DNA of 64,000 nt from an uncultured Bacteroidota bacterium. Lineage in GTDB: Bacteria; Bacteroidota; Bacteroidia; Flavobacteriales; Flavobacteriaceae. The notes under the pieces are model-generated. The model saw nothing but the letters and a program-made list of their open reading frames with translations. It ran no database searches and was not told the DNA's origin. Made by a program: the position numbers and the translations under genes. This document shows positions 1-64,000 of the stretch, piece after piece. Positions within the stretch are counted from its first letter, which is position 1; every line of letters begins with the position of its first letter. The DNA is taken from NCBI GenBank assembly GCA_902598305.1, contig CACKBL010000002.1:124001-188000 (forward strand), read 5' to 3'.

Positions 1-1064
1 TTAGCAAATTCAACCTTAAAACCAAATTCTTCAGCTACTATTGTTAGAGTTTCAGCATCTAGCCTTTGATTCATTGTTACCATTATCCCCAATGACATAC
101 AAGCAGATATAATTTCATTGCCTGCAACCTCCATCATAGTTGCAACTTCTCCCACGGTGATAAACTCTGTTACCCTTAAGGTTTTACTTTGCGCTTCTTG
201 AATGGCTTGCTCTTCTTCGGTTTTTTGTTTATGTTGAACTCTCTTATCTCTTCTGTATTTTGCCCCTTTAGATTTTGAGGATTTACCCTGAAGTTTTTCT
301 AAAGTCTCTCTAATTTGTTTTTGGACTTCTTCCTCAGAAGGTTCAACTTTTAAATTTTGAATTTTACTCGATTCCTTCTTTTTAGGCTGATTTTTTTTTG
401 ATTGAATATTTTCAGCATTCGGTTTTTTTTGATTGGTTTCTTTGGTTACAATTCTTTTTCTTTTTTTCTTTCTAGAAGCTTCAACACTTTTTTCTTGCTC
501 TTTAATTTTTTCCAAATCAACCGTCTCTCCAGTCTTAACAGGAGCGACAATTTTTTTATAAATAGTAGTTAATTTTTCATTATCTAGAGGAAGTTTTTCT
601 TCATTACTATTCTTATCAATACTTGAATCTTGATTTGCATCTTTTTTTACTATTTTTTTGTCTTCATTTTCTTGTAGTGTTAAATCTTTAGATAGATTTT
701 TTTTCGAATTCAAATCAATTTTCCCTACGGGTTTAAATTTTCTTACAGAACTACTAGCGGTTATTATTTCAGTATTTTTTTCTGTGTTGATGATTTTTTC
801 TTGTTCTCTTTTTTCCTGCTGAATTCTTAAATTTTCCTTTTCCTTTCTTTTTTCCTCACTAATTTCAGCAGATTCATCCTTTTTTGACTTATCGACTTTA
901 AATCCTTCTAATAACAATTCATAGGTTTCTTGAGAAATTTTTGTTGTAGGCCTTGCCTCAATCTCACAACCAACATTTGATAAATACTCCACAGCTCTAT
1001 CTAGAGAAATGTTTAGCTCTCTTAAAACTTTATTTAATCGTAATGTAAGTGCTTTATCTGCCAT
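1..1064 (-). CDS. infB: Translation initiation factor IF-2, N-terminal part (cut by window edge)
   Basis: The reverse strand encodes a protein starting MADKALTLRLNKVLRELNIS at the ATG at 1064-1062 and staying open to base 1. The first ~50 residues match the helical IF2-N type domain of Bacteroidota IF-2. A long, low-complexity Lys/Glu/Ser-rich linker follows, and the visible end (about residues 325-354) has a second IF2-N repeat around DAETLTIVAEEFGFKVEF. The GTPase domains, which position initiator tRNA on the 30S subunit, lie beyond the window. It is the last gene of rimP-nusA-infB, 34 bp after nusA, the conserved order in most bacteria. Family assignment is firm; only completeness is unknown. 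Confidence 0.93.
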   Translation of the reverse strand, partial: MADKALTLRLNKVLRELNISLDRAVEYLSNVGCEIEARPTTKISQETYELLLEGFKVDKSKKDESAEISEEKRKEKENLRIQQEKREQEKIINTEKNTEIITASSSVRKFKPVGKIDLNSKKNLSKDLTLQENEDKKIVKKDANQDSSIDKNSNEEKLPLDNEKLTTIYKKIVAPVKTGETVDLEKIKEQEKSVEASRKKKRKRIVTKETNQKKPNAENIQSKKNQPKKKESSKIQNLKVEPSEEEVQKQIRETLEKLQGKSSKSKGAKYRRDKRVQHKQKTEEEQAIQEAQSKTLRVTEFITVGEVATMMEVAGNEIISACMSLGIMVTMNQRLDAETLTIVAEEFGFKVEFA

Positions 1065-1098
1065 AAACTAAAATCGATTTGATACTTTTTTAATTAAA

Positions 1099-2331
1099 CT
1101 ATTCTTCAAATTCTTCCTTTAAAATTCTAATTACTTCTTTTATGGTTTCTTCCTCTAGGTCGGTTCGTTTGATAAGTTCTGACTGATCTAATTCCAAAAT
1201 ACTTTTTGCCGTATCAAGTCCCACCTTTTTAAACTCCTCAATAACCCAATCATCAATTTCATCTGAGAATTCACTTAATTCCACATCTTCCTCCATACCC
1301 TCTCTATATACATCAATTTCATAACCAGTTAATTGTCCTGCAAGTCGAATGTTATTGCCTCCCCTGCCAATTGCTTTTGAAACCTCTTCTGGATTTAAAA
1401 AAACTTGAACTCTTTTGTTATCCTCATCAATCTTTAAGGAATTTACTTTTGCTGGCGAAAGGGATCGAGTAATATAAAGTTGTAAGTTGTTAGTGTAGTT
1501 TATTACATCAATATTTTCATTTCCCAACTCTCTGACTATACCATGTATTCTAGATCCCTTCATTCCGACACATGCGCCAACCGGGTCTATTCTGTCATCA
1601 TATGAGTCTACCGAAACTTTAGCTTTATCTCCAGGAATTCTCACTGCTTTTTTTATGTTAATAAGACCATCAAAAACTTCTGGAATTTCCTGTTCAAATA
1701 ATTTCTCCAAAAATTTAGGGGAGGTTCTTGTAAAAACTATTCTAGGTTTGTTTCCCCTTAGTTCAACACTCTCAATTATTCCTCTAACACTGTCACCTTT
1801 TCTGTAAAAATCAGAACCAATCTGTTTGTCCTTTGGCAATATCAACTCATTACCGTCATCATCCAATAAAATCACCTCTCTATTTCTTACATGATGGACC
1901 TCAGCTGTGTAAAGTTCTCCTTCAAGTTCCTTAAATTGCTTGAATACATTTGTAGAGTCATGTTCATGAATTTTAGATACCAAATTTTGTCTTAGTGAAA
2001 GAATTACTCTCCTCCCTAAATCTATTAATTTAACCTCCTCGGATACATCTTCACCAACTTCGAAATCTGGTTCAATTTTTCTAGCTTCAGTCAACTCGAT
2101 TTCTTGGTTTGGATCCTCTACTTTACCATCATCAACAACAATCCTATTTCTCCAAATTTCTAAATCACCCTTGTCTGGATTTATGATAATATCAAAATTT
2201 TCGTCTGACCCATATTTTCGTTTCAATGTGTTTCTAAAAACCTCTTCGAGTATTACCATGAGGGTAACTCTGTCAATAAGTTTTTCATCTTTAAATTCTG
2301 AAAACGATTCTATAAGAGCTAAATTTTCCAT
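1099..2331 (-). CDS. nusA: Transcription termination/antitermination factor NusA
   Basis: A 410-residue RNA polymerase-binding factor that modulates pausing, intrinsic termination and antitermination. The N-terminal RNAP-binding domain spans about residues 1-125. An S1 domain follows at about 130-205, then KH1 around VGMKGSRIHGIVREL (about 250-265) and KH2 around AIGRGGNNIRLAGQL (about 320-335). The C-terminal tail is acidic (about 350-410), and the long acidic-repeat extension of E. coli NusA is absent, as usual in this phylum. It starts at ATG 2331, 7 bp after the rimP stop, so the two are probably co-transcribed. NusA itself may act on the hairpin in the operon leader; this is inference. 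Confidence 0.96.
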   Translation of the reverse strand: MENLALIESFSEFKDEKLIDRVTLMVILEEVFRNTLKRKYGSDENFDIIINPDKGDLEIWRNRIVVDDGKVEDPNQEIELTEARKIEPDFEVGEDVSEEVKLIDLGRRVILSLRQNLVSKIHEHDSTNVFKQFKELEGELYTAEVHHVRNREVILLDDDGNELILPKDKQIGSDFYRKGDSVRGIIESVELRGNKPRIVFTRTSPKFLEKLFEQEIPEVFDGLINIKKAVRIPGDKAKVSVDSYDDRIDPVGACVGMKGSRIHGIVRELGNENIDVINYTNNLQLYITRSLSPAKVNSLKIDEDNKRVQVFLNPEEVSKAIGRGGNNIRLAGQLTGYEIDVYREGMEEDVELSEFSDEIDDWVIEEFKKVGLDTAKSILELDQSELIKRTDLEEETIKEVIRILKEEFEE

Positions 2332-2338
2332 ATTTTTT

Positions 2339-2803
2339 TTAATTTAAAATTACATGGGCTTTTTTATATTCGCCGTAATTAAAGTTTTTTGACAGATCGA
2401 CAGTTACCTTCCCTTTGCCAATTTTTTTTGGTTGTCTTTCTTTCCACTTTATTTCAAAACTCAAATTTGAAACTTTTGAAAGAACACCACTATATTTTTG
2501 GTCATCAAAGTCCGTTATTTCAATCTTTCTAGATATATTTTTTTTGAATTGTCTCATTAGTTTTAATGGATAATCAATTCCACAAGATCCAATCTCAACG
2601 GAATAATTAATTTCATCTTGGTTTAGATTTTTTTTAATATCGGAATTAATCGATACACAATCTTTAAGAGTTAAACCATTATCTCCGTCAAGAAATACTT
2701 TTACATCATTGTTAGCACCAAAAGTTATGTCTATCAAGAAAATTGATTCATAATTTTCAAGTACTTTACTCAAAATATCTCTAAATTTTTGTTCAAATTT
2801 CAT
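2339..2803 (-). CDS. rimP: Ribosome maturation factor RimP
   Basis: A 154-residue cytoplasmic protein needed for 30S subunit maturation. The N-terminal alpha/beta domain contains the conserved region ending VEIGSCGIDYPL (about residues 75-90), the RimP hallmark usually written VSSPGxDRPL. The C-terminal SH3-like barrel covers about 95-150. The reading frame stays open upstream to 2851, but that extension would be translated through a perfect hairpin and lies at or beyond the predicted transcript start. The ATG at 2803 (MKFEQKF) gives the usual family length and was chosen. First gene of rimP-nusA-infB. Confidence 0.93.
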   Translation of the reverse strand: MKFEQKFRDILSKVLENYESIFLIDITFGANNDVKVFLDGDNGLTLKDCVSINSDIKKNLNQDEINYSVEIGSCGIDYPLKLMRQFKKNISRKIEITDFDDQKYSGVLSKVSNLSFEIKWKERQPKKIGKGKVTVDLSKNFNYGEYKKAHVILN

Positions 2804-2804
2804 A

Positions 2805-2831
2805 TAAAAAAAAAGAAGACATTTGTCTTCT
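2805..2831 (-). terminator. Terminator-like hairpin in the rimP leader (candidate attenuator)
   Basis: On the minus strand AGAAGAC-AAAT-GTCTTCT forms a perfect 7-bp stem with a 4-nt loop (2814-2831). It is followed at once by a run of nine T (2806-2814), which ends three bases before the rimP ATG. This is the form of an intrinsic terminator. No minus-strand gene lies between it and the divergent gene at 2956, so it sits in the leader of rimP-nusA-infB. Structure is seen directly; attenuator function is inferred. Confidence 0.7.
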
Positions 2832-2850
2832 ACCTCTCCCAAAAACACCA

Positions 2851-2882
2851 CGAAATTACTTTAATTTTTTCATTATAGCAAA
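2851..2882 (-). promoter_or_regulatory. Candidate rimP-nusA-infB promoter
   Basis: On the minus strand TTTG (2882-2879) is followed after 20 bp by TAATTTCG (2858-2851), one mismatch from the Bacteroidota -7 element TAnnTTTG. Spacing is within the usual range. A start a few bases downstream would give a leader of about 40 nt, nearly all occupied by the hairpin at 2805-2831. Confidence 0.5.
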
Positions 2883-2932
2883 TCTTATATCAATAGAAAG
2901 ACAATTCATGGAGATTTGATTTAAAATATGAT

Positions 2933-2940
2933 TAATTTTG
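2933..2940 (+). promoter_or_regulatory. -7 promoter element of the ferredoxin-NADP reductase gene
   Basis: TAATTTTG matches TAnnTTTG exactly and ends 15 bp before the ATG at 2956. A TTTG lies at 2915-2918, but its 14-bp spacing is shorter than usual, so the -33 part is uncertain. The element supports ATG 2956 over an upstream in-frame TTG at 2938. Confidence 0.45.
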
Positions 2941-2955
2941 CAACAAATATGTAAA

Positions 2956-3969
2956 ATGATTAAAACCGATATTCTAATCATTGGTGCTGGACCTGTAGGC
3001 CTATTTGCTGTTTTCGAAGCTGGTCTTATGAAACTTAGATGTCATATAATTGATATCGTTTCAAGTCCAGGTGGCCAACTGACTGAGCTGTATCCAAAAA
3101 AACCAATATATGATATTCCTGGATATCCAAAGATACTTGCAGGAAAACTCATTGAAAATTTATTAGAACAGGCAAAACCATTCAAACCTGGTTTCACATT
3201 AGGAGAAAGGGCGGATTCATTTAAAAAAATTGGTGAATTTTTCGAGGTTACAACTAATGTGGGAACAAAACTCCAAGCTAAAGTTATTTTTATTGCTGGG
3301 GGACTTGGGAGTATGGAACCACGAAAACCTAAAATTAGTTTGATTGATAAATTTGAAAGGAAAGGTATTGAATTTTATGTGAAGAACCCTGATGCTTATT
3401 TAGACAAAAAAATATCAATATCTGGAGGAGGAGATTCTGCTCTTGATTGGGCAATTTATTTTTCAAAAAAATGTAAACACCCAATTAATTTAATACATAG
3501 AAGTAAAAGTTTTAGAGCCAATAAAGATTCAGTCGATAAGGTATTTGAACTAAACAAAGGTGGAAAACTTAACTTATATCTCGATTCCGAAGTTATTTCA
3601 ATAGATGGTAAAAATGATCATTTAAATTCGTTGTCGGTTAAAGATAGAAATGAGACGAAGTATAATCTTGAGACAGATTATTGGTTTCCTCTTTTTGGAT
3701 TGGTACCAAAGTTAGGGCCACTAGGGAATTGGGGGTTGGATATAGTAAAAAATGCAATTAGTGTTGACAATGCAAATGATTACAGCACCAATATAAAAGG
3801 CATCTTTGCAATTGGAGATATAAATACCTACGAAGGAAAATTAAAGCTAATCCTGTGTGGATTTCATGAAGCAACCTTAGCCGTTCACGGCGCATATAAG
3901 ATAATACATCCAGATAAAAAGAAAACTTTAAAATATACTACCATTCAAGGGGTAACAGGATTCGATTAA
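2956..3969 (+). CDS. Ferredoxin--NADP(+) reductase, thioredoxin-reductase-like type
   Basis: A 337-residue FAD flavoprotein of the TrxR-like ferredoxin/flavodoxin-NADP+ reductase group. FAD-binding GAGPVG is at residues 10-15, followed by a Bacillus/Bacteroidota-type GGQLTELYPKKPIYDIPG segment (about 42-60). The NADPH site ISGGGDSALDW is near residue 155. The FAD-closing region GIFAIGDINTYEGKLKLI is near 285. The redox CxxC of true thioredoxin reductase is absent, which separates this group from TrxB. Start: ATG 2956 rather than TTG 2938. It is monocistronic, divergent from rimP, and followed by the hairpin at 4089. Electron partner cannot be told from sequence. Confidence 0.88.
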   Translation: MIKTDILIIGAGPVGLFAVFEAGLMKLRCHIIDIVSSPGGQLTELYPKKPIYDIPGYPKILAGKLIENLLEQAKPFKPGFTLGERADSFKKIGEFFEVTTNVGTKLQAKVIFIAGGLGSMEPRKPKISLIDKFERKGIEFYVKNPDAYLDKKISISGGGDSALDWAIYFSKKCKHPINLIHRSKSFRANKDSVDKVFELNKGGKLNLYLDSEVISIDGKNDHLNSLSVKDRNETKYNLETDYWFPLFGLVPKLGPLGNWGLDIVKNAISVDNANDYSTNIKGIFAIGDINTYEGKLKLILCGFHEATLAVHGAYKIIHPDKKKTLKYTTIQGVTGFD

Positions 3970-4088
3970 TTGAATTTTAACTATTTATTGGGAAAACATT
4001 ATAAGTATTTTAACAAAAAAAAAATATTCTAAATGTAATTTTATAGGGAATATTTTTTCATGTAATTGACGATAATATTGTTGATAAT

Positions 4089-4118
4089 CCCCCAAATTTT
4101 TATTTGGGGGTTTTTAAT
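4089..4118 (+). terminator. Rho-independent terminator
   Basis: CCCCCAAAT (4089-4097) pairs perfectly with ATTTGGGGG (4102-4110) and is followed by TTTTTAATTTTT. It lies 120 bp after the reductase stop codon and 10 bp from the 3' end of the oppositely transcribed tRNA-Gln, so it ends the reductase transcript and could also help end the tRNA transcript. The rest of 3970-4088 holds no gene, only a weak AT-rich inverted repeat (about 4019-4058). Confidence 0.85.
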
Positions 4119-4127
4119 TTTTAAAAG

Positions 4128-4200
4128 TTGGCCCACTAGGGCTCGAACCTAGACTCTTCTGAACCAAAATCAGACGTGTTGCCAGTTACACCATGGGCCA
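4128..4200 (-). tRNA. tRNA-Gln (UUG)
   Basis: On the minus strand the 73-nt sequence starts TGGCCCA and ends TGGGCCA plus discriminator A, giving a full 7-bp acceptor stem. Anticodon stem TCTGA/TCAGA encloses loop TTTTGGT, so positions 34-36 read TTG. The T arm has CTAGG-TTCGAGC-CCTAG. No CCA is encoded; the next bases read CTT. It stands alone in the 391-bp gap between the reductase and the DUF2723 gene. The right part of that gap (4243-4360) holds only AT-rich upstream sequence. Confidence 0.97.
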
Positions 4201-4211
4201 CTCGGAGGGCT

Positions 4212-4242
4212 CAAATTTATAATAATATTATCATTTGACAAA
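4212..4242 (-). promoter_or_regulatory. tRNA-Gln promoter
   Basis: On the minus strand TTTG (4242-4239), 19 bp, TAAATTTG (4219-4212): both elements match the Bacteroidota housekeeping promoter exactly, and the -7 box ends 11 bp before the tRNA 5' end. It is the best promoter in the window and anchors the taxonomic call. Confidence 0.75.
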
Positions 4243-4360
4243 AACTGTATTTCGATAATAGGGCTAAAATTTATTTAAAAATTATCTCTTAACATTTAAT
4301 TTATTCTTCATAACAATTACTAAACCATTCAATATATAATGTTTATTTTCGTGTTCAAAT

Positions 4361-7300
4361 ATGAATAAATTAAACTTCCGTTTTTTAAATAAAGTTATTG
4401 CTTTTGTAGTTTTTGTAATTGCTTTGTCTACATTTTCATTAACGGTTGAACCAACAGCTAGTTTTTGGGATGCGGGAGAGTATATTTCAACTTCTGCAAA
4501 ACTTCAAATTGGTCATCCCCCTGGAGCACCATTTTACCAAATGATGGGTGCTTTTTTTTCGTTATTTGCGGATGGGGATGAAAATATTGCTTTGATGGTA
4601 AATTTTATGTCGGTTTTATCTAGTTCATTCGCTATACTTTTCTTGTATTTATCTCTAGTAATCCTAATAAAAAAATTCACAAAATTAATGGATTTAAACC
4701 CAGAAAATGAAAGGTTTTCAATTATGGGTTCCGCAGCAATCGGTGCTCTTTCTTTATGTTTTTCAGACAGCTTTTGGTTTAATGCAGTTGAAGCAGAGGT
4801 TTATGCTATGGCAACTCTCATTTTATCAGTTTTATTTTGGCTAGCTCTCAAATGGGAAGAAGAAATGAATACAGAATATGGAGATAAATGGTTGTTAATT
4901 ATATCTTTTGTGATAGGCCTTTCGTTCGGAGTTCACTTTATGGGTCTTTTGACAATACCTGCTATAGGTATGATTTACTTTTTCAAAAACACAAAAAAAA
5001 TTACACTTAAGAATTTTATATTATCAAATTTAGTTTCTGTTGCTATTCTACTCTTTATATTTAAACTCTTACTTCCATCTACTTTGGCGATTTTTGGAGA
5101 AGTCGAGGTTTTATTCGTAAATAATTTAGACCTTCCCTTTAACACTGGGACCATTTTTACTGGAGTTGTTATTTTATTATTCTTTTATTATAGCTTAAAA
5201 TTTACATCCCAAAAAAATTGGGTTAATATTAATACAGGTATTCTGTGTCTATTTTTCGTTTTACTCGGATTTTCTTCATGGATAATGCTCCCAATAAGAG
5301 CCAATGCTAATACGGTAATAAATGAAAACTCACCCACAGACGCTAGACAACTTCTAGCCTACTACAATTTGGAACAGTATCCAGAAACTAAACTTTTTTA
5401 CGGGCCGATGTTCTCAGACATGTATGCTGGACAAGATGACATTGAACCTTACATAGATGATAAACCTAAATATGAAAGGGACTATACTTTAAAAAAATAT
5501 GTTGTTGTCAATAATTGGGAAAGAGCAAAAGTGAATTCAAATCGCAACCATAGGGGAATTCTTCCAAGGCTTTGGAGTCCTGAACACGCAGAAAATTACA
5601 TAAACTTTACTGGCCCTTTAAATTTTAGATTGTCTTCCGAATACAAAAATAGTGATGAATTAAAATCAGTTGTTAGCGAATTTTATCAGCAACAATTAGA
5701 TGGAGAGTTAACAGGAAAAGACTATCATAATTTCTATAAAAATATGGCAAGATATATAGTTATTGAAAAACCATCTTTCTTGTCAAACTTGTACTTTTTT
5801 ATTACTTATCAGGTAAATTATATGTATGTAAGATATTTCATGTGGAATTTTGTTGGAAGACAAGATGATGTTCAAGGAAATTACGACGTACTACACGGAA
5901 ACTGGATTAGTGGAATAAATTTTATTGATGAAATTCGATTAGGAAATCAGGCCAAAATAACCGACGATGCGAAAAATAACAAAGCAAGAAATACATACTT
6001 TTTTCTCCCATTAATTCTCGGTCTAATTGGTTTTTTCTTTACATACAAATATGACAAAAGTATTTTTTGGATTTTATTAATTTTTTTCCTCTTTACCGGT
6101 TTAGCGTTAAAGGTCTATTTGAACGAACGTCCTTTTGAACCTAGAGAGCGCGATTATGCACTAGTGGGATCTTTTTATGTGTTTGCAATATGGATTGGAC
6201 TCGGTGCATATAATTTATGTTTAGAAATTAAAAAATATTGGAAATACAAGTTCGCTGATATTTTTACAATTTTTACGATTTTTTTATTGGTCCCTTTTTT
6301 AATGGGATTTCAGAATTGGGATGATCACGACCGTTCGAATAGATATACTGCTCAAGCTGTAGCCAAATCGTATTTAACTTCAATACAAGAAGAATCAGAT
6401 GCAATGATATTCACAATTGGAGATAATGATACATTTGCTCTGTGGTATGCTCAAGACATTGAAGGATACCGAACCGATGTAAGACCAATAAATACCAGTT
6501 TATTGGCGACTGATTGGTATATCGATCAGATGAAAAGAAAAACATATGAGAGTAATCCTATTCCCTCCCAGCTAACACATAACTTATATGCATATGGGGT
6601 TAGAGATTATATAAAGTATGAACCCGTAATTTCAGATTCGATAAGATGGGATATAAAAGATTTTGTTAGATGGATAGCAAGTGACAGAAAGGAAACAAAA
6701 TATAGACACCTAATAGAGCAATCAGGGGGTAATCCAAATCAATTCCCTATCGGTACTCAAGAAATGGTTTATTACCCTACCAATAAAATTAGAGTACCGG
6801 TTAATATTAAAAATGTAATTGAAAACGGTATCGTCAAAAAAGAAGATGAGGATTTGATTGTTCCTTACATAGACATTGATCTCCCAACCTCTGGAATATA
6901 TAAGAATCAAATGATGATGTTAGATATTTTAGCAAATAATGATTGGAAAAGACCCATTTATTTCACGGGAGGCAGTTTTTCTGATTCAGAATATATATGG
7001 ATGAAGGATTATCTTCAACTTGAAGGTCTAGTATACAAATTAGTACCCATAAAAACACCTCCCAATAGAAACAATCCCTATGTTATGGGAAGAGTAGATT
7101 CTGATTTGATGTACAACATTGTAAAACAATGGGAATGGGGAAATTCTAATTCAGAAAATATTTATCATGACCCAGAAACTAGAAAAAATAGTATATCCTA
7201 CAGAAGTAATATGGCTCGTTTGGCCGAAGAACTCATAAATAAAGATCAATTCGAAAAAGCTGAAGAAATTTTGGATTTGGCAATGGAAAAAATGCCAATA

Positions 7301-7912
7301 GATTTCTTTGGTTATTATAGTCTATTATATCCAATTATAGATAGTTACTATAGAATTAAAAAAGTTGGTAAGGCAAGAGAAATTTTAGAAAAAGTAATGC
7401 ATAAACATAAATTAAAATTAGCTTATTTCAATAGTCTTTCAGATTTTTTAAAGATTGATCTTGCAGAAGAAATTTTGACAGAAGTAGAAAGGTTTAGGTC
7501 ATTAATTGAAACCTCCTTGAAAAACAAGGATAAAGAAAAAATGGCTGATTATATAAAAGCATTTCAAAAATCAAGTATCGACTTCTCATTTCTTTATGGT
7601 AAATACGACTTTTATACTTCCCAAGAAGAATTCATAGAAGGTTTTTACCTATCAGGAGACACATTAAATGCTAGAAAGTTAGTTGATGAGATATCATTAG
7701 TGTATGAGGAAAGACTAAAACTAATTTCAAATTTTGATTCAACTAGGCAAATAGAGTTAGAGGAAAGAATTATGGACGAGGTCAACGGATACAGAAGAAT
7801 TTTATTTTATACTAATTTATATGATAATGAAGGGAGAGAGGAATTATTAGAAGAGAGAATTTATAATTCTATTAAAGATCTAGAAGTGTTTCAAAACTTA
7901 ATAAAAATCTAA
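4361..7912 (+). CDS. DUF2723 polytopic membrane protein (predicted glycosyltransferase, TMEM260-like)
   Basis: A 1183-residue protein. The first ~330 residues hold about eight hydrophobic helices and the family signature EPTASFWDAGEYISTSAKLQ near residue 30, with the acidic WDAGE typical of the GT-C superfamily. More helices lie at about 545-660. The rest is soluble; about 925-1180 is helical and TPR-like (repeated A-E-E-I-L-type segments). DUF2723 proteins are related to TMEM260, a protein O-mannosyltransferase, and are widespread in Bacteroidota. The sugar and acceptor here are unknown. The stop codon overlaps the convergent thioredoxin-like gene by 4 bp. Confidence 0.85.
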   Translation: MNKLNFRFLNKVIAFVVFVIALSTFSLTVEPTASFWDAGEYISTSAKLQIGHPPGAPFYQMMGAFFSLFADGDENIALMVNFMSVLSSSFAILFLYLSLVILIKKFTKLMDLNPENERFSIMGSAAIGALSLCFSDSFWFNAVEAEVYAMATLILSVLFWLALKWEEEMNTEYGDKWLLIISFVIGLSFGVHFMGLLTIPAIGMIYFFKNTKKITLKNFILSNLVSVAILLFIFKLLLPSTLAIFGEVEVLFVNNLDLPFNTGTIFTGVVILLFFYYSLKFTSQKNWVNINTGILCLFFVLLGFSSWIMLPIRANANTVINENSPTDARQLLAYYNLEQYPETKLFYGPMFSDMYAGQDDIEPYIDDKPKYERDYTLKKYVVVNNWERAKVNSNRNHRGILPRLWSPEHAENYINFTGPLNFRLSSEYKNSDELKSVVSEFYQQQLDGELTGKDYHNFYKNMARYIVIEKPSFLSNLYFFITYQVNYMYVRYFMWNFVGRQDDVQGNYDVLHGNWISGINFIDEIRLGNQAKITDDAKNNKARNTYFFLPLILGLIGFFFTYKYDKSIFWILLIFFLFTGLALKVYLNERPFEPRERDYALVGSFYVFAIWIGLGAYNLCLEIKKYWKYKFADIFTIFTIFLLVPFLMGFQNWDDHDRSNRYTAQAVAKSYLTSIQEESDAMIFTIGDNDTFALWYAQDIEGYRTDVRPINTSLLATDWYIDQMKRKTYESNPIPSQLTHNLYAYGVRDYIKYEPVISDSIRWDIKDFVRWIASDRKETKYRHLIEQSGGNPNQFPIGTQEMVYYPTNKIRVPVNIKNVIENGIVKKEDEDLIVPYIDIDLPTSGIYKNQMMMLDILANNDWKRPIYFTGGSFSDSEYIWMKDYLQLEGLVYKLVPIKTPPNRNNPYVMGRVDSDLMYNIVKQWEWGNSNSENIYHDPETRKNSISYRSNMARLAEELINKDQFEKAEEILDLAMEKMPIDFFGYYSLLYPIIDSYYRIKKVGKAREILEKVMHKHKLKLAYFNSLSDFLKIDLAEEILTEVERFRSLIETSLKNKDKEKMADYIKAFQKSSIDFSFLYGKYDFYTSQEEFIEGFYLSGDTLNARKLVDEISLVYEERLKLISNFDSTRQIELEERIMDEVNGYRRILFYTNLYDNEGREELLEERIYNSIKDLEVFQNLIKI

Positions 7913-8208
7913 TCAAGATACTCACTTATCAGACCAATGAGCGTATTTGCGTCTTGCTCACCGGTTTCTCTCCATACCATCTCTGATGATTTATAAATTG
8001 TAAACGTTGGGGCAGCCTTAATTCGAAGCGCTTCTGCTAACTTTGGGTTTTTCGATATATCTAATTTAATTACCTTCCCCCCATCTGCAATTGCTTTGGC
8101 TACATCCAGTAAAATAGGATGCATACTATCCTCTTCATTTTCAACATCCTCATAAAATACTAAAAGAATAGGTTTTTCTCCTTCGATTAAATCTCCAAAC
8201 TTTGACAT
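7909..8208 (-). CDS. Thioredoxin-fold protein lacking the CxxC motif
   Basis: A 99-residue single-domain thioredoxin-fold protein. The central beta strands (ILLVFYED, KVIKLDIS) and the cis-Pro segment AAPTFTIYK near residue 65 are conserved. The position of WCGPC reads EDSMHP, and the whole protein has no cysteine, so it cannot act as a dithiol oxidoreductase. Close Bacteroidota relatives are of the same cysteine-free type. A scaffold or binding role is possible but unproven. It follows the metallophosphoesterase gene by 46 bp on the same strand, so the two may be co-transcribed. Confidence 0.85.
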   Translation of the reverse strand: MSKFGDLIEGEKPILLVFYEDVENEEDSMHPILLDVAKAIADGGKVIKLDISKNPKLAEALRIKAAPTFTIYKSSEMVWRETGEQDANTLIGLISEYLD

Positions 8209-8254
8209 CTTTAATGTTCTGTTTCTTCTAATTTAGTTTTTTTCAAGCTTTTTT

Positions 8255-9478
8255 TTATGCTTTTTTAAGAGTTATAACAGATATTTCAGGAAAAATACCA
8301 ACTCTACCTGGATATCCTAAAAACCCTAATCCTCTATTAACATTTATAACTTGTCCCTTTTCTTTATATATCCCCGCCCACTGTTTGTATCTCCATTTTG
8401 CGGGACTCCATTTTAAAAGTCCAGGAATTTCAATACCAAATTGAAAACCATGTGTGTGGCCACTAAGGGTTAAATTAAAATTATATGGATGTGGTAAAAC
8501 TTGAGACTCCCAATGAGATGGATCATGTGAAAGTAAAATTTTAAAATCATTACTATTAATATTTGTGACTGCTTTTTTTAAATTTCCGGCTTTTTTAAAA
8601 GATCCCGAACCCCAATTTTCAACACCAATAAGAGCAATTCGGTCGTCACCCCTTTCTATAAAATAATTTTCATTTAATAATAAATTAAAACCCATTTCTT
8701 TTTGAGTTTTTAATAGATCATTAAAATTTTTTGTTTTTTCATCACTTGAATTCCATCTTACATAATCGCCATAATCATGGTTACCTAAAATTGAAAATTT
8801 CCCATCTTTGGCTTTTAAAGTTGAAATTATGTCTTTCCACCGATCAAGTTCATTAGCCCTGTTGTTTACCATATCACCTGTGAAAACAATAATATCGGAT
8901 TTTTGACGATTTATAAGTTTCATGCAATAGGAAATTTCTTTTTCATTATCCAGACTTCCACAATGCAGGTCAGATATTTGAGTGATTTTAAATCCATCAA
9001 AAGATTCAGGTAAATCTTCAAACTCTAAAGTATAATTTAGAACTTTAAAATTATACTTCCCCTTATACATACCAATAATCAGAGAGGCAAAAGGGATGGT
9101 GGCAATTCCAATAGCCAGTGTAGATATAAATTTTCTTCTTTCAGCTATTTTAGTTGTTTGTTCACCACCAAAAATTGTTGACGATAGATAATTTATAATT
9201 CTAAATATGTCCTCTGCAAAGAGAAAGATAATAACAATTAAATCAAAAAGTAAAAGCGCTAGAAAGTATCCTAAAGAAATACTAAAATTGTAATTAAATC
9301 CAACTGCACGATCTAAACTTAATGTCTGATAAACAAAATTGATTATTATCAAACTTGATAAAAACCAATAAACAAATGAGTAAATCTTGAGATTGGAAAT
9401 TGTTCGAAACGCCTGAAATGCATACCACTGAAATGAACCTATAAAAATTATGAAAACGAGCCACCTTGTGATCTGCAT
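8255..9478 (-). CDS. Membrane-anchored metallophosphoesterase (YkuE-like)
   Basis: A 407-residue protein with about four hydrophobic segments in the first 140 residues, then a calcineurin-like phosphoesterase domain. The metal-binding motifs are in order: DLHCGS (about 168), GDMVNN (about 200), GNHDYGDY (about 232) and GHTHGFQFG (about 340). It probably hydrolyses a phosphoester or pyrophosphate bond at the membrane; relatives include UDP-diacylglucosamine hydrolase-like and YkuE-type enzymes. The substrate cannot be read from the sequence. Next upstream on the strand is the GH127-like gene, with a long AT-only inverted repeat between them. Confidence 0.88.
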   Translation of the reverse strand: MQITRWLVFIIFIGSFQWYAFQAFRTISNLKIYSFVYWFLSSLIIINFVYQTLSLDRAVGFNYNFSISLGYFLALLLFDLIVIIFLFAEDIFRIINYLSSTIFGGEQTTKIAERRKFISTLAIGIATIPFASLIIGMYKGKYNFKVLNYTLEFEDLPESFDGFKITQISDLHCGSLDNEKEISYCMKLINRQKSDIIVFTGDMVNNRANELDRWKDIISTLKAKDGKFSILGNHDYGDYVRWNSSDEKTKNFNDLLKTQKEMGFNLLLNENYFIERGDDRIALIGVENWGSGSFKKAGNLKKAVTNINSNDFKILLSHDPSHWESQVLPHPYNFNLTLSGHTHGFQFGIEIPGLLKWSPAKWRYKQWAGIYKEKGQVINVNRGLGFLGYPGRVGIFPEISVITLKKA

Positions 9479-9485
9479 TATTTTT

Positions 9486-9519
9486 TTAATTTAATTTTTA
9501 AAATCTAAAATTAAATTAA
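9486..9519. repeat. 13-bp perfect AT-only inverted repeat
   Basis: TTAATTTAATTTT (9486-9498) and its exact complement (9507-9519) are separated by 8 bases. The right arm overlaps the stop codon of the GH127-like gene. On the minus strand no T-run follows, so it is not a classic terminator for that gene. It could slow RNA decay or be chance in AT-rich DNA. Confidence 0.4.
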
Positions 9520-11663
9520 TTTTTGATTACGGGAAAGGAAGATATTCTTAGTCGTGATGCGCCCATAGGTACCAGTTCGATAATTTCCTCTTTTTCATTT
9601 GATTCAACCGGACTATCCATTAACTCCCCAACTAATTTGGTTTCACCAATTTTCCATGATTCTATTTTTTTAGCTCTTGCCTTTATATAAATAGGAGATG
9701 ATTCATTAGTGAATGGGAAATTATCTTTGGGCCACTGTTTTTCTACAACTTCAAAAGCTTCATTTAAATCATCATTTAAAATTAAACCATAATTCCAAGG
9801 AGATCCAGGGTATATTTCGTAAGTAGGCCAGTTGTCCGTATCGACATCTTTTTGCCATTTAGAATCCCAAATAGCACTTTTATCACTACGCTTGTTTACA
9901 TAATTTTCTTTAATCTTTAGAGAAAAAGTTAAAGGACCATAATTCAAGCTAACACTGCTGTGATTTTTCTCCCAAGTTTCTATAGATAGGGTTTTTGGTA
10001 GATTTAAATTTACCAAATCACCGTTTGACCACTTACGATTGATCCTCAAGTATTTTCCTTTCTCAGCTGTTACATTAATTTTTTTTCCGTTTATGAGAAT
10101 TTCTGAATTTTCTGCCCAAGATGGAATTCTAAAATATATAGGAAAAACATCCGATTTATCCATTTTGAATTCAAATAACAGATTATCCTCGAATGGGTAT
10201 TTTGTTTTATTATTTATTGAAATTTCTGTATCATCCCCAACTTTTGCATTTACAATTGATGGAGCATATACAACTGCAGCCAATCCATTGTCTGGAGTAG
10301 CCATCCACAGGTTTTCAGTAAAATAGGGCCATCCTTGTGTATGATTGTGCTGACAGCATCTGGAACTAAAAGGGTTAAAATTTAAAAAGGGTCCCCAGTT
10401 TGCAATACCTGGGCCATGACTTTCTGAGTCGCTTAAAACCATGTTCGGACTTGTGATATATCTAACGGCTTTAAAGTCTGGAGAGACGGTAGCTGGATAC
10501 GAATTAAAAGCTATCTCTTCCAAATGGTCTGCCCAAAAAATATCTCCAGTTATTCTTAGTAAATGTTCATCGGAATTCATTTGTTCGACAACACCACAAA
10601 GCTCAATTCCCTGTCTCGGGTCATCATATCCAGGTCTAGCATTTTCATCGCCTCCAAACATCCCACCCGGTACTTGACCGAAATTGTCTCTTACAATATT
10701 GAAATTCTCATAGGTTGCATTCAGGTATTTTTCATCTCCATTTAAAAGATAATATTGAGCCGGAGTTCTAAATCCTTGGGCAATATTTACATTATGCCAA
10801 TCAATAAGGTCTGTAAACCAATCTGGAAATTCAACTCCTTCTCTTTTGTCTTTGGGATTTTTTATATCATTTAAATCGTGCCCTCTACTTGTCCATGGCG
10901 CGGTTCTTCTGTATACCTTTTCAGCAAGTTCCAACAACCATTTTTCTCCAGTCCTATTATACAACCATATAACACTGTGTAAATTGTCACCTCCACGAAT
11001 TCTATCCCAATAATGCTTGCCTGAAAGAAGTTCCTCTTCTTCAATATCAAGTTGAAATTTAAAATAGTTTGTCATAAGATCAATTACCCTTTGGTCATTG
11101 GAATATTCATAATAAGATTGAAGGCAGTAGAGCATAATCATATTGGGCCAAAAATCGATTGCTTTTCTTTTTTTCTGATCTAGTTCCCTGGTCCTTACAT
11201 CCAAGGTGCCTGAAACATAAGGCTCGGGGCCAAAATAACCATCTTCCCGCTGACTATTTAGAACAGATTCAATCCATATTTTAGCCTCATCAATCATCTC
11301 TTTGTCCTCTGTGATGTATCCAATATTTGCATAACCTTTCAACCAGTACGGTACTTCTTCCCATCCCCACTTACCTTCACCACTTTTAGAGAGCCAAGCA
11401 TTATCTTTTTTATCAAGCCAGGCGCTTATTTTTCCTAAATTTCCTGTGAGACCATTTTTTTGTCTATTAAAATATTCTAAAAGCCAACCTTCAGGCTTTA
11501 CCGATCCCACTGGTAATTTTATCAGTTTACTTGGTTGAAGAGGTGCTCTGTTACTTACGTAATGACTATTTCTAGATTTTGTATCCGGAGAATCCACTAT
11601 AGAAATTTCATCATCGCATCCAATAAAAAATAAAATTGAGACTAGAAGTAATTTGTATTTCAT
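9516..11663 (-). CDS. GH127-like (DUF1680) glycoside hydrolase, lipoprotein
   Basis: A 715-residue protein with a lipoprotein signal (lipobox FFIGC, Cys16), so it is probably membrane-tethered and exported. An (alpha/alpha) barrel resembling beta-L-arabinofuranosidases follows. The zinc/nucleophile residues known from HypBA1 (one Glu and three Cys) have clear counterparts: IELCGVVEQ (Glu and Cys, near residue 352) and RCCQHN (adjacent Cys pair, near 436). The catalytic machinery thus looks intact. DUF1680 covers several families (GH127, GH146 and others), so arabinose specificity is likely but not proven. No SusC/SusD pair or other polysaccharide-utilisation gene is adjacent, which is unusual for such an enzyme in Bacteroidota. 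Confidence 0.85.
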   Translation of the reverse strand: MKYKLLLVSILFFIGCDDEISIVDSPDTKSRNSHYVSNRAPLQPSKLIKLPVGSVKPEGWLLEYFNRQKNGLTGNLGKISAWLDKKDNAWLSKSGEGKWGWEEVPYWLKGYANIGYITEDKEMIDEAKIWIESVLNSQREDGYFGPEPYVSGTLDVRTRELDQKKRKAIDFWPNMIMLYCLQSYYEYSNDQRVIDLMTNYFKFQLDIEEEELLSGKHYWDRIRGGDNLHSVIWLYNRTGEKWLLELAEKVYRRTAPWTSRGHDLNDIKNPKDKREGVEFPDWFTDLIDWHNVNIAQGFRTPAQYYLLNGDEKYLNATYENFNIVRDNFGQVPGGMFGGDENARPGYDDPRQGIELCGVVEQMNSDEHLLRITGDIFWADHLEEIAFNSYPATVSPDFKAVRYITSPNMVLSDSESHGPGIANWGPFLNFNPFSSRCCQHNHTQGWPYFTENLWMATPDNGLAAVVYAPSIVNAKVGDDTEISINNKTKYPFEDNLLFEFKMDKSDVFPIYFRIPSWAENSEILINGKKINVTAEKGKYLRINRKWSNGDLVNLNLPKTLSIETWEKNHSSVSLNYGPLTFSLKIKENYVNKRSDKSAIWDSKWQKDVDTDNWPTYEIYPGSPWNYGLILNDDLNEAFEVVEKQWPKDNFPFTNESSPIYIKARAKKIESWKIGETKLVGELMDSPVESNEKEEIIELVPMGASRLRISSFPVIKN

Positions 11664-11735
11664 CTAATAAATTTAGAGATAGATTTTTAAAATATAAAAA
11701 ATAATTGTGTTTTATACATTTATTCAATTTAATCT

Positions 11736-13061
11736 TTAAAGAGTAAAAAAAGACTTTTCCAATTGCATTGCTCTACTGTCTGACAAACTAGCAACAAAAC
11801 ATGCACTATTAAGAAACGTTTTGTAAATACTTTTTTTATCAATAATTGGATGATTTTTTGGAATAAGCCTCAAAATTAGTTTGTCATAAGAAGTCTCTTT
11901 GTTATGAAATTTATTTAATGCAGCTGTAGTAATATTTTTTAAAAGAGAGTTGATTATTTTGTATCCAATTATCTCTTTTTTAAGAACATTTTCAGAGCGA
12001 TAAACTTTTTCTTTACTTATTGAAATAATATCTTCCATCTGAGCTTTGTATTTGCTCTTATCAAGAAGGGCATGCGGATATTGCCCGGTCATAATATTTT
12101 GATAATTTTTTAAAAATTGGTCTACCGAATCTACAATTAAGTTATTTATTGCAAGTGACCTTAAATAAGCTATTCTCTGAGAGGTGTGGATTAAAGAGTT
12201 GTACTTTTTAGTATCTATGTTGTCCTTCACTAGTTTTATAAAATATTCTAGAGCATAGTCTTCGGATATCCATCCCAAATTAATTCCGTCCTCGAAATCA
12301 ATTATGGTATAGCAAATATCATCTGCGGCTTCAACTAAATAAGCAAGAGGGTGGCGTACAATTTCTCCACTAATTTTTAGTCCTAGATCGTCAATTATAT
12401 CTTCAAAAATTGCTTCTTCAGATTTGAAAACTCCAAATTTTTTGTTCGCAACATGATTCGAATTTGCATTAGGATATGAAAACCTGGGATATTTTATATA
12501 TGAGCCTAAAGATGCATAGGTTAGTCTAAGTCCCCCTTCATTTCCATTTAAAGACTCAGTTAAAATTTTTAAACCATTTGCATTCCCCTCAAATAGACAA
12601 AGGTCTTGGTACTGAACCTTAGTTAACATGGATTCAAATTCTTTTCCTTTTCCAGTTTTGAAAAATTGGCCAATCGCCTTTTCTCCACTATGCCCGAAGG
12701 GAGGGTTTCCAATATCATGAGCGAGTGAAGCAGCTGCAATAATTGCCCCAAAATCGTTAGCTTGATAACCATGTTCTTTTTGTAAATCAGGATTTACTTT
12801 TAAAATTTCAACCCCTGCCATTCTGCCCAGACTTCTTCCTACTACCGATACTTCCAAACTATGGGTAAGACGAGTATGAACGAAATCTGTTTTAGAAAAT
12901 GGTATTACCTGCGTTTTATCTTGTAAAGACCTAAATGGAGAAGAGAAAACGATTCTATCGTAATCAACTTCAAATCCTAAACGTATTTCATTTTGTTGGT
13001 TTCTTATTCTTTTTTGCGTATCGCCAAATCTCTTTAACGAAAGTAATCTCTCCCAGTTCAT
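11736..13061 (-). CDS. dgt: Deoxyguanosinetriphosphate triphosphohydrolase (dGTPase)
   Basis: A 441-residue HD-superfamily enzyme that converts dGTP to deoxyguanosine and tripolyphosphate, adjusting dNTP pools. The N terminus (DYDRIVFSSPFRSLQDKTQV, about 34-53) is the family signature. The first metal His is in HTRLTHSLE (about 62-70), and the HD pair is in AAASLAHDIGNPPFGHSGEK (about 108-127). The last conserved Asp is in the VEAADDICYTIIDFEDG segment (about 243-260). Length fits the bacterial dGTPase group. It is transcribed away from the phosphate porin. TATTTTTG on the minus strand (13073-13066) lies only 4 bp before the ATG and may or may not be its promoter. Confidence 0.93.
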   Translation of the reverse strand: MNWERLLSLKRFGDTQKRIRNQQNEIRLGFEVDYDRIVFSSPFRSLQDKTQVIPFSKTDFVHTRLTHSLEVSVVGRSLGRMAGVEILKVNPDLQKEHGYQANDFGAIIAAASLAHDIGNPPFGHSGEKAIGQFFKTGKGKEFESMLTKVQYQDLCLFEGNANGLKILTESLNGNEGGLRLTYASLGSYIKYPRFSYPNANSNHVANKKFGVFKSEEAIFEDIIDDLGLKISGEIVRHPLAYLVEAADDICYTIIDFEDGINLGWISEDYALEYFIKLVKDNIDTKKYNSLIHTSQRIAYLRSLAINNLIVDSVDQFLKNYQNIMTGQYPHALLDKSKYKAQMEDIISISKEKVYRSENVLKKEIIGYKIINSLLKNITTAALNKFHNKETSYDKLILRLIPKNHPIIDKKSIYKTFLNSACFVASLSDSRAMQLEKSFFTL

Positions 13062-13113
13062 GTAGCAAAAATAATAGGTTTTATAAGCATAATATAATTA
13101 TCTAAATATAATA

Positions 13114-13157
13114 TTAAACTAATGGTAACATTCTGCTAACATTCCATAATATTAATT
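13114..13157 (+). promoter_or_regulatory. Tandem 11-bp repeats, candidate Pho box
   Basis: GTAACATTCTG (13125-13135) and CTAACATTCCA (13136-13146) are adjacent 11-bp units sharing TAACATTC. Degenerate units can be read before (TTAAACTAATG) and after (TAATATTAATT). PhoB/PhoP-family regulators bind tandem direct repeats of this period, such as TTAACA every 11 bp in Bacillus. The array sits over the expected -33 region of a porin-phosphate transporter operon. Repeats are seen; the regulator is inferred and not encoded here. Confidence 0.55.
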
Positions 13158-13163
13158 ATTTTA

Positions 13164-13171
13164 TAATTGTG
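13164..13171 (+). promoter_or_regulatory. -7 element before the porin-PiT operon
   Basis: TAATTGTG differs from TAnnTTTG at one base and lies 25 bp before the ATG at 13197, just downstream of the tandem repeats. No good -33 TTTG is visible, which suits an activator-dependent promoter. Confidence 0.4.
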
Positions 13172-13196
13172 ATGTTGTTCAGTAATTAAATTTTAA

Positions 13197-14441
13197 ATGT
13201 TCACAAACATTAGCGTTTTTATTTCAAATAGACTAATTTCAAAAAATAGATATTTATATTTTATATTGCTAATAATGTTTGGTTTCACATCTGTTTCTCA
13301 AGAAGTTAGTGCCCCTAAATTTGGGAAAGGTCTTTTAAATATTCAGGGGAAAGACAGCACCTGGACTATGAATTTTTCAGCTAGAGTTCAATACTTGACA
13401 TCAACAACTTGGAAAGAGGATGGTGACTCATATGGTAGCCCCGAGTCAAATTCGCTAATACGAAGATCTAGATTAAAATTTAAGGGCTTTGCTTACGATC
13501 CAAAACTTACCTATAAAATTGAATTAGCTCTTTCAAATAGAGACATTTCAGGTGGCTCCTTCTATACATCCGATACGCCTAGAATAATTTTAGATGCCAG
13601 TGTAAAATGGAAATTTTACAGAAATTGGAGTATTCAATTTGGACAAGCAAAATTACCTGGGAATATTGAAAGGGTTATCTCATCAGCTAAGTTAGCACTA
13701 GTAGATAGATCACTTTTAAATAGCAAATTCAATATTGACAGGGACTTTGGTTTACAATTAGGCCATAAGATTAGTATAGGTGAAAAATTCTTAATGAAAG
13801 AGACCTTTGCTATATCACAAGGAGAAGGAAGGAATATTTCTAGAGGAAATATTGGGGGACACCAATATACCGTAAGGGTAGAGCTACTCCCTTTTGGAGA
13901 ATTTAAAAGTAAAGGTGACTACGAGGGTGATGACTTGGACTTTGAAGAGACTCCAAAACTAAATTTCGGATTCGCATATGATTACAATGACAACGCGGTC
14001 AAAAACAGAAGTAATATGGGTTCTTACATGGAAACGGATTACGGACTTTTTGAAACAGATATAAAAACTTTCTTTATCAATACACATTTTAAATATCAAG
14101 GGTTTTCATTAATGGGAGAATATGCAGACAGAAACTCAGATGATCCATTTGCTAGAAATAGTGACAGCACTTTAACTGGAGATATTGTAAATACAGGCAG
14201 TGCATTAAACTTACATTTTGGTTATGTATTACCATCAAAACTTGCAATTTCTGCAAGATATACAGGTGTCGAATTTGATGAGTTTGTGACCTCTAACAGT
14301 GACATTCAACAATATACATTTGGACTATCTAAATATTTTGTAAAACACAAGTTGAAAATTCAAACTGATGTAACTCAAGAAGACTCAAAATATTCAAATA
14401 ATAAAATATTTTGGAGGCTTCAATTCGAAATTCACTTTTAA
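13197..14441 (+). CDS. Phosphate-type outer-membrane porin (OprO/OprP family)
   Basis: A 414-residue protein whose N terminus has a basic stretch followed by a hydrophobic segment (YFILLIMFGFTSVSQ, about 21-35) consistent with a signal peptide. The rest has alternating polar and hydrophobic residues of a beta barrel. It contains RRSRLKFKGFAYDPKLTYKIEL (about 88-109), typical of the Porin_O_P family, and ends in an aromatic residue (FEIHF), the usual outer-membrane signature. In Pseudomonas OprP/OprO take up phosphate and polyphosphate. Here the gene lies 3 bp before a PiT phosphate transporter, which supports a phosphate role. Start: ATG 13197; the in-frame Met at residue 27 would cut the signal peptide. 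Confidence 0.85.
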   Translation: MFTNISVFISNRLISKNRYLYFILLIMFGFTSVSQEVSAPKFGKGLLNIQGKDSTWTMNFSARVQYLTSTTWKEDGDSYGSPESNSLIRRSRLKFKGFAYDPKLTYKIELALSNRDISGGSFYTSDTPRIILDASVKWKFYRNWSIQFGQAKLPGNIERVISSAKLALVDRSLLNSKFNIDRDFGLQLGHKISIGEKFLMKETFAISQGEGRNISRGNIGGHQYTVRVELLPFGEFKSKGDYEGDDLDFEETPKLNFGFAYDYNDNAVKNRSNMGSYMETDYGLFETDIKTFFINTHFKYQGFSLMGEYADRNSDDPFARNSDSTLTGDIVNTGSALNLHFGYVLPSKLAISARYTGVEFDEFVTSNSDIQQYTFGLSKYFVKHKLKIQTDVTQEDSKYSNNKIFWRLQFEIHF

Positions 14442-14444
14442 AAT

Positions 14445-16718
14445 ATGGAGAATTTATACTTATTATTAGTTATTGTTTTAGCGGTTTTAGCCATAGGAGA
14501 TTTAATTGTAGGTGTAAGTAATGACGCAGTAAATTTTTTGAATTCTGCAGTTGGCTCAAAGGCTATATCCCTGAGGACCATCATGATACTGGCTGGTTTA
14601 GGTGTCGCATTCGGCGCCTTCTTCTCAAGTGGCCTTATGGAAGTGGCTAGAAAAGGTATTTTTAATCCCGGTGAATTTTATTTTGATGAAATCATACTAA
14701 TATTTACAGCCGTTATGTTAACGGATATTTTGCTTTTAGATTTTTTCAATACCCTTGGAATGCCAACTTCAACTACGGTTTCTATTGTATTTGAACTTCT
14801 TGGAGCTGCCGTTTTCATGTCATTAATAAAAATCACTTCTTCATCTGGAGAAATTTCTGATCTAATAAATTATATAAACACTTCTAAAGCGATACAAATA
14901 ATATCGGGTATTATACTTTCAATAATTGTCGCTTTAACTATTGGAGCTATAGTACAATGGATATGTAGAATATTTCTCACCTACGAATTTGAGAAAAAAC
15001 CATTATGGGTAAGCGTTCTATTTTCAGGAATAGCACTTTCTGCAATTACGTATTTTATCCTTATGAAAGGAATCAAAGGGACTCCATGGGCAGGCTTAAA
15101 ATTTGATATAATTGGGGGAATGAAGATTAAAGATTTCATTGAATTAGAGGTGTTAAAAGTAAGCATACTCAATTTTATTTTTTGGTGTGGTTTATCCTAT
15201 AGTTTAATCAAATTTTTTAAAACGAATATTTACAAAGTAATTATTGGGATTGGAACCTTCGCCTTAGCGCTAGCCTTCGCAGGGAACGACCTGGTAAATT
15301 TTATAGGCGTTCCTATTGCGGCCTATCAGTCGTACGAAGCTTGGATATCCTCAGGAGTAAACGCTTCTCAATTCAGCATGGAGGCCATGTCGGCAAAAGT
15401 CCCTACTCCTGCTGCATTTTTGATTTTATCTGGTCTGGTAATGGTTCTAACCCTCTGGTTTTCTTCAAAAGCCAGAAAAGTGATGAAAACCGAGTTAGAT
15501 CTTGCAAATCAAGGTTATATAAAGGAAAGATTTCAGCCCTCATTATTTTCAAAATTCATTGTTAAATTTTTTCAGAAGATATCTGCCATTTTAGAGGACC
15601 TATTACCAGAAAAATTAAAAAAGAAAATAGAACTTCAATTTTCTGGGTCAGCTGATCAGAAAAAGTTTGTAAATAACCCTGAGGCTCCATCTTTTGATAT
15701 GCTTAGAGCCTGTGTAAATCTAGCTGTGGCATCTATTTTAATATCTGTTGCCACCTCATACAAATTACCTCTTTCAACAACATATGTGACTTTTATGGTA
15801 GCGATGGGAACATCTTTAGCAGATAGGGCTTGGGGAAGAGATAGTGCTGTATACAGAGTATCAGGAGTAATCAGTGTGATAGCTGGTTGGTTTTTAACTG
15901 CAATTACAGCCTTTATCGTTTCTGGAATTATAGTTTCGCTAATTCATATAGGAGGCTTCCAAGCTATAGCAATTATTCTATTTATTATTTTACTTATTGT
16001 TGGAAAGAACTTTATCGCTCACCGAAATGAGGAAATGGAAGTGGATAGAGATAAGATTTTAAAAGCCGAAAGTAAATCCATGAAAGGAGTTATGGAAGAA
16101 AGTTCAGGAAACATAATAAAGTTTTTCAAAAGAGTAGATTTAATATTTGGAAACCTAATTGAGGGGCTATCTAAACACGAAATAACTATTCTTAAAAAAG
16201 GTAAAAAAAATATTAAAAGGCTTAAAAATGAGGTCGAAGATCTAAGGGAAAATATTTTTTATTTTGTAAAAAACCTAGACGAGCCAAGTTTATCGGCGAG
16301 TAATTTTTACATTGTTTTACTGAGCTATATTCAAGATTTAGCAAGCGATCTTGACTATATAATTACTAAAAGTCACAAACATATCAATAATGACCACCAA
16401 AAATTAAAGTTATCCCAGATTAGAGATCTTAGAGAAATTCATGAGTTTACAAAATCTATTTTTAAGAACTCTATGGAAACATTTGATAACAATTCAGTTA
16501 TAGAAATTGAAAAAATATTGGCAACCCGAGGGAAAATTAAAGATATGATTCAAAAGAAAATTAATGCTCAAATTGAACTTACTCGAAAAGTTGAGACTAG
16601 TCCAAGAAATACCACGTTATATTTTAATATACTACTCAAAACAAAAGATATTTCTAAAATTAAAGTAAATATAGTTGAGGAGTTTTACAACACATACAAA
16701 CAGATCAATGGAGTTTAA
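14445..16718 (+). CDS. Inorganic phosphate transporter, PiT/PHO4 family, with PhoU-like C-terminal extension
   Basis: A 757-residue inner-membrane symporter for phosphate (proton- or cation-coupled). Both PiT signature repeats are present: GVSNDAVNFLNSAVGSKA (about 23-40) and AFAGNDLVNFIGVPIAAYQ (about 276-294). About ten to twelve hydrophobic helices run to about residue 525. The remaining ~230 residues are soluble and helical, resembling the PhoU-type domain found in some PiT proteins and in separate Pit accessory proteins. Such a fusion would sense or gate phosphate influx from the cytoplasm (inference). The gene begins 3 bp after the porin stop, so both form one operon under the repeats at 13114-13157. 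Confidence 0.92.
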   Translation: MENLYLLLVIVLAVLAIGDLIVGVSNDAVNFLNSAVGSKAISLRTIMILAGLGVAFGAFFSSGLMEVARKGIFNPGEFYFDEIILIFTAVMLTDILLLDFFNTLGMPTSTTVSIVFELLGAAVFMSLIKITSSSGEISDLINYINTSKAIQIISGIILSIIVALTIGAIVQWICRIFLTYEFEKKPLWVSVLFSGIALSAITYFILMKGIKGTPWAGLKFDIIGGMKIKDFIELEVLKVSILNFIFWCGLSYSLIKFFKTNIYKVIIGIGTFALALAFAGNDLVNFIGVPIAAYQSYEAWISSGVNASQFSMEAMSAKVPTPAAFLILSGLVMVLTLWFSSKARKVMKTELDLANQGYIKERFQPSLFSKFIVKFFQKISAILEDLLPEKLKKKIELQFSGSADQKKFVNNPEAPSFDMLRACVNLAVASILISVATSYKLPLSTTYVTFMVAMGTSLADRAWGRDSAVYRVSGVISVIAGWFLTAITAFIVSGIIVSLIHIGGFQAIAIILFIILLIVGKNFIAHRNEEMEVDRDKILKAESKSMKGVMEESSGNIIKFFKRVDLIFGNLIEGLSKHEITILKKGKKNIKRLKNEVEDLRENIFYFVKNLDEPSLSASNFYIVLLSYIQDLASDLDYIITKSHKHINNDHQKLKLSQIRDLREIHEFTKSIFKNSMETFDNNSVIEIEKILATRGKIKDMIQKKINAQIELTRKVETSPRNTTLYFNILLKTKDISKIKVNIVEEFYNTYKQINGV

Positions 16719-16808
16719 ATTTAGCTGGATCTATAACCACAACAATAGGTAATTAGCATGGTTCTGTATAAGATTCTTGAGGGTACCCCTATGTAATTTT
16801 AATTAAGA

Positions 16809-16833
16809 TGAGGTTAATAAAATTTAACCCTCA
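16809..16833 (-). other. Imperfect hairpin over the nrdA stop codon
   Basis: TGAGGTTAA (16809-16817) pairs with TTAACCCTCA (16824-16833) with one bulged base. It spans the nrdA stop. No T-run follows, so it is a weak terminator candidate at the convergent ends of the PiT and nrdA genes. The rest of 16719-16823 shows nothing else. Confidence 0.3.
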
Positions 16834-18599
16834 CAGCTTTCACAATCTTTCTTTTGTTTGAACTTTTGAGCAGCATTCATACTATGCTGGTAGTACAAAG
16901 ATTTAAGTCCAAGTTTCCATGCTGTGATATGAATCTTATTGATTTCTTTAGTGCTGGTATCTGGATGTATAATAATATTCAAAGACTGGCCTTGATCTAA
17001 ATGATTTTGCCTGTTCGCGGCTTGATAAATTATAGCCAACTGATCAATTTCAGAATATGTCTTAAATACCTCTTTTTCGTTTTCAGATAAGAACTCCAGA
17101 TGTTGGACAGAACCATCTCTATCTCTTATGCTTTTCCATACCTCAGGAGTGTCCATGCCTTTCTCTTTTAGGAGTTCTGTTAAAAACGGGTTCTTAACAG
17201 TTACTTTAATTTTTGCGATATCTTTAACATAGATATTTGACCATATAGGTTCTATGCCTTGAGAAACCTGTCCTAAGATAAATGCAGATGATGTAGTTGG
17301 TGCTATGGCATTTAAAGTTGTATTTCTTCTCCCGTAACCTTTTAGTAGTTTAGGTTCTCCAAACTTGGTTGCCAAGTATTCTGAAGCTTTATATGACTTT
17401 TCTTTTATTGTTCTGAAAATCTCACTATTTAAATCATACGCCTCTTGGCTATCAAAGGCATGCATCTTAGATTGCAGCAAAGAATGCCATCCTAAAACTC
17501 CCATTCCAAGAGCTCTATTTTCTTTTGCGAAATTATACGCTCTTTCCATGAATAGAAATGTCTGTTGGTCATCTCTATTAGGGGAATTTTTATACCTATC
17601 TAATTTTTCTATAAACTCTGTAACTAGTGTATCTAAAAAATAAATCATTGTTTCAATGGCGTCGGTGTTTTTCCATTTGTCGTAATGCAACAGGTTTATA
17701 CTTGATAAAACACAGACAAATGACCAATTGTGATCAGAGGGTAACATGATTTCTGTGCATAAGTTGCTAGCATATATCTGCAACTTTTTGTCCTTGTAAA
17801 CATCTGCAGCACCATTGTTTGCATTATCTGTAAAAAAGATGTAGGGATATCCCATTTCTCCACGACTTTGTATGACTTTAGCCCAAACAGTCCTTTTTTC
17901 AACATCACCATCAATCATTTCTTGCATCCAGTCATTGGTGACGGTAACGCCATGGGTCAATTCTTGGATAGGATTACCTTCTGTACCTATTTCCAAAAAT
18001 TCCATAATATCGGGATGATTAATTGGAAGATAGGGTGAGAAACGACCTCTCCTTACCGAACCTTGGCTTACGACATCAACCATAGATTCAAATAGTCTCA
18101 TAACGTGAACTGCTCCTGAAGCCTCTCCATTATTTTTAATCTCCGCACCTCTGTGTCTGATTTTACCAAAATAACCTGAAGTTCCACCGCCTAATTTAGA
18201 CATCATTCCTACCTCAGATTGAGTGTACAAAATATTTCCGATGTCGTCATCAATGTGAGAACCAAAGCAGCTAATTGGTAAACCGCGTTCTTTACCGAAA
18301 TTTGACCATACCGGGGATGCAAGTGAATAATACCCTTCCGACATATAATTGTAAAACTTATCAGCAAAGCCGGGCATTTCTAAAATTTCCTCTGCTCTTT
18401 TAGCAATATTTGCAATGCGATCCTCAGCGCTTATTCCTTCTCCTAAATAACCAGCAGCTAAAAACTTTCTACTATTATCGTTCAACCATTCAAATGATTT
18501 TTTTGAAGTTAAATTAGACTCCCTGGCCTCTTTTCTGGCTTGAACTAAATGTTGATATGAATTTTTTTGTTCCTCCTTGGCTTTTAGTTTTTTCTGCAT
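16824..18599 (-). CDS. nrdA: Class I ribonucleotide reductase, large (alpha) subunit, without ATP-cone
   Basis: A 591-residue catalytic subunit that reduces ribonucleotides to deoxyribonucleotides. The three active-site cysteines are visible: LPISCFGS (about 108), SNLCTEIML (about 278, with Asn and Glu of the active site) and SFVCVLSSIN (about 293). The C-terminal CESCEG provides the redox-shuttle cysteine pair. The N terminus begins directly with a short charged segment, so the usual ATP-cone is missing; the cone is on NrdB instead. The protein is therefore shorter than E. coli NrdA (about 760). It starts 3 bp after the nrdB stop. This arrangement is known from Leeuwenhoekiella-type NrdAB of Flavobacteriaceae. 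Confidence 0.95.
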   Translation of the reverse strand: MQKKLKAKEEQKNSYQHLVQARKEARESNLTSKKSFEWLNDNSRKFLAAGYLGEGISAEDRIANIAKRAEEILEMPGFADKFYNYMSEGYYSLASPVWSNFGKERGLPISCFGSHIDDDIGNILYTQSEVGMMSKLGGGTSGYFGKIRHRGAEIKNNGEASGAVHVMRLFESMVDVVSQGSVRRGRFSPYLPINHPDIMEFLEIGTEGNPIQELTHGVTVTNDWMQEMIDGDVEKRTVWAKVIQSRGEMGYPYIFFTDNANNGAADVYKDKKLQIYASNLCTEIMLPSDHNWSFVCVLSSINLLHYDKWKNTDAIETMIYFLDTLVTEFIEKLDRYKNSPNRDDQQTFLFMERAYNFAKENRALGMGVLGWHSLLQSKMHAFDSQEAYDLNSEIFRTIKEKSYKASEYLATKFGEPKLLKGYGRRNTTLNAIAPTTSSAFILGQVSQGIEPIWSNIYVKDIAKIKVTVKNPFLTELLKEKGMDTPEVWKSIRDRDGSVQHLEFLSENEKEVFKTYSEIDQLAIIYQAANRQNHLDQGQSLNIIIHPDTSTKEINKIHITAWKLGLKSLYYQHSMNAAQKFKQKKDCESCEG

Positions 18600-18602
18600 T
18601 AT

Positions 18603-19877
18603 TTAGAATAGGTCATCACTCGTTATACTTTGTGTTCTTTTACTATAATTTATAGAACGTTTTACAAAAAAGTCTCCATGCTTGGTTCCTATGATTTCAT
18701 CATCGAACCACTCAGTTTGGGAAACTAGTTCTTGGTCTATTTCGAAAGCTTTTTCAATTCCAATGCTTTCTAAAGAATTATTAAATCTATTTTTTAAAAA
18801 CTCATTAACTACTGCCTTGGGTAAAAAGTCAAGTTCACCGTCTTCAAAAATCCAATCTACTACCTCTTTTTCTGCTTCATAAGCTTGTTTGCATAGCTCG
18901 TGTATATTTCTGTTGTAGTCTGAGGTAAACCATTCAGGATTTTCCTTTTGAAGAATTTTGATTAAATCAATTCCAAAATCGCCGTGGATTTGTTCTTCTT
19001 TGGAAGTTGCCTCTACAACATTTGAAATGCCTTTGAGCATATTTTTATGTTTGTTGAATGCCATTATAATTAGGAACTGCGAAAACAACGAAACGTGTTC
19101 AATAAATAGTGAAAACAGAAGAATCGCTTCCGCATATTCTCTATTGTCGTCACTTTTGGAATTTCTAAGAGCAGTTTCCAAATAACGAACTCTTTTCATT
19201 ATTGCGGGTTTCTTCTTAAGCTCACTAAACTCTGAATTAAGCCCCAAAATTTCTAATAAATGGGAGTAGGCATCTGCATGACGAACTTCACTTTCAGCAA
19301 AAGTTGATCCTACAGATCCAACCTCAGGCTTAGGAATCCTGTGATAGAGATCTCCCCAGAAAGACTTTACTGCAACCTCTATTTGAGATATTGCGAGCAT
19401 AGTATTTTTGATAGCATTTTTTTCAACTGGAGATAATCTTGATTTAAAATCTTGAATGTCACTTGTAAAATTAAACTCGGAATGAATCCAATAAGAGTGT
19501 CTTATAGCTGGAACATATTCATATAAATTTGGATACTCATATGGTTTTAAGTTGATTCGTTTTTCGAAGATATCGGTTTGTCTTTGTTGACTTCTTTTAT
19601 TTCGATATAGAATATAGGCCTTTGCTACTTCTGGAAACTGACTTTCCATAAGTTTTGTTTCAACTGTATCTTGAACTTGTTCAATAGTTGGAATGTATTC
19701 AGGCTCTATTTTTTTTCTTTCAAGTAGTTTTTGATTTACCAATAAAGCTATATCCTCCGCATTCTTTTTATCACCAACTCCAACAGCGCCCATTGCCTTT
19801 TCAATAGCACCTGTGATCTTGTTTAAATCATAAACCCTGGTGGTAAAGTCTCTTTTTATTATATGTTCTATCTTCAT
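18603..19877 (-). CDS. nrdB: Class I ribonucleotide reductase, radical-generating (beta) subunit with N-terminal ATP-cone
   Basis: A 424-residue subunit. Residues 1 to about 90 form an ATP-cone: KRDFTTRVYDLNKITGAIEK near the start, then LNQKLL-type helices up to about residue 80. In the characterised Leeuwenhoekiella blandensis enzyme this cone binds ATP/dATP and controls activity through beta tetramerisation. The ferritin-like part has metal ligands in FAESEVRHADAYSHL (Glu, His; the Tyr matches E. coli Tyr122), LFIEHVSLF (Glu) and SKEEQIHGDFG (Glu, His). Relatives use a dimanganese centre (class Id), which sequence alone cannot confirm. The frame extends to 20018, but ATG 19877 (MKIEHII) begins right at the cone and was chosen. 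First gene of nrdB-nrdA. Confidence 0.94.
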   Translation of the reverse strand: MKIEHIIKRDFTTRVYDLNKITGAIEKAMGAVGVGDKKNAEDIALLVNQKLLERKKIEPEYIPTIEQVQDTVETKLMESQFPEVAKAYILYRNKRSQQRQTDIFEKRINLKPYEYPNLYEYVPAIRHSYWIHSEFNFTSDIQDFKSRLSPVEKNAIKNTMLAISQIEVAVKSFWGDLYHRIPKPEVGSVGSTFAESEVRHADAYSHLLEILGLNSEFSELKKKPAIMKRVRYLETALRNSKSDDNREYAEAILLFSLFIEHVSLFSQFLIIMAFNKHKNMLKGISNVVEATSKEEQIHGDFGIDLIKILQKENPEWFTSDYNRNIHELCKQAYEAEKEVVDWIFEDGELDFLPKAVVNEFLKNRFNNSLESIGIEKAFEIDQELVSQTEWFDDEIIGTKHGDFFVKRSINYSKRTQSITSDDLF

Positions 19878-20321
19878 CTTTTTAAAATTAGCTCCAAAAA
19901 GTAGCCCTTCAATTTTGATTAAATTGAAAAGAATTTTACTTAAAGAATTATCGACAATTTTTGTACTAACAAATATTTCGAAAATTTTATCAGAATTGAA
20001 AGACCAACTTTTCCACAATGATGCCTAGTTTTTAACAAAAAGCTGTTTTTTTAAAAAAAACCTCTTTTCTGAGGGTTTTTTTAATTGCTTAATACACAAT
20101 GTTTTACAAATTTAATCCTCTGTGAAACCCCGTTTTTGTTAGAAAAGATGGAAATCGTCAAACTAGAGTTTTTTTAATTGCATTTTGAATTTAATTCTGT
20201 AGGTCGTGTTACTTTAAAATTCCAAAAAAAAATTATAAATTTTTAGTTGTCCCATAACCCGTTTTTTACGGCGATGATGAAATTTACAAATTTCAGAAAA
20301 TAACATTCCCATACTTTCTTT
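19878..20321. other. Gene-free 444-bp region upstream of nrdB
   Basis: No credible ORF or known RNA was recognised. On the minus strand it holds an exact -7 element TAAATTTG (20114-20107), then the terminator-like hairpin 20053-20082, then about 175 nt to nrdB. A 16-bp palindrome GAAATTTACAAATTTC is at 20279-20294. The layout would suit either a leader with an attenuator or a short non-coding RNA plus a separate nrdB promoter. No NrdR-type box of convincing quality was found. Confidence 0.4.
20053..20082. terminator. Bidirectional terminator-like hairpin upstream of nrdB
   Basis: An A-run and CCTC (20061-20064), a 6-nt loop, GAGG (20071-20074) and a T-run follow each other. The stem has a short GC core extended by A:T pairs with one bulge, and both strands place T after it. 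On the minus strand it could end the DUF3109 transcript (240 bp away) or attenuate a transcript starting near 20100. Confidence 0.55.
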
Positions 20322-20900
20322 TCAGTTTCTATGATTAATTTTCTTTTTAAAAATCTTCTCTAGTTTTTCATACCACTCAGATCCAAACTTTTTGGTAATG
20401 CTATTTTTTAAAAATTGGAACACATAAATTTTTTTTTTTTCTCCCAAACTACAAGCAGATTTGCAAATACTCCAATTGTGATAATTTATGGCTGTAAAAG
20501 AATTATATTTTTTAACTCTCAAAGGGTACAAAGCACAAGAAATTGGTTTTTCCCAATTGATTTTTTTGTCCTCAAATGATTTTTGAATTGAGCACAGTGC
20601 TGTACCTTTTTCGTCAAAAAAAGCATATGCGCATTCTTTACCATTAATTATTGGTGTCTCTAAATCTCCGTCTGAACCTCTAACATAAAGACCCGTTTTT
20701 TCAACTTCATCAATGCCTTTTTTAGTCATATATGGTTTGATGTGTTTGTAATTCTTTTTTAATTTTTTTATGTCCTCTTTTTCCAATGGAGCTCCTGCAT
20801 CTCCTTTTACGCAACACTGCCCCTTGCAACTATTTATATCACAAATAAATTTTTTTTCTAATACTTCGTCAGAAACAATAACATCATCAATTTTAATCAT
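20322..20900 (-). CDS. DUF3109 family protein (Cys-cluster, YkgJ-like)
   Basis: A 192-residue protein with the cluster CDINSCKGQCC at about residues 20-30, the CxxxxCxxxCC pattern of the DUF3109/YkgJ zinc- or iron-binding group. More cysteines follow at GKECAYAFF (about 88), TALCSIQ (about 101), ISCALYPLR (about 121) and ICKSACSLG (about 145-150). The family is nearly universal in Bacteroidota, and its function is not established; the Cys pattern suggests a metal or Fe-S site. It is divergent from the small membrane protein at 20953. Confidence 0.85.
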   Translation of the reverse strand: MIKIDDVIVSDEVLEKKFICDINSCKGQCCVKGDAGAPLEKEDIKKLKKNYKHIKPYMTKKGIDEVEKTGLYVRGSDGDLETPIINGKECAYAFFDEKGTALCSIQKSFEDKKINWEKPISCALYPLRVKKYNSFTAINYHNWSICKSACSLGEKKKIYVFQFLKNSITKKFGSEWYEKLEKIFKKKINHRN

Positions 20901-20926
20901 ACTTAAATAAAATTAAAATAATTAGA

Positions 20927-20934
20927 TAAATTTG
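20927..20934 (+). promoter_or_regulatory. -7 promoter element of the small membrane protein
   Basis: TAAATTTG matches TAnnTTTG exactly and ends 18 bp before ATG 20953. It overlaps the in-frame TTG at 20932, so that codon would lie before the transcript start. This decides the start at 20953. Confidence 0.45.
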
Positions 20935-20952
20935 GAACATATTAAATGTAAG

Positions 20953-21156
20953 ATGAAAAATTTGATTTGGGTATTTATTTTAATTTCAATTGGCATGCTG
21001 ATCTTTAATGCTTTTTTAGTAGACTTTGATAATCCTCTTGTAAACGAAAGTTTAATCGCTGTAATTGGAGTTTTTTCTTCCCTATGTTCTTTTTTACTTC
21101 TTTTAATACTTCTCTTATCACTTAAAATAAAACGTCTTAAAAAGAAGGGGAATTAA
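20953..21156 (+). CDS. Small two-helix membrane protein of unknown function
   Basis: A 67-residue protein, MKNLIWVFILISIGM then a short polar stretch (VDFDNPLVNESL, about 25-36) and a second hydrophobic helix (about 38-60), ending in the basic tail KIKRLKKKGN. The pattern predicts two membrane passes with a short loop and a cytoplasmic basic end. Similar short proteins with the D-F-x-N-P loop occur in Flavobacteriaceae, which argues the ORF is real. No function is known. It ends 7 bp before the convergent S41 protease gene. Confidence 0.65.
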   Translation: MKNLIWVFILISIGMLIFNAFLVDFDNPLVNESLIAVIGVFSSLCSFLLLLILLLSLKIKRLKKKGN

Positions 21157-21163
21157 ACTAATA

Positions 21164-22699
21164 CTATTTCAAAATTTTTGTTGCCTCAAATATATATGGG
21201 TCATTGGTATTGTTTATTTCAATCTGAGTTTTTCTGTCAAAAAGTTGAAAAACTAAAATAGATTTAATACTATTAATCATAGTTTCATAATCACTAGATT
21301 TCAAATCTATTTTGTTTTTTATAGAGAATGCATTTAAAAGTTCACTCCATTTTGATTTGTCTATAAATTCATCTTTTAAGACATCTTCTTTTTTTAGTTG
21401 AGAATAAAATTTACGGTTTTTATCCACCTCCTCAAAAACCATACGATTGAGCTGAATCCCAATTATTTCATAACTAATATTTACGGCTTTAGCTTCAGTA
21501 CTGGGTATAATTTTATCAGGTAAAATTCCTCCTTTAGTAAATAATTTTTTACCACTAGTGCTATAATACATTACAGTGTCAATAGCTTGATTGTATTCCT
21601 TTTTTGAATCTTTTATCAAGTAGTCAATGTTATCATTATAGGACTCAAAGGGTTTTTGAATACTTCTACCAGAGGGTGTATAATATTTGGCTACGGTAAG
21701 GCGAATTGCGTCTTTACTTCCTAGAGGGAATTGATTTTGAACCAATCCTTTACCAAAAGAAGTTTCTCCAATTATAAAGGCTCTATCATTATCTTGCAGG
21801 GCGCCAGCTAAAACCTCGCTTGCAGACGCAGAGTTTTTATTTATTAAAATACAAATATTCCCGTCTTTAAATATTCCTTCCCCTGAAGCAAGTTTCTCTT
21901 TTATTTCACCTTTACTTGATTTAACAATCACGATTTTTTGATCTTTTTCCAAGAATATATCCGAAATTTTCTCAGCTGAGAACAAGTAACCACCGGGGTT
22001 GTCTCTTAAGTCCAAAATAAGTTTTTTAATCCCCTTTTCATTAAAATTTTCAATGGCCAACTTAAAATCAACATGCGTATCTTTAATAAATCTGTCTATT
22101 TTAATGTATCCTATATCATCTTTTAATTCGTAAAAAAAAACTGAACCGATTTCGACTTTTCCTCTCTCTATATTTACCTTAAATTTTTCAGCGGAACTAG
22201 GCCTGAAGATTTCAAGATTAATTTTTGAATCTTTTGGTCCTTTGATTTTATCTAAGATTTTTTGATTTGACAGGTTTTTACCATAAAGAGTATCCCTATC
22301 ACTCATTAAGATTCTATCCCCTGCTATTAAACCAAATTTTTCAGCTGGACTGCCTTTCAAAACCCTTATGATAGAAACCGTGTCATTTATGAAAAAAAAG
22401 TTTACTCCAATTCCCTCAAAACTCCCCCTCATACTTTCATTGACAATAGGTAAGTCATTTTTTGAAATATAAAAAGAATGAGGGTCTAATCTTTTTACAA
22501 CATCTTTTATAATTTCACTGGAAAGACTATCTAAATCTATTTTGTCTACATAATAATTTTTTAAGTAGTAATAGAAGTTTTCAATTTTCTTTTCAGGGTT
22601 ATTGGAAGACTGAAAAAAATTATTCCCTAAATTTTTGAAATTATACATTAAAAGAAATGCACTACCTGCAATAATTATCAGATATATATAATTTCTCAT
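21164..22699 (-). CDS. S41 family C-terminal processing peptidase
   Basis: A 511-residue protease with an N-terminal signal anchor (IYLIIIAGSAFLLMYNF, about 4-20). A PDZ domain lies at about 85-175 (GSPAEKFGLIAGDRIL). The tail-specific protease core follows, with catalytic Ser in NKNSASASEVLAGAL (about 288-302) and Lys in GETSFGKGLVQ (about 312-322). It probably cleaves periplasmic or exported proteins near their C termini. The last ~110 residues resemble the extra C-terminal domain of Bacteroidota CtpA-like enzymes. It is last in a minus-strand series with dCMP deaminase (8-bp gap), the HupE-like protein and the TerB/DnaJ protein. Confidence 0.92.
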   Translation of the reverse strand: MRNYIYLIIIAGSAFLLMYNFKNLGNNFFQSSNNPEKKIENFYYYLKNYYVDKIDLDSLSSEIIKDVVKRLDPHSFYISKNDLPIVNESMRGSFEGIGVNFFFINDTVSIIRVLKGSPAEKFGLIAGDRILMSDRDTLYGKNLSNQKILDKIKGPKDSKINLEIFRPSSAEKFKVNIERGKVEIGSVFFYELKDDIGYIKIDRFIKDTHVDFKLAIENFNEKGIKKLILDLRDNPGGYLFSAEKISDIFLEKDQKIVIVKSSKGEIKEKLASGEGIFKDGNICILINKNSASASEVLAGALQDNDRAFIIGETSFGKGLVQNQFPLGSKDAIRLTVAKYYTPSGRSIQKPFESYNDNIDYLIKDSKKEYNQAIDTVMYYSTSGKKLFTKGGILPDKIIPSTEAKAVNISYEIIGIQLNRMVFEEVDKNRKFYSQLKKEDVLKDEFIDKSKWSELLNAFSIKNKIDLKSSDYETMINSIKSILVFQLFDRKTQIEINNTNDPYIFEATKILK

Positions 22700-22707
22700 T
22701 TATTTAA

Positions 22708-23127
22708 TTACTTTAAAACGATTTGATTTACTATAACGCCGGCTTTTTTTAAAAATTCAACTCCAGATAAATCTTTGTAAGCCTCAGAATAAACCACCCT
22801 AGATATTCCTGATTGATGGATTAATTTAGAACATTCCCTACATGGTGAAAGAGTTACGTAAAGGGTTGCTCCATCACATGACTGAGTCGAACTTGCAACT
22901 TTTAAAATTGCGTTGGCCTCGGCGTGCAAAACATACCATTTTGTATAGTTCTCTTCATCTTCACAAACATTTTCAAAACCCGTTGGCGTTCCATTGTAAC
23001 CATCAGAAATTATCATCCTATTTTTAACTATAATGGCACCAACTTGTCTTCTTTTACAATAGGAAAGTTTCCCCCAAGTTTCTGCCATTTTTAAATAGGC
23101 AATATCATATTTTTTTGTTTTATCCAA
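22708..23127 (-). CDS. dCMP deaminase / ComEB-like cytidine deaminase family
   Basis: A 139-residue zinc enzyme that deaminates dCMP to dUMP, feeding dTMP synthesis. The catalytic HAEANAIL (about 68-75; His and Glu) and PCRECSKLI (about 94-102; two Cys zinc ligands) are intact. The N-terminal YCKRRQVGAIIVKNRMIISDGYNGTP is typical of dCMP deaminases and provides further metal and nucleotide contacts. It lies 8 bp before the S41 protease gene and 22 bp after the HupE-like gene on the same strand. Activity on dCMP rather than another cytidine is inferred from family membership. Confidence 0.9.
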   Translation of the reverse strand: MDKTKKYDIAYLKMAETWGKLSYCKRRQVGAIIVKNRMIISDGYNGTPTGFENVCEDEENYTKWYVLHAEANAILKVASSTQSCDGATLYVTLSPCRECSKLIHQSGISRVVYSEAYKDLSGVEFLKKAGVIVNQIVLK

Positions 23128-23149
23128 TTAGTTTAAAATAATATTAAAT

Positions 23150-23710
23150 TCAAAATCTTGAAAAAATCATTTGTACAGATGCTAAAATAACAATTGAAAT
23201 TATTACAACTCTCCACATTTGAAATAATATTTCCTTTTTAGAAAAAATTTGATTTATTGAGATGACTATAAGAACAATCAATATTTGGGCGAACTCGATT
23301 CCTAAAGCGAAAGGCAATAAAGTTTCCGTTGAGTTATTAGATTGAAAAATGAATCCAAAATATTTACCAAACCCGAATCCATGGATGATACCGTAAGAAA
23401 AAGTTACTATGTTTTGGTATAAAAAATTATCATTTACTTTATTTCTCAAACTTGAAATTGCAGTTAAAAAGATTGTAATTGGAATTAAAAGTTCAATTAT
23501 ATAAGAGGAAGTTTCTATTTTATAATAATTCCCGAAAAAAAGTGATATTGTATGTCCAAGTGTAAAAAAAGTAACCCATACAAAAGTTTTCTTCCACATT
23601 TTAAATGTATGATTAATCACCAATACAACGATAAAAAATAAGTGATCTAAACCATCAAGGTCTAGTACGTGTTGAAACCCTAGCAATAAATTAAAATAAA
23701 AGCTATCCAT
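23150..23710 (-). CDS. HupE/UreJ-like membrane protein
   Basis: A 186-residue integral membrane protein with about five or six hydrophobic helices. The N-terminal GFQHVLDLDGLDHLFFIVVL (about 11-30) is the family signature, containing His and Asp residues thought to bind metal, and FFTLGHTISLFFG (about 49-61) and IHGFGFGKYFG (about 109-119) are further conserved patches. Relatives were proposed to move nickel or cobalt for hydrogenase or urease, but neither enzyme is in this window, so the cargo is unknown. The start codon shares one base with the stop of the TerB/DnaJ gene, indicating translational coupling. Confidence 0.8.
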   Translation of the reverse strand: MDSFYFNLLLGFQHVLDLDGLDHLFFIVVLVINHTFKMWKKTFVWVTFFTLGHTISLFFGNYYKIETSSYIIELLIPITIFLTAISSLRNKVNDNFLYQNIVTFSYGIIHGFGFGKYFGFIFQSNNSTETLLPFALGIEFAQILIVLIVISINQIFSKKEILFQMWRVVIISIVILASVQMIFSRF

Positions 23711-24438
23711 TAGAAACCCCTCTCTTTTTGAATTTTTTCATATGCATCTTGTACTCTCTGAAATTTTTCTTTTGCCCCTTTTTTTAGCGCCTCATCATTT
23801 GATTGTATCTTATCTGGATGATATTTTTTAGCCATCTCTCTATATGCTTTTTTAACTTCTAAATCACTTGAATCAGGACTTACTTCAAGGATTTTATATG
23901 CGTTATCCGTTGATTTTATAAACATTGCTTTGATGCTCTCAAAATCTATACTGCTAATTCTTAATGAATCCGATATTTGAAAAATTTTTTTAACCTCAGA
24001 GATGTCAATTCTTCCATCTGCATTTGCTATTCCAAATAAAAAATGAAGAATTTGAAGTCTAATTTCATAAGGGGCGACTCTGACAAAATAATTACATAGA
24101 TTTACAACATCTTGGCTATCTTTTTTCACTTCTTTATTAAATTTTGAAAAAATAATATCCGCATTCATTTTTCCATAACTAGATATAAAATAATTTCTTA
24201 CGAAGTTCAATTCTCTATCATCAACCTTCCCGTCTGCTTTGATAACAATTGCGGCTAGAGAAAGAAGGTTTAATTGTAATTTGTCATCGGTAAATTTTCT
24301 TCGAAAATTTCCAGTACTATAGTACCCTCCCTTTAATTTGAGCGAGTTTTCTAAGATGCTGCCTAAAAAGTAACCAATAATCGCCCCAGCAAATCTGAAG
24401 TAGATATAACCAAATATTGCACCAATCCATTTTATCAT
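23710..24438 (-). CDS. TerB-domain and DnaJ-domain membrane protein (DjlA-like)
   Basis: A 242-residue protein with a Gly-rich hydrophobic N-terminal segment (IGAIFGYIYFRFAGAIIGYFLG, about 4-25), as in DjlA. A TerB-like helical domain follows at about 45-165, with acidic patches KADGKVDDREL and NADGRIDISEV. A C-terminal J-domain lies at about 175-242 with the HPD motif intact (KKYHPDK), so it should stimulate a DnaK-type chaperone. The frame extends 7 codons upstream, but ATG 24438 fits the family and lies just after a -7 promoter box. It heads the operon with HupE-like, dCMP deaminase and S41 genes. Confidence 0.86.
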   Translation of the reverse strand: MIKWIGAIFGYIYFRFAGAIIGYFLGSILENSLKLKGGYYSTGNFRRKFTDDKLQLNLLSLAAIVIKADGKVDDRELNFVRNYFISSYGKMNADIIFSKFNKEVKKDSQDVVNLCNYFVRVAPYEIRLQILHFLFGIANADGRIDISEVKKIFQISDSLRISSIDFESIKAMFIKSTDNAYKILEVSPDSSDLEVKKAYREMAKKYHPDKIQSNDEALKKGAKEKFQRVQDAYEKIQKERGF

Positions 24439-24456
24439 AGACTTACAAGTATATTG

Positions 24457-24464
24457 CAAATATA
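24457..24464 (-). promoter_or_regulatory. -7 promoter element of the TerB/DnaJ operon
   Basis: On the minus strand TATATTTG (24464-24457) matches TAnnTTTG exactly, 18 bp before ATG 24438. No clear -33 TTTG is seen. Confidence 0.45.
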
Positions 24465-24514
24465 AGTTTATATAAAAATGTTTTTTTATGCTAATTATAA
24501 ATTGATAAAATATC

Positions 24515-24522
24515 TATATTTG
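24515..24522 (+). promoter_or_regulatory. -7 promoter element of the bacilliredoxin gene
   Basis: TATATTTG matches TAnnTTTG exactly and ends 12 bp before ATG 24535. No clear -33 element is seen. Confidence 0.45.
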
Positions 24523-24534
24523 AAAAAAAATTAA

Positions 24535-24948
24535 ATGTATCCAGAAGAAATTGTTTTACCTATGCGCGAGGAACTAACTTCGGTTGGTTTTAAACAAGTA
24601 ACTACATCATCTGAAATTGAAAGCGCAATAAAAAGTTCAGGAACCACATTAGTTGTTGTTAACTCTGTTTGTGGATGTGCCGCTGCAAATGCTAGGCCGG
24701 GAGTAAGACTTTCACTAGAAAATGAGGTTTTACCTTCCAAACTAACAACGGTCTTTGCTGGAGTGGACCGTGAAGCCACAGATACAGCCAGATCGCTGAT
24801 GGTTCCCTTCCCCCCATCATCTCCCTCAATTGCTCTATTTAAAGATGGGGAATTGGTTCACATGATTGAAAGACATCACATAGAGGGAAGACCCGCAGAA
24901 GCAATAGCTGAAAATTTAAAATCTGCATACGACGAGCATTGTAAATAA
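24535..24948 (+). CDS. BrxA/BrxB family bacilliredoxin
   Basis: A 137-residue thioredoxin-fold protein of the YphP/YqiW family. The active site NSVCGCAAANARPG (about residues 43-56) has the CGC motif of bacilliredoxins, which remove bacillithiol from S-bacillithiolated proteins in Firmicutes and some Bacteroidota. The MYPEEIVLPMREELT start and HHIEGR near residue 115 are also family signatures. Bacillithiol synthesis genes (bshA/B/C) are not in the window, so the thiol partner is inferred. It is convergent with the crotonase gene, separated by a single base. Confidence 0.92.
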   Translation: MYPEEIVLPMREELTSVGFKQVTTSSEIESAIKSSGTTLVVVNSVCGCAAANARPGVRLSLENEVLPSKLTTVFAGVDREATDTARSLMVPFPPSSPSIALFKDGELVHMIERHHIEGRPAEAIAENLKSAYDEHCK

Positions 24949-24949
24949 T

Positions 24950-25726
24950 TCAGAAATTCGGTTTTCGTTTATTCAAAAACGCGCTAACTCCCTTTTTAAA
25001 TTCTGGATGGTCAAAACACTTTGAAAAATATTTGGATTCAATCTCACTGCAATTTTTTTTGCTATCCCTCCCACTATAATTAATTGCCTTAATTGCAGAA
25101 TTAATTGCATTTGGAGAGTTCATCATAATTTGGTTTGCAACCTCTGTCGCTTTATCTAGTAATTCGTTTTTTTCTGTCAAATATGAAATTAATCCTATCT
25201 CTAAGGCTTCTTTGGCACTTATCTTTCTACATGTTAAAATCATTTCTTTTGCAATTCCTTTTCCTGCTATCTCAGCTAATCTGTATGTGCCCCCATAACC
25301 TGGAATAGTTCCCAAAGATGTCTCAGGAAAACCCATTAAAGCATTATTTGATGCAATTCGGATATCACAGGATAAAGCTAGTTCTAGTCCTCCTCCTAAT
25401 GCATATCCATTAATGGCAGCAATAACAGGTTTTGAAAATTCTTCAATAAAATCGAATACTTTTTCTTTTCCTTTTTTAGAGAGCTCCATTGCTTCTTTGG
25501 ATTTAAATTCTGAAAACTCCGAAATATCTGCTCCAGCTGCAAAAGCTTTTTCACCAATGCCTGTTAAAATTATTACCCTTATTTTATCATCTTTGGATAT
25601 TGCTTTAAGAGCTGAATTGATTTTATTAAGCAAAGAAATATTCAAGGCATTGAATTTTTCTGGCCGATTTAAATATAAAAAAGCAATTTTACCTTTTCGT
25701 TTTGTTAATAATTCCTCGTGCTCCAT
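24950..25726 (-). CDS. Enoyl-CoA hydratase/isomerase family protein (crotonase)
   Basis: A 258-residue crotonase-fold enzyme. The oxyanion-hole region AFAAGADISEF is at about 62-72, and both catalytic glutamates of hydratases are conserved: NGYALGGGLELALSCD (about 106-121) and MGFPETSLGTIPGYGGTYRL (about 131-150). This supports hydration of 2-enoyl-CoA to 3-hydroxyacyl-CoA, as in fatty acid or amino acid breakdown, rather than isomerase-only activity. Chain-length preference is not readable. It ends 1 bp from the bacilliredoxin gene and starts 2 bp after the histidine kinase stop on the same strand. Confidence 0.88.
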   Translation of the reverse strand: MEHEELLTKRKGKIAFLYLNRPEKFNALNISLLNKINSALKAISKDDKIRVIILTGIGEKAFAAGADISEFSEFKSKEAMELSKKGKEKVFDFIEEFSKPVIAAINGYALGGGLELALSCDIRIASNNALMGFPETSLGTIPGYGGTYRLAEIAGKGIAKEMILTCRKISAKEALEIGLISYLTEKNELLDKATEVANQIMMNSPNAINSAIKAINYSGRDSKKNCSEIESKYFSKCFDHPEFKKGVSAFLNKRKPNF

Positions 25727-25728
25727 TT

Positions 25729-27174
25729 TTATTTTTTTAAGGTTATTGAAAATTTAGTTCCCTTATTGGGCTCGGATTTAAAATTAATAGTACCATTTAA
25801 TGAGTCGATAATGTTTTTTACAATGGCTAAACCTAGTCCCATCCCAGCAGACTTGGTTGTAAATTTTGGTTCAAATATTTTTAATTGGTCCCTTTTTACA
25901 ATTCCAGTTCCGTTATCCTCTAAATTCATTTTAAGTTTATTCTTTTCAAGTAAAATTTCTAGATTAATTTTCGGTGTTCTGTTTTCAGGAACTGCTTGAA
26001 TAGCGTTTTGAATTAGATTGGTAAGTACCCTAATCCACTGAGTCCTGTCAATAGGCCAAATTATTTTCTTCTTGGTTGTTTTAATTTTAAGATTAGCATT
26101 TTTGAAAATTTGAACTGCTGACTTTGTTATTTCAACTATATCTTGATCTTTTATTTTAGGCTTTGGCATTGTAGCAAAGTCTGAAAAGGTATTTGCGACC
26201 ATACTCATAGTGTCAATTTGTTCTATTAGTGTCTTAAGAAAGGACTCCAATTTTTTTTGATAGTTTTTTTCATTGGGATTATTAAATTGCTGAAAACTCT
26301 GTATCGTCAGTCTCATAGGGGTTAAAGGATTTTTGATTTCATGGGCAACTTGTTTGGCCATCTCTTGCCAAGCTTGTTCCCTTTGTCCCCTAGCAAGCTT
26401 TTCAGCACTTTTTTCAAGTTCTGATAACATCTTATTGTAGGAACGAACTAAACTTTCAATTTCTTTCGTTTTGGTTTTAATTTTAATCCTATTGTTTTTT
26501 TCTAATAGCCCTGTTTTAAGAATTTTAGACCTTAACTTTTCTATTGGACGAGTTATAAAACTTGATAAGAAAAAGGCAAAGAATATTGTTGCAATCAACA
26601 TCAAAGAATATACTTGTAGCAACCTAATTAGAAAGATATTGAGTTCTGTTTGACTAAATGATAAATCTTCGAAATACGGAAAATATAAAATTAGATATGG
26701 TTTCAAATCGTCTCCAAGAAGTAGACTGTAAGAGGACTGAAATTTACCCTTTTCGTTTATATTTTGTTGGAGTATCCTTGTGGTCTGATTTTTTGTGAGA
26801 TCTTTTATGATGGTATCATTTATCTTTAGGTGGTCTGTTTCATCAAAGTCATCAACATATGAATAGTAGAGTGGTTTTCCATCGAGTGAATAGAGAGCAA
26901 ATTCAACCTTATGAATGGTAGAGATAGGGTTAAACTCTTTTAAAAAAAAATCATAGTTTTTAGGAACAAATTTAATTGCGGTGTCCTTGATAATAATATT
27001 TTTTAAATGACTTTTTACTTGAGTCTCTTTTCTTATCAATCTTCTATTATTATAATCATCATTTTGTGCAAAATACTGGAAATAGGTGGCCACTACAATT
27101 AGTAAAAGCGAGAATATTGTTAGCAATATCATTGAAAAGAAAATTCTTACCCTTAACGAAATTTTACCTTTCAT
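25729..27174 (-). CDS. Membrane sensor histidine kinase (NtrY-like)
   Basis: A 481-residue two-component sensor. A first membrane helix lies at about 11-32, an extracytoplasmic sensor region at about 33-185, and a second helix at about 185-205, followed by a HAMP linker (ITRPIEKLRSKI). The HisKA H-box is in MAKQVAHEIKNPLTPMRL (about residues 278-295). The HATPase domain has N box NLIQNAIQAVPENR, G1 DNGTGIV and G2 GMGLGLAI. No response-regulator gene is adjacent, so the partner is unknown. The frame runs on to 27216, overlapping hemJ by 35 bp; ATG 27174 avoids this and was chosen. Confidence 0.9.
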   Translation of the reverse strand: MKGKISLRVRIFFSMILLTIFSLLLIVVATYFQYFAQNDDYNNRRLIRKETQVKSHLKNIIIKDTAIKFVPKNYDFFLKEFNPISTIHKVEFALYSLDGKPLYYSYVDDFDETDHLKINDTIIKDLTKNQTTRILQQNINEKGKFQSSYSLLLGDDLKPYLILYFPYFEDLSFSQTELNIFLIRLLQVYSLMLIATIFFAFFLSSFITRPIEKLRSKILKTGLLEKNNRIKIKTKTKEIESLVRSYNKMLSELEKSAEKLARGQREQAWQEMAKQVAHEIKNPLTPMRLTIQSFQQFNNPNEKNYQKKLESFLKTLIEQIDTMSMVANTFSDFATMPKPKIKDQDIVEITKSAVQIFKNANLKIKTTKKKIIWPIDRTQWIRVLTNLIQNAIQAVPENRTPKINLEILLEKNKLKMNLEDNGTGIVKRDQLKIFEPKFTTKSAGMGLGLAIVKNIIDSLNGTINFKSEPNKGTKFSITLKK

Positions 27175-27181
27175 ATCGTAA

Positions 27182-27718
27182 CTATTTTCTGTATTTCTGA
27201 TAAAGTTTAATTCCAATAAATAAGAAAATTATAAGTGAAATAAAACTTATAATCCCTGACAAAAGCGTCATTCCTTCCTTAAATGTTGCTAATAGAATTA
27301 TTATAAATAAAATTAGAGTTGGTGCTTCATTCCATATTCTCATGAAAAAAGAAGACTTTTTAATTTCATCTCTTTGTAATTGTTTAAAAAAAACATGTGT
27401 TTTTAAATGATAAATAATTAATAGTGCTACAAAAGATAACTTAACAATCATCCACTTTTGCAATATCCACGAGGGAATGATTATCAGCATTAAAACACCA
27501 AAAAGTATAGTTAATATAGCCGAAGGCCAACTAATTATATACCATAATCTTCTTGTCATTATTTTCAGTTGTTTTGTAAGAATTTCTTTTTCTGGACTAT
27601 CCCTTTTAGAGGCTTCAATATGATATATAAATAATCTAGGAACGTAAAAAAGGCCTGCAAACCAAGCCACAACAAAGAAAATGTGAAGGGCTTTAAAATA
27701 ATTGTAATATGATTCCAA
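27182..27718 (-). CDS. hemJ: Protoporphyrinogen IX oxidase HemJ
   Basis: A 178-residue integral membrane protein of the HemJ/UPF0093 family that oxidises protoporphyrinogen IX to protoporphyrin IX. The signature KALHIFFVVAWFAGLFYVPRLF (about 9-30) contains the conserved His, and the conserved Lys region is WMIVKLSFVALLIIYH (about 88-103). About four or five hydrophobic helices are visible. The start codon is TTG (27718-27716): no ATG precedes the conserved segment, and a stop lies two codons upstream. It is encoded near hemH in the hem region. HemJ-type enzymes are heme-dependent in characterised cases. Confidence 0.88.
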   Translation of the reverse strand: MESYYNYFKALHIFFVVAWFAGLFYVPRLFIYHIEASKRDSPEKEILTKQLKIMTRRLWYIISWPSAILTILFGVLMLIIIPSWILQKWMIVKLSFVALLIIYHLKTHVFFKQLQRDEIKKSSFFMRIWNEAPTLILFIIILLATFKEGMTLLSGIISFISLIIFLFIGIKLYQKYRK

Positions 27719-27763
27719 AATCTAAGTTTTACTAAAATTACAAAAAAGCATTTTTGGAATTGG

Positions 27764-29107
27764 TTATGTGCTTATTATTAATTTTTTTAATTCAAAATTC
27801 AAATAAATCCCAGTAAGTATTGTAGATAAAAGCTCCGACAACGGGAATGATATCCAAACACCGTATACACCATATATTTTTGAAAGAAAAAAAACTAGTG
27901 GTATTAAAAAAAATACTTGTCTTGAAAGTGTGAGCATTAATGCCGGAAAAGCTCTTCCAATTGCTTGAAAATATGCAGACCCGATTAACTGAATACCAAT
28001 AATTGGTGTCGCCATAAACACTAGAATAAGTGCATCCGATGTTTTGTTGATTATATTTACATCGGATGTAAAAGCGTTTGCTACTAAATCTGAAAATGCA
28101 TATATAAATAAAAATATTAATGTTGCCATAACCGTTGAATAAATAATAGCTTTTTTTACTGAATTTAGAACTCTATCTTTATTTTTTGCTCCAAAGTTAT
28201 ATCCTGCGATGGGAATGAATCCTTGTGTAATTCCTAAAATTGGGAATAACATAAACATCAACATTCTGCTAATTATAGCATAAACAGCTATCATAGCTTC
28301 ACCTTGCAGTGAAAAAAGTATATTATTTACTACTAGAACAGTCAAACTAACGGCTGCTTGCCTAGAAAGAGTTACAAATCCTAGAGATACAGTTTCTTTA
28401 ACTATGCTGATGTCAAATTTCAAATCACTTATGTTTAATTTCAAATCAGATTTTTTTAAGAAAAAAAACGACAATATATATATGCCACATATAAAGTAGG
28501 ATAAGGTAGTTGCTAAAGCTGCACCATACATCCCCAAACCTAATTCATAAATGAATAAATAATCCAAACATAAATTTGATATTGAGGGAATAAACATAGC
28601 ATACATAGCAATCTTGGGTTTTCCTTCAGATCTAATTGTATTATTTGACATCATACAAAGACCCAGAATGGGAACCCCAATCATTACAATTACGTAGTAA
28701 ATTCTAGCTAAATCAAATAGTTCGCCCTTTCCGCCAAAAAGAGGTATTAAATCGTTTGTATAGTATAAACCTAATGACATAAAAAATATGGTCGATATCA
28801 AAGTCAATGAAACTTGGTTCCCAAATGTTTTGTTGGCCTTGTCATGATTTTTATTTCCAAGTGACCTTGAAATAATTGATCCACCACCTATACCGATTGA
28901 CATTCCAATTGCAGCCACAAAAAATGACACTGGAAGAACAATATTAATTGCTGCAATTGCATTTGGACCAATCCAATGTCCGACAAGGACAGTATCAATG
29001 AGTATATTCAATGACATGACTAAAATACCCAGTGATGAAGGTACAGCGTGCTTAATAAGTAGTTTTTCAATAGGCTCAATTCCCATTTCAGAAGCAGAGC
29101 GATTCAT
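27764..29107 (-). CDS. MATE family efflux transporter
   Basis: A 447-residue inner-membrane protein with about twelve hydrophobic helices in two related halves. The N-terminal half has the typical IDTVLVGHWIGPNAIAAINI (about 37-56), and the second half has the matching GFVTLSRQAAVSLTVLVVNN (about 242-262). MATE proteins export cationic drugs or metabolites using Na+ or H+ gradients; substrate cannot be inferred. The ATG at 29107 overlaps the hemH stop by 4 bp (ATGA type), so it is translationally coupled to ferrochelatase. Export of a porphyrin or heme-related compound is possible from context but unsupported by sequence. Confidence 0.9.
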   Translation of the reverse strand: MNRSASEMGIEPIEKLLIKHAVPSSLGILVMSLNILIDTVLVGHWIGPNAIAAINIVLPVSFFVAAIGMSIGIGGGSIISRSLGNKNHDKANKTFGNQVSLTLISTIFFMSLGLYYTNDLIPLFGGKGELFDLARIYYVIVMIGVPILGLCMMSNNTIRSEGKPKIAMYAMFIPSISNLCLDYLFIYELGLGMYGAALATTLSYFICGIYILSFFFLKKSDLKLNISDLKFDISIVKETVSLGFVTLSRQAAVSLTVLVVNNILFSLQGEAMIAVYAIISRMLMFMLFPILGITQGFIPIAGYNFGAKNKDRVLNSVKKAIIYSTVMATLIFLFIYAFSDLVANAFTSDVNIINKTSDALILVFMATPIIGIQLIGSAYFQAIGRAFPALMLTLSRQVFFLIPLVFFLSKIYGVYGVWISFPLSELLSTILTGIYLNFELKKLIIST

Positions 29108-30135
29108 ATTTTTTCAAGTACCTTTTCATTCCACTCTGAGACCCATTTTGACAAGAGTTCTACCCAATCATCTCTGTCATTAATACATGGAACGACATGT
29201 AAGTTTTCACCTCCATTTTCCTCGAACTCCTCTACTGCCTCCATTCCAATTTCTTCAAGAGTTTCTAAACAATCTGATACAAAAGCTGGTGTTACAACAG
29301 CCATATTTTTTACACCAGATTTTGCAAAATTATTTATTGTTTTATCTGTATAGGGTTGTAACCAAGGATCAGGACCTAATCTTGATTGAAATGAGGTAGA
29401 GTAGGTACCTTCTCTAAGTTTGAGGAACTTTGCAACTGCTTCAGTTGTTTTTATACACTGATGACGGTAACAGAAATTATGAGCCTTTGACTTGGTATCA
29501 CAGCAAACATCATTCATCCTACAATGTGATTTAGTAATATCAGACTTTTTTATATGTCGTTTTGGAATACCATGATATGAAAACAAAAGATGCTCCCAAT
29601 TTTTATTATTTAAAAACTCTTTAATTGAATTCGATAAAACCTGTATATAGCTTTTGTCATCATAAAATGATTTAAAAGAGGAGAATTTAAGATGAGGATA
29701 ATATTTATTCTTAATTTCTTCTGCTAATACTAAAATAGTTTCTGTAGTTGCCATCGCAAATTGCGGATATAAAGGAATAAGGAGTATTTCATTTACCCCT
29801 TTTTTCGATAAAGAATCCAAACCATACTTTATTGATGGATTACCATACCGCATAGCAAGTTCAACAGGGATATCAACTTTTTTTTCAAGCTTTTTCTTCA
29901 ATCTTTTTGAAAGAACTATTAAAGGAGATCCTTCTTTCCACCAAATTTTTTTATAGGCCTTTGCAGATTTTTTTGGTCTTGTATTTAAAATAATTCCTTT
30001 TACCAATAAACTTCTAACAAAGTAAGGGAAATCAATGACTCTTTCATCCATTAAAAATTCTCTCAAATAATTTTTAACATCAGCTGGTTCAGGTGTATCG
30101 GGAGATCCCAAATTTACTAATAAAACTCCTTTCAT
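29104..30135 (-). CDS. hemH: Ferrochelatase
   Basis: A 343-residue enzyme inserting Fe2+ into protoporphyrin IX. The N terminus MKGVLLVNLGSPDTPEPADV, the catalytic His region LFSYHGIPKRH (about 183-193) and the C-terminal PAFVSDCLETLEEI (about 289-302) are diagnostic. A cysteine cluster between about residues 201 and 227 (HCRMNDVCC ... FCYRHQC) resembles the internal Cys insertion of some bacterial ferrochelatases that carry a [2Fe-2S] cluster; cluster binding here is inference. It lies with the AraC regulator upstream and the MATE gene overlapping downstream, opposite the hemA operon. Confidence 0.95.
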   Translation of the reverse strand: MKGVLLVNLGSPDTPEPADVKNYLREFLMDERVIDFPYFVRSLLVKGIILNTRPKKSAKAYKKIWWKEGSPLIVLSKRLKKKLEKKVDIPVELAMRYGNPSIKYGLDSLSKKGVNEILLIPLYPQFAMATTETILVLAEEIKNKYYPHLKFSSFKSFYDDKSYIQVLSNSIKEFLNNKNWEHLLFSYHGIPKRHIKKSDITKSHCRMNDVCCDTKSKAHNFCYRHQCIKTTEAVAKFLKLREGTYSTSFQSRLGPDPWLQPYTDKTINNFAKSGVKNMAVVTPAFVSDCLETLEEIGMEAVEEFEENGGENLHVVPCINDRDDWVELLSKWVSEWNEKVLEKI

Positions 30136-30161
30136 ATGTTATTGATATTTTAGAAAAATTG

Positions 30162-31049
30162 TCACGAAGATAATGAGAGTAAATATTTTTTTGGAGTAAT
30201 TCCAAATTTCTTTTTAAATGCAGCAATAAAGTGACTGGCGGTAGAATATCCAACTTTTAGTCCAACTTCGTTGACGTTGTATTTACCAGAATCCAACATT
30301 CTTCTAGCTTCTTCCATTTTGTGAGTTAGCAAATATCCATAAACAGTATCCCCGTATAATTCTTTAAAACCTTCTTTTAATTTGTTTAAACCTATTTCAA
30401 CCCTATTTGAAAGTTCAACCAACGAAGGTGGTTCAGAGAAATTTTGAAGAACAATTTCCTTTGCATTTCTTATTTTTCGTACGTTATCTTCATCAGCTAA
30501 AAAGGGACAATTCTCTACACTTGAATCTTCGCTTTTACTAAAACAAAGACTCAACAATTCATAGATTTTACCGGTTATATATAAAGATTTCATGTTTTTA
30601 TTGACTTTAGCTTTTATGATTTGACTAATCACAAAATTCATACTTGGAGTAATAATCATCGACTCATAATACTTTTTTGAAGTGTTTTCATCACTTAGAA
30701 AAGGAATGTTTTCAGCATCGGATGAAAATAAGCTGTGAAATTTTTTTATAGAAATGATAATGGTAAGAATAGAGGACTTTGGATTCAAATTTAAATTTAT
30801 AGGTAAATCCTTTTCTGGATTAAAAAGCAAAACAACTTTATTTTGATTAATTGGTAATAAGTAATTTCCATTATTAAAAATAAAATTAGCTCCCCCATTT
30901 ACACAAAAATGGAATTGTATCAAACTTCTTTTTACATCTTTTGTACTAGTTTGCTGAAAATCCGAATCATTTTTGAAATGATACATGTAAAAGCCATTAC
31001 TTAACTCAAATTTTTTTGTTAAACTTTTATCGTTATTTTTGACAGACAT
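30162..31049 (-). CDS. AraC-family transcriptional regulator, divergent from hemA
   Basis: A 295-residue regulator. The N-terminal ~170 residues are a beta-rich sensor-like region of unknown ligand. Two helix-turn-helix motifs of the AraC domain lie at about 195-295: PPSLVELSNRVEIGLNKLKEGF and YNVNEVGLKVGYSTASHFIAAF, followed by FKKKFGITPKKYL. The position between hemH and hemA in Flavobacteriaceae is recurrent and suggests it controls heme synthesis. An 18-bp sequence at its own 5' end recurs exactly just upstream of the hemA promoter, a plausible operator pair. A heme-related or iron ligand is only a guess. Confidence 0.88.
   Translation of the reverse strand: MSVKNNDKSLTKKFELSNGFYMYHFKNDSDFQQTSTKDVKRSLIQFHFCVNGGANFIFNNGNYLLPINQNKVVLLFNPEKDLPINLNLNPKSSILTIIISIKKFHSLFSSDAENIPFLSDENTSKKYYESMIITPSMNFVISQIIKAKVNKNMKSLYITGKIYELLSLCFSKSEDSSVENCPFLADEDNVRKIRNAKEIVLQNFSEPPSLVELSNRVEIGLNKLKEGFKELYGDTVYGYLLTHKMEEARRMLDSGKYNVNEVGLKVGYSTASHFIAAFKKKFGITPKKYLLSLSS
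31023..31040. repeat. 18-bp exact repeat, copy 1 (5' end of the AraC gene)
   Basis: ACTTTTATCGTTATTTTT here covers codons 4-9 of the AraC gene on the opposite strand and recurs without a mismatch at 31158-31175. It would suit an autoregulatory site. Confidence 0.7.
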
Positions 31050-31083
31050 TGTTAAACGTATTATTTAGAATCAATCTATATAA

Positions 31084-31126
31084 GGCTGCCGTATAGTCTT
31101 TACAGCCAATATTTACCTTACAAGGT
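31084..31126. promoter_or_regulatory. Two inverted repeats in the AraC-hemA intergenic region
   Basis: GGCTG (31084-31088) pairs with CAGCC (31103-31107), and ACCTT-AC-AAGGT (31115-31126) is a perfect short palindrome followed by GCAAAAG. Both lie between the two 18-bp repeats. They are candidate operators; the AAGGTGCA part resembles the repeats around sdhC. Confidence 0.4.
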
Positions 31127-31157
31127 GCAAAAGTATACTCTTTCCGTTAATTATTAT

Positions 31158-31175
31158 ACTTTTATCGTTATTTTT
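31158..31175. repeat. 18-bp exact repeat, copy 2 (hemA promoter)
   Basis: ACTTTTATCGTTATTTTT, identical to 31023-31040 and 135 bp from it in the same orientation. It ends 16 bp before the hemA -7 box, so it covers the place of the -33 element, where an AraC-type activator would bind. Confidence 0.7.
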
Positions 31176-31191
31176 TTAGTGTAAGTGATAT

Positions 31192-31199
31192 TATTTTTG
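31192..31199 (+). promoter_or_regulatory. -7 promoter element of the hemA operon
   Basis: TATTTTTG matches TAnnTTTG exactly and ends 19 bp before ATG 31219. There is no TTTG at the -33 position, consistent with activator dependence. Confidence 0.5.
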
Positions 31200-31218
31200 T
31201 GTTGTATTAGAGTTTTGA

Positions 31219-32463
31219 ATGAATAGTTTTAATGATTTAACTAATTTTTATGTAATTGGAATTAGTTATAAGAATGCAGATTTATACACTAGGGGAAGAT
31301 TCAACCTTTCAAGGCCCCAAAAAATTAAAATTTTAGAAAAAGCTAAAAGATTTGGAATAAGTGAAATTTTAATTAACAACACATGCAATAGAACAGAAAT
31401 TTATTCTTTCGCTAAAAGCTCATCCGTACTTGTCAATTTATTATGTGAGGAATCTAATGGTAATCATAAAACCTTCGAGAATCTTGGCTATATTTTTGAA
31501 AATACAGAAGCTATAAACCACATATTTAACGTTGGTACTGGACTAGATTCTCAAATTTTAGGGGATTTTGAAATTATTGGCCAACTTAAAAATAGTTTTA
31601 ATCTTTCCAAGGATAATCAGCTAATTGGAAGTTTTATGGAGAGGCTCACAAATTCTGTTATCCAAGCAAGTAAAAGGATAAAAACTGAAACAAAAATTTC
31701 TTCTGGAGCAACATCAGTAGCTTATGCAGCGGTTCAATTTATCATTAATGAGGTTGATGATGTATCAAACAAGAATGTCTTACTAATAGGAACAGGAAAA
31801 ATTGGAAGAAATACATGCGAAAATTTAGTTAAACACACTGAAAATAAAAAAATAACTGTTATTAATCGCTCTATAGAAAAAGCTGAAATTCTTGGTCACA
31901 AATTTGACGTATTGGTCAAAGACTTTAGTGAAATTTATAGTGAAATGGAAAAAGCTGATATAATTGTTTTAGCTACAGGTGCTGATGAGCCTCTGATTCA
32001 TAACAAAGTTCTTACAAAACAACGAAAACTACTAATTATAGATTTGACGATTCCTTCAAATATTCAAATTGATAGTAGTATGAAAAACGTTAAAGTTGTT
32101 AACCTTGACGATCTCTCTAAAATAACTCATAATACTCTTTCCGAAAGAAAAAAACATATACCAGAGGCAAAAAAAATTATCGAAGAAATACAACAAGAAT
32201 TTTTACAATGGATTTATGATCGGAGATATGCTCCAGCTTTGAAAGCTCTGAAAAATAAATTAATAGAACAGCAAAATGCCGAAATTGGTGCAAGAAAAAG
32301 AAAAAATGGGGTTATTATTAATGATCCTTCTCTTTCTTATGAAATGATTCATAAAATAACAGGGCAATTTGCATTTTATCTTAAAGAAAATCCAAGTAAG
32401 GCCAACGATGCTATGAACATTTTTAACGAAGTGTTCCAACTCGACCTTCAAAATCATGAGTAG
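31219..32463 (+). CDS. hemA: Glutamyl-tRNA reductase
   Basis: A 414-residue enzyme making glutamate-1-semialdehyde from Glu-tRNA, the first committed step of C5-pathway heme synthesis. The catalytic Cys56 is in NNTCNRTEIYS. The LDSQILGDFEIIGQLK segment (about 111-126) is a family signature. The NADPH-binding domain has LIGTGKIGRNTCENL (about 193-207), and the C-terminal dimerisation helix region starts near 310. First gene of hemACDEFB; its stop overlaps hemC by 8 bp. Likely regulated by the divergent AraC protein. Confidence 0.96.
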   Translation: MNSFNDLTNFYVIGISYKNADLYTRGRFNLSRPQKIKILEKAKRFGISEILINNTCNRTEIYSFAKSSSVLVNLLCEESNGNHKTFENLGYIFENTEAINHIFNVGTGLDSQILGDFEIIGQLKNSFNLSKDNQLIGSFMERLTNSVIQASKRIKTETKISSGATSVAYAAVQFIINEVDDVSNKNVLLIGTGKIGRNTCENLVKHTENKKITVINRSIEKAEILGHKFDVLVKDFSEIYSEMEKADIIVLATGADEPLIHNKVLTKQRKLLIIDLTIPSNIQIDSSMKNVKVVNLDDLSKITHNTLSERKKHIPEAKKIIEEIQQEFLQWIYDRRYAPALKALKNKLIEQQNAEIGARKRKNGVIINDPSLSYEMIHKITGQFAFYLKENPSKANDAMNIFNEVFQLDLQNHE

Positions 32464-33373
32464 ACGAGTTGTATTGGGATCAAGGTCCAGTAAGTTGGCA
32501 CTATGGCAAACCAACTTAGTTAAAAAAAAACTGGAAGATTCAAGCATAGAATGCGAAATCAAAACAATTACTAACTCAGGAGATATTGACCTTAAAACTC
32601 CAATTTATTCAATGGGAATTACAGGGGTTTTTACAAAAGAATTAGATCAAGCATTATTAAACCAAGAAATAGATATCGCAGTTCACAGTTTGAAAGACGT
32701 TCCAACAAGACTAGCTGAAGAAATATGTATTGGAGCGGTTTTAAAAAGAGGGAAATGGGAAGATATTATTTTATGGAAAAATATTGAAAGTAAATCAAAA
32801 AAAGTTAGATCTGTTGCAACTGGTAGCCTTAGGAGAAAATTTCAATGGAAACTAAACTACCCTAATGATAAGATTATTCCTATAAGAGGAAATATTTCTT
32901 CAAGGGTTGAAAAGTTAAAAACTGATCCTAAAATCGATGGAGTTTTAATTGCAAGTGCGGCGCTTTCTAGGTTAAAAATTTATGATAAAAATGAGGAAAA
33001 TTTAGACAATTTTCTTCCAGCTCCTTGCCAGGGATTTATTGTAGCAACATGCTTAAAAAAAAACAAGTATATAATTGAGAGCCTAGATAAAATAAATAAT
33101 AAAAAATCTAGTATCTGTTCAGAAATAGAGAGAGATTTTTTGAGAACTCTTGAGGGAGGTTGTTCCGCCCCAATTGCCGCAGTTGCAGAGATAAAAGGAA
33201 AAGTTATCGATTTTAAGGGTGGGGTCTTCTCAATGAAAGGAAAAGAACCCAAAATCATTGAAGCCTTACTAAAAATTGATGAGAGAAATGGAGTTGGGGA
33301 AAGGTTAGCAAATGAGGTTTTAAAAAATGGAGGTAAAAAGTACATAGAAGAGGCAAAATTAAATGAAAAATAA
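32456..33373 (+). CDS. hemC: Hydroxymethylbilane synthase (porphobilinogen deaminase)
   Basis: A 305-residue enzyme that joins four porphobilinogens into hydroxymethylbilane. The N-terminal RVVLGSRSSKLALWQTNLV (about 4-22), the HSLKDVPT segment (about 79-86, with the catalytic Asp) and the cofactor-attachment Cys in LEGGCSAPIAA (about 235) are all present. The dipyrromethane cofactor should thus be bound normally. The gene overlaps hemA by 8 bp and hemD by 11 bp, so translation is probably coupled. Confidence 0.96.
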   Translation: MSRRVVLGSRSSKLALWQTNLVKKKLEDSSIECEIKTITNSGDIDLKTPIYSMGITGVFTKELDQALLNQEIDIAVHSLKDVPTRLAEEICIGAVLKRGKWEDIILWKNIESKSKKVRSVATGSLRRKFQWKLNYPNDKIIPIRGNISSRVEKLKTDPKIDGVLIASAALSRLKIYDKNEENLDNFLPAPCQGFIVATCLKKNKYIIESLDKINNKKSSICSEIERDFLRTLEGGCSAPIAAVAEIKGKVIDFKGGVFSMKGKEPKIIEALLKIDERNGVGERLANEVLKNGGKKYIEEAKLNEK

Positions 33374-34013
33374 AAGAATCTTATCAACCAAAATTTTAAA
33401 TAAAGATGAATTAAGTCAACTTGACTTAGATGGGCATGAGGTTGAACAATGGAATTTTATAAAAGCTGAAGAAAAGAAATTTTCAATTAAATTAAAAGAA
33501 GAAATACTTATTTTTTCCTCCCAAAATGCGGTTAATTCGTTTTTTTCACAGCTTCAAAATACAACAAGAAGAGATTGTATCTGCGTAGGTGAAAAGACCA
33601 AAGAGCTTCTGGAAAATAAAAAACAAAATGTTATCAATTTTTTTATGAGTTCAAAGGATATGGTTAAATTTTTAGAACGAAACCTCGTGGGTGAAAAGTT
33701 TATTTTTTTTACCGGTAATCAGCGCATGAATAATATCGAAAACTTCTTCGATAATCAAAATGATAATTTCAGAGTTGTTGAGGTTTACAAATCGTATTGT
33801 AATTCTAAATTTTTTAAAAATTTTGATATTGCTTTATTTTTCAGTCCCTCTGGTGTTAGATGCTTCGCAGAATTTAATTCTTTTGAAAACATAGACTGTT
33901 TTGCAATTGGAGAGTCTACAGCTAAAGAACTTAAAAATTATACTAAAAATATCCATATTGCAAAAAAACCGACGATCAGTAATTTGATTGATACGGTAAA
34001 ACTTTTACACTAA
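33363..34013 (+). CDS. hemD: Uroporphyrinogen-III synthase
   Basis: A 216-residue protein that cyclises hydroxymethylbilane to uroporphyrinogen III. Sequence conservation in HemD is low. The features seen are the two alpha/beta half-domains, [16 protein letters not shown] (about 49-64), FFTGNQR (about 116-122) and the late [13 protein letters not shown] (about 160-172), which corresponds to the common F-x-S-x-S-x-x-x-F block. Its place between hemC and hemE, overlapping hemC by 11 bp, strengthens the call. The enzyme is slightly shorter than the usual ~240 residues. Confidence 0.88.
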
Positions 34014-34018
34014 ACTAT

Positions 34019-35041
34019 ATGAAAAACGACTTGCTTCTTAGAGCTTTGAAAGGCCTTCCAGTTGAAAGACCTCCAGTATGGATAATGAGACAAGCTGGAA
34101 GGTATTTGCCAGATTATATTAAACTTAAAAATAAGTATGATTTTTTTACACGCTGCAGAACTCCAGAGTTAGTCTCTGAGATAACCCTTTTACCAATTGA
34201 TCAAATAGGAACTGATGCTGCAATTATTTTTAGTGATATTTTGGTCGTCCTCCAAGCCATGAATATTGAAGTAGAAATGAAACCCAATTTTGGACCATTT
34301 ATACCTAATCCTATAGATTCAAAAGAAAAAGTGAAAAATTTAATAACCCCAAATGTTATGGATAAACTTGGATATGTGTTTGAGGCTATTAAAGTAACGA
34401 AACGGAATCTAAATGAAAGGGTTCCTTTAATAGGATTTGCTGGGTCTCCTTGGACTCTTTTTTGTTATCTAGTTCAGGGCAGTGGTTCGAAAACTTTTGA
34501 TAAACCCAAAGGGTTTGCCTTTGCTAATCCAAAAGAAACTGGAATAATGCTTGAAAAGATAACCCTGACAACCATTGAATATTTGAAGGGACAAATTGAT
34601 GCAGGAGCAGATGTTGTTCAAATTTTCGATTCATGGGGGGGGCTTTTATCACCTTCTGACTACAGTGAATTTTCTCTTAAATATATACATAAAATAGTAT
34701 CAGCTATTAAGAATTATGCTCCTGTTATTATTTTTGGAAAAGGATGTTGGTTTGCTTTAAACGAAATGGCTAAAACTGGAGCTACTGGTCTAGGAATTGA
34801 TTGGAGTTGCTCTGCGAGAAATGCACGATATTTATCTGGTGGGAATATAACTCTACAAGGGAACTATGACCCAGCCAAATTGCTTTCCCCAATTTCAAAA
34901 ATCAAATCAGATGTGCACCAAATGATTAATGAGTTTGGTAAAGAAAGGTACATTGTGAATCTTGGACATGGAATATTACCAAATATACCCGTATCTCATG
35001 CTAAAGCATTTGTAGATGCTGTTAAGGAATATCAAATCTAG
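34019..35041 (+). CDS. hemE: Uroporphyrinogen decarboxylase
   Basis: A 340-residue enzyme converting uroporphyrinogen III to coproporphyrinogen III. The signature [18 protein letters not shown] (about 20-37) carries the substrate-binding Arg residues, and [10 protein letters not shown] (about 68-77) holds the essential Asp. [16 protein letters not shown] (about 140-155) and the C-terminal [11 protein letters not shown] (about 315-325) are also diagnostic. It begins 5 bp after hemD and ends 4 bp before hemF. Confidence 0.96.
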
Positions 35042-35045
35042 TACA

Positions 35046-35945
35046 ATGAAGGAAGAATTTTACAATTACATACAAAATCTTCAACTGTCAATAACAAGAG
35101 AACTTGAAAAGTCTGATGGTAAATCAAAGTTCAGCAATATAAACTGGCAAAGATTAGGTGGCGGTGGTGGTGTTACTAAAATTATTGAAAATGGTAATGT
35201 TTTTGAAAAAGGGGGAGTAAACATATCTAATGTGTTTGGAGAACTACCAAAAACCATGAAAGTTTACTTAAATACTAAGTATTCCCTTTTTAGCGCCTGT
35301 GGACTTAGCTTGGTGATTCATCCTAAAAGTCCACTAATTCCAACTATTCACAGCAATCTTAGATATTTTGAACTTTACAACAACTCTAAAATGGTTGTAG
35401 ACCAATGGTTCGGAGGAGGAATTGACCTAACACCGTACTACATTGACGATGTCGATATTAATCATTTTCATAAAGTCTGTAAAATTTCATGTGATGAACA
35501 TGACAAAAATTATTATGATATTTTTAAGAAAAATTGTGATAAGTATTTTTGGAATAAGCATAGAGATGAAGCGAGAGGAGTCGGTGGAATCTTTTTTGAT
35601 TATTTAAAACCAAATGGTAAATCAGTAGATGAACTATTTAATTTTGTAACTACAGTTGGTAATAATTTTTTGAACTCCTATTTACCAATTGTAAATAAAA
35701 ACAAAAAAATCAACTTCTCAGATAAACAAAAAAAATGGCAAGAAATTAGAAGAGGAAGGTATGTTGAATTTAATCTTCTTCATGATAAAGGAACCCAATT
35801 TGGAATCAAAACCAATGGAAGGATAGAGAGTATTTTTATGAGTTTACCTCCAACTGTTAGATGGGAGTATGATTTTCAACCAAAAGAGAACAGTTTAGAA
35901 AGTGAACTGGTTAGTATATTAAAAAAACCAAAAGAATGGATTTAA
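35046..35945 (+). CDS. hemF: Oxygen-dependent coproporphyrinogen-III oxidase
   Basis: A 299-residue aerobic enzyme that makes protoporphyrinogen IX from coproporphyrinogen III. The motifs are GGGGGVTKIIENGNVFEKGGVN (split around residues 39-60), the metal/substrate region PTIHSNLRYFEL (about 100-111), and WFGGGIDLTPYY (about 120-131). RGVGGIFFDY is near residue 180. Presence of HemF rather than oxygen-independent HemN here suggests aerobic heme synthesis. The frame is open to 35016 inside hemE; ATG 35046, 4 bp after the hemE stop, was chosen. Confidence 0.95.
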   Translation: MKEEFYNYIQNLQLSITRELEKSDGKSKFSNINWQRLGGGGGVTKIIENGNVFEKGGVNISNVFGELPKTMKVYLNTKYSLFSACGLSLVIHPKSPLIPTIHSNLRYFELYNNSKMVVDQWFGGGIDLTPYYIDDVDINHFHKVCKISCDEHDKNYYDIFKKNCDKYFWNKHRDEARGVGGIFFDYLKPNGKSVDELFNFVTTVGNNFLNSYLPIVNKNKKINFSDKQKKWQEIRRGRYVEFNLLHDKGTQFGIKTNGRIESIFMSLPPTVRWEYDFQPKENSLESELVSILKKPKEWI

Positions 35946-35955
35946 ATTAAAATAT

Positions 35956-36936
35956 ATGTTCCCAAAACAAAGAAAAAGAAGACTTAGAAATTCTGACTCG
36001 ATTAGAAAAATTGTCAGTGAAATCAACTTAACTGTTAATGATTTAGTAACTCCCATTTTTTTGACAGAAGGGGAAAAAGTAAAAGAGGAAATTGAATCTA
36101 TGCCTGGCTACTTTAGATTGTCGCTTGATTTTTTAGAAGAAGAAATAAATTTATTATGGAAATTAGGCCTGAAAGCTGTCCTACTTTTTGCAAAAATTCC
36201 AGATAAAATCAAAGATAATAAAGGAACTGAAGCTTTAAATGAAAATGGATTAATGCAAAAAGGCATTAAATTAATTAAGTCCGTTAATCCTGAATTTTTG
36301 GTAATTTCCGATGTTGCACTTGATCCATACTCATCATATGGCCACGATGGTATTGTTTTAGATAATAAAATTCTCAACGACGAGACCAATAAAGTTTTAT
36401 CAAAAATGGCTCTTTCCCACGCCAAAGCTGGAGTTGATTTTGTATCTCCAAGTGATATGATGGATGGGAGAATCGGTGAAATTAGAACAACTCTTGAAAA
36501 CAACGGATTTAATAACACTGGTATTATGAGTTATAGTGTGAAGTATGCATCAAATCTTTATTCTCCCTTCAGGGATGCATTGTCATCCAATCCAGGGTTT
36601 GGTGATAAAAAAACATATCAAATGGATTTTCACAACAGAAAAGAAGCAATTAGTGAGACTTTACTTGATATTGATGAAGGGGCCGATATTGTAATAGTTA
36701 AGCCTGGAATATTTTATCTAGACATAATTTCCGATTTGAATGCAAAAATTAATCAACCAATAGCTGCCTACCAAGTCAGTGGAGAATACGCTATGTTAAA
36801 AGCTGCAGAGTCAAAGGGTTGGATAGACTACGATTCTGTAATTTATGAAAATTTAATAGCATTCAAAAGAGCTGGTTGTTCAATGATAATTACCTACTGT
36901 GCTAAAGATATGGCAAGGATTCTCAATTCTAAGTAG
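35956..36936 (+). CDS. hemB: Delta-aminolevulinic acid dehydratase (porphobilinogen synthase)
   Basis: A 326-residue enzyme condensing two 5-aminolevulinates to porphobilinogen. Both Schiff-base lysines are present: SYSVKYAS (about 196) and VIVKPG (about 248). The region that in zinc enzymes has three cysteines reads DVALDPYSSYGHDG (about 118-131), with Asp in place of Cys, so this is a zinc-independent, probably Mg-responsive type. PSDMMDGR (about 171-178) is also conserved. It is last in the operon although it acts second in the pathway, and it ends 2 bp from the convergent DUF885 gene. Confidence 0.96.
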   Translation: MFPKQRKRRLRNSDSIRKIVSEINLTVNDLVTPIFLTEGEKVKEEIESMPGYFRLSLDFLEEEINLLWKLGLKAVLLFAKIPDKIKDNKGTEALNENGLMQKGIKLIKSVNPEFLVISDVALDPYSSYGHDGIVLDNKILNDETNKVLSKMALSHAKAGVDFVSPSDMMDGRIGEIRTTLENNGFNNTGIMSYSVKYASNLYSPFRDALSSNPGFGDKKTYQMDFHNRKEAISETLLDIDEGADIVIVKPGIFYLDIISDLNAKINQPIAAYQVSGEYAMLKAAESKGWIDYDSVIYENLIAFKRAGCSMIITYCAKDMARILNSK

Positions 36937-36938
36937 AA

Positions 36939-38660
36939 TTAGTTTTTTGATAAGCTTGAGGCTATATATTTTGAAATTTGATCTTCTAGTAAAGGAAGAG
37001 TAAGAGTTCCGTTTTTTAGTATCGACTCATGAAAATCTCTAATATTAAACTTGTCTTTTAATTTTTTTTCTGCCTCCTTTCTTAATTCAATGATTTTTAA
37101 TTCTCCTATTTTATAAGACAAAGCCTGCCCTGGCCAAGATATATATCTGTCTACTTCCGTATTAATTTCGTGTTCAGACAAAGCAGTATTATTTAACATG
37201 TAGTCTATTGCTTGATCTCTAGTCCAATTAAAAGAATGTATACCCGTGTCAACTACCAACCGACATGCTCTCCACATTGAGTAAGATAGTTGACCAAATT
37301 TTTCATAAGGGGTGGTATAGATACCCATTTCCTCTGCCAAAAGTTCACTATATAATCCCCAACCCTCACCAAATGCTGATAGATATAAATCTTTTCTAAA
37401 TTTAGGAATAGACTCTGGAAGTTCCTTGTTTAGCGCACCTTGCAGATGATGCCCTGGCACAGCTTCATGTGCTGTCAGAGCTGGGATATTAAATAAAGGT
37501 CGACTAGGGAGATTATAAGTATTTACCCAGTAGAACCCAGGGATAGTCCCATCTTTTGGAGCGGGAATATATCTTCCACCAGTATATTTTGGTGCTATTG
37601 ATAAGGGTACTGGAGCAACACCATAGGGCTGTCTTGGTAGATGTTTGAAAAATCTGGGCAGCTGTTCATCTAATCTTTTTGCTATATCTCTTGCGTGGAC
37701 TAATAATTCTTTTGGGGAAGACGCGTAGAATTTTTTATTAGTTCTAAGAAAATTTAAAAATTCTTTGAAATCTCCTTGAAATTTCACTTCACTAATAACC
37801 TTAAACATTTGCTTTTTTATTTTTTCGACCTCTGCAATACCTAAATTGTGAATTTCTTGCGGTTTAATTTCAAGAGTTGTATAGTATCTAATTCTACTTT
37901 CATAGTACTTAGCTCCATCTGGGGTTTGAGAAACTCCAATTGAATTCCTTGTTCTGGGCAAGTACTCTTTCTCAAAAAAATGTTTAATTTTTTTGAAAGA
38001 GGGAATAACAGAATCCATTATAATGTTAGCCGCTAGTAGTTGTAGACTGTCTTTTATGTAATTTGGGATCGAGTTAGGCAGTTTTAAAAAAGGGGAGTAA
38101 TAAAAATTATTTTTGTAAGACGGTGTAATATGTTTGTTATAAGTTGTGCTATAACCTTCAAAAATTATTTTAGGTTGGGATATACCCATATCAAGACCCC
38201 TAGAAATTAGTTCAATGTTTTGTTTTACAAAATTTGGAATCTCTCCCAAAGTTTTGATATAATCGTGAGCCTGATTGATACTTGAAATTTTTTTTACTCT
38301 ATAAACTAAGTTGTTATGAAAACCCGCATCTGATAAGATAGGATTATAGTGGGTTTTAAAATTAAAATCAACTATTTTTTTCTTAATTATAAAAGTTAAT
38401 AGTTCATGGGAAATTTGATCTTGTTCTGAAAGGATATCTTTATCTACCTTAAACAAACTTTTATATATTTTTTTGTAAAATAGATTTTCTCTTTCAAACC
38501 TTTCCTTGCTAAAATCTCCGAGTAAATATTTAGAATCATCAAATGGCTTAAAATTCTCAAAATCTTGAATGATTTTCTTGAAAACCTTAGAGTCGTCCTG
38601 TTTCAAGCAGGATGAAAAAATCAGGAAAAATAAAAATATTGATCTTATGTTTAAATTCAT
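36939..38660 (-). CDS. DUF885 family lipoprotein, probable metallopeptidase
   Basis: A 573-residue protein with a lipoprotein signal (FLIFSSCLKQ, Cys18). The DUF885 domain covers nearly all of the mature part. A zinc-peptidase-like motif TAHEAVPGHHLQGAL (about 405-420; HExxxxHH arrangement) and a downstream Glu in FGEGWGLYSELLAEEMG (about 435-452) are clear. The family is related to M32/M3-like gluzincins, so an exported peptidase is likely; the substrate is unknown. It is convergent with hemB and divergent from the serine hydrolase, with 53 bp between starts. Confidence 0.87.
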   Translation of the reverse strand: MNLNIRSIFLFFLIFSSCLKQDDSKVFKKIIQDFENFKPFDDSKYLLGDFSKERFERENLFYKKIYKSLFKVDKDILSEQDQISHELLTFIIKKKIVDFNFKTHYNPILSDAGFHNNLVYRVKKISSINQAHDYIKTLGEIPNFVKQNIELISRGLDMGISQPKIIFEGYSTTYNKHITPSYKNNFYYSPFLKLPNSIPNYIKDSLQLLAANIIMDSVIPSFKKIKHFFEKEYLPRTRNSIGVSQTPDGAKYYESRIRYYTTLEIKPQEIHNLGIAEVEKIKKQMFKVISEVKFQGDFKEFLNFLRTNKKFYASSPKELLVHARDIAKRLDEQLPRFFKHLPRQPYGVAPVPLSIAPKYTGGRYIPAPKDGTIPGFYWVNTYNLPSRPLFNIPALTAHEAVPGHHLQGALNKELPESIPKFRKDLYLSAFGEGWGLYSELLAEEMGIYTTPYEKFGQLSYSMWRACRLVVDTGIHSFNWTRDQAIDYMLNNTALSEHEINTEVDRYISWPGQALSYKIGELKIIELRKEAEKKLKDKFNIRDFHESILKNGTLTLPLLEDQISKYIASSLSKN

Positions 38661-38713
38661 GAAAGAAATTGTCTTTTAAAAAATATTAAATTATCTTATT
38701 TGAATACAAAATT

Positions 38714-39844
38714 ATGAAATCAGCATTAATTTCATTTTCAGTAATAGTATCTTTAATAATTTTATTGTATTTAAGTCCTATAGGATATGTAATACCAGGG
38801 GTTTTCAAAATTTATGGAACCGGTCACACCACAGCTTTCCTAGACGATTATAAGATATTCGATAATGTCGTAGTTAAAAATGGATTGACCAAAACTAAGT
38901 GGGAACATCACAATCTATACAATCAAATCCCACTATCAAAAGAGTTTGATTCAATTATTAAGAAATATAAAACCGTAGCTTATCTTATTTTTTATAAAGA
39001 TAGTTTACTGCATGAATCTTATTATTTGGGTCATAATTCCAAGTCTAAAAGTAATTCATTTTCAATGGCGAAAAGTATGGTCACAGCTATGCTAGGAAAA
39101 GCCATAGAGCAAGGTCACATATCTAGTCTAGATCAAAAAGTAAGCGTTTTTTTTAAAGAATTTTCACAAGGTCTTGCTTCAAAACTAACTGTTGGTGATT
39201 TAGCTTCAATGTCCTCCGGTTTAGATTGGACAGAAAAATATTACTCCCCTGTAAACATAACTACTGAATCTTATTTTACGAAGGATTTAGAAAAATTACT
39301 ATTGTCAAGAAAAATCACTGGACAACCGGGTAAATTCTTTAAATATTTGAGTGGTAACACTCAGCTCTTAGGAATGGTTATTAGAAAAGCAACGGGTAAG
39401 TCTTTATCAGATTATTTTTCCAAAAACTTTTGGACCCCAATTGAAGCTGAAGAAGAAGCTCTTTGGCAAATTGATGGTTTAAAAAACAAGATGGAAAAAG
39501 CATTTTGCTGTTTTGCTTCAAATGCAAAAGATTTCGCCCGATTTGCTAAGTTATTTAAAAATAAAGGGAGATGGAATGGGCAACAAATTATAGATTCAAG
39601 TTTTGTGAATCTAAGTTTAAATCCAAGATTTGAAAATAGTCCTAATTACGGTTATGGTTGGTGGCTTACATATAGAAATAATGAAAAAGGATTTTTAATG
39701 AGAGGTCATCTTGGTCAATATGTGATTGTATTTCCAAAATCAGATTTGATAATCGTGAGATTGGGTCATAAAAAAGGTCCAAAAAATGAGGGTTATTATA
39801 TTGATGAGGCATTCAAAATGATAAGTGATGTTAAAAAACATTAA
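38714..39844 (+). CDS. Serine hydrolase, beta-lactamase/penicillin-binding-protein family
   Basis: A 376-residue protein with an N-terminal membrane segment (about 5-30). The catalytic SxxK motif is SMAK (Ser117, Lys120). The second motif region is YLSGNTQLLGMV (about 212-223), where the usual Tyr-x-Asn reads Ser-x-Asn as in many class C-like esterases. A late RGHLGQYVIVFP segment (about 330-341) takes the place of the KTG triad (HxG type). It may act as an esterase, D-aminopeptidase-like enzyme or peptidase in the periplasm. True beta-lactamase activity is unlikely for this subgroup. It overlaps the next gene by 17 bp. Confidence 0.85.
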   Translation: MKSALISFSVIVSLIILLYLSPIGYVIPGVFKIYGTGHTTAFLDDYKIFDNVVVKNGLTKTKWEHHNLYNQIPLSKEFDSIIKKYKTVAYLIFYKDSLLHESYYLGHNSKSKSNSFSMAKSMVTAMLGKAIEQGHISSLDQKVSVFFKEFSQGLASKLTVGDLASMSSGLDWTEKYYSPVNITTESYFTKDLEKLLLSRKITGQPGKFFKYLSGNTQLLGMVIRKATGKSLSDYFSKNFWTPIEAEEEALWQIDGLKNKMEKAFCCFASNAKDFARFAKLFKNKGRWNGQQIIDSSFVNLSLNPRFENSPNYGYGWWLTYRNNEKGFLMRGHLGQYVIVFPKSDLIIVRLGHKKGPKNEGYYIDEAFKMISDVKKH

Positions 39845-40520
39845 TTTATCTAGAGTTCTTTTTTTGGACATAGAAACAGTTCCTGAAAAATACAATTATA
39901 AGGAGCTAAACAGTAACAAGAAAAAAATATGGAAAGAAAAATATGGAGGAGAGAAGGAATATGCAAAATCCAGTATGCATGCAGAATTTGGTAAAATTAT
40001 TTGCATATCTGTTGGCTTTTTTAATTTAAGAACTTCCAAAAAAAGATCATTCAGAGTTAAAAGTTTTATAGGAGAAGAAATAGAAATTCTTGAAAATTTT
40101 AAAGACCTCTGTGACTCACATTTTCATTTAAAAAGTAGTCTTTTGTGCGCTCATAACGGAAGAGAATTTGATTTCCCATTTATAGCAAGAAGAATGATAA
40201 TAAACAAAATTAAATTACCCAAAATTCTTGATATGCATGAAAAAAAACCTTGGGAAATCCCTCATTTAGATACTCTTTATCTTTGGAAATTTGGAGACTA
40301 CAAAAGTTCAATATCACTTAGACTTCTTTCCGAAGTTTTGGGGTTGAGTTCAAAAAAAATTAAATTACAGGGGAAAGAAATAGCTAACAAGTTTTACTTA
40401 GAAAAACAAATAGATAAAATTGTTGAATACTGTGAAAACGATGTTTTGGTTTTGTCGCAAGTGATATTGAGATTTAAAAACGATCCCCTGCTGCAAGATG
40501 AAGAAGTTGTTTTCTTATAA
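39828..40520 (+). CDS. DnaQ/PolB-like 3'-5' exonuclease
   Basis: A 230-residue protein of the ribonuclease H-like exonuclease fold. Exo I is FLDIETVPE (about residues 12-20; Asp and Glu), Exo II is LLCAHNGREFDFPFIARR (about 105-122; Asp) and Exo III is YCENDVLVLSQV (about 204-215; Asp with upstream Tyr). All metal ligands of a 3'-5' exonuclease are thus present. It matches the 'predicted PolB-like exonuclease' family common in Bacteroidota; the physiological role (repair or RNA processing) is not known. Start: ATG 39828 preferred over the adjacent GTG 39825; both overlap the serine hydrolase. Confidence 0.83.
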   Translation: MLKNINLSRVLFLDIETVPEKYNYKELNSNKKKIWKEKYGGEKEYAKSSMHAEFGKIICISVGFFNLRTSKKRSFRVKSFIGEEIEILENFKDLCDSHFHLKSSLLCAHNGREFDFPFIARRMIINKIKLPKILDMHEKKPWEIPHLDTLYLWKFGDYKSSISLRLLSEVLGLSSKKIKLQGKEIANKFYLEKQIDKIVEYCENDVLVLSQVILRFKNDPLLQDEEVVFL

Positions 40521-40534
40521 AATTAACATCAAGA

Positions 40535-41575
40535 CTATGGTGCTGGATCTGGATATTTGGAATGTACTTTCTCTATTAGACTTAAAATTTCAGTTGACAG
40601 TGATTTGTTAATTGAATTAATGTTTTCACCTAGCTGATTTAAGTTTGTTGCTCCAATTATGTTGCTCGTAACAAATTCTCTAGAATTAACAAAGCTAATA
40701 GCCATTTCAGTAAGAGTGAGACCAAAATTATTTGCTATTTCGTAATAATCATCTGTAGCGTTTATAGAATTTTCACCACTAAATCTGGCTAAATTAGGAA
40801 AGAGTTTGAATCTTGACTTTTCAGGCATTTGTCCTTTTCTGTATTTGCCAGTTAAACGACCAAATGCTAACGGGGAGTATGCTAGTAGACCAACCCCTTC
40901 TCTCATACAAAGTTCTGAAGTTCCAATCTCGAAAAGGCGATTTAGTAAATTATATGGATTTTGAACCGTGGTGATTTTTGGTAAACCCTTTTTTGCTAAA
41001 TTTAGAAATCTCATAATGCCCCAGGGATTTTCATTAGATAGACCGATAGACCTTATTTTACCCTCTTTGATTAAGTCATCCAGAGTGATTAGAATTTCTT
41101 CAAAGTTATCCGTCCATGGGTCTTCTCTAGGTGAAAACTTATATCCTCTAATGCCAAAATTGTTGGTCTGTCTCTCTGGCCAATGCAATTGATAAAGGTC
41201 AAGATAGTCTGTCTTGAGTCTATCGAGACTTTTATCTAAAGCTCCTCGCAAATTATTTGGACTGAAATGGTTAGTCTTTCTTATATGTGCCGTATATGAA
41301 CCAGGACCTACAATCTTAGATGCTAGAACAATTTTTTCTCTTTTGCCACTTTTTTTAATCCAGGAACCTATAATTTTTTCTGTATCAGCATAAGTGGAAT
41401 GGTCAGCTGGTACAGGATATAATTCTGCTGTATCCAAAAAATTTATACCCTTCTCCAAAGAAAAGTCAATCTGAGAATGTGACTCAATCTCTGAATTCTG
41501 CTTACCAAATGTCATTGTCCCTAAACATATTTTGCTTACGCTAATGTCAGTATTTGGTAGTTTGGTATATATCAT
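40535..41575 (-). CDS. Aldo/keto reductase (Tas-like)
   Basis: A 346-residue NADP(H)-dependent oxidoreductase with a TIM-barrel fold. The catalytic tetrad is visible: Asp and Tyr in INFLDTAELYP (about 44-54), Lys in IVLASKI (about 82-88) and His in LYQLHWPERQ (about 127-136). SPLAFGRLTGKY (about 235-246) and IIGATNLNQLGEN (about 307-319) bind the cofactor. The ASK..GP..., long loop after residue 85 is typical for Tas, an enzyme tied to tyrosine prototrophy suppression in E. coli; the substrate is not known. It begins 9 bp before the exonuclease III stop on the same strand. Confidence 0.9.
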   Translation of the reverse strand: MIYTKLPNTDISVSKICLGTMTFGKQNSEIESHSQIDFSLEKGINFLDTAELYPVPADHSTYADTEKIIGSWIKKSGKREKIVLASKIVGPGSYTAHIRKTNHFSPNNLRGALDKSLDRLKTDYLDLYQLHWPERQTNNFGIRGYKFSPREDPWTDNFEEILITLDDLIKEGKIRSIGLSNENPWGIMRFLNLAKKGLPKITTVQNPYNLLNRLFEIGTSELCMREGVGLLAYSPLAFGRLTGKYRKGQMPEKSRFKLFPNLARFSGENSINATDDYYEIANNFGLTLTEMAISFVNSREFVTSNIIGATNLNQLGENINSINKSLSTEILSLIEKVHSKYPDPAP

Positions 41576-41584
41576 AAACTCATT

Positions 41585-42358
41585 TTAAATTAAATTAAAA
41601 TTCAAATCAATCCCTATTGGGCAATGATCAGATTGATAAGTATCCGAGAATATATTTGCATTGATCAATTTATCATCTAAACTATTTGAAACCAGTATAT
41701 AGTCTATTCTCCATCCTTTGTTATTTGCTCTCGCGTTAGCACGATAACTCCACCAAGTATATTTATCCTTTTCATTAGAAAACTTTCTAAATGAATCAAT
41801 AAATCCATTTTTCATAAAGTTATCTAACCATAGTCTTTCTTCTGGTAAGAATCCAGACACATTTTTATTTCTAATTGGATCGTGAATATCTATATGCTTA
41901 TGACAAATATTATAATCTCCACAAATAATAATATTATTTAAGTTTTTTTTTAATTCACTTATATAGTTTTGGAAGTCATCCATGAATTTAAATTTATGAC
42001 TCAGTCTTTGAATATTTGTACCAGAGGGTAAATAAAGGCTAATTACAGAAAACTTATCGTAATCAATACGAATTACCCTTCCTTCCTCGTCAATATGATT
42101 TATTCCAGTACCATATGTTATGTTTTTTGGTTTCCTTTTTGTTAAAATTGCTACTCCACTATATCCTTTTTTCTTCGCAGAATACCAGTAATGATGGTAA
42201 CCTAATTTTTCAAATACTTCTGTTGGTATTTGATTCTTCATAGCTTTAATTTCTTGAAAACACAAAATATCTGGATTTACACTTTCAATCCAATTAATTA
42301 GATTTTTCTTTAAAGCAGCTCTAATACCATTTAAGTTGTAAGAAATTATTTTTATCAT
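41585..42358 (-). CDS. xth: Exodeoxyribonuclease III / AP endonuclease
   Basis: A 257-residue DNA repair enzyme of the endonuclease/exonuclease/phosphatase fold. The motifs are in order: SYNLNGIRAALKK (about 6-18), LCFQEIKA (about 32-39; metal-binding Glu), SLYLPSGT (about 107-114), GDYNICHKHID (about 147-157; Asp and Asn) and SDHCPIGIDL (about 243-252; catalytic His). This is the ExoA/ExoIII group acting on abasic sites and 3' ends. It follows glyS by 35 bp on the same strand and is followed by the aldo-keto reductase after 9 bp, so the three may share a transcript. Confidence 0.94.
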   Translation of the reverse strand: MIKIISYNLNGIRAALKKNLINWIESVNPDILCFQEIKAMKNQIPTEVFEKLGYHHYWYSAKKKGYSGVAILTKRKPKNITYGTGINHIDEEGRVIRIDYDKFSVISLYLPSGTNIQRLSHKFKFMDDFQNYISELKKNLNNIIICGDYNICHKHIDIHDPIRNKNVSGFLPEERLWLDNFMKNGFIDSFRKFSNEKDKYTWWSYRANARANNKGWRIDYILVSNSLDDKLINANIFSDTYQSDHCPIGIDLNFNLI

Positions 42359-42393
42359 TCAAAGAGGGTTTTATTCCAAAATTCGATTCCAAA

Positions 42394-43920
42394 TTAATTA
42401 GCTTTTAGCCAATTTCTCAAGTTAAGTTTTTCATTTAGAATATTCTCAAGAGAGGCCAAGGGAATCCTTTCTTGTTTCATTTGGTCTCTATCTCTTAAAG
42501 TTACTGTGTCATCATCAAGGCTAGTATAATCAATTGTTATGCAAAGTGGAGTACCAATAGCATCTTGTCTTCTATATCTCCTACCAATGGCATCCTTTTC
42601 ATCGTACTGTGCAGAATAATTTAATTTCAAATCATCGAAAATCTTTTTTGCATATTCAGGTAAACCATCTTTTTTAACTAAAGGAAGTACAGCTAACTTT
42701 ATTGGAGCCAAGAAGGCTGGAAATTTTAAAACTTTCCTTATTGTCCCGTCAGTTAATTTATCTTCTCTTAAAGACCAGGATAAAATAGCTAAAAACATTC
42801 TATCAAGCCCGATGGATGTCTCAACAACATATGGGATATAATTCTTTTCAAGTTTTGAATCAAAGTATTTAAGATTCTTCCCAGAAAACTTTTCATGATT
42901 GCTTAAATCAAAATCGGTTCTAGAATGAATTCCTTCAAGTTCTCTAAATCCAAAAGGAAATTTAAATTCAATGTCACAAGCTGCATCAGCATAATGAGCA
43001 AGCTTTTCGTGGTTTTTGAACCTATAATTTTCAGAACCCATTCCAATCGACTTGTGCCATTCCATTCTTTTATTCATCCACTTCTTGTACCATTCTTTTT
43101 GGGTTCCTGGTGGAACAAAAAATTGCATTTCCATTTGTTCAAATTCTTTCATCCTAAAAATGAATTGTCGTGCAATTATTTCATTTCTGAACGCCTTACC
43201 TACTTGGGCGATTCCGAACGGTACTCTTAATCTTGAAGTCTTTTGAACATTTAAAAAGTTTACAAATATACCCTGCGCGGTCTCTGGTCTCAGGAAAATT
43301 TCAGTCATGGATCCTGAAGTAGCTCCGAGCTTGGTTGAAAACATTAAATTGAATTGCTTAACATCAGACCAATTTTTTGAACCTGATTTTTCACATGCAA
43401 TTTCGAGTTCAATAATTAAATTTCTAACATCTTTTAAATCAGACTTTTCTAAAGAGTTATTGAGTCTGTTTAAAATTTTTTGAACCTTCTTTTTAAGCTC
43501 ACTAACTTTTGGATTTGTTTGAATGAATTTTTTTTCATCGAAATCTTTTCCAAATCGTTTTTTAGCTTTTGAAATTTCCTTTAAAATTTTATTATCCAAC
43601 TTTTCACAATATTCTTCAACTAACGAATCAGCACGGTATCTTAGTTTTGAATCTTTATTGTCTATTAATGGATCATTGAATGCATCTACATGCCCAGAAG
43701 CTTTCCATGTAGTTGGATGCATGAAAATTGCAGAATCAATACCCACGATATTTGAATGGAGATCAACCATGGCTTTCCACCAGTAATTTTTAATATTATT
43801 TTTAAGTTCTACACCGTTGTGAGCGTAATCATAAACTGCACTTAACCCTTCGTAAATGTCACTAGAAGGAAAAATAAAACCATACTCTTTGGCATGAGAA
43901 ATTATTTTTTTTATTTCCAT
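42394..43920 (-). CDS. glyS: Glycyl-tRNA synthetase, alpha2 dimeric type
   Basis: A 508-residue class II aminoacyl-tRNA synthetase. Class II motif 2 is in PFGIAQVGKAFRNEI (about 234-248), preceded by LRPETAQGIFVNF (about 211-223), which binds glycine and ATP. FRMKEFEQMEMQFFVPPG (about 256-273) is diagnostic. Motif 3 is SIGLDRMFLAIL (about 368-379). The C-terminal anticodon-binding domain starts near 405 (APIKLAVLPL). This is the single-chain dimer type, usual in Bacteroidota, and not the alpha2beta2 type. Confidence 0.96.
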   Translation of the reverse strand: MEIKKIISHAKEYGFIFPSSDIYEGLSAVYDYAHNGVELKNNIKNYWWKAMVDLHSNIVGIDSAIFMHPTTWKASGHVDAFNDPLIDNKDSKLRYRADSLVEEYCEKLDNKILKEISKAKKRFGKDFDEKKFIQTNPKVSELKKKVQKILNRLNNSLEKSDLKDVRNLIIELEIACEKSGSKNWSDVKQFNLMFSTKLGATSGSMTEIFLRPETAQGIFVNFLNVQKTSRLRVPFGIAQVGKAFRNEIIARQFIFRMKEFEQMEMQFFVPPGTQKEWYKKWMNKRMEWHKSIGMGSENYRFKNHEKLAHYADAACDIEFKFPFGFRELEGIHSRTDFDLSNHEKFSGKNLKYFDSKLEKNYIPYVVETSIGLDRMFLAILSWSLREDKLTDGTIRKVLKFPAFLAPIKLAVLPLVKKDGLPEYAKKIFDDLKLNYSAQYDEKDAIGRRYRRQDAIGTPLCITIDYTSLDDDTVTLRDRDQMKQERIPLASLENILNEKLNLRNWLKAN

Positions 43921-43927
43921 AATTCAC

Positions 43928-43955
43928 CAAAAATACTTCTTTTTATATAAACAAA
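43928..43955 (-). promoter_or_regulatory. glyS promoter
   Basis: On the minus strand TTTG (43955-43952), 16 bp, TATTTTTG (43935-43928). The -7 box matches exactly; spacing is one base short of usual. It lies 7 bp before the ATG, so the leader would be very short. Confidence 0.5.
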
Positions 43956-44072
43956 GAATTAAGTAATATAAAAGACAAGAGATTTTATAAACTAATTAAA
44001 TTGTGAATTAATGATGAAATATTTACAATTATAATTTACTTTTATTTATAAATAACTCTTCAATTTTTTTCT

Positions 44073-45683
44073 GTGCTAAAGTGGCTTTTGATTTTTTTAA
44101 TTTTTTTTGAAAGTTTAACCCTTATTAACTGTGCAAAAAGAGGAATACTGACTGGTGGTTTAAAAGACACCATTCCCCCCGTTTTAATTAGTGCTAACCC
44201 GCCAATAAACAATTTAAATTTTAACTCAGAAAAAATTACTCTCAACTTTAATGAATACATAGAATTAAAAGATATTAATGAACAACTCATTATTTCACCT
44301 CCTCTTGAAAGGAAAGATTACAAAATAATTCCGGAAAATACTGTTACAAAAAAAGTTGAAATTGAGATTAATAATCAACTTAGGAAAAACTCTACTTTTA
44401 CATTTAATTTCGGTTCTTCCATTGTTGATTACAACGAAGGAAACCCTTTACCTTTTTTTAATTATACTTTCTCTACAGGAGATTACCTCGACTCATTGAA
44501 AATTTCTGGATTTGTTAAAGACGCTTATGAAATTGATTCTTTGAATTTTGTCTCTATACATTTATATCCTATAGATTCTGTTTTTAATGATTCAACAATT
44601 TATAATCAAAAACCTTTTTATGTCGGTAATACACTTGATAGTATTTATTTTGAATTAAATAGTCTTGCCCCAGGGAAATACGAATTTATTGCAATTAAAG
44701 ACAAATCAAAAAATTACTATTTTGATCAAAGCTTTGATAAAATAGGTTTTTTTGAAAATCCAATTGAAATTCCAAAAGATACTTTTTTTCTTCCTGTTCT
44801 ATTCAAAGAAATTACAAACTTTCAGTGGGGTAGAGCAAAAATAATAAATGACCATCACATAGAATTTCCCTATTATGGAGAATTAGGAGACAAAAGAGTA
44901 AGAATAGTAAATAAATTTGAAAAGGGCACAAAGAGTTTTTTTACTAAAGACCGAGAAAAAGATACACTTCATTTTTGGTTTACTCCTCAAAAAAAACTTG
45001 ATTCCGTTATAACAGAAGTAGAGCTTAAAGATAGTACCACAGTAGTAATTTTAAAACCTTTTAAACTAGAAAAAGATTCCTTAGTTTTAAAAATTTTTCC
45101 ATCTAATGGAAGTAAAATTGATTTTCTGGATACATTAAAGATAAAGAGTAATATACCTATATCAGAGGTAAACGAAGACTTAATTCAGATTTTTGATATC
45201 GACACCCTACAAATTCCATTTTCGACTAAAATTGATAAAAATCTTGATTTTGTCTACCTAAATTTCGAAAAACTCCCCAATGACTTATACCAAATTCAAA
45301 TCCTTCCTAATGCAATAAATGATTTTTTAGGATCAACGAATGACACTATTTTTCATAAAATCAATACTACTAAGACTGAAGATTATGGAAAATTATTTTT
45401 GAATATAAAAAGAGAAAATTATCAGAATAAATATATACTAGAACTTATCAATGGAAAAGGAGAGTTAATTAGGAGAATACAAAACAATCTTGAAAACTTT
45501 TATACTATGGAATATTTACCTCCTGGAGAATATCAAATCAGAATAATTAAAGATGCTAATGGTAATGGCAGATGGGATACTGGTGACTATTTAAAAAAAA
45601 TACAACCAGAAGAAGTTCAATATTTAAAAGCACCCATAAATGTTAGATCTAACTGGGAGTTAAATGAAACTATAGAAATTTAA
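44073..45683 (+). CDS. Ig-like domain lipoprotein (SbsA_Ig type)
   Basis: A 536-residue exported protein. The start is GTG 44073: it gives a proper signal peptide, LKWLLIFLIFFESLTLINC with lipobox Cys20, and a stop lies eight codons upstream with no ATG between. Residues 35-130 form a bacterial Ig-like (Big_5/SbsA) domain beginning DTIPPVLISANPPINN. About 155-250 resembles a carboxypeptidase-regulatory or Ig-like fold, and a second one near 485-515 has DANGNGRWDTGDYLKKIQPE. Such lipoproteins are common, uncharacterised surface or periplasmic proteins of Flavobacteriaceae. The 3' end overlaps the convergent amidase gene by 14 bp. Confidence 0.82.
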   Translation: MLKWLLIFLIFFESLTLINCAKRGILTGGLKDTIPPVLISANPPINNLNFNSEKITLNFNEYIELKDINEQLIISPPLERKDYKIIPENTVTKKVEIEINNQLRKNSTFTFNFGSSIVDYNEGNPLPFFNYTFSTGDYLDSLKISGFVKDAYEIDSLNFVSIHLYPIDSVFNDSTIYNQKPFYVGNTLDSIYFELNSLAPGKYEFIAIKDKSKNYYFDQSFDKIGFFENPIEIPKDTFFLPVLFKEITNFQWGRAKIINDHHIEFPYYGELGDKRVRIVNKFEKGTKSFFTKDREKDTLHFWFTPQKKLDSVITEVELKDSTTVVILKPFKLEKDSLVLKIFPSNGSKIDFLDTLKIKSNIPISEVNEDLIQIFDIDTLQIPFSTKIDKNLDFVYLNFEKLPNDLYQIQILPNAINDFLGSTNDTIFHKINTTKTEDYGKLFLNIKRENYQNKYILELINGKGELIRRIQNNLENFYTMEYLPPGEYQIRIIKDANGNGRWDTGDYLKKIQPEEVQYLKAPINVRSNWELNETIEI

Positions 45684-46446
45684 AATCAGCTATATCGTCT
45701 AAAAATTTTAATTCTTTTCGAGTATATATCATCTCCTCTTTACCAAATTTATGATTTATAATATTGTTTTTTTTTTCATAACTGCATGCAAGCTTATCAC
45801 CTAAATAATTCAGAAAGGTTGTGTGTCCAGGATAACTTTTTTTATTTCCATCCATCCCTACCCTGTTTACACCTAAACAATAGCACATGTTTTCAATTGC
45901 CCTTGCCTTTAAAAGCGTATCCCAGGCTTGAATTCTTTTCTTGGGCCAATTGGCAACATAAATTAAAAGGTCATAATTATATTTATTCCTTGACCAAACT
46001 GGAAATCTTAAATCATAACATATTCTTAAGCAAATCTTCCAACCTTTGTATTCAAAAATTCCCAAATTGTTTCCTTTGTTATAATATCTATTTTCATTAG
46101 CTAGAGTAAAAGTATGCCGCTTATCGTAAAAGAATATCTCCTTCTCAGGGGTTACAAAAACGAAGCGATTATAAATTTTAGAGTCTTCTGAAATGATGAT
46201 GCTTCCACCTATAGCTGAATTTAACTTTTTGGACCACAATCCCATCCATTTGATGGTTTCACCGTCCATTTTTTCGGAAAATTTTTCAGCTTGCATTGTA
46301 AACCCAGTAGTAAACATTTCTGGTAATAATATAATGTCAGTTTCAGAAATTTTATCTAAGAATTTTTCAATAATCTTTAGGTTTTCATGCTTTGATTCCC
46401 ATTTAATATCGAATTGAATCGCGGCAATTTGAAGACTATTTTTCAA
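45670..46446 (-). CDS. Carbon-nitrogen hydrolase, omega-amidase type (YafV/Nit2-like)
   Basis: A 258-residue nitrilase-superfamily enzyme. The catalytic triad is complete: Glu43 in LLPEMFTTGF, Lys109 in FYDKRHTF and Cys143 in LRICYDLRFP. The motifs match the YafV/omega-amidase branch, which hydrolyses alpha-ketoglutaramate, removing the toxic cyclic product of glutamine transamination. Specificity is inferred from family similarity. It precedes nothing on its strand in an obvious operon; the sdhB stop is 19 bp upstream, so read-through from sdhCAB is possible. Confidence 0.88.
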   Translation of the reverse strand: MKNSLQIAAIQFDIKWESKHENLKIIEKFLDKISETDIILLPEMFTTGFTMQAEKFSEKMDGETIKWMGLWSKKLNSAIGGSIIISEDSKIYNRFVFVTPEKEIFFYDKRHTFTLANENRYYNKGNNLGIFEYKGWKICLRICYDLRFPVWSRNKYNYDLLIYVANWPKKRIQAWDTLLKARAIENMCYCLGVNRVGMDGNKKSYPGHTTFLNYLGDKLACSYEKKNNIINHKFGKEEMIYTRKELKFLDDIADFKFL

Positions 46447-46464
46447 AACTTGAAAAATTAAAAA

Positions 46465-47214
46465 TTAGGGTTTAAGTGTTGATGACAGGTATTCGCTATT
46501 CATTCTAGCCACATTTTTTAAAGAAATTCCCTTCGGACACTCAACTTCACATGCCCCCGTATTAGTACAATTTCCAAACCCCTCATCATCCATTTGCTTG
46601 ACCATGTTTAAAACCCTTTGTTTTGACTCGACTTTACCTTGCGGTAGAAGTGCATATTGAGAAACCTTAGCAGATACAAATAACATAGCAGAAGCATTTT
46701 TACAACTAGCGACACAAGCACCACAACCAATGCATGTAGCGGCATCAAATGATTTGTCTGCATCATCTTTTTCAATAGGAATAGAATTTGCATCTTGAGT
46801 ATTACCAGAAGTATTAATACTGATAAAACCTCCCGCTTGCTGAATTCTGTCAAATGCTGATCTGTCAACTACCAAATCTTTGATTACTGGAAAAGCATTA
46901 GCCCGGAAAGGTTCAACAACAATGGTGTCACCATCCTTGAATTTTCTCATATGCAACTGGCATGTTGTTACAAGGCGGTCCGGTCCGTGAGCCTGTCCGT
47001 TTATAAACATAGAGCACATGCCACAAATACCTTCTCTACAGTCGTGATCAAAGGCGACGGGATCTTCTTTTCCTTCGGATATAATCTTACTGTTTAGAAC
47101 GTCCATCATTTCAAGGAATGACATGTCAGGAGAAACATTTGACATCTTATATGTCTTCATTATCCCCTTAGAATTGCTGTTTCTTTGTCGCCAAATTTTT
47201 AATATTAAATTCAT
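46465..47214 (-). CDS. sdhB: Succinate dehydrogenase/fumarate reductase iron-sulfur subunit
   Basis: A 249-residue electron-transfer subunit of complex II. The [2Fe-2S] motif is [13 protein letters not shown] (about 58-70, plus a later Cys near TCQLHMRKF). The C-terminal cluster motifs are [11 protein letters not shown] (about 146-156) and [15 protein letters not shown] (about 200-214), giving [4Fe-4S] and [3Fe-4S] type ligation. The frame is open for 10 more codons, but ATG 47214 lies one base after the sdhA stop and gives normal length. Third gene of sdhCAB. Confidence 0.95.
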
Positions 47215-47215
47215 T

Positions 47216-49474
47216 TTATTTGTATGATCTTGTTTTAACCTCAATTTCTTCGTATTCTAGTTTTTCTTTGTGAAGAACAGATTTTCTTGGTTCCTTATTA
47301 AATTCCCATGCTGAAACGTATTTATAATCTTTATCATTTCGCAAAGCTTCACCTTCTTTTGTCTGGTGTTCCTCTCTAAAATGTCCTCCACACGACTCTT
47401 CTCTTTCGAGTGCATCTTTGGCAAATAATTCACCAAGTTCAAGAAAGTCTGACACTCTTGTAGCTTTCGAGAGTTCTTCATTGAATTCATCCAATTTTCC
47501 AGGTATTTTTACATTCTGATGGAAATCTTCTCTAAGATTTTTTATTTCATTTATTGATTCCTTAAGTTCATTTTTATTTCGAGACATCCCACATTTGTTC
47601 CACATAATTTTACCAAGTTTTTTGTGATAATAGTCAACTGAATTTTTGCCTTTTCTATTTATTAACTTTTCTAAAGATTCTCTAACATATTTTTCTGCCT
47701 TCTCAAATTCAGGACTATCAATGGAAATTGGACCAGTACGAATATCATCAGATAAATAATCTCCTATTGTGTAAGGTAGAACAAAATAACCGTCTGCTAG
47801 TCCCTGCATTAATGCTGACGCACCAAGTCGATTGGCCCCATGGTCAGAAAAATTAGCTTCTCCAATTGCGTAACACCCAGGGATTGTTGTCATTAGATTA
47901 TAATCAACCCATACACCTCCCATTGTGTAATGTACTGCAGGATAAATCATCATTGGAGTTTCATATGGATTTTGATCCACAATTTTTTCGTACATCTGAA
48001 ATAAATTCCCATATTTCGCTTTAACAACTTGTTTTCCTAACTTCATTACTAATGAGGCATCTTTTTCATCAAGTCCCAAAACTAAAGCTCTCTCTTTTCC
48101 ATATCTTTCAATCGAAGAACTAAAGTCTAAATAAACTGCTTCTCCTGTCTTATTTACACCATATCCAGCATCACAACGCTCTTTAGCAGCTCTTGAAGCA
48201 ACATCCCTTGGAACCAGATTCCCAAATGCTGGATACCTTCTTTCTAGATAATAATCACGATTCTCTTCTGCGATTTCAGTTGGACTTAATTTACCCTCTC
48301 TAATCATCTTAACATCTTCTAGTTTTTTGGGTACCCATATACGTCCATCGTTTCTTAGTGATTCGGACATCAGGGTTAATTTAGATTGGTGATCTCCAGA
48401 AACTGGAATACAAGTGGGATGAATTTGAGTAAAGCAAGGATTCGCAAAAAGAGCACCTCTTTTATGTATTTTCCATGATGCAGAAACATTACTACCCATC
48501 GCGTTAGTAGACAGGTAAAAAACATTCCCATAACCACCGGAGGCGATTACAACAGCATGAGAAGAATGTCTGTTAATTTCACCAGTAACCAAATTTCTGG
48601 TTATAATTCCCCTTGCTTTTCCTTCAACGATAACGATATCCATCATCTCATGTCTATTATACATTTTAATTTTTCCTCTTCCAATTTGTCTGTTCATAGC
48701 TGAATATGCACCTAACAAAAGTTGTTGACCTGTTTGACCTTTGGCGTAAAATGTCCTGGAAACAAGTACTCCTCCAAAGGATCTGTTATCTAAAAGACCT
48801 CCATAATCACGTGCAAATGGAACTCCTTGAGCAACACATTGGTCTATTATATTTCCTGAAACCTCTGCTAATCTGTAAACGTTAGCCTCCCTAGATCTAT
48901 AGTCTCCACCCTTGATAGTATCATAAAAAAGTCTATGTATTGAATCACCGTCTCCTTGATAATTTTTAGCTGCGTTTATACCTCCCTGGGCAGCTATTGA
49001 GTGAGCTCTTCTAGGGGAATCTTGAAAACAAAAAGTTTTAACATTGTACCCAAGTTCTGCTAAGGTAGCTGAAGCTGACGCGCCTGCTAAACCAGTACCA
49101 ACAACTATCACATCGATTTGACGTTTGTTTGCAGGACTTACCAGATTTATTTTACTTTTATGATTGGTCCACTTTTCAGAAAGACTTCCCTTTGGAATTT
49201 TGGGATTAAGAATTTGACCATTAGTTTTAGTGTGTTTATAAAGTGATTTTTCCCATTCTATTGCTAATAAGTTTGCTTTTTGAATATATGCCTCATTTTG
49301 ATTTTTTTCGTCTGTAGTTTTAGGGTCAGTAATTAAATGAAATGGCAGGGTTTTTATAAGTCTTTTTGCCTTACGCTTACCATTCACAATTTCATAGCCA
49401 GAAAAAAAATTTAACCTAATTGATGAGGTTCCGTTTGAATTTGGTCTATATCTTATTTTAACTGTTTTTTTCAA
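47216..49474 (-). CDS. sdhA: Succinate dehydrogenase flavoprotein subunit with an added N-terminal recombinase-like arm domain
   Basis: A 752-residue reading frame. From about residue 88 it is an ordinary Bacteroidota Sdh[16 protein letters not shown] binds FAD (about 121-135), [15 protein letters not shown] has the flavin-attaching His (about 154-168), and the Arg/His active-site regions continue to the C terminus. It oxidises succinate in complex II. Residues 1-87 are foreign to SdhA and resemble the arm-type DNA-binding domain of Bacteroidota tyrosine recombinases. The frame opens with TTG (49474-49472), with a stop three codons upstream. No ATG is present before about residue 250, and the normal SdhA start position is ATT, so the enzyme seems to need the extension or a non-standard start. 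SdhA itself is certain; the nature of the extension is probable. Confidence 0.9.
49214..49474 (-). other. Integrase arm-domain-like segment fused in frame to sdhA
   Basis: The 87 codons before SdhA encode a basic beta-strand region, [20 protein letters not shown] then [13 protein letters not shown], followed by [13 protein letters not shown] and a helix [20 protein letters not shown]. This order (NG-rich strands, G-K-R, P-K-T-x-x-E-K-x-x-N, then helix) matches the N-terminal arm-binding domain of Bacteroidota phage/transposon-type integrases. The fusion point, near 49213, falls just where that domain would end. The SAM-like and catalytic domains are missing. A remnant of an integrated element is the best explanation; a BLAST-type search is needed to confirm. 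Confidence 0.6.
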
Positions 49475-49487
49475 TTTTTTTTATTTT

Positions 49488-49530
49488 AAGGTGCACAAAT
49501 TAATCAAGGTGCACAAAAAAGGTGAACCAA
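49488..49530. repeat. Three direct repeats before the sdhA fusion
   Basis: AAGGTGCACAAA at 49488-49499 and 49506-49517 (18-bp period), and AAGGTGAACCAA at 49519-49530. They lie 13 bp upstream of the TTG start, in a 98-bp gap after sdhC. Related copies with the same 18-bp period lie upstream of sdhC. Confidence 0.7.
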
Positions 49531-49572
49531 TGAAATTTTTAATTTCTAAATAAATTGTTTGGGTTAAATCAA

Positions 49573-50235
49573 TCATATTGAATTTGTAAAATGAAATAAT
49601 GCTATAAAAACAAAACCTAATGGAACTCCAATTGCAAAAAGTTTTGTCAAACCTCTAATTGAAAGAATGTATTTATTGTTTACTCCAACAGATTGAAATG
49701 AGGAATTAAAACCATGTAAAAGGTGTAACCCAAGAAAAAGAAAAGAAAATGAATAAAGACTAACTCTTATTGGACTTTCAAATTTGTGAGTCATTTCGAA
49801 GTAATATCTATCGGGATCTAACGGGTTGACTTCAACATATTTGTAATTCATTTCTGGTATCCAAAAATCATAGAAATGTAAAAACATAAAAAGCAAAACA
49901 ACAATTCCCGACAAAATCATGTTCCTAGACATCCAAGAAGAATTTGAACTACCTTTAACGTAATAGTATTTTACGGAGCGTGATTTACGATTTTGATAAT
50001 CTAGTACCATCCCCATAACAAAGTGAAAGACTACACCAAAAATTAAGATTGGTTGTAAAATAAATTGGACTATTGGATTATTCCCCATGAAATGGGAAAT
50101 ACTATTAAAAACTTTTTCAGAAAACACAGAGGTTAGGTTAATAGTGAAATGCTGAAATAAAAATAAAATCAAAAATAGACCAGATATAGCCATCGCGTAC
50201 TTTTTAACTAAAGAGGAATTAAATAGTTTGAACAT
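49573..50235 (-). CDS. sdhC: Succinate dehydrogenase cytochrome b subunit
   Basis: A 220-residue membrane anchor with five hydrophobic helices, the single-subunit type B form found in Bacteroidota. Conserved histidines for di-heme ligation lie in LFQHFTINL (about 26-34), GVVFHFVMG (about 67-75), FMFLHFYDFW (about 115-124) and LHLLHGFNSSFQ (about 168-179). It passes electrons from SdhB to menaquinone. First gene of sdhCAB. The 98-bp gap to sdhA is longer than expected for this operon and holds the repeats. Confidence 0.94.
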   Translation of the reverse strand: MFKLFNSSLVKKYAMAISGLFLILFLFQHFTINLTSVFSEKVFNSISHFMGNNPIVQFILQPILIFGVVFHFVMGMVLDYQNRKSRSVKYYYVKGSSNSSWMSRNMILSGIVVLLFMFLHFYDFWIPEMNYKYVEVNPLDPDRYYFEMTHKFESPIRVSLYSFSFLFLGLHLLHGFNSSFQSVGVNNKYILSIRGLTKLFAIGVPLGFVFIALFHFTNSI

Positions 50236-50263
50236 AACCTAACAATATTTCTAACTTTTAGCT

Positions 50264-50293
50264 AAGGTACACAATTTTTTTAAGGTACACCAA
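50264..50293. repeat. Two direct repeats upstream of sdhC
   Basis: AAGGTACACAAT (50264-50275) and AAGGTACACCAA (50282-50293) have the same orientation and the same 18-bp period as the copies before the sdhA fusion. They lie 29 bp upstream of the sdhC ATG, in the presumed promoter region. No exact TAnnTTTG was found on the minus strand here. Confidence 0.7.
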
Positions 50294-50420
50294 TTATTAG
50301 AGATTAAGAGAACGAAAAATCATTATTGTTCATGTTTTATTTAATAATAAGAGCTAAATAATAAACAAAAAAATATTTATTTAAATTTATGATTTAAAAG
50401 AAAAAAATTAAATCTATCAT

Positions 50421-51713
50421 ATGAGATATAGACCTATAAGCAGTCATGTTTACAAAAAAAACAGAGATAAGTTCATGAGTGAGATGAAAAAGGACAGTAT
50501 TGCAGTATTTAATTCTAATGATATTTATCCAATCGGAGCAGATTCAACATTTCCATTTGAACAGCACAGAGATATTTTTTATTTGACTGGAATTGATCAA
50601 GAAGAAACCATTCTATTACTTTCACCTGAAGCTAAAGAAATAAAAAATCGTGAAATCTTATTTGTTAAAAAAACAGACAAAAATATTCAAATTTGGGAAG
50701 GGCCAAAACTATCAAAAGAAGACGCAAGATTGATTAGTGGCATTGAAAAAATTCTATGGTTAAATGAATTTGAACCCACACTCAAGGAAATTACCTCTCA
50801 AAACAATGGAATCTATCTTAACAAAAATGAACATTACAGAAATAACTCCGAGACTCAGACAAGAGAAGATAGATTCATTTCAAAGTTTAAGAAAGAATAC
50901 CCAACTCATTCTGTATACAGAAGTAATCCGATATTGCAGCACCTTAGATCAATTAAAGACCCATTAGAAATAAACCAGATTAAAAAAGCTAGTGATATTA
51001 CTGAGATGGGATTTAGAAGAATCTTAAAATTTATCAAACCGGGTGTTTGGGAATATGAAATTGAAGCGGAACTACTACACGAATTTATTTCAAACCGTTC
51101 TAAAGGATTCGCTTATTCTCCTATCATAGCAAGTGGAAAAAATGCCAACATTTTGCATTACATAAAAAATAATTCACAGTGCAGGTCTGGAGAACTTATT
51201 CTAATTGATTCTGCTGCTGAGTATGGTAATTATTGTAGTGATCTCACTCGTACGATACCTGTTTCTGGAAGGTATAGTGTTCGTCAAAAGGCTATTTACA
51301 ATGCAGTCCTAAATGTAAAAAAGGAAGCTACAACTCTTTTGAAGCCAGGTAATTTATGGAAAGAATATCATGAAGAAGTTGGAAAAATTATGACTGCAGA
51401 ACTTCTAAAGTTGGGATTAATTGACAAAAATGATGTAAAAAAACAAAACCCTAAATACCCTGCATATAAAAAATATTTCATGCATGGAACATCGCATCAT
51501 CTTGGATTAGATACTCATGATTATGGACTTTTAAGTGAACCCTTTGAACCTAATATGGTTTTCACTGTTGAACCAGGAATCTACTTGCCTGATGAAGGGT
51601 TTGGAATACGTATTGAAGACGTCGTTGTAGTTCAAGAAAGTGGTGACCCTATAAACCTGATGAAAAATATACCGATTGAAATCGATGAAATTGAAAGTAT
51701 TATGAATAGTTAA
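50421..51713 (+). CDS. Xaa-Pro aminopeptidase (aminopeptidase P, M24B)
   Basis: A 430-residue metallopeptidase removing N-terminal residues before proline. The N-terminal domain covers about 1-165. The five metal ligands of the pita-bread fold are visible: Asp in LILIDSAAEYGNYCSDLTRT (two Asp, about 256-275), His in MHGTSHHLGLDTHD (about 354-367), Glu in FTVEPGIYLPDEG (about 381-393) and Glu in IRIEDVVVV (about 396-404). The enzyme therefore looks active. It is divergent from sdhC, and its stop overlaps the convergent FeoB-associated peptide by 4 bp. Confidence 0.93.
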   Translation: MRYRPISSHVYKKNRDKFMSEMKKDSIAVFNSNDIYPIGADSTFPFEQHRDIFYLTGIDQEETILLLSPEAKEIKNREILFVKKTDKNIQIWEGPKLSKEDARLISGIEKILWLNEFEPTLKEITSQNNGIYLNKNEHYRNNSETQTREDRFISKFKKEYPTHSVYRSNPILQHLRSIKDPLEINQIKKASDITEMGFRRILKFIKPGVWEYEIEAELLHEFISNRSKGFAYSPIIASGKNANILHYIKNNSQCRSGELILIDSAAEYGNYCSDLTRTIPVSGRYSVRQKAIYNAVLNVKKEATTLLKPGNLWKEYHEEVGKIMTAELLKLGLIDKNDVKKQNPKYPAYKKYFMHGTSHHLGLDTHDYGLLSEPFEPNMVFTVEPGIYLPDEGFGIRIEDVVVVQESGDPINLMKNIPIEIDEIESIMNS

Positions 51714-51832
51714 TGACAGTCACAGTCGGTATCACATGATTTATCATTTGCTTTTAAAAATTTATAGTATAAAAACCTAAGTGATAAAAAAATACAAGCT
51801 ATAACTAAAAAGTACTGGATAAAAGAATTCAT
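51710..51832 (-). CDS. FeoB-associated Cys-rich membrane peptide
   Basis: A 40-residue peptide, MNSFIQYFLVIACIFLSLRF followed by YYKFLKANDKSCDTDCDCH. One membrane helix leads to a Cys-rich tail (three Cys and a final His) suited to binding iron or another metal. Peptides of this build follow feoB in many Bacteroidota. The start ATG overlaps the feoB stop as ATGA, indicating coupled translation. The frame is open further upstream inside feoB, but ATG 51832 gives the usual size. The exact role in ferrous iron uptake is not established. Confidence 0.8.
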   Translation of the reverse strand: MNSFIQYFLVIACIFLSLRFLYYKFLKANDKSCDTDCDCH

Positions 51833-53865
51833 GATAAAGTCTGATATACAATTAGTGCGGAAATATAAGCAATAATTGTCATAAATGTAAATTGTATTGC
51901 CGGCCACTTCCAAGAATTAGTTTCTTTTTTAACTATAGCAATTGTACTCATACACTGTAGTGCAAATGCATAAAAAACCATCAGAGAAACTCCGGTTGGT
52001 AAATTAAACAATAGTTGACCATTTTGTTTTCTTTGATATGACATTTTCTCATTTATTGTTTCCACGTTTTCACTACCAACACTAAAAATGGTTGCCAAGG
52101 TTCCAACAAAAACCTCTCTTGCTGCGAATGAGGTTATGATTGCAATACCTATTTTCCAATCATATCCCAAGGGGTTTAAAATTGGTTCCAGTATTTTTCC
52201 TGCGGTACCGATATATGAGTTTTCTAATCTGTAAGATTGAATCTCGTAATCCAATTCCGTTATATTTTTTTTGTTATCATATTTCTCCAAGATAATTTGC
52301 TCTGCATATTTGAAATCGTCTCCGGGTCCATTAGAAGCTAATATCCACAAAAGAATCGATATAGATAATATTATTTTACCTGCTTCAAAAACAAATGATT
52401 TTGTTTTTGAATAAACAGTAAATAAAACGTTTTTTAAAACAGGTATTTTATAGTTTGGCATTTCAATCATAACATAATTCTTAAAATTGGACTTAATTAT
52501 TTTACTAAATACGAAAGCTGAAATTAGAGCCATTAAAACAGCAAGTAGGTATAACCCTAAAAGGGTCAACCCTTGATAATTAAATATGAAAAAATAATTA
52601 TCTGGAATTACAATAGAAATTAGTATTAGATAAACCGGCAACCTTGCAGAACATGTCATAAAAGGTACTATCAATATTGTTGTTAGTCTTTGTTTCCAAT
52701 CCTCAATATTCCTAGTTGACATCACAGCTGGGATAGCGCAAGCTACTCCTGAAATTAATGGTATTATACTTTTTCCACTCAAACCATATTTTTTTAATCT
52801 TTTATCAAACAAAAAAACCACTCGACTCATATATCCCGTCTCTTCAAGAATAGAAATGAACATGAAAAGAAGGGCTATTTGGGGGACAAAAATAATTACA
52901 CCACCGATTCCAGTAATGATTCCCTCTGCTAAAAGATTTGTAAATACTCCTTCAGGCAGAACTGCTTTAGTGTAATTCGACAAATTCGAAAACATTTCAT
53001 CAATAAAATCCATTGGATAACTACTCCAAGTAAAAATTGTTTGGAATATTAAAGCTAAAATTGACATAAAAATAATTGTACCCCAAAAAGGGTGTAAAAA
53101 TATATTGTCAAGTTTGGATCTTAGATCGTAGGCTTTTTTTCTATCAATATTTAGAGTTTTATTTAATTTATTATTTATAAATCTGTATCGATGAACCGCT
53201 TCTTTATGTTTAATTTTTTTTAAATCATCTGAATTTGAAATTTTATTTATTTGCGAAAGCCACATTCTATATTGTGAATTAGAATTGTTTTTTTTATTAA
53301 TTTTTTGAAGAGTTTCAAAATCCATGAAACTGTTATCTAAGAGTGTTGAAGTATCTGTATCTAATATTTTAGGTATTTCATTTAATAAATTATTAATCCC
53401 AGTGGAATTTCTTGTACTAATTAAAAAAATTTTGGTTTTTAATTCTTCCTCTAAACTACTTATATCTATAGTTATGCCTCTTTTATCCATAACGTCACAC
53501 ATATTAATAACTAGATATAATGGAATTCCTAAATCTTTAACTTGGGTAAACAAAAGTAGATTGTGTTTAAGATTTTCAATATCTGAGACAACAAGAGCGG
53601 CATCAGGTGAAATTTGATTTTTTTCAAGTAGAATATTAGATACAACTTCTTCCTCCGGGGAAAATGAATTAACACTGTACGTTCCCGGTAAATCAATTAC
53701 ATTGGCAAAATAATTATTTTTAAAATTAATAGTCCCTTCTTTTTTTTCAACTGTAACTCCGGGAAAATTTCCTACTTTTTGGTTTAGACCAGTTAATTTA
53801 TTAAATAATGAAGATTTACCAGTATTTGGATTACCTAAAAGTAAAAGGTTGAAATTTTTTTTCAT
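51829..53865 (-). CDS. feoB: Ferrous iron transporter FeoB
   Basis: A 678-residue inner-membrane GTPase-transporter for Fe2+. The G domain has G1 GNPNTGKSSLFNKLTG (about 9-24), G2/G3 with VIDLPGTYS (about 57-65) and G4 NMCDVMDKRG (about 119-128). Membrane helices start near residue 255, with two Gate domains; GVACAIPAVMSTR (about 370-382) and TCSARLPVYLIL (about 399-410) carry the conserved Cys residues of the pore. It follows feoA with a one-base stop/start overlap and is coupled to the Cys-rich peptide downstream. Confidence 0.95.
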   Translation of the reverse strand: MKKNFNLLLLGNPNTGKSSLFNKLTGLNQKVGNFPGVTVEKKEGTINFKNNYFANVIDLPGTYSVNSFSPEEEVVSNILLEKNQISPDAALVVSDIENLKHNLLLFTQVKDLGIPLYLVINMCDVMDKRGITIDISSLEEELKTKIFLISTRNSTGINNLLNEIPKILDTDTSTLLDNSFMDFETLQKINKKNNSNSQYRMWLSQINKISNSDDLKKIKHKEAVHRYRFINNKLNKTLNIDRKKAYDLRSKLDNIFLHPFWGTIIFMSILALIFQTIFTWSSYPMDFIDEMFSNLSNYTKAVLPEGVFTNLLAEGIITGIGGVIIFVPQIALLFMFISILEETGYMSRVVFLFDKRLKKYGLSGKSIIPLISGVACAIPAVMSTRNIEDWKQRLTTILIVPFMTCSARLPVYLILISIVIPDNYFFIFNYQGLTLLGLYLLAVLMALISAFVFSKIIKSNFKNYVMIEMPNYKIPVLKNVLFTVYSKTKSFVFEAGKIILSISILLWILASNGPGDDFKYAEQIILEKYDNKKNITELDYEIQSYRLENSYIGTAGKILEPILNPLGYDWKIGIAIITSFAAREVFVGTLATIFSVGSENVETINEKMSYQRKQNGQLLFNLPTGVSLMVFYAFALQCMSTIAIVKKETNSWKWPAIQFTFMTIIAYISALIVYQTLS

Positions 53866-54089
53866 TAATCTATTTTTTCAACCTCAATTTTTTTTGCGAT
53901 TTCTTCTGTTATTGCTAAATAAAAACCATCTAAAACAATATATAGCAAACCATTTTTTGAAGGGGGTCTCTCTAATGCTATTTCGGCGCCAGGTATGAAT
54001 CCTAGTTGAACAAATTTTGTCGGAACATAGTCTGTATGTACTTTAGTAACTTTAACAGTCTGATTTAATTTTATTTTATCTAAAGTCAT
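53865..54089 (-). CDS. feoA: Ferrous iron transport accessory protein FeoA
   Basis: A 74-residue SH3-like protein, MTLDKIKLNQTVKVTKV with the later QLGFIPGAEIALERPPS (about 30-46) typical of FeoA. It is thought to modulate FeoB. The frame extends 7 codons to ATG 54110, but the predicted transcript start lies close to that codon, so ATG 54089 was chosen. Its stop shares one base with the feoB start. Small size and position before feoB make the call firm. Confidence 0.9.
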   Translation of the reverse strand: MTLDKIKLNQTVKVTKVHTDYVPTKFVQLGFIPGAEIALERPPSKNGLLYIVLDGFYLAITEEIAKKIEVEKID

Positions 54090-54112
54090 TAAATTTAGGA
54101 TGGATAACATAG

Positions 54113-54150
54113 TAAAATTAATCTAAAATGATTGGTTTGCAAAAATGATT
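54113..54150 (-). promoter_or_regulatory. feoAB promoter with overlapping direct repeats
   Basis: On the minus strand TTTTTG (54145-54140), 19 bp, TAATTTTA (54120-54113; one mismatch to TAnnTTTG). The plus strand has AAAATGATT at 54125-54133 and again at 54142-54150, on either side of and overlapping the -33 box. This is a plausible repressor site; a Fur-type iron regulator would fit but the box is not a classic Fur palindrome. Confidence 0.5.
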
Positions 54151-54156
54151 TACAGA

Positions 54157-54828
54157 CTAGTTATATCCTTCAATTAAAATATCTATATCTTCTTTAAGTA
54201 CTTCTATATCTTCATCATCAGTACCATTATAAAAACCTCTGATTCTTTTTTCTCTGTCGACAAGAACAAAATTTTCTGTATGGATCATATCATGAGAATT
54301 ACTTTCTGCATTTTCTTTAACAACTAAAAATGATTTTCTAGCAAGGGAATAAATTTTTGACTTGTCACCTGTCAACAAATTCCAATACTTGTCATCCACC
54401 CCTTTTTCAATTGAATATTCTTTTAGAACTTGTACTGAATCTATTTCTGGAGTTACTGAAAATGACAATAATTTAACTTTTTTCTTATCTTTAATATAAT
54501 TTTGAATTTTCAACATGTTGTCGGTCATTATGGGACAAATTGATGGACATGTTGTGAAGAAAAAATCAGCAACATAAACGAACCCATCGTAATCCTTTTC
54601 TGATATTATTTCTCCATTTTGATTTAAAAATTCGAAACTTTTAATTTTGTGAAATCTCTTCACGTGCTGAATGCTACTATCTACAAGTTCATTATTTACA
54701 TCATTTGGCTGAAAAATTGGTAATTTTTTTTTTGGCGTTAATGCATTATAAAAAAGGTATAGAATAACAAATGCAATTGAAGTAAATATGGCTAGAAATA
54801 ATTTGTACTTATGTATTATTTTATACAT
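54157..54828 (-). CDS. SCO1/SenC family copper chaperone-like protein
   Basis: A 223-residue protein with an N-terminal membrane anchor (LFLAIFTSIAFVILYLFYN, about 11-29) and a thioredoxin-fold domain facing the periplasm. The copper-binding CPSICP motif (about 93-98) is intact, and the third ligand His lies in MIHTENFVLVD (about 181-191). SCO proteins deliver copper to the CuA site of cytochrome c oxidase or act as thiol oxidoreductases. No oxidase gene is in the window. It is the gene before feoA on the same strand, but feoA has its own promoter. Confidence 0.92.
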   Translation of the reverse strand: MYKIIHKYKLFLAIFTSIAFVILYLFYNALTPKKKLPIFQPNDVNNELVDSSIQHVKRFHKIKSFEFLNQNGEIISEKDYDGFVYVADFFFTTCPSICPIMTDNMLKIQNYIKDKKKVKLLSFSVTPEIDSVQVLKEYSIEKGVDDKYWNLLTGDKSKIYSLARKSFLVVKENAESNSHDMIHTENFVLVDREKRIRGFYNGTDDEDIEVLKEDIDILIEGYN

Positions 54829-54908
54829 TAATTATCTTTTGTAAAGCATTTAAAATGTTAAATCAAATATAAATTGAAATATAAACAATACTAAAAGTTT
54901 GAAATGTT

Positions 54909-54916
54909 TATTTTTG
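54909..54916 (+). promoter_or_regulatory. -7 promoter element of rseP
   Basis: TATTTTTG matches TAnnTTTG exactly and ends 20 bp before ATG 54937. No -33 TTTG at proper distance is seen. Confidence 0.45.
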
Positions 54917-54936
54917 TGCCTCAATAGGAAAAATTT

Positions 54937-56250
54937 ATGGAAACTTTTCTAATTAAAGCTTTTCAATTTTTATTAAGCTTGTCTTTAATCGTAGTATTAC
55001 ACGAACTCGGTCATTTCATCCCCGCAAAAATTTTCAAAACCAAGGTTGAAAAGTTTTATCTTTTTTTTGACATTAAATTCTCTATATTCAAAAAGAAAGT
55101 TGGCGATACTATATATGGAATTGGGTGGTTACCCTTGGGAGGTTATGTGAAGATTGCTGGTATGATTGACGAGAGCATGGACTTAGATCAAATGAAAAAA
55201 GATCCTCAGCCATGGGAATTTAGATCAAAACCGGCATGGCAGAGATTGATTATTATGTTAGGGGGGGTTACTGTAAACATTATTTTAGGGTTTCTTATTT
55301 ACATGATGATATTATTTATTTGGGGGAAAGACATTATGCCATACACCGACATGCCTGACGGATTTAATGCTTCACCTGTTGCAAAGTCAATTGGTTTTAG
55401 AGATGGAGACGTAGTACTTGAAGTTGACAATAAAGAATTAGAATTAGTAGTTGATATCAATCGTTATCTTTTTCTAAGAAATTCTAAGAAAGTTAAAGTT
55501 AAACATACTAGTGGGAAGATTGAGGTAATTAATATTCCTGAAAATTTTGCCTCTAGGCTATTTGAAGCTGGTGAAATAATCCCCTTATCACCAAGAATCA
55601 GTAACACTGTTGACAGCATTGTTAAAGGTGGGCCCGCTGATCTCGCAGGAATTAGACCAGGTGATAAAGTTATTGCTCTTTTTGAAGAAAAAATTTCATC
55701 TAGGAACGATATTTCGGTTGACAAGTATTCTAAAAAAGATTCGCTGAAATTTACAATTCAAAGAGAGGGAAACTCAATCGTCAGGTATGTATATCCAAAG
55801 GAGAATTCATTTTTTGGAGGATATTTTAAGCAAAATTTTAAATTAACTCATGTTGGCTTAACATTCTCCGAAAGTATTATTCAGGGCTTTAGTTATGGGT
55901 ATTGGACTCTTTATGAATATATAGCTCAATTCAAATATATTTTTACAAAAAAGGGAGCGTCACAACTAGGTGGCTTTGGTGCAATTGGCAGCTTGTTCCC
56001 CTCAAAATGGGATTGGAAAGGGTTTTGGTCTAGCACCGCCTTAATCTCAATTATACTTGCATTTATGAATATCTTACCCATTCCAGCACTGGATGGAGGA
56101 CATGCAATGTTTCTGATGTATGAAATTATTACTGGAAGAAAAGCGAATGATAAAGTGCTTGAGTATGCACAAGTAATTGGATTCATTTTTCTAATCACAT
56201 TAGTTATTTATGCAAACGGAAATGATCTTTACAGATGGCTTTACACATAA
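54937..56250 (+). CDS. rseP: Site-2 protease RseP (M50)
   Basis: A 437-residue intramembrane zinc metalloprotease. The first helix contains VVLHELGHF (HExxH at residues 22-26). A PDZ-like region at about 205-275 includes GGPADLAGIRPGDKVIAL, and an earlier degenerate PDZ lies at about 145-195. The third zinc ligand is in ILPIPALDGGHAMF (about 377-390, LDG motif). RseP releases sigma factors by cutting anti-sigma factors; the target here is unknown. Upstream is a divergent SCO gene, and downstream a secreted hypothetical protein. Confidence 0.94.
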   Translation: METFLIKAFQFLLSLSLIVVLHELGHFIPAKIFKTKVEKFYLFFDIKFSIFKKKVGDTIYGIGWLPLGGYVKIAGMIDESMDLDQMKKDPQPWEFRSKPAWQRLIIMLGGVTVNIILGFLIYMMILFIWGKDIMPYTDMPDGFNASPVAKSIGFRDGDVVLEVDNKELELVVDINRYLFLRNSKKVKVKHTSGKIEVINIPENFASRLFEAGEIIPLSPRISNTVDSIVKGGPADLAGIRPGDKVIALFEEKISSRNDISVDKYSKKDSLKFTIQREGNSIVRYVYPKENSFFGGYFKQNFKLTHVGLTFSESIIQGFSYGYWTLYEYIAQFKYIFTKKGASQLGGFGAIGSLFPSKWDWKGFWSSTALISIILAFMNILPIPALDGGHAMFLMYEIITGRKANDKVLEYAQVIGFIFLITLVIYANGNDLYRWLYT

Positions 56251-56291
56251 AATATTTTTGTCGTTTTTTTTTCACTAATAATTGTCTTTTC

Positions 56292-56299
56292 TATATTTG
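56292..56299 (+). promoter_or_regulatory. -7 promoter element of the secreted hypothetical gene
   Basis: TATATTTG matches TAnnTTTG exactly and ends 24 bp before ATG 56324. No -33 TTTG at proper distance is seen. Confidence 0.4.
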
Positions 56300-56323
56300 G
56301 GTTATAATGATTAAAAAATCTAT

Positions 56324-56761
56324 ATGAAAAATTTATTTTTTTTATGCTTTCTTTTACTGTTTGTCAATATTTATTCTCAGGAACAGAAAGCTAGCATTGA
56401 AGATTTTGTTGCCGAACATCAAGGTCTTGAAGAAAACGATAGTGGTGAAATAACTCCAATAAACGATAGAGAAATCAACAAAAAAATTCGTTTTTTTATC
56501 GAAGAGAGATTTGTAAACGTCGAATTTACTCGAAACATAATTTGGGACAATTATCAAACTTTTATAAGTCCTTATGATAGATACCACTACCATACTTTTA
56601 TAGTTCAAGTTAAGGTTCAAGGGCATGATAGGTTGAAATATCTTGAAGTCACATATTATCCTAGAACTCAAAAAGTAGAGAGTGGATTTGAGTGGGATGA
56701 TAACTCAATGGAATTTGAAGATAAAACAAAAGTAAAAGAAGTAGAAGCTATTAACTCGTAA
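56324..56761 (+). CDS. Secreted protein of unknown function
   Basis: A 145-residue protein with a signal peptide (MKNLFFLCFLLLFVNIYSQ, cleavage probably after IYS or nearby). The mature part starts with an acidic stretch (about 20-50) and then has a beta-rich region with many aromatic residues (YQTFISPYDRYHYHTFIVQV, about 84-103; LKYLEVTYYP, about 111-120). It ends acidic. No family was recognised. The signal and codon use resemble its neighbours, so it is likely a real exported protein. It is convergent with pdeM. Confidence 0.75.
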   Translation: MKNLFFLCFLLLFVNIYSQEQKASIEDFVAEHQGLEENDSGEITPINDREINKKIRFFIEERFVNVEFTRNIIWDNYQTFISPYDRYHYHTFIVQVKVQGHDRLKYLEVTYYPRTQKVESGFEWDDNSMEFEDKTKVKEVEAINS

Positions 56762-56780
56762 AAGTTTATTTTCTATACTT

Positions 56781-57428
56781 TTATTTGTTTAATTTTTCTT
56801 TTACTTCAATAATTTCCCTTTTTGTTATTACAAACACCTTATCGTTGTTTTTAATTTTTGGAAAGTGCATTCCAGTAAAACCACCAAAAGAAGGTAATAT
56901 TATTTGATTTTTGTTATAAATAAAACATGGCAATTTTATTAATTGTCTTCCTTTTCCGATTAGTTTTACTCCTGGATGGATATGTCCAGAAAAAACAAAA
57001 AAATCATTTATTTTTTTAGGATGATGTGTAAAAAAAAACTTTTCAATTGTTAAATCTTCATAAGATTCAATTCCTATTTGTTTGAATTTATATTTTGGAA
57101 TGATATCATGGTTCCCCCTTATTAAAATAATTTTTAATGAACTTTTTTTAACCCAATTTTCAAACAAAAACCATTCATTATTAAGGGAGCTATGAAATAA
57201 ATCTCCCAAAAAAATTACTCTGGAAAAATTAAGTGAATTTTTTAGTCTAGAAATCTTTTCATAAAAAACTCCTTGAGCTTTTCTAGGAACAGGTATACCA
57301 CTTTTCCTAAAATGTCCTACTTTGCCCAAATGTATATCCGCAAGCAAAAGAGTATCTTTTTCCTTCCAAAATATTGCCCCGGTTTTATGTAAGTAAAAGT
57401 GATTTTTAAAAATGATTATTTCTTTCAT
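56781..57428 (-). CDS. pdeM: Ligase-associated DNA damage response endonuclease PdeM
   Basis: A 215-residue calcineurin-like phosphoesterase. Metal-binding motifs: LLADIHLGKVGHFRKSG (about 28-44), IFLGDLFHS (about 70-78), LIRGNHDII (about 97-105), FFTHHPKK (about 128-135) and FSGHIHPGVKL (about 142-152). In the known gene set it accompanies the ligase, helicase and exonuclease that follow in the same order here. Its ATG overlaps the helicase stop by 4 bp. The role in repair is known from family context rather than from direct biochemistry. Confidence 0.92.
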   Translation of the reverse strand: MKEIIIFKNHFYLHKTGAIFWKEKDTLLLADIHLGKVGHFRKSGIPVPRKAQGVFYEKISRLKNSLNFSRVIFLGDLFHSSLNNEWFLFENWVKKSSLKIILIRGNHDIIPKYKFKQIGIESYEDLTIEKFFFTHHPKKINDFFVFSGHIHPGVKLIGKGRQLIKLPCFIYNKNQIILPSFGGFTGMHFPKIKNNDKVFVITKREIIEVKEKLNK

Positions 57429-59842
57429 TTCATTGACATTTCAAGCTTTAAATACATTTTTCTAATTCGGTCCTCAACGCTTTCAGATGATAATTTACTT
57501 CTAATTCTATCAGTAATTAACGGAAATGATAATGGTGTTGGGTATTTACAGTCTTTCCAAACTATTTTTAGATTTTCAATTTTTTCAAAAGTCCTCTGTA
57601 TTCTTGGACTTTCTATGCCATGATCAAAAGTTTCGTTTATGGCTTGCAGATAAAGTAAGTTCTCGGGTTCGTGTTCTTTAAATACATCATAAAATAATTG
57701 AGATCCCGACTGAAGGTGCTTTGTTTTAACAGGTCTTCTAGGGTATCCCTGAAAAACCAATCCGGAAATTACCGCTATTTCTCTAAATTTTCTCCTGCTC
57801 ATTTCAGAAATATTTATACTTTTTGAAAGGTCATCTAACAAATACTCCTTTGTTAATAAATTATTTTCTAGAAAAATATTTCTATCAAACTCTTGATCTG
57901 ATAAAAGCTCAAATCCGTAATCATTAACGGATATCGTAAAAGTTATGGGTTTTAGTAAGCTAATTCTATATGCAAGTAAACTTGATATTGCCTCGTTGAC
58001 TGCATAACCTTCAAAAAGATAAAATAAAGTATGAAAACCCTCCCTAGTTTTAAATCGCTCAATAAGTAATTCATCACTGTTTGGTATTTTTGATTCTCTG
58101 TTTTGTTGTTTAAAAATACTTTTCAGAGCTTTGAACTCAAGTGTTGAGTAATTTTTTTTGTTGTGAAAAGTATTTTTTAAAAGGTCACTTAAATTAGAAC
58201 TAAAACTAAATCTTCCTCCAATCCAAGCTGGTATTTTAGCTTTTTTTACTTTTGATTTTCTAACTATAACTTCCATCCCATTCAGGGTTAAAAGTTCTAA
58301 ATTTCTCCCTGCAAATGTAAAAACGTCACCCCTAGATAACTTTGATATGAACCATTCCTCAATTGTACCTAAATATTTACCTGTTTGGTATTTGATTTTT
58401 AGTACCGAATCACTAACAATAGTACCCATTGAAAGCCTGTGCCTTAAAGCAACTCCTTTGTCAAGAACGGTCATCATTCCATCTTCTGAAATATGCACTT
58501 TTTTGAATTCATCATAATATTCTAGAGATTGGCTTCCTTTAGTTAAAAAATTTAGAATCCATTTCCATTTATTAGAATTGATTGCATGAAAACTAAATGT
58601 TTTTTTTATTATTGGAAAAATTTGGTCAGGAAAAAACCCTCCTCCAACCGCAAGAGTAGTTAAAAATTGTAACAGTACGTCATAGGAATTAATATGTGGT
58701 AGTCGGTCTTCAATCATTTGTTTTTTAATTCCCTCTTGTAGGGCTACAGATTCAATTAATTCAATTGCGTGGGTGGGAAGAAAATAAATTGTACTAGGAT
58801 TATTTGGTTGGTGTCCACTTCTACCTGCCCTTTGAATAAATCTTCCAACACCTTTGGGACTTCCGACTTGAATGCATGTTTCAACTGGGCTAAAGTCAAC
58901 TCCCAGGTCAAGACTAGAAGTACATACGACAACCTTTAATTTCTTTTCTCTAAGACCATTTTCTACCCATAGCCTTATTTTTTTGTCTATACTTCCATGA
59001 TGCATTGCAATTACTCCAGCTAATTCTGGATAAGAATGAATGATTTTGTGATACCACATTTCACACTGCGAACGCGTATTGGTAAATATTAAAGTCGTTT
59101 TACCTTTTCTAATAATTTTTATAACCTCATCTATCAAATGAGTACCTAAATGACCTCTCCACGGAAATCTCTCCATACTTTTTGGAATTATGGATTTGAC
59201 GTTTATTCTCTTTTTTATTTTAGATGTAATGGTTTTAAAATTATTCCCCAATCCCATTAATATTTCGCCAGCAAGTTCTTTATTCCCTAATGTTGCAGAA
59301 ATACCTATTGTTTTGAGTTTTGGTATTAGAAATCTAAGGTATGAGATAGCTAATTCTGTCTGAACACCTCTTTTTGTTCCTAAAAGCTCATGCCACTCAT
59401 CAACTACTACGGCTCTCAAATTTTTAAAAAAATCTTTGTGTTTTTTTGAACTCAGAAGAACATGTAGACTCTCAGGAGTGGTAATTAAACCAAAAGGAAA
59501 GTTTTGGTTTTGTTTTATTCTTCTACTTTGTGGAGTATCTCCTGTTCTTAAGTCAACTTTTATTCCAGTTTTTAAATCTGAACTTAGCTGTTGTGTGGAT
59601 TTTTGGATTTCAACAGCCAAGGCTCTAAGTGGGGTAATCCATATAATATTTATCCCTTCTTTAATTTCTTTTAATTCAAAATATTCATTCAATATGCCTC
59701 CCCAAATAGCATATGTTTTTCCTGTCCCGGTTGGGGCATGAAGCATTAAATTTTCTCCTTTATTGTAGTGTTCCCAACATTCAATTTGAAAATCCTGAGG
59801 TCTCCAACCATTTGATTTAAACCATTTTTCAACAGGAGTCAT
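57425..59842 (-). CDS. Ligase-associated Lhr-like DEXH helicase
   Basis: An 805-residue superfamily 2 helicase. Walker A is APTGTGKT (residues 36-43), motif II DEWH (about 147-150) and motif III SATLGN (about 182-187). The second RecA domain has TNTRSQCEMW near 255 and QRAGRSGHQPN (motif VI, about 337-347). A long C-terminal Lhr-type winged-helix and DUF4145-like region follows. Such helicases remodel DNA during damage response. It overlaps pdeM and the ligase gene by 4 bp at each end, so the cluster is translated as one unit. Confidence 0.93.
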   Translation of the reverse strand: MTPVEKWFKSNGWRPQDFQIECWEHYNKGENLMLHAPTGTGKTYAIWGGILNEYFELKEIKEGINIIWITPLRALAVEIQKSTQQLSSDLKTGIKVDLRTGDTPQSRRIKQNQNFPFGLITTPESLHVLLSSKKHKDFFKNLRAVVVDEWHELLGTKRGVQTELAISYLRFLIPKLKTIGISATLGNKELAGEILMGLGNNFKTITSKIKKRINVKSIIPKSMERFPWRGHLGTHLIDEVIKIIRKGKTTLIFTNTRSQCEMWYHKIIHSYPELAGVIAMHHGSIDKKIRLWVENGLREKKLKVVVCTSSLDLGVDFSPVETCIQVGSPKGVGRFIQRAGRSGHQPNNPSTIYFLPTHAIELIESVALQEGIKKQMIEDRLPHINSYDVLLQFLTTLAVGGGFFPDQIFPIIKKTFSFHAINSNKWKWILNFLTKGSQSLEYYDEFKKVHISEDGMMTVLDKGVALRHRLSMGTIVSDSVLKIKYQTGKYLGTIEEWFISKLSRGDVFTFAGRNLELLTLNGMEVIVRKSKVKKAKIPAWIGGRFSFSSNLSDLLKNTFHNKKNYSTLEFKALKSIFKQQNRESKIPNSDELLIERFKTREGFHTLFYLFEGYAVNEAISSLLAYRISLLKPITFTISVNDYGFELLSDQEFDRNIFLENNLLTKEYLLDDLSKSINISEMSRRKFREIAVISGLVFQGYPRRPVKTKHLQSGSQLFYDVFKEHEPENLLYLQAINETFDHGIESPRIQRTFEKIENLKIVWKDCKYPTPLSFPLITDRIRSKLSSESVEDRIRKMYLKLEMSMK

Positions 59843-61425
59843 GCTAACAACTTTTTTAAATCTTCAACGGAATTAGCCTCGGCAATTTTTTTGTCATGTC
59901 TTTGTCTTAAAATCCTAGGGAAACGTACTGAAACTCCGCTTTTGTGCCTTGACGACAATGAAACTCCTTCAAATGCTATTTCAAAAACTAATTGAGGTTT
60001 CACTTGTCTTACTGGACCAAATCTATTTAATGTATTTTGCTTCACAAATCTATCAACCTCTTTTATCTCTCTATCATTTAGTCCTGAATATGCCTTAGCA
60101 AAAGTTACCAACTCTCCATTATTCCATAATGCAAAAGTGTAATCCGTATATAAATTTGTTCTTCTTCCGTGACCTCTCATTGCATAAGTCAAAACAGCAT
60201 CAATAGTTTTTGGGTCAGATTTCCATTTCCACCAATTCCCCTTTATTCTTCCAACTTCGTATATTGAGTCTTTTCGTTTTATCATCAGTCCTTCGCTCTT
60301 TTTTTTACTAGCATTTTCCCTCTCCTTCTCAACTTCGTCCCAACTTTCAAATTTCATATGATTGGATAATCTAATCGGAGATGAAAGTTTTGAATTACTT
60401 TTTAAAATGACTTCTAATTTTTTTTGTCTCTCAAACAAAGGTTGAGTCCTTATATCTTTCCCTCCTATTTCAAGAAGATCGTAAGCCATTATAATGATAG
60501 GATTTTCATGCAAATCCCTTTTGGAAATATTTTTTTTTCCAATCCTTTTTTGCAAAGTGTTAAAATCTCCAATTACTCCATTTTTAAAGGGTAATAATTC
60601 ACCATCTATAACCGTTCCATTTGGAAGTTGTTCTGATAAAATTTTTAGTTCAGGGAAATTTTTTGTTATCAAATCTTCACCTCTACTCCATAAGTAAAAA
60701 TTGTCATCTCTAACAATTAATTGCGCTCTCATGCCATCCCACTTATGTTCTATATGCCATTCACTTACATCCGATTTTGAAAATAAATCTAAATCTATTG
60801 GGTAAGCTAGATAAAATGGGTACGGTTTTGATAATTGATCTTTTGGATTAGGATTGATTATTAATTTTTCAAGAGTCGTTGACTGTGGGTCCCATTCTCC
60901 CATTAAACGGTGAGCAATAATATGTTCTTCGATATTTACTGCTTTGGACAAGGCTCTGGTCATCAATTTTTGGCTTATCCCAATTCTAAATCCACCAGTT
61001 AAAATTTTATTAAATACAAATCTTTCATAGTTATTAAAACCCTTCCACCTTTTCAAAATATATTTTTTTTTCTCTTCATCTTTTTTATCTTTTAACGATA
61101 TTATTTCTTTAATACACTCAGTTAAAGATATTTTTATAGAAGAATCATCTTGAGTGATTAATAAAGATATTGTCTCAGCAAGATCTCCAACTATGTGATA
61201 TGATTCTTCAAAAAGCCACTGAGGCAAATTACTCTCCTCTGAGGCCCATTGTCTAAGAAGAGTCGTCGTCAATGGCCTTTTAGGTCTTCTGTGAGACATT
61301 AGAGCGATAGCCCATAGCATATCCTCATTTGAAGATTCTAAAAAATAATTTGATAAAGCTTCAACTTTAAGATTAGTCTTATTTGTGCTGTCAAGAGTTT
61401 TAATTAAGCTTGCAAATTTTCTCAC
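59839..61425 (-). CDS. ATP-dependent DNA ligase
   Basis: A 528-residue ligase. An N-terminal DNA-binding helical domain covers about 1-200. The nucleotidyltransferase motif I with the adenylated Lys is EHKWDGMRAQLI (about 226-237). Motif III is WSRGEDLITKNFPEL, motif IIIa IIMAYDLLEIG, motif IV SEGLMIKRKDS and motif V GNWWKWKSDP. The OB-fold domain at the end contains RFPRILRQRHDKK. It seals nicks in DNA in concert with the adjacent helicase, exonuclease and PdeM. Bacteroidota also use NAD-dependent LigA for replication, so this is an accessory repair ligase. Confidence 0.94.
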   Translation of the reverse strand: MRKFASLIKTLDSTNKTNLKVEALSNYFLESSNEDMLWAIALMSHRRPKRPLTTTLLRQWASEESNLPQWLFEESYHIVGDLAETISLLITQDDSSIKISLTECIKEIISLKDKKDEEKKKYILKRWKGFNNYERFVFNKILTGGFRIGISQKLMTRALSKAVNIEEHIIAHRLMGEWDPQSTTLEKLIINPNPKDQLSKPYPFYLAYPIDLDLFSKSDVSEWHIEHKWDGMRAQLIVRDDNFYLWSRGEDLITKNFPELKILSEQLPNGTVIDGELLPFKNGVIGDFNTLQKRIGKKNISKRDLHENPIIIMAYDLLEIGGKDIRTQPLFERQKKLEVILKSNSKLSSPIRLSNHMKFESWDEVEKERENASKKKSEGLMIKRKDSIYEVGRIKGNWWKWKSDPKTIDAVLTYAMRGHGRRTNLYTDYTFALWNNGELVTFAKAYSGLNDREIKEVDRFVKQNTLNRFGPVRQVKPQLVFEIAFEGVSLSSRHKSGVSVRFPRILRQRHDKKIAEANSVEDLKKLLA

Positions 61426-62423
61426 TTTAGATTTTCTGTTTCTGGTGTTTCTTGTTCGTATTCTGTTTTTTCTGACAGCGCATTTAGTCCTTGTTCATTT
61501 AAATACTTCGCAAAAATATCGGTATAACCATGAGTAGTAATTACATTCTCACATTCTGTTGAATTGATTGCAGATAACAATCCATCCCAGTCTGCATGAT
61601 CAGATAACACAAATGACCTGTCCACAGCTCTTCTTCTTCTTGCACCTCTTATAGCCATCCATCCCGACGCATATCCAGTGGATGTAATTCCAAATTTTTT
61701 ACTCCATGCACTTCCCAAAACAGCAGGTGGTGCAAGTACTAGGTTACCCTCAATTTCCTTTTTTGAGGTATCTCTTGTGATGAGGGTCGTTTTGGGAAAA
61801 TCTATTTTGGATCTTAAAACTTCTGTCATTTTTTCAGTGGCTCCGTGTGTGAAAATTTTTCCAATTTCAGGCTCTAAATTTTTTAACAATCTTTGAATTT
61901 TTCCAAGGGAGTAGCCCATTAATAAACTGGTAACACCATTTGATTTATTTTCAGCCCACCAATTGTTTATTTGATCATGAACTACTTTTGGTTTTTCCCA
62001 CTTATAAACTGGTAATCCAAAAGTACATTCTGTTATGAATGTATTGCATTTGATTGGTTCATAAGGAGTAGAAATTTTATCATCCTGGGTTTTAAAATCG
62101 CCTGTGAAAACCCAAACTTCACCTTTATATTCTACTCTTATTTGCGACGAGCCGGGAACATGTCCAGCAGGATGGAATGAAAAAGTAACACCATTGATTT
62201 GAAATTTGTCTCCATATTTTTTTCCCAAAACACTAATATCTCCTAACCTGTGTTTTAAAATAGGGACATTATCGATTTGGGTTATATAACTTTTACTACC
62301 CCATCTTGCGTGATCAGAATGCCCGTGAGTAATTATCGCTTTTTTTACTCCCCTCCAAGGGTCTAAATAAACATCAGCCTTAGAACAATAGATACCATTA
62401 GATGTAAATTCGAGTAATTTCAT
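61422..62423 (-). CDS. Ligase-associated DNA damage response exonuclease (metallo-beta-lactamase fold)
   Basis: A 333-residue nuclease of the metallo-beta-lactamase/beta-CASP group, related to SNM1/Artemis. The zinc motif THGHSDHARWGS is at residues 32-43, and later ligands are in HPAGHVPGSSQI (about 84-95), FTGDFKTQ (about 106-113) and VLSDHADWDGL (about 271-281). First gene in the order exonuclease, ligase, helicase, pdeM on the minus strand, each overlapping by 4 bp. The conserved gene order makes the assignment firm. Confidence 0.92.
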   Translation of the reverse strand: MKLLEFTSNGIYCSKADVYLDPWRGVKKAIITHGHSDHARWGSKSYITQIDNVPILKHRLGDISVLGKKYGDKFQINGVTFSFHPAGHVPGSSQIRVEYKGEVWVFTGDFKTQDDKISTPYEPIKCNTFITECTFGLPVYKWEKPKVVHDQINNWWAENKSNGVTSLLMGYSLGKIQRLLKNLEPEIGKIFTHGATEKMTEVLRSKIDFPKTTLITRDTSKKEIEGNLVLAPPAVLGSAWSKKFGITSTGYASGWMAIRGARRRRAVDRSFVLSDHADWDGLLSAINSTECENVITTHGYTDIFAKYLNEQGLNALSEKTEYEQETPETENLK

Positions 62424-62458
62424 TTAATAAATATTTAATCATGAAAATGCTTTTAAAT

Positions 62459-62626
62459 TTAACCTTTCCATGTTCCTCCATACATATAACTATCATTTCT
62501 AGGTTTTACAATCAATAAGCAAACTTTACAAATAAAAACCCAATCCTTATTAGAATAATGTTTTGATAGATATTTTACTCTATAAAGGCTGTTAAATTCA
62601 TTTTTACATTTCTCGCATTTCTTCAT
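62459..62626 (-). CDS. 55-residue double-CxxC protein (possible zinc ribbon)
   Basis: The minus strand from ATG 62626 to TAA 62459 encodes MKKCEKCKNEFNSLYRVKYL, then IS-type residues and WVFICKVCLLIV (about 29-40), ending in YMYGGTWKG. Two CxxC pairs (Cys4/Cys7 and Cys33/Cys36) are spaced like a small zinc ribbon. Similar short proteins ending in YGGTWK-type tails occur in Flavobacteriaceae. It lies 36 bp upstream of the ligase-associated exonuclease on the same strand and may be co-transcribed with that cluster. Function unknown. Confidence 0.68.
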   Translation of the reverse strand: MKKCEKCKNEFNSLYRVKYLSKHYSNKDWVFICKVCLLIVKPRNDSYMYGGTWKG

Positions 62627-62640
62627 TTATTTCAATATCC

Positions 62641-62648
62641 TATTTTTG
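62641..62648 (+). promoter_or_regulatory. -7 promoter element of the Kazal-domain lipoprotein gene
   Basis: TATTTTTG matches TAnnTTTG exactly and ends 11 bp before ATG 62660. Confidence 0.4.
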
Positions 62649-62659
62649 TAGTTTATAAA

Positions 62660-62875
62660 ATGAGAGCTATAATCCTTACAGTTGCCATATTTTATCATTG
62701 TGCTAAAGATAACGATTCACATGATTGTATCGATGAATTAAAAATTTCTAATACTGTTTGTATAGAAATATACGATCCAGTCTGTGGTTGCAATAATAAA
62801 ACATATTCAAATGATTGTTATGCAAATGCTAATGGAATTACTTATTATACTAAAGGAGAATGTAAGGTGAATTGA
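62660..62875 (+). CDS. Small lipoprotein with a Kazal-type domain
   Basis: A 71-residue protein. A short hydrophobic signal ends in a lipobox-like FYHC (Cys14), so it is probably lipid-anchored. The rest has the Kazal pattern: VCIEIYDPVCGCNNKTYSND (about 33-52), then CYANANGITYYTKGEC (about 53-68), with six cysteines in the mature domain. Kazal domains inhibit serine proteases in known cases; bacterial examples are little studied. The stop shares one base with the start of the next lipoprotein gene, so the two are probably co-translated. Confidence 0.78.
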   Translation: MRAIILTVAIFYHCAKDNDSHDCIDELKISNTVCIEIYDPVCGCNNKTYSNDCYANANGITYYTKGECKVN

Positions 62876-64000
62876 TGATGAGAATTTTAATCTATTTAAC
62901 TTTTCTTGGATTTCTTTTTTCATTGAATGCCTGTAAAAAAACTGATGAATCTTTTTCGGAAGAAACCTCGTCAAAAATTGTAGAATACACTTATCCGAAA
63001 AATGACGGCCCTTATAAAAATCCATTAAAAGGGTGGAATACGGGTTGGTGGAAAGATTACGATTATGCATCAGTTGGTTTTCAGTACATCAAGTGGAAAA
63101 ATTTTGAGCCAACAAATGGTAATTTCAACTATGATTATATAGAGGAAGTCATCAATAGACCTGGGAGTGCCGGCAGACATATAATTTTGAGGCTTTATGC
63201 TGATTGGTATGGAGAGAATGAAGTTTCAGATGGCGGTCCGGGCTGGCTTTACGATGAAATTGGTGTTGAAAGATTGAGAGATGAAAATGGTAAATACATA
63301 ACTAATTTCAATAATGAAAAATTTATTTCTGAAGCTCAAGAGGCTATTAAAGCTCTTTCTATCAAATACGACTCTGATCCTAGAATTTATGCCTTTCAAC
63401 TTGGCGTAATTGGATATTGGGGCGAATGGCACAGCTATGGTTATTCTCAAGATTTTTATCTAACCAATGAGACAAAAAATAAAATACTTGACATTTATAA
63501 AGATAATTTTAATAACAAAAAGCTAATGGGTCGTTACCCATGGATAGAGCCCCTAAAATCAACTGGAAATATTGGTTTCCATAACGATTATTTTGGACCA
63601 GTCCCTCATAGTGACGAATTTGACGAAGCTGTTTTTGAGAGTAACAAATGGATTGAAGGGCCCATTGGAGGAGAATATCCACCGCAGATTTCTGAAAATG
63701 AATTTAATCAGATTTATCTAACTGGGTTAGGTGAGACAATGATTAAAAAAGGACATTATTCCACAATGAAAGTAATTAATGCTTGTGAAAATGAAGATGA
63801 TGAAATATGCAACGTTTTTATGAAACTACATAGATTAATGGGATACAACTACCAAATAGAAAAATGTAGATTTCAAGAAAGAATTTTAATTGATGAATTA
63901 CTATCCATTGAGCTTGAAATAACTAACATTGGTGTTGCTCCAATGTATTACGATTGGGACGTTGAATTTGGTATTTTAAGTAATGAAAAAAAACTGTTAA
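62875..64000 (+). CDS. DUF4832-like lipoprotein, N-terminal part (runs off window)
   Basis: At least 375 residues, open at base 64000. The signal MMRILIYLTFLGFLFSLNAC has a lipobox Cys20. The region NPLKGWNTGWW (about 49-59), IKWKNFEPTNGNFNYD (about 72-87), a conserved LGVIGYWGEWH motif (about 176-186) and GFHNDYFGP (about 233-241) suggest a TIM-barrel glycosidase-like fold of the DUF4832/DUF4874 type. A beta-sandwich domain seems to begin near 345 (DELLSIELEITNIGVAPMYYDW). Two tandem ATG codons (62875 and 62878) are possible. The enzyme activity is not established. It is coupled to the Kazal gene. Confidence 0.75.
   Translation, partial: MMRILIYLTFLGFLFSLNACKKTDESFSEETSSKIVEYTYPKNDGPYKNPLKGWNTGWWKDYDYASVGFQYIKWKNFEPTNGNFNYDYIEEVINRPGSAGRHIILRLYADWYGENEVSDGGPGWLYDEIGVERLRDENGKYITNFNNEKFISEAQEAIKALSIKYDSDPRIYAFQLGVIGYWGEWHSYGYSQDFYLTNETKNKILDIYKDNFNNKKLMGRYPWIEPLKSTGNIGFHNDYFGPVPHSDEFDEAVFESNKWIEGPIGGEYPPQISENEFNQIYLTGLGETMIKKGHYSTMKVINACENEDDEICNVFMKLHRLMGYNYQIEKCRFQERILIDELLSIELEITNIGVAPMYYDWDVEFGILSNEKKLL

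Follow-up and report, generated by a model that had tools for sequence, protein, structure and literature searches.

A conserved terminator-like hairpin in the leader of the nusA operon of Flavobacteriaceae and their relatives

The window, a 64,000-nucleotide stretch of DNA from a member of the Flavobacteriaceae, carries the rimP-nusA-infB operon on the minus strand at one end (Table 1). A gene for a pyridine-nucleotide-disulphide oxidoreductase faces away from rimP, and a short terminator-like hairpin with a U-tract lies in the intergenic region, directly ahead of the operon. Further along are a tRNA-Gln (TTG) gene (4127-4200, minus strand) and, following it on the same strand, a palindromic hairpin (4089-4110).

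Table 1. Features of the operon, its leader and the neighbouring gene, in window coordinates.
Feature	Position	Strand	Basis or remark
infB, 5' part, runs off the window	3..1064	-	IF2_N domain
nusA, 410 aa	1099..2331	-	TIGR01953 above cut-off; NusA_N and KH domains
rimP, leading gene of the operon, 154 aa	2339..2803	-	NF002531 above cut-off
U-tract of the hairpin, T8 (T9 including the last, paired stem T)	2806..2813	-	sequence
Terminator-like stem-loop AGAAGAC-AAAT-GTCTTCT, perfect 7 bp	2814..2831	-	window sequence and fold
Candidate -7 promoter box TAATTTCG, 19 nt ahead of the hairpin	2851..2858	-	one mismatch to TAnnTTTG
Alternative promoter-like stretch TAAGATTTGCTATAAT	2872..2887	-	largely conserved in the genus
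Pyridine-nucleotide-disulphide oxidoreductase, divergent from rimP	2956..3969	+	profile/domain match

The hairpin and T9 run named in the original prediction were confirmed on the minus strand. The two arms (AGAAGAC, 2831-2825; GTCTTCT, 2820-2814) enclose the loop AAAT (2824-2821), and the first T of the T9 is paired within the stem. The U-tract is followed by AT and then by the rimP ATG at 2803, a spacing of 2 nt. Folded by itself the hairpin has an energy of -7.5 kcal/mol, and the fold of the 82-nt leader keeps and extends it (z = -2.6; 4/200 shuffles equally or more stable). Its score is reached in 2/1000 shuffles of the 154-nt intergenic region. Of 49 ORFs in the window with 120 aa or more, rimP alone has such a terminator within 120 nt upstream.

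Two smaller features surround the stem. GGGAGAGGT (2832-2840, minus strand), directly 5' of the hairpin, is able to pair with the U-tract and lengthen the stem; it is not conserved across the genus. A 9-codon uORF (2793-2822, minus strand) has its ATG at the loop/stem junction and overlaps the rimP start out of frame. This ATG is present in all six genus loci and absent from the sister clade (L032-L037), and a conserved uORF was rejected on its restriction to the genus.

The promoter that had been predicted ahead of the hairpin keeps its place, since both candidates in the window lie upstream of the stem, but its identity is less certain. A TATAAT-like box (2877-2872, minus strand) matches the E. 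coli-type consensus rather than TAnnTTTG, which is described as the Bacteroidota -7 box consensus (PMC9723704), and TAATTTCG departs from the latter by one base. Five of six genus loci have an exact TAnnTTTG in the place of TAATTTCG. A TAnnTTTG box stands 12-33 nt upstream of the hairpin in 171/175 Bacteroidia loci (median 25). With a transcript start assumed about 6 nt after the box, the hairpin would begin 16-21 nt downstream of the start in the middle half of the loci, and the leader would be roughly 45-60 nt long in most relatives.

The oxidoreductase gene is divergent, so there is no directly upstream transcript for the hairpin to terminate, as originally proposed. Across 153 loci (L199 and L201 left out), 90 have a divergent upstream gene and 40 a co-directional one; none was called in 23. 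The co-directional neighbours are what would be expected if the element terminated an upstream transcript and was kept for insulation. We consider this very unlikely, given the 90 divergent neighbours and the TAnnTTTG box that stands shortly before the hairpin in almost every locus, and an upstream-gene terminator was ruled out on divergent neighbours and an intervening promoter.

Conservation was followed in 204 loci collected via NusA from 60 + 198 genomes, only some of whose NusA matches were taken, and from 80 GTDB contigs; the duplicates L031, L105 and L149 were removed before counting. The operon has a hairpin with a U-tract ahead of it in 6/6 genus, 120/122 family and 21/22 order loci, and in 28/28 class loci including L174, which the lenient finder accepted and which is doubtful by eye. 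More distant loci of the phylum have it in 22/23 cases, with L199 and L201 counted by the same finder and unconvincing by eye. No hairpin was called in L042 (contig end), L140 (longer spacer), L136 (a 0.3-Mb genome) and L188; in L140 the element is still visible, with about 97 extra bases separating it from the rimP start. L042, L051, L112, L116, L136 and L174 were dropped from several counts (contig end, another or longer hairpin chosen by the finder, or element absent), and L044 additionally from the alignment list. The score of the window hairpin is reached by 167/201 real upstream regions vs 19/1005 shuffles. Conservation in related genomes, on which the original prediction had been made to depend, thus extends across the class. 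Six distant phylum loci (L185-L189, L195) have a different stem of the GCCCG...CGGGC type in the same place, followed by GT and TTTTT; its 5' arm is C-rich, the opposite of the Bacteroidia form.

The family consensus is GAGGGGAC-N3..7-GTCCCCTC-TTTTTATA. Most family members have the stem GGGGAC/GTCCCC, and the window copy is AGAAGAC/GTCTTCT. Searched without its T-tail, the exact family stem occurs in one place in 108/149 family genomes, in none of the other 41 and never twice. The loci of 30 of the 108 were retrieved, and all 30 stems sit 486-573 nt before nusA. A T-rich tail follows the stem in 30/30 of these loci, which were found by a pattern that made no demand for T, and it reads TTTTTATA in 27. 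The stem of the window's genus, GAAGAC/GTCTTC with a long T run, occurs once in 6/7 genomes; the seventh, G004, has a contig that starts within nusA. A regulon of such hairpins was rejected, as no second exact copy was found in the 149 family or 7 genus genomes. Two family loci, L141 and L142, have the stem core GCACGC/GCGTGC instead, with the outer pairs and the TTTTTATA tail unchanged.

Pairing is maintained through these sequence changes. Covariation was counted on the 28 of 49 hairpins that have equal length, because MAFFT alignment failed on loops of unequal length; 224/224 cells pair and 5/8 pairs are changed on both sides, a level reached by 0/500 shuffles. Loop-anchored counts on 128 hairpins served as a second approach. 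The stem sequence is also conserved more than pairing requires. A functionless chance hairpin would fit the generic terminator scan, which found no excess in 12 kb (8 terminator-like sites vs 7.2 expected); the shuffle comparison of the upstream regions, the covariation, the single copy per genome and the class-wide conservation make this explanation scarcely credible. The window hairpin is real, and as a terminator-like element of the nusA operon leader it is deeply conserved.

The loci differ in how stem and U-tract are combined. At least 8 T among the 10 bases 3' of the core are found in 49/126 family loci. The mean core energy is -6.3 kcal/mol in these loci vs -14.7 kcal/mol in the others, and all 29 imperfect stems fall in the T-rich group. 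Raw correlations of stem strength with the U-tract are high (rho 0.81 for T count, 0.72 for T run). Phylogenetic contrasts, with few independent changes to draw on (5 on the tree), give r = 0.55 for T count and r = 0.14 (p = 0.11) for T run. Part of the T-count relation comes from the measure itself, as trimming end pairs with a 3' T shifts that T into the tail, and for this reason the apparent offsetting of weak stems by long U-tracts is suggestive only.

The distance from stem to start codon ranges from 7 to 112 nt among the loci, and in the window clade the U-tract almost touches the start codon. This proximity, together with stem conservation beyond the needs of pairing, could point to a hairpin with its function in the mRNA, either as a 5' stability element or as a translational operator for an operon product. 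The variable distance speaks against such a role, as does the U-tract that abuts the stem in all 30 loci where it was not demanded. RimP is unlikely as the sole ligand because the hairpin survives rimP loss, and action in the mRNA appears improbable overall.

That loss is seen in 11 Flavobacteriales genomes with zero genome-wide matches to RimP_N, where the window RimP as query also finds nothing significant (best E 0.02, in the 0.3-Mb genome). Four of these genomes are 92-100% complete and two 86-88%, and five have no given value. The count is confined to these 11 because the HMM failed to find rimP in six distant genomes where it is present; a single distant genome (G221), with rimP and nusA on separate contigs, was uninformative. 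Hairpin and U-tract are kept upstream of nusA in 10/11, the exception being the 0.3-Mb genome, and the element therefore follows nusA. Seven of the ten have the hairpin 20-33 nt from the nusA start and three (L058, L126, L131) 108-145 nt; L058, counted as rimP-less, retains an apparent rimP remnant. TAnnTTTG precedes the hairpin exactly in 8 of the ten and with one mismatch in 2, a more distant exact box in L023 being ignored. RimP was accordingly set aside as an unlikely candidate for the sensed protein. In L023, L071, L073, L084, L086, L127 and L128, all without rimP, a tRNA-like sequence very similar to the tRNA-Gln (TTG) gene adjoins the nusA promoter on its upstream side.

The leaders appear to lack a competing structure. 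In 0/157 Bacteroidia leaders can upstream RNA form a duplex with the 5' arm that matches the hairpin in stability, and the mean competing-duplex energy is weaker in real (-0.44 kcal/mol) than in shuffled leaders (-0.83 kcal/mol). The window leader is outside the 157 because it has no exact TAnnTTTG box. Neither the window element nor that of 8 relatives scored above the gathering threshold of Rfam RF01770. An antiterminator or riboswitch was rejected on a leader too short, complementarity too poor and the lack of any Rfam family at the element above the gathering score. With no antiterminator in these leaders, a trans-acting factor is the expected source of control.

These features resemble the rimP-leader, which has been called the most ubiquitous attenuator; its GGGc(...)gCCC stem is conserved, it has no antiterminator, and NusA was named its best candidate regulator (Naville and Gautheret 2010, PMC2965389). 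Both are short hairpins with a U-stretch in the leader of rimP-nusA-infB, and the 5' arm is G-rich and the 3' arm C-rich in most Bacteroidia relatives, as in the published motif. The window stem ends 10 nt before the rimP ATG, within the 4-130 nt from the gene start given for the class; T8-T9 follows it directly, and the 157 Bacteroidia relatives of the window are without an antiterminator. The window stem lacks the GGG of the GGGc(...)gCCC motif, and the family stem is GGGGAC/GTCCCC. We regard the window copy, from its sequence, as a drifted variant of the rimP-leader class. The carriers given in PMC2965389 are Firmicutes and Gammaproteobacteria, and its main text contains no word beginning 'Bacteroid' or 'Flavobacteri'. 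RF01770 is named for the gammaproteobacterial rimP leader, and the elements of the window and the 8 relatives do not match it.

E. coli had been thought to regulate this operon by a different route. This remark was wrong, as an element of this type is present there too: a GGGC-loop-GCCC hairpin with T7 can be read directly just upstream of rimP in K-12, in keeping with the Gammaproteobacteria among the published carriers (PMC2965389). Unlike the element studied here, the K-12 leader hairpin is preceded by metY and a second hairpin. For F. psychrophilum, in the same family, a conserved structured 5' element upstream of rimP is listed, conserved in other genera and with no Rfam match (PMC9723704); the element is named there, and its likeness to the window element is one of family and gene.

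We propose that the hairpin and U-tract, lying within a short leader downstream of the operon promoter and ahead of the first gene, form a premature intrinsic terminator, or attenuator, through which NusA probably limits its own operon. Some polymerases would end transcription at this point, giving off a short leader RNA, and others would read through into rimP-nusA-infB. The terminator would be suboptimal, in the window because its stem is short and A-U-rich and its U-tract long, and NusA could therefore raise termination when bound to RNA polymerase. High NusA would therefore lower its own transcription, and low NusA would permit read-through into the operon. We infer termination at the hairpin, its partial nature and NusA as its driver. 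A terminator in the B. subtilis nusA leader was reportedly described by Mondal et al. in 2016, and that leader is not known to contain an antiterminator. B. subtilis NusA is reported to be autoregulated via NusA-stimulated termination in its 5' leader (PMC12288461); the B. subtilis leader is 180 nt long (PMC2965389) and the Bacteroidota leader much shorter. NusA feedback, judged plausible from the outset, is the leading published hypothesis for the rimP-leader (PMC2965389) and is presented as established in B. subtilis (PMC12288461). A search of the open full-text literature, which includes few of the subscription papers, turned up no evident description of NusA feedback via this element in Bacteroidota.

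Some points weigh against NusA feedback. The strong 8-bp G-C stems of most family members might need no NusA to terminate, the pairing of weak stems with long U-tracts holds for one measure and not for the other after correction for phylogeny, and a general termination factor alone leaves the conserved stem sequence unexplained. A constitutive leaky terminator or promoter-proximal pause, giving fixed low read-through without feedback, would suit all of the sequence evidence, which fits a terminator without showing regulation, and the T-run contrast, which is not significant. We hold it to be clearly the less likely reading, as the element stays with a termination-factor gene even after rimP loss and regulation is reported for the B. 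subtilis nusA leader (PMC12288461).

A bolder extension of NusA feedback, which we put forward as doubtful, is that the stem may be a sequence-specific control site read by NusA or another RNA polymerase factor. It builds on the exact GAGGGGAC/GTCCCCTC stem, present at most once per Flavobacteriaceae genome (108/149) and at the nusA operon in 30/30 checked. The feedback would then be older than the divergence between Bacteroidota and the phyla in which it has been described, and window-type lineages, in losing the G-C motif, would have exchanged it for a weak stem of A-U pairs and a long U-tract.

The kind of element and its likely mechanism are already known; what is added is its Bacteroidota form, the association with nusA instead of rimP, and the A-U version to which the window copy has drifted. 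The rimP-leader class is extended to Bacteroidia generally, where promoters and translation initiation differ from those of the model organisms, and natural gene losses show that the element stays with nusA and not with rimP. The two designs, a strong stem with a short interrupted U-tract and a weak or bulged stem with a long U-tract, are ready-made constructs for asking how NusA dependence is set.

Follow-up and report, generated by a model that had tools for sequence, protein, structure and literature searches.

The direct repeats on both sides of sdhC are quite probably arm-type sites bound by a captured integrase arm domain, now the N-terminus of SdhA, through which SdhA would control transcription of its own sdhCAB operon. 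This reading is preferred because the domain and the sites co-occur, the domain is under selection and the array resembles those ahead of integrase genes (int).

In the window, that is, the whole 64,000-nucleotide stretch analysed, the operon runs in the order sdhC, sdhA, sdhB on the minus strand (Table 1). AAGGTGCAC occurs at 49488 and 49506 and AAGGTACAC at 50264 and 50282, with a step of 18 bp inside each pair. A weak extra copy, AAGGTGAAC, starts at 49519, and its step from site 2 (49506) is 13 bp, not 18. All five copies lie on one strand, and the unit read along the operon strand is TTGTGTACCTT. The first-pass annotation had described same-strand direct repeats with an 18-bp period; its coordinates, strand and in-pair period were all reproduced. 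The sdhC-side pair is located 29–58 bp ahead of the sdhC start and the sdhA-side pair 14–43 bp ahead of the sdhA start. An overlap of the repeats with a Bacteroidetes −33/−7 promoter (TTG near TACCTTxG) is a hypothesis that some of the copies, though not all, would fit. The sdhC-side pair sits in an intergenic region shared with a divergent gene for a probable M24-type aminopeptidase (window 50421–51713), and might affect that gene as well.

Table 1. Features of the sdh region, in window coordinates.
Feature	Position	Strand	Remarks
Candidate arm-type site 1, sdhC–sdhA gap	49488..49499	-	12-bp copy AAGGTGCACAAA; operon strand TTTGTGCACCTT; 14 bp ahead of sdhA TTG; conserved in genus
Candidate arm-type site 2, sdhC–sdhA gap	49506..49517	-	12-bp copy AAGGTGCACAAA; 18 bp from site 1; weaker in two genus members
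Degenerate third copy TTGGTTCACCTT	49519..49530	-	12-bp copy AAGGTGAACCAA; 13 bp from site 2; not conserved in genus
sdhC-proximal candidate arm-type site ATTGTGTACCTT	50264..50275	-	12-bp copy AAGGTACACAAT; 29 bp ahead of sdhC ATG; core invariant in six genus members
sdhC-distal candidate arm-type site TTGGTGTACCTT	50282..50293	-	12-bp copy AAGGTACACCAA; 18 bp from proximal site
sdhC, cytochrome b558-type subunit	49573..50235	-	TIGR02046 E=3e-44
sdhA, 752 aa: arm domain, linker and complete SdhA core	47216..49474	-	core matches NF005749 from residue 87
sdhB, iron-sulfur subunit	46465..47244	-	NF005746 E=1e-126; overlaps sdhA end
Putative integrase-type arm-binding domain, SdhA residues 1 to ~80, TTG start	49235..49474	-	hhalign E=2e-21; AF2 b-b-b-a, pLDDT 89; dN/dS 0.10

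The motif AAGGTRCAC has four matches in the window, all at these repeats, against 0.32 expected, and one of 100 shuffles reached four. Over the whole 1.80-Mb assembly the single motif is at background (14 matches vs 12 when reversed as a control). In tandem form, AGGTRCACN{7,12}RGGTRCAC gave nine matches in the genus, in five of seven genomes and all at the two sdh positions, and none in the control; the tandem motif is present in close relatives and is not frequent outside sdh in the genus. A genome-wide regulon for the repeats was rejected on the same count. At the four main sites 31 of 48 columns are invariant among six genus members, as compared with 92 of 235 columns in the remaining non-coding DNA (P=0.001); for the extra copy at 49519 the figure is three of 12.

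The catalytic core of SdhA is intact, scoring 1169.8 bits against NF005749 with a dN/dS of 0.03. The N-terminal ~80 residues are additional to this family model, which begins at residue 87. All five further genomes of the genus that have an sdhA match carry the addition (whole-protein identity 94–98%), and it is also found in other genera. Of the 12 carriers, 11 have lost the ancestral SdhA start and have no start codon shortly before the core; all SdhA in these carriers carries the arm domain, because no alternative start gives a domain-free protein. No int, xis or cargo genes are present between sdhC and sdhA.

An integrase-like domain beside one set of repeats had already been pointed out in the first-pass annotation; that observation was correct and is key to the finding. 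SdhA residues 3–79 align with residues 9–86 of Flavobacteriaceae tyrosine recombinases (hhalign against their N-termini, 40% identity), the region in which Pfam puts the arm DNA-binding domain. Among ten aligned integrases, PF17293 (Arm-DNA-bind_5) is matched in seven, and PF13102 and PF00589 in all. The AF2 model of the SdhA domain is arranged as strand-strand-strand-helix, the order of three strands and a helix given for arm-binding domains (PMC8138268). A modelled homologous integrase-like protein has the same order of secondary structure, the only feature taken from that model, on which no conclusion depends. Residues 4–26, covering most of strands 1 and 2, are invariant at 18 of 23 positions, and the helix (residues 53–78) at 5 of 26. 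The dN/dS of the domain, measured at a median dS of ~0.6, indicates that it is under purifying selection. The class A domain, as the type found in the window is called, was also compared directly with Pfam, PHROGs and PDB sequences; the PF17293 HMM gave no direct match to it, and a Foldseek search of the PDB returned no significant match, none below E=0.5. No second homologue of the domain was found in the genome. Of the domains of a recombinase only the arm domain precedes SdhA; the core-binding and catalytic ones are missing. By homology and by the model, the SdhA N-terminus is a putative DNA-binding domain in the same polypeptide as the enzyme.

A scan of GTDB found the sites in 11 of 11 fusions and a tandem pair in none of 51 scorable non-fusions. 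When only non-coding sites are counted, they are present at all 12 fusion loci and at none of 80 non-fusion sdh loci (P=3e-15), the controls being mostly from the same order. The fusions form no single clade and are scattered over the SdhA-core tree, with six changes of which at least four are forced. The sites ahead of sdhA adjoin the domain on the DNA and are inherited with it, so the co-occurrence is partly linkage and by itself shows that the two are transferred and retained jointly. An example of such block import is locus L088, which matches L112 at 94–100% identity over the 3 kb upstream and is once more nearly identical to it beyond the core start; the ~0.9-kb tract between, from sdhC to the SdhA N-terminus, is replaced. 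The comparison indicates that L088 acquired sites and domain as one block by recombination. The linkage objection is answered by the pairs at the sdhC promoter and by the other fusion classes described below. The sdhC-side pair, which six members of the genus and L085 have, does not belong to the block adjoining the domain; sites ahead of sdhC are lacking in five of the 12 class A carriers. With this co-occurrence and their likeness to integrase arrays, the repeats are candidate cognate sites of SdhA in its own operon.

An order-wide scan of SdhA N-termini in Flavobacteriales, with follow-up, yielded three further classes of fusion, B, X and C. Class B (MED-G11) matches PF17293 at E=3e-10, class X (family f6) carries HTH_17 with E from 3e-11 to 7e-15, and class C (families f1, f8 and f11) is arm-like, with a PF17293 score under the cut-off. 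The motif differs from class to class, with densities in the non-coding DNA of the operon of 12.8 (A), 9.0 (B), 13.5 (C) and 5.0 (X) per kb against 0.14, 0, 0.50 and 0.43 per kb, respectively, in the 80 non-fusion loci; the classes are defined by patterns written after the domains were seen, and the X motif is loose. The class motif is present in 8/8 class C and 2/2 class B loci, and HTH_17-class arrays were detected in 7/9 loci vs 0/87 controls. An exact 7-mer repeat shuffle test, which is too strict for degenerate arrays, gave P<=0.05 in 6/11 class A, 2/7 class C and 2/9 class X loci and in 2/48 controls, and P of 0.81 for the window itself. Sites at the sdhC promoter are found in the window genus, in L085 and in the class C genome G010, which has sites ahead of both sdhC and sdhA as in the window. 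In L188 and L189, where sdhC and sdhA overlap, the class C sites are ahead of sdhC instead of in the gap.

Several details of individual loci were recorded. In f6 (L180–L183, L185, L192–L195) the N-terminal HTH_17 of SdhA is excisionase-like, and GGACA/AGACA/TGTACA arrays with steps of ~11 bp precede sdhA. The class C arm-like fusions of L187–L190, L036/L200 and L201–L203 have TGTGTTA/TAACACA sites before sdhC and/or sdhA. In MED-G11 (L127, L128), two GGGG[CT]ACAA repeats, 14 bp apart, lie ahead of the start of the PF17293 arm SdhA. At L204 (G164) the class C domain occupies a 131-aa ORF ending where the SdhA core would follow, which would be either a frame break or an assembly error.

In the proposed mechanism, SdhA would bind both site pairs inside the cell, and the bound protein would block the promoter or start of sdhC and sdhA, resulting in repression. 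SdhA would leave the DNA once it is assembled with SdhB and SdhC at the membrane, or once it carries flavin or substrate, and the operon would thereby sense unassembled SdhA. By analogy with PutA, SdhA would be a trigger enzyme and probably a repressor, responding to a putative signal at predicted promoter positions. It is unlikely that the fusion binds the sites and instead activates the operon, or holds sdh DNA close to the membrane complex in a transertion-like manner. The sign of regulation is not readable from sequence, SdhA does belong to a membrane-associated complex, and sites 14–58 bp ahead of the start codons leave the mechanism unfixed; however, such closeness to the start codons suits blocking more than activation, and the PutA precedent is one of autogenous repression (PMC5293562).

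A separate transcription factor that uses the repeats as its operators to act on sdhC and sdhA, with the fused domain incidental, is very unlikely. Both pairs do lie directly ahead of genes of one operon, and many bacteria have unrelated sdh regulators. Against such a factor, the sites are confined to sdh loci with a fusion, the motif differs by fusion class, and no regulon beyond sdh was found in the genus. Control by SdhA itself is the preferred reading, and the earlier proposal that the repeats are operators best describes their present use, with SdhA, through its arm domain, as the most likely regulator and with promoter positions that are predicted.

The origin of the sites is suggested by genuine integrases of the same family, which carry arrays of their own site variant directly ahead of int. 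The consensus of 46 sites from the 12 fusion loci is TT[GA]TG[TC]ACC[TC][TC][AG]A. Before int, L052 has four copies of TATGCCCAT and L055 four copies of GTGTCATTT, both with steps of 11/22/18, and in neither case were any of 100 shuffles as good; examples of steps in fusion arrays are 11/31/18, 12/30/17 and 13/18. Arrays before int are also present in L057, L058, L060, L062, L067, L071 and L073. Because genuine integrases carry similar arrays in this position, the simplest reading is that sdhA took the 5′ end of an integrase gene, with arm sites and arm domain together. The first-pass annotation had put forward arm-type recombinase sites and operators as alternatives; the best explanation appears to merge the two, the repeats being arm-type sites by origin, for which the integrase arrays argue, and operators by use. 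Its further suggestion of attachment-site remnants is improbable, with sites and domain kept in all 12 carriers, purifying selection on the domain and a second pair at the sdhC promoter. Nor is a deletion of sdhC by recombination between the sets to be expected: no recombinase catalytic domain is left, and sdhC is kept in all genus members with the locus. A passive remnant, in which an element inserted between sdhC and sdhA and its int decayed to leave functionless arm sites and a piece of the integrase frame, would account for the likeness of sites and domain to an int 5′ end and for the block inheritance, but is highly improbable given the low dN/dS of the domain over a median dS of ~0.6, the retention of sites in 12/12 carriers, the sdhC-promoter pairs ~750 bp off and the rise of unrelated DNA-binding domains at the same place, each with its own motif.

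Other observations concern the integrases and a possible viral origin. L053, L054 and L056 encode integrase-like proteins with F or L in place of the catalytic tyrosine, adjoining a beta-N-acetylhexosaminidase-like gene in several genomes; they are perhaps domesticated DNA-binding proteins. In L058–L062 and similar loci, integrase genes lie directly 3′ of, or near, the mnmE 3′ end, and several of these loci have arm-like arrays ahead of int. A phage or provirus origin, sought through viral contigs, was rejected, with no relative in IMG/VR.

Beyond the window, it is somewhat more likely than not that SdhA became an autogenous transcription regulator at least three to four times in streamlined Flavobacteriales, each time via a DNA-binding domain of mobile-element type and its matching array (the excisionase-like HTH_17 or one of three kinds of integrase arm domain), and that the class A block passes from lineage to lineage by recombination; complex II would then report its assembly or redox state to its promoter. 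The named carriers are mostly genomes of ~0.8–2.1 Mb, in keeping with a demand for compact regulation, as judged from the carriers by themselves. No report of an SdhA–integrase arm fusion or of SdhA autoregulation was found in the open-licence literature, where absence is weak evidence. If the proposal is true, an enzyme at the heart of respiration and the TCA cycle monitors its abundance or state of assembly and adjusts the transcription of its own genes, as PutA does for proline, which would give small marine genomes poor in regulators a means of sdh control. It would also illustrate how integrase parts turn into host regulators, and the classes would provide a natural series of matched arm-domain/site pairs from which the code by which integrase arm domains recognise DNA can be read.

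Enzymes that regulate the genes of their own pathway from a single polypeptide include BirA and NadR. The joining of enzyme and regulator proposed for SdhA is of this type, whereas BirA and NadR are soluble biosynthetic enzymes that use HTH domains and have no mobile-element array. Closer is trifunctional PutA, a membrane-associated flavoenzyme with an N-terminal RHH domain that is the autogenous repressor of put (PMC5293562). SdhA is likewise a membrane-associated flavoenzyme of central catabolism with an N-terminal, here putative, DNA-binding domain and probable sites in its own operon; it differs in being a subunit of complex II and in having a domain of the integrase-arm kind, and both its DNA binding and its switching are predictions. 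With tyrosine recombinases of the IntCTnDOT subgroup (PMC8138268), the fusion shares a homologous domain of three strands and a helix and a direct-repeat array before the gene. Unlike these recombinases, it has no core-binding and catalytic domains, and its array lies ahead of sdhA and also, within the genus of the window, ahead of sdhC.
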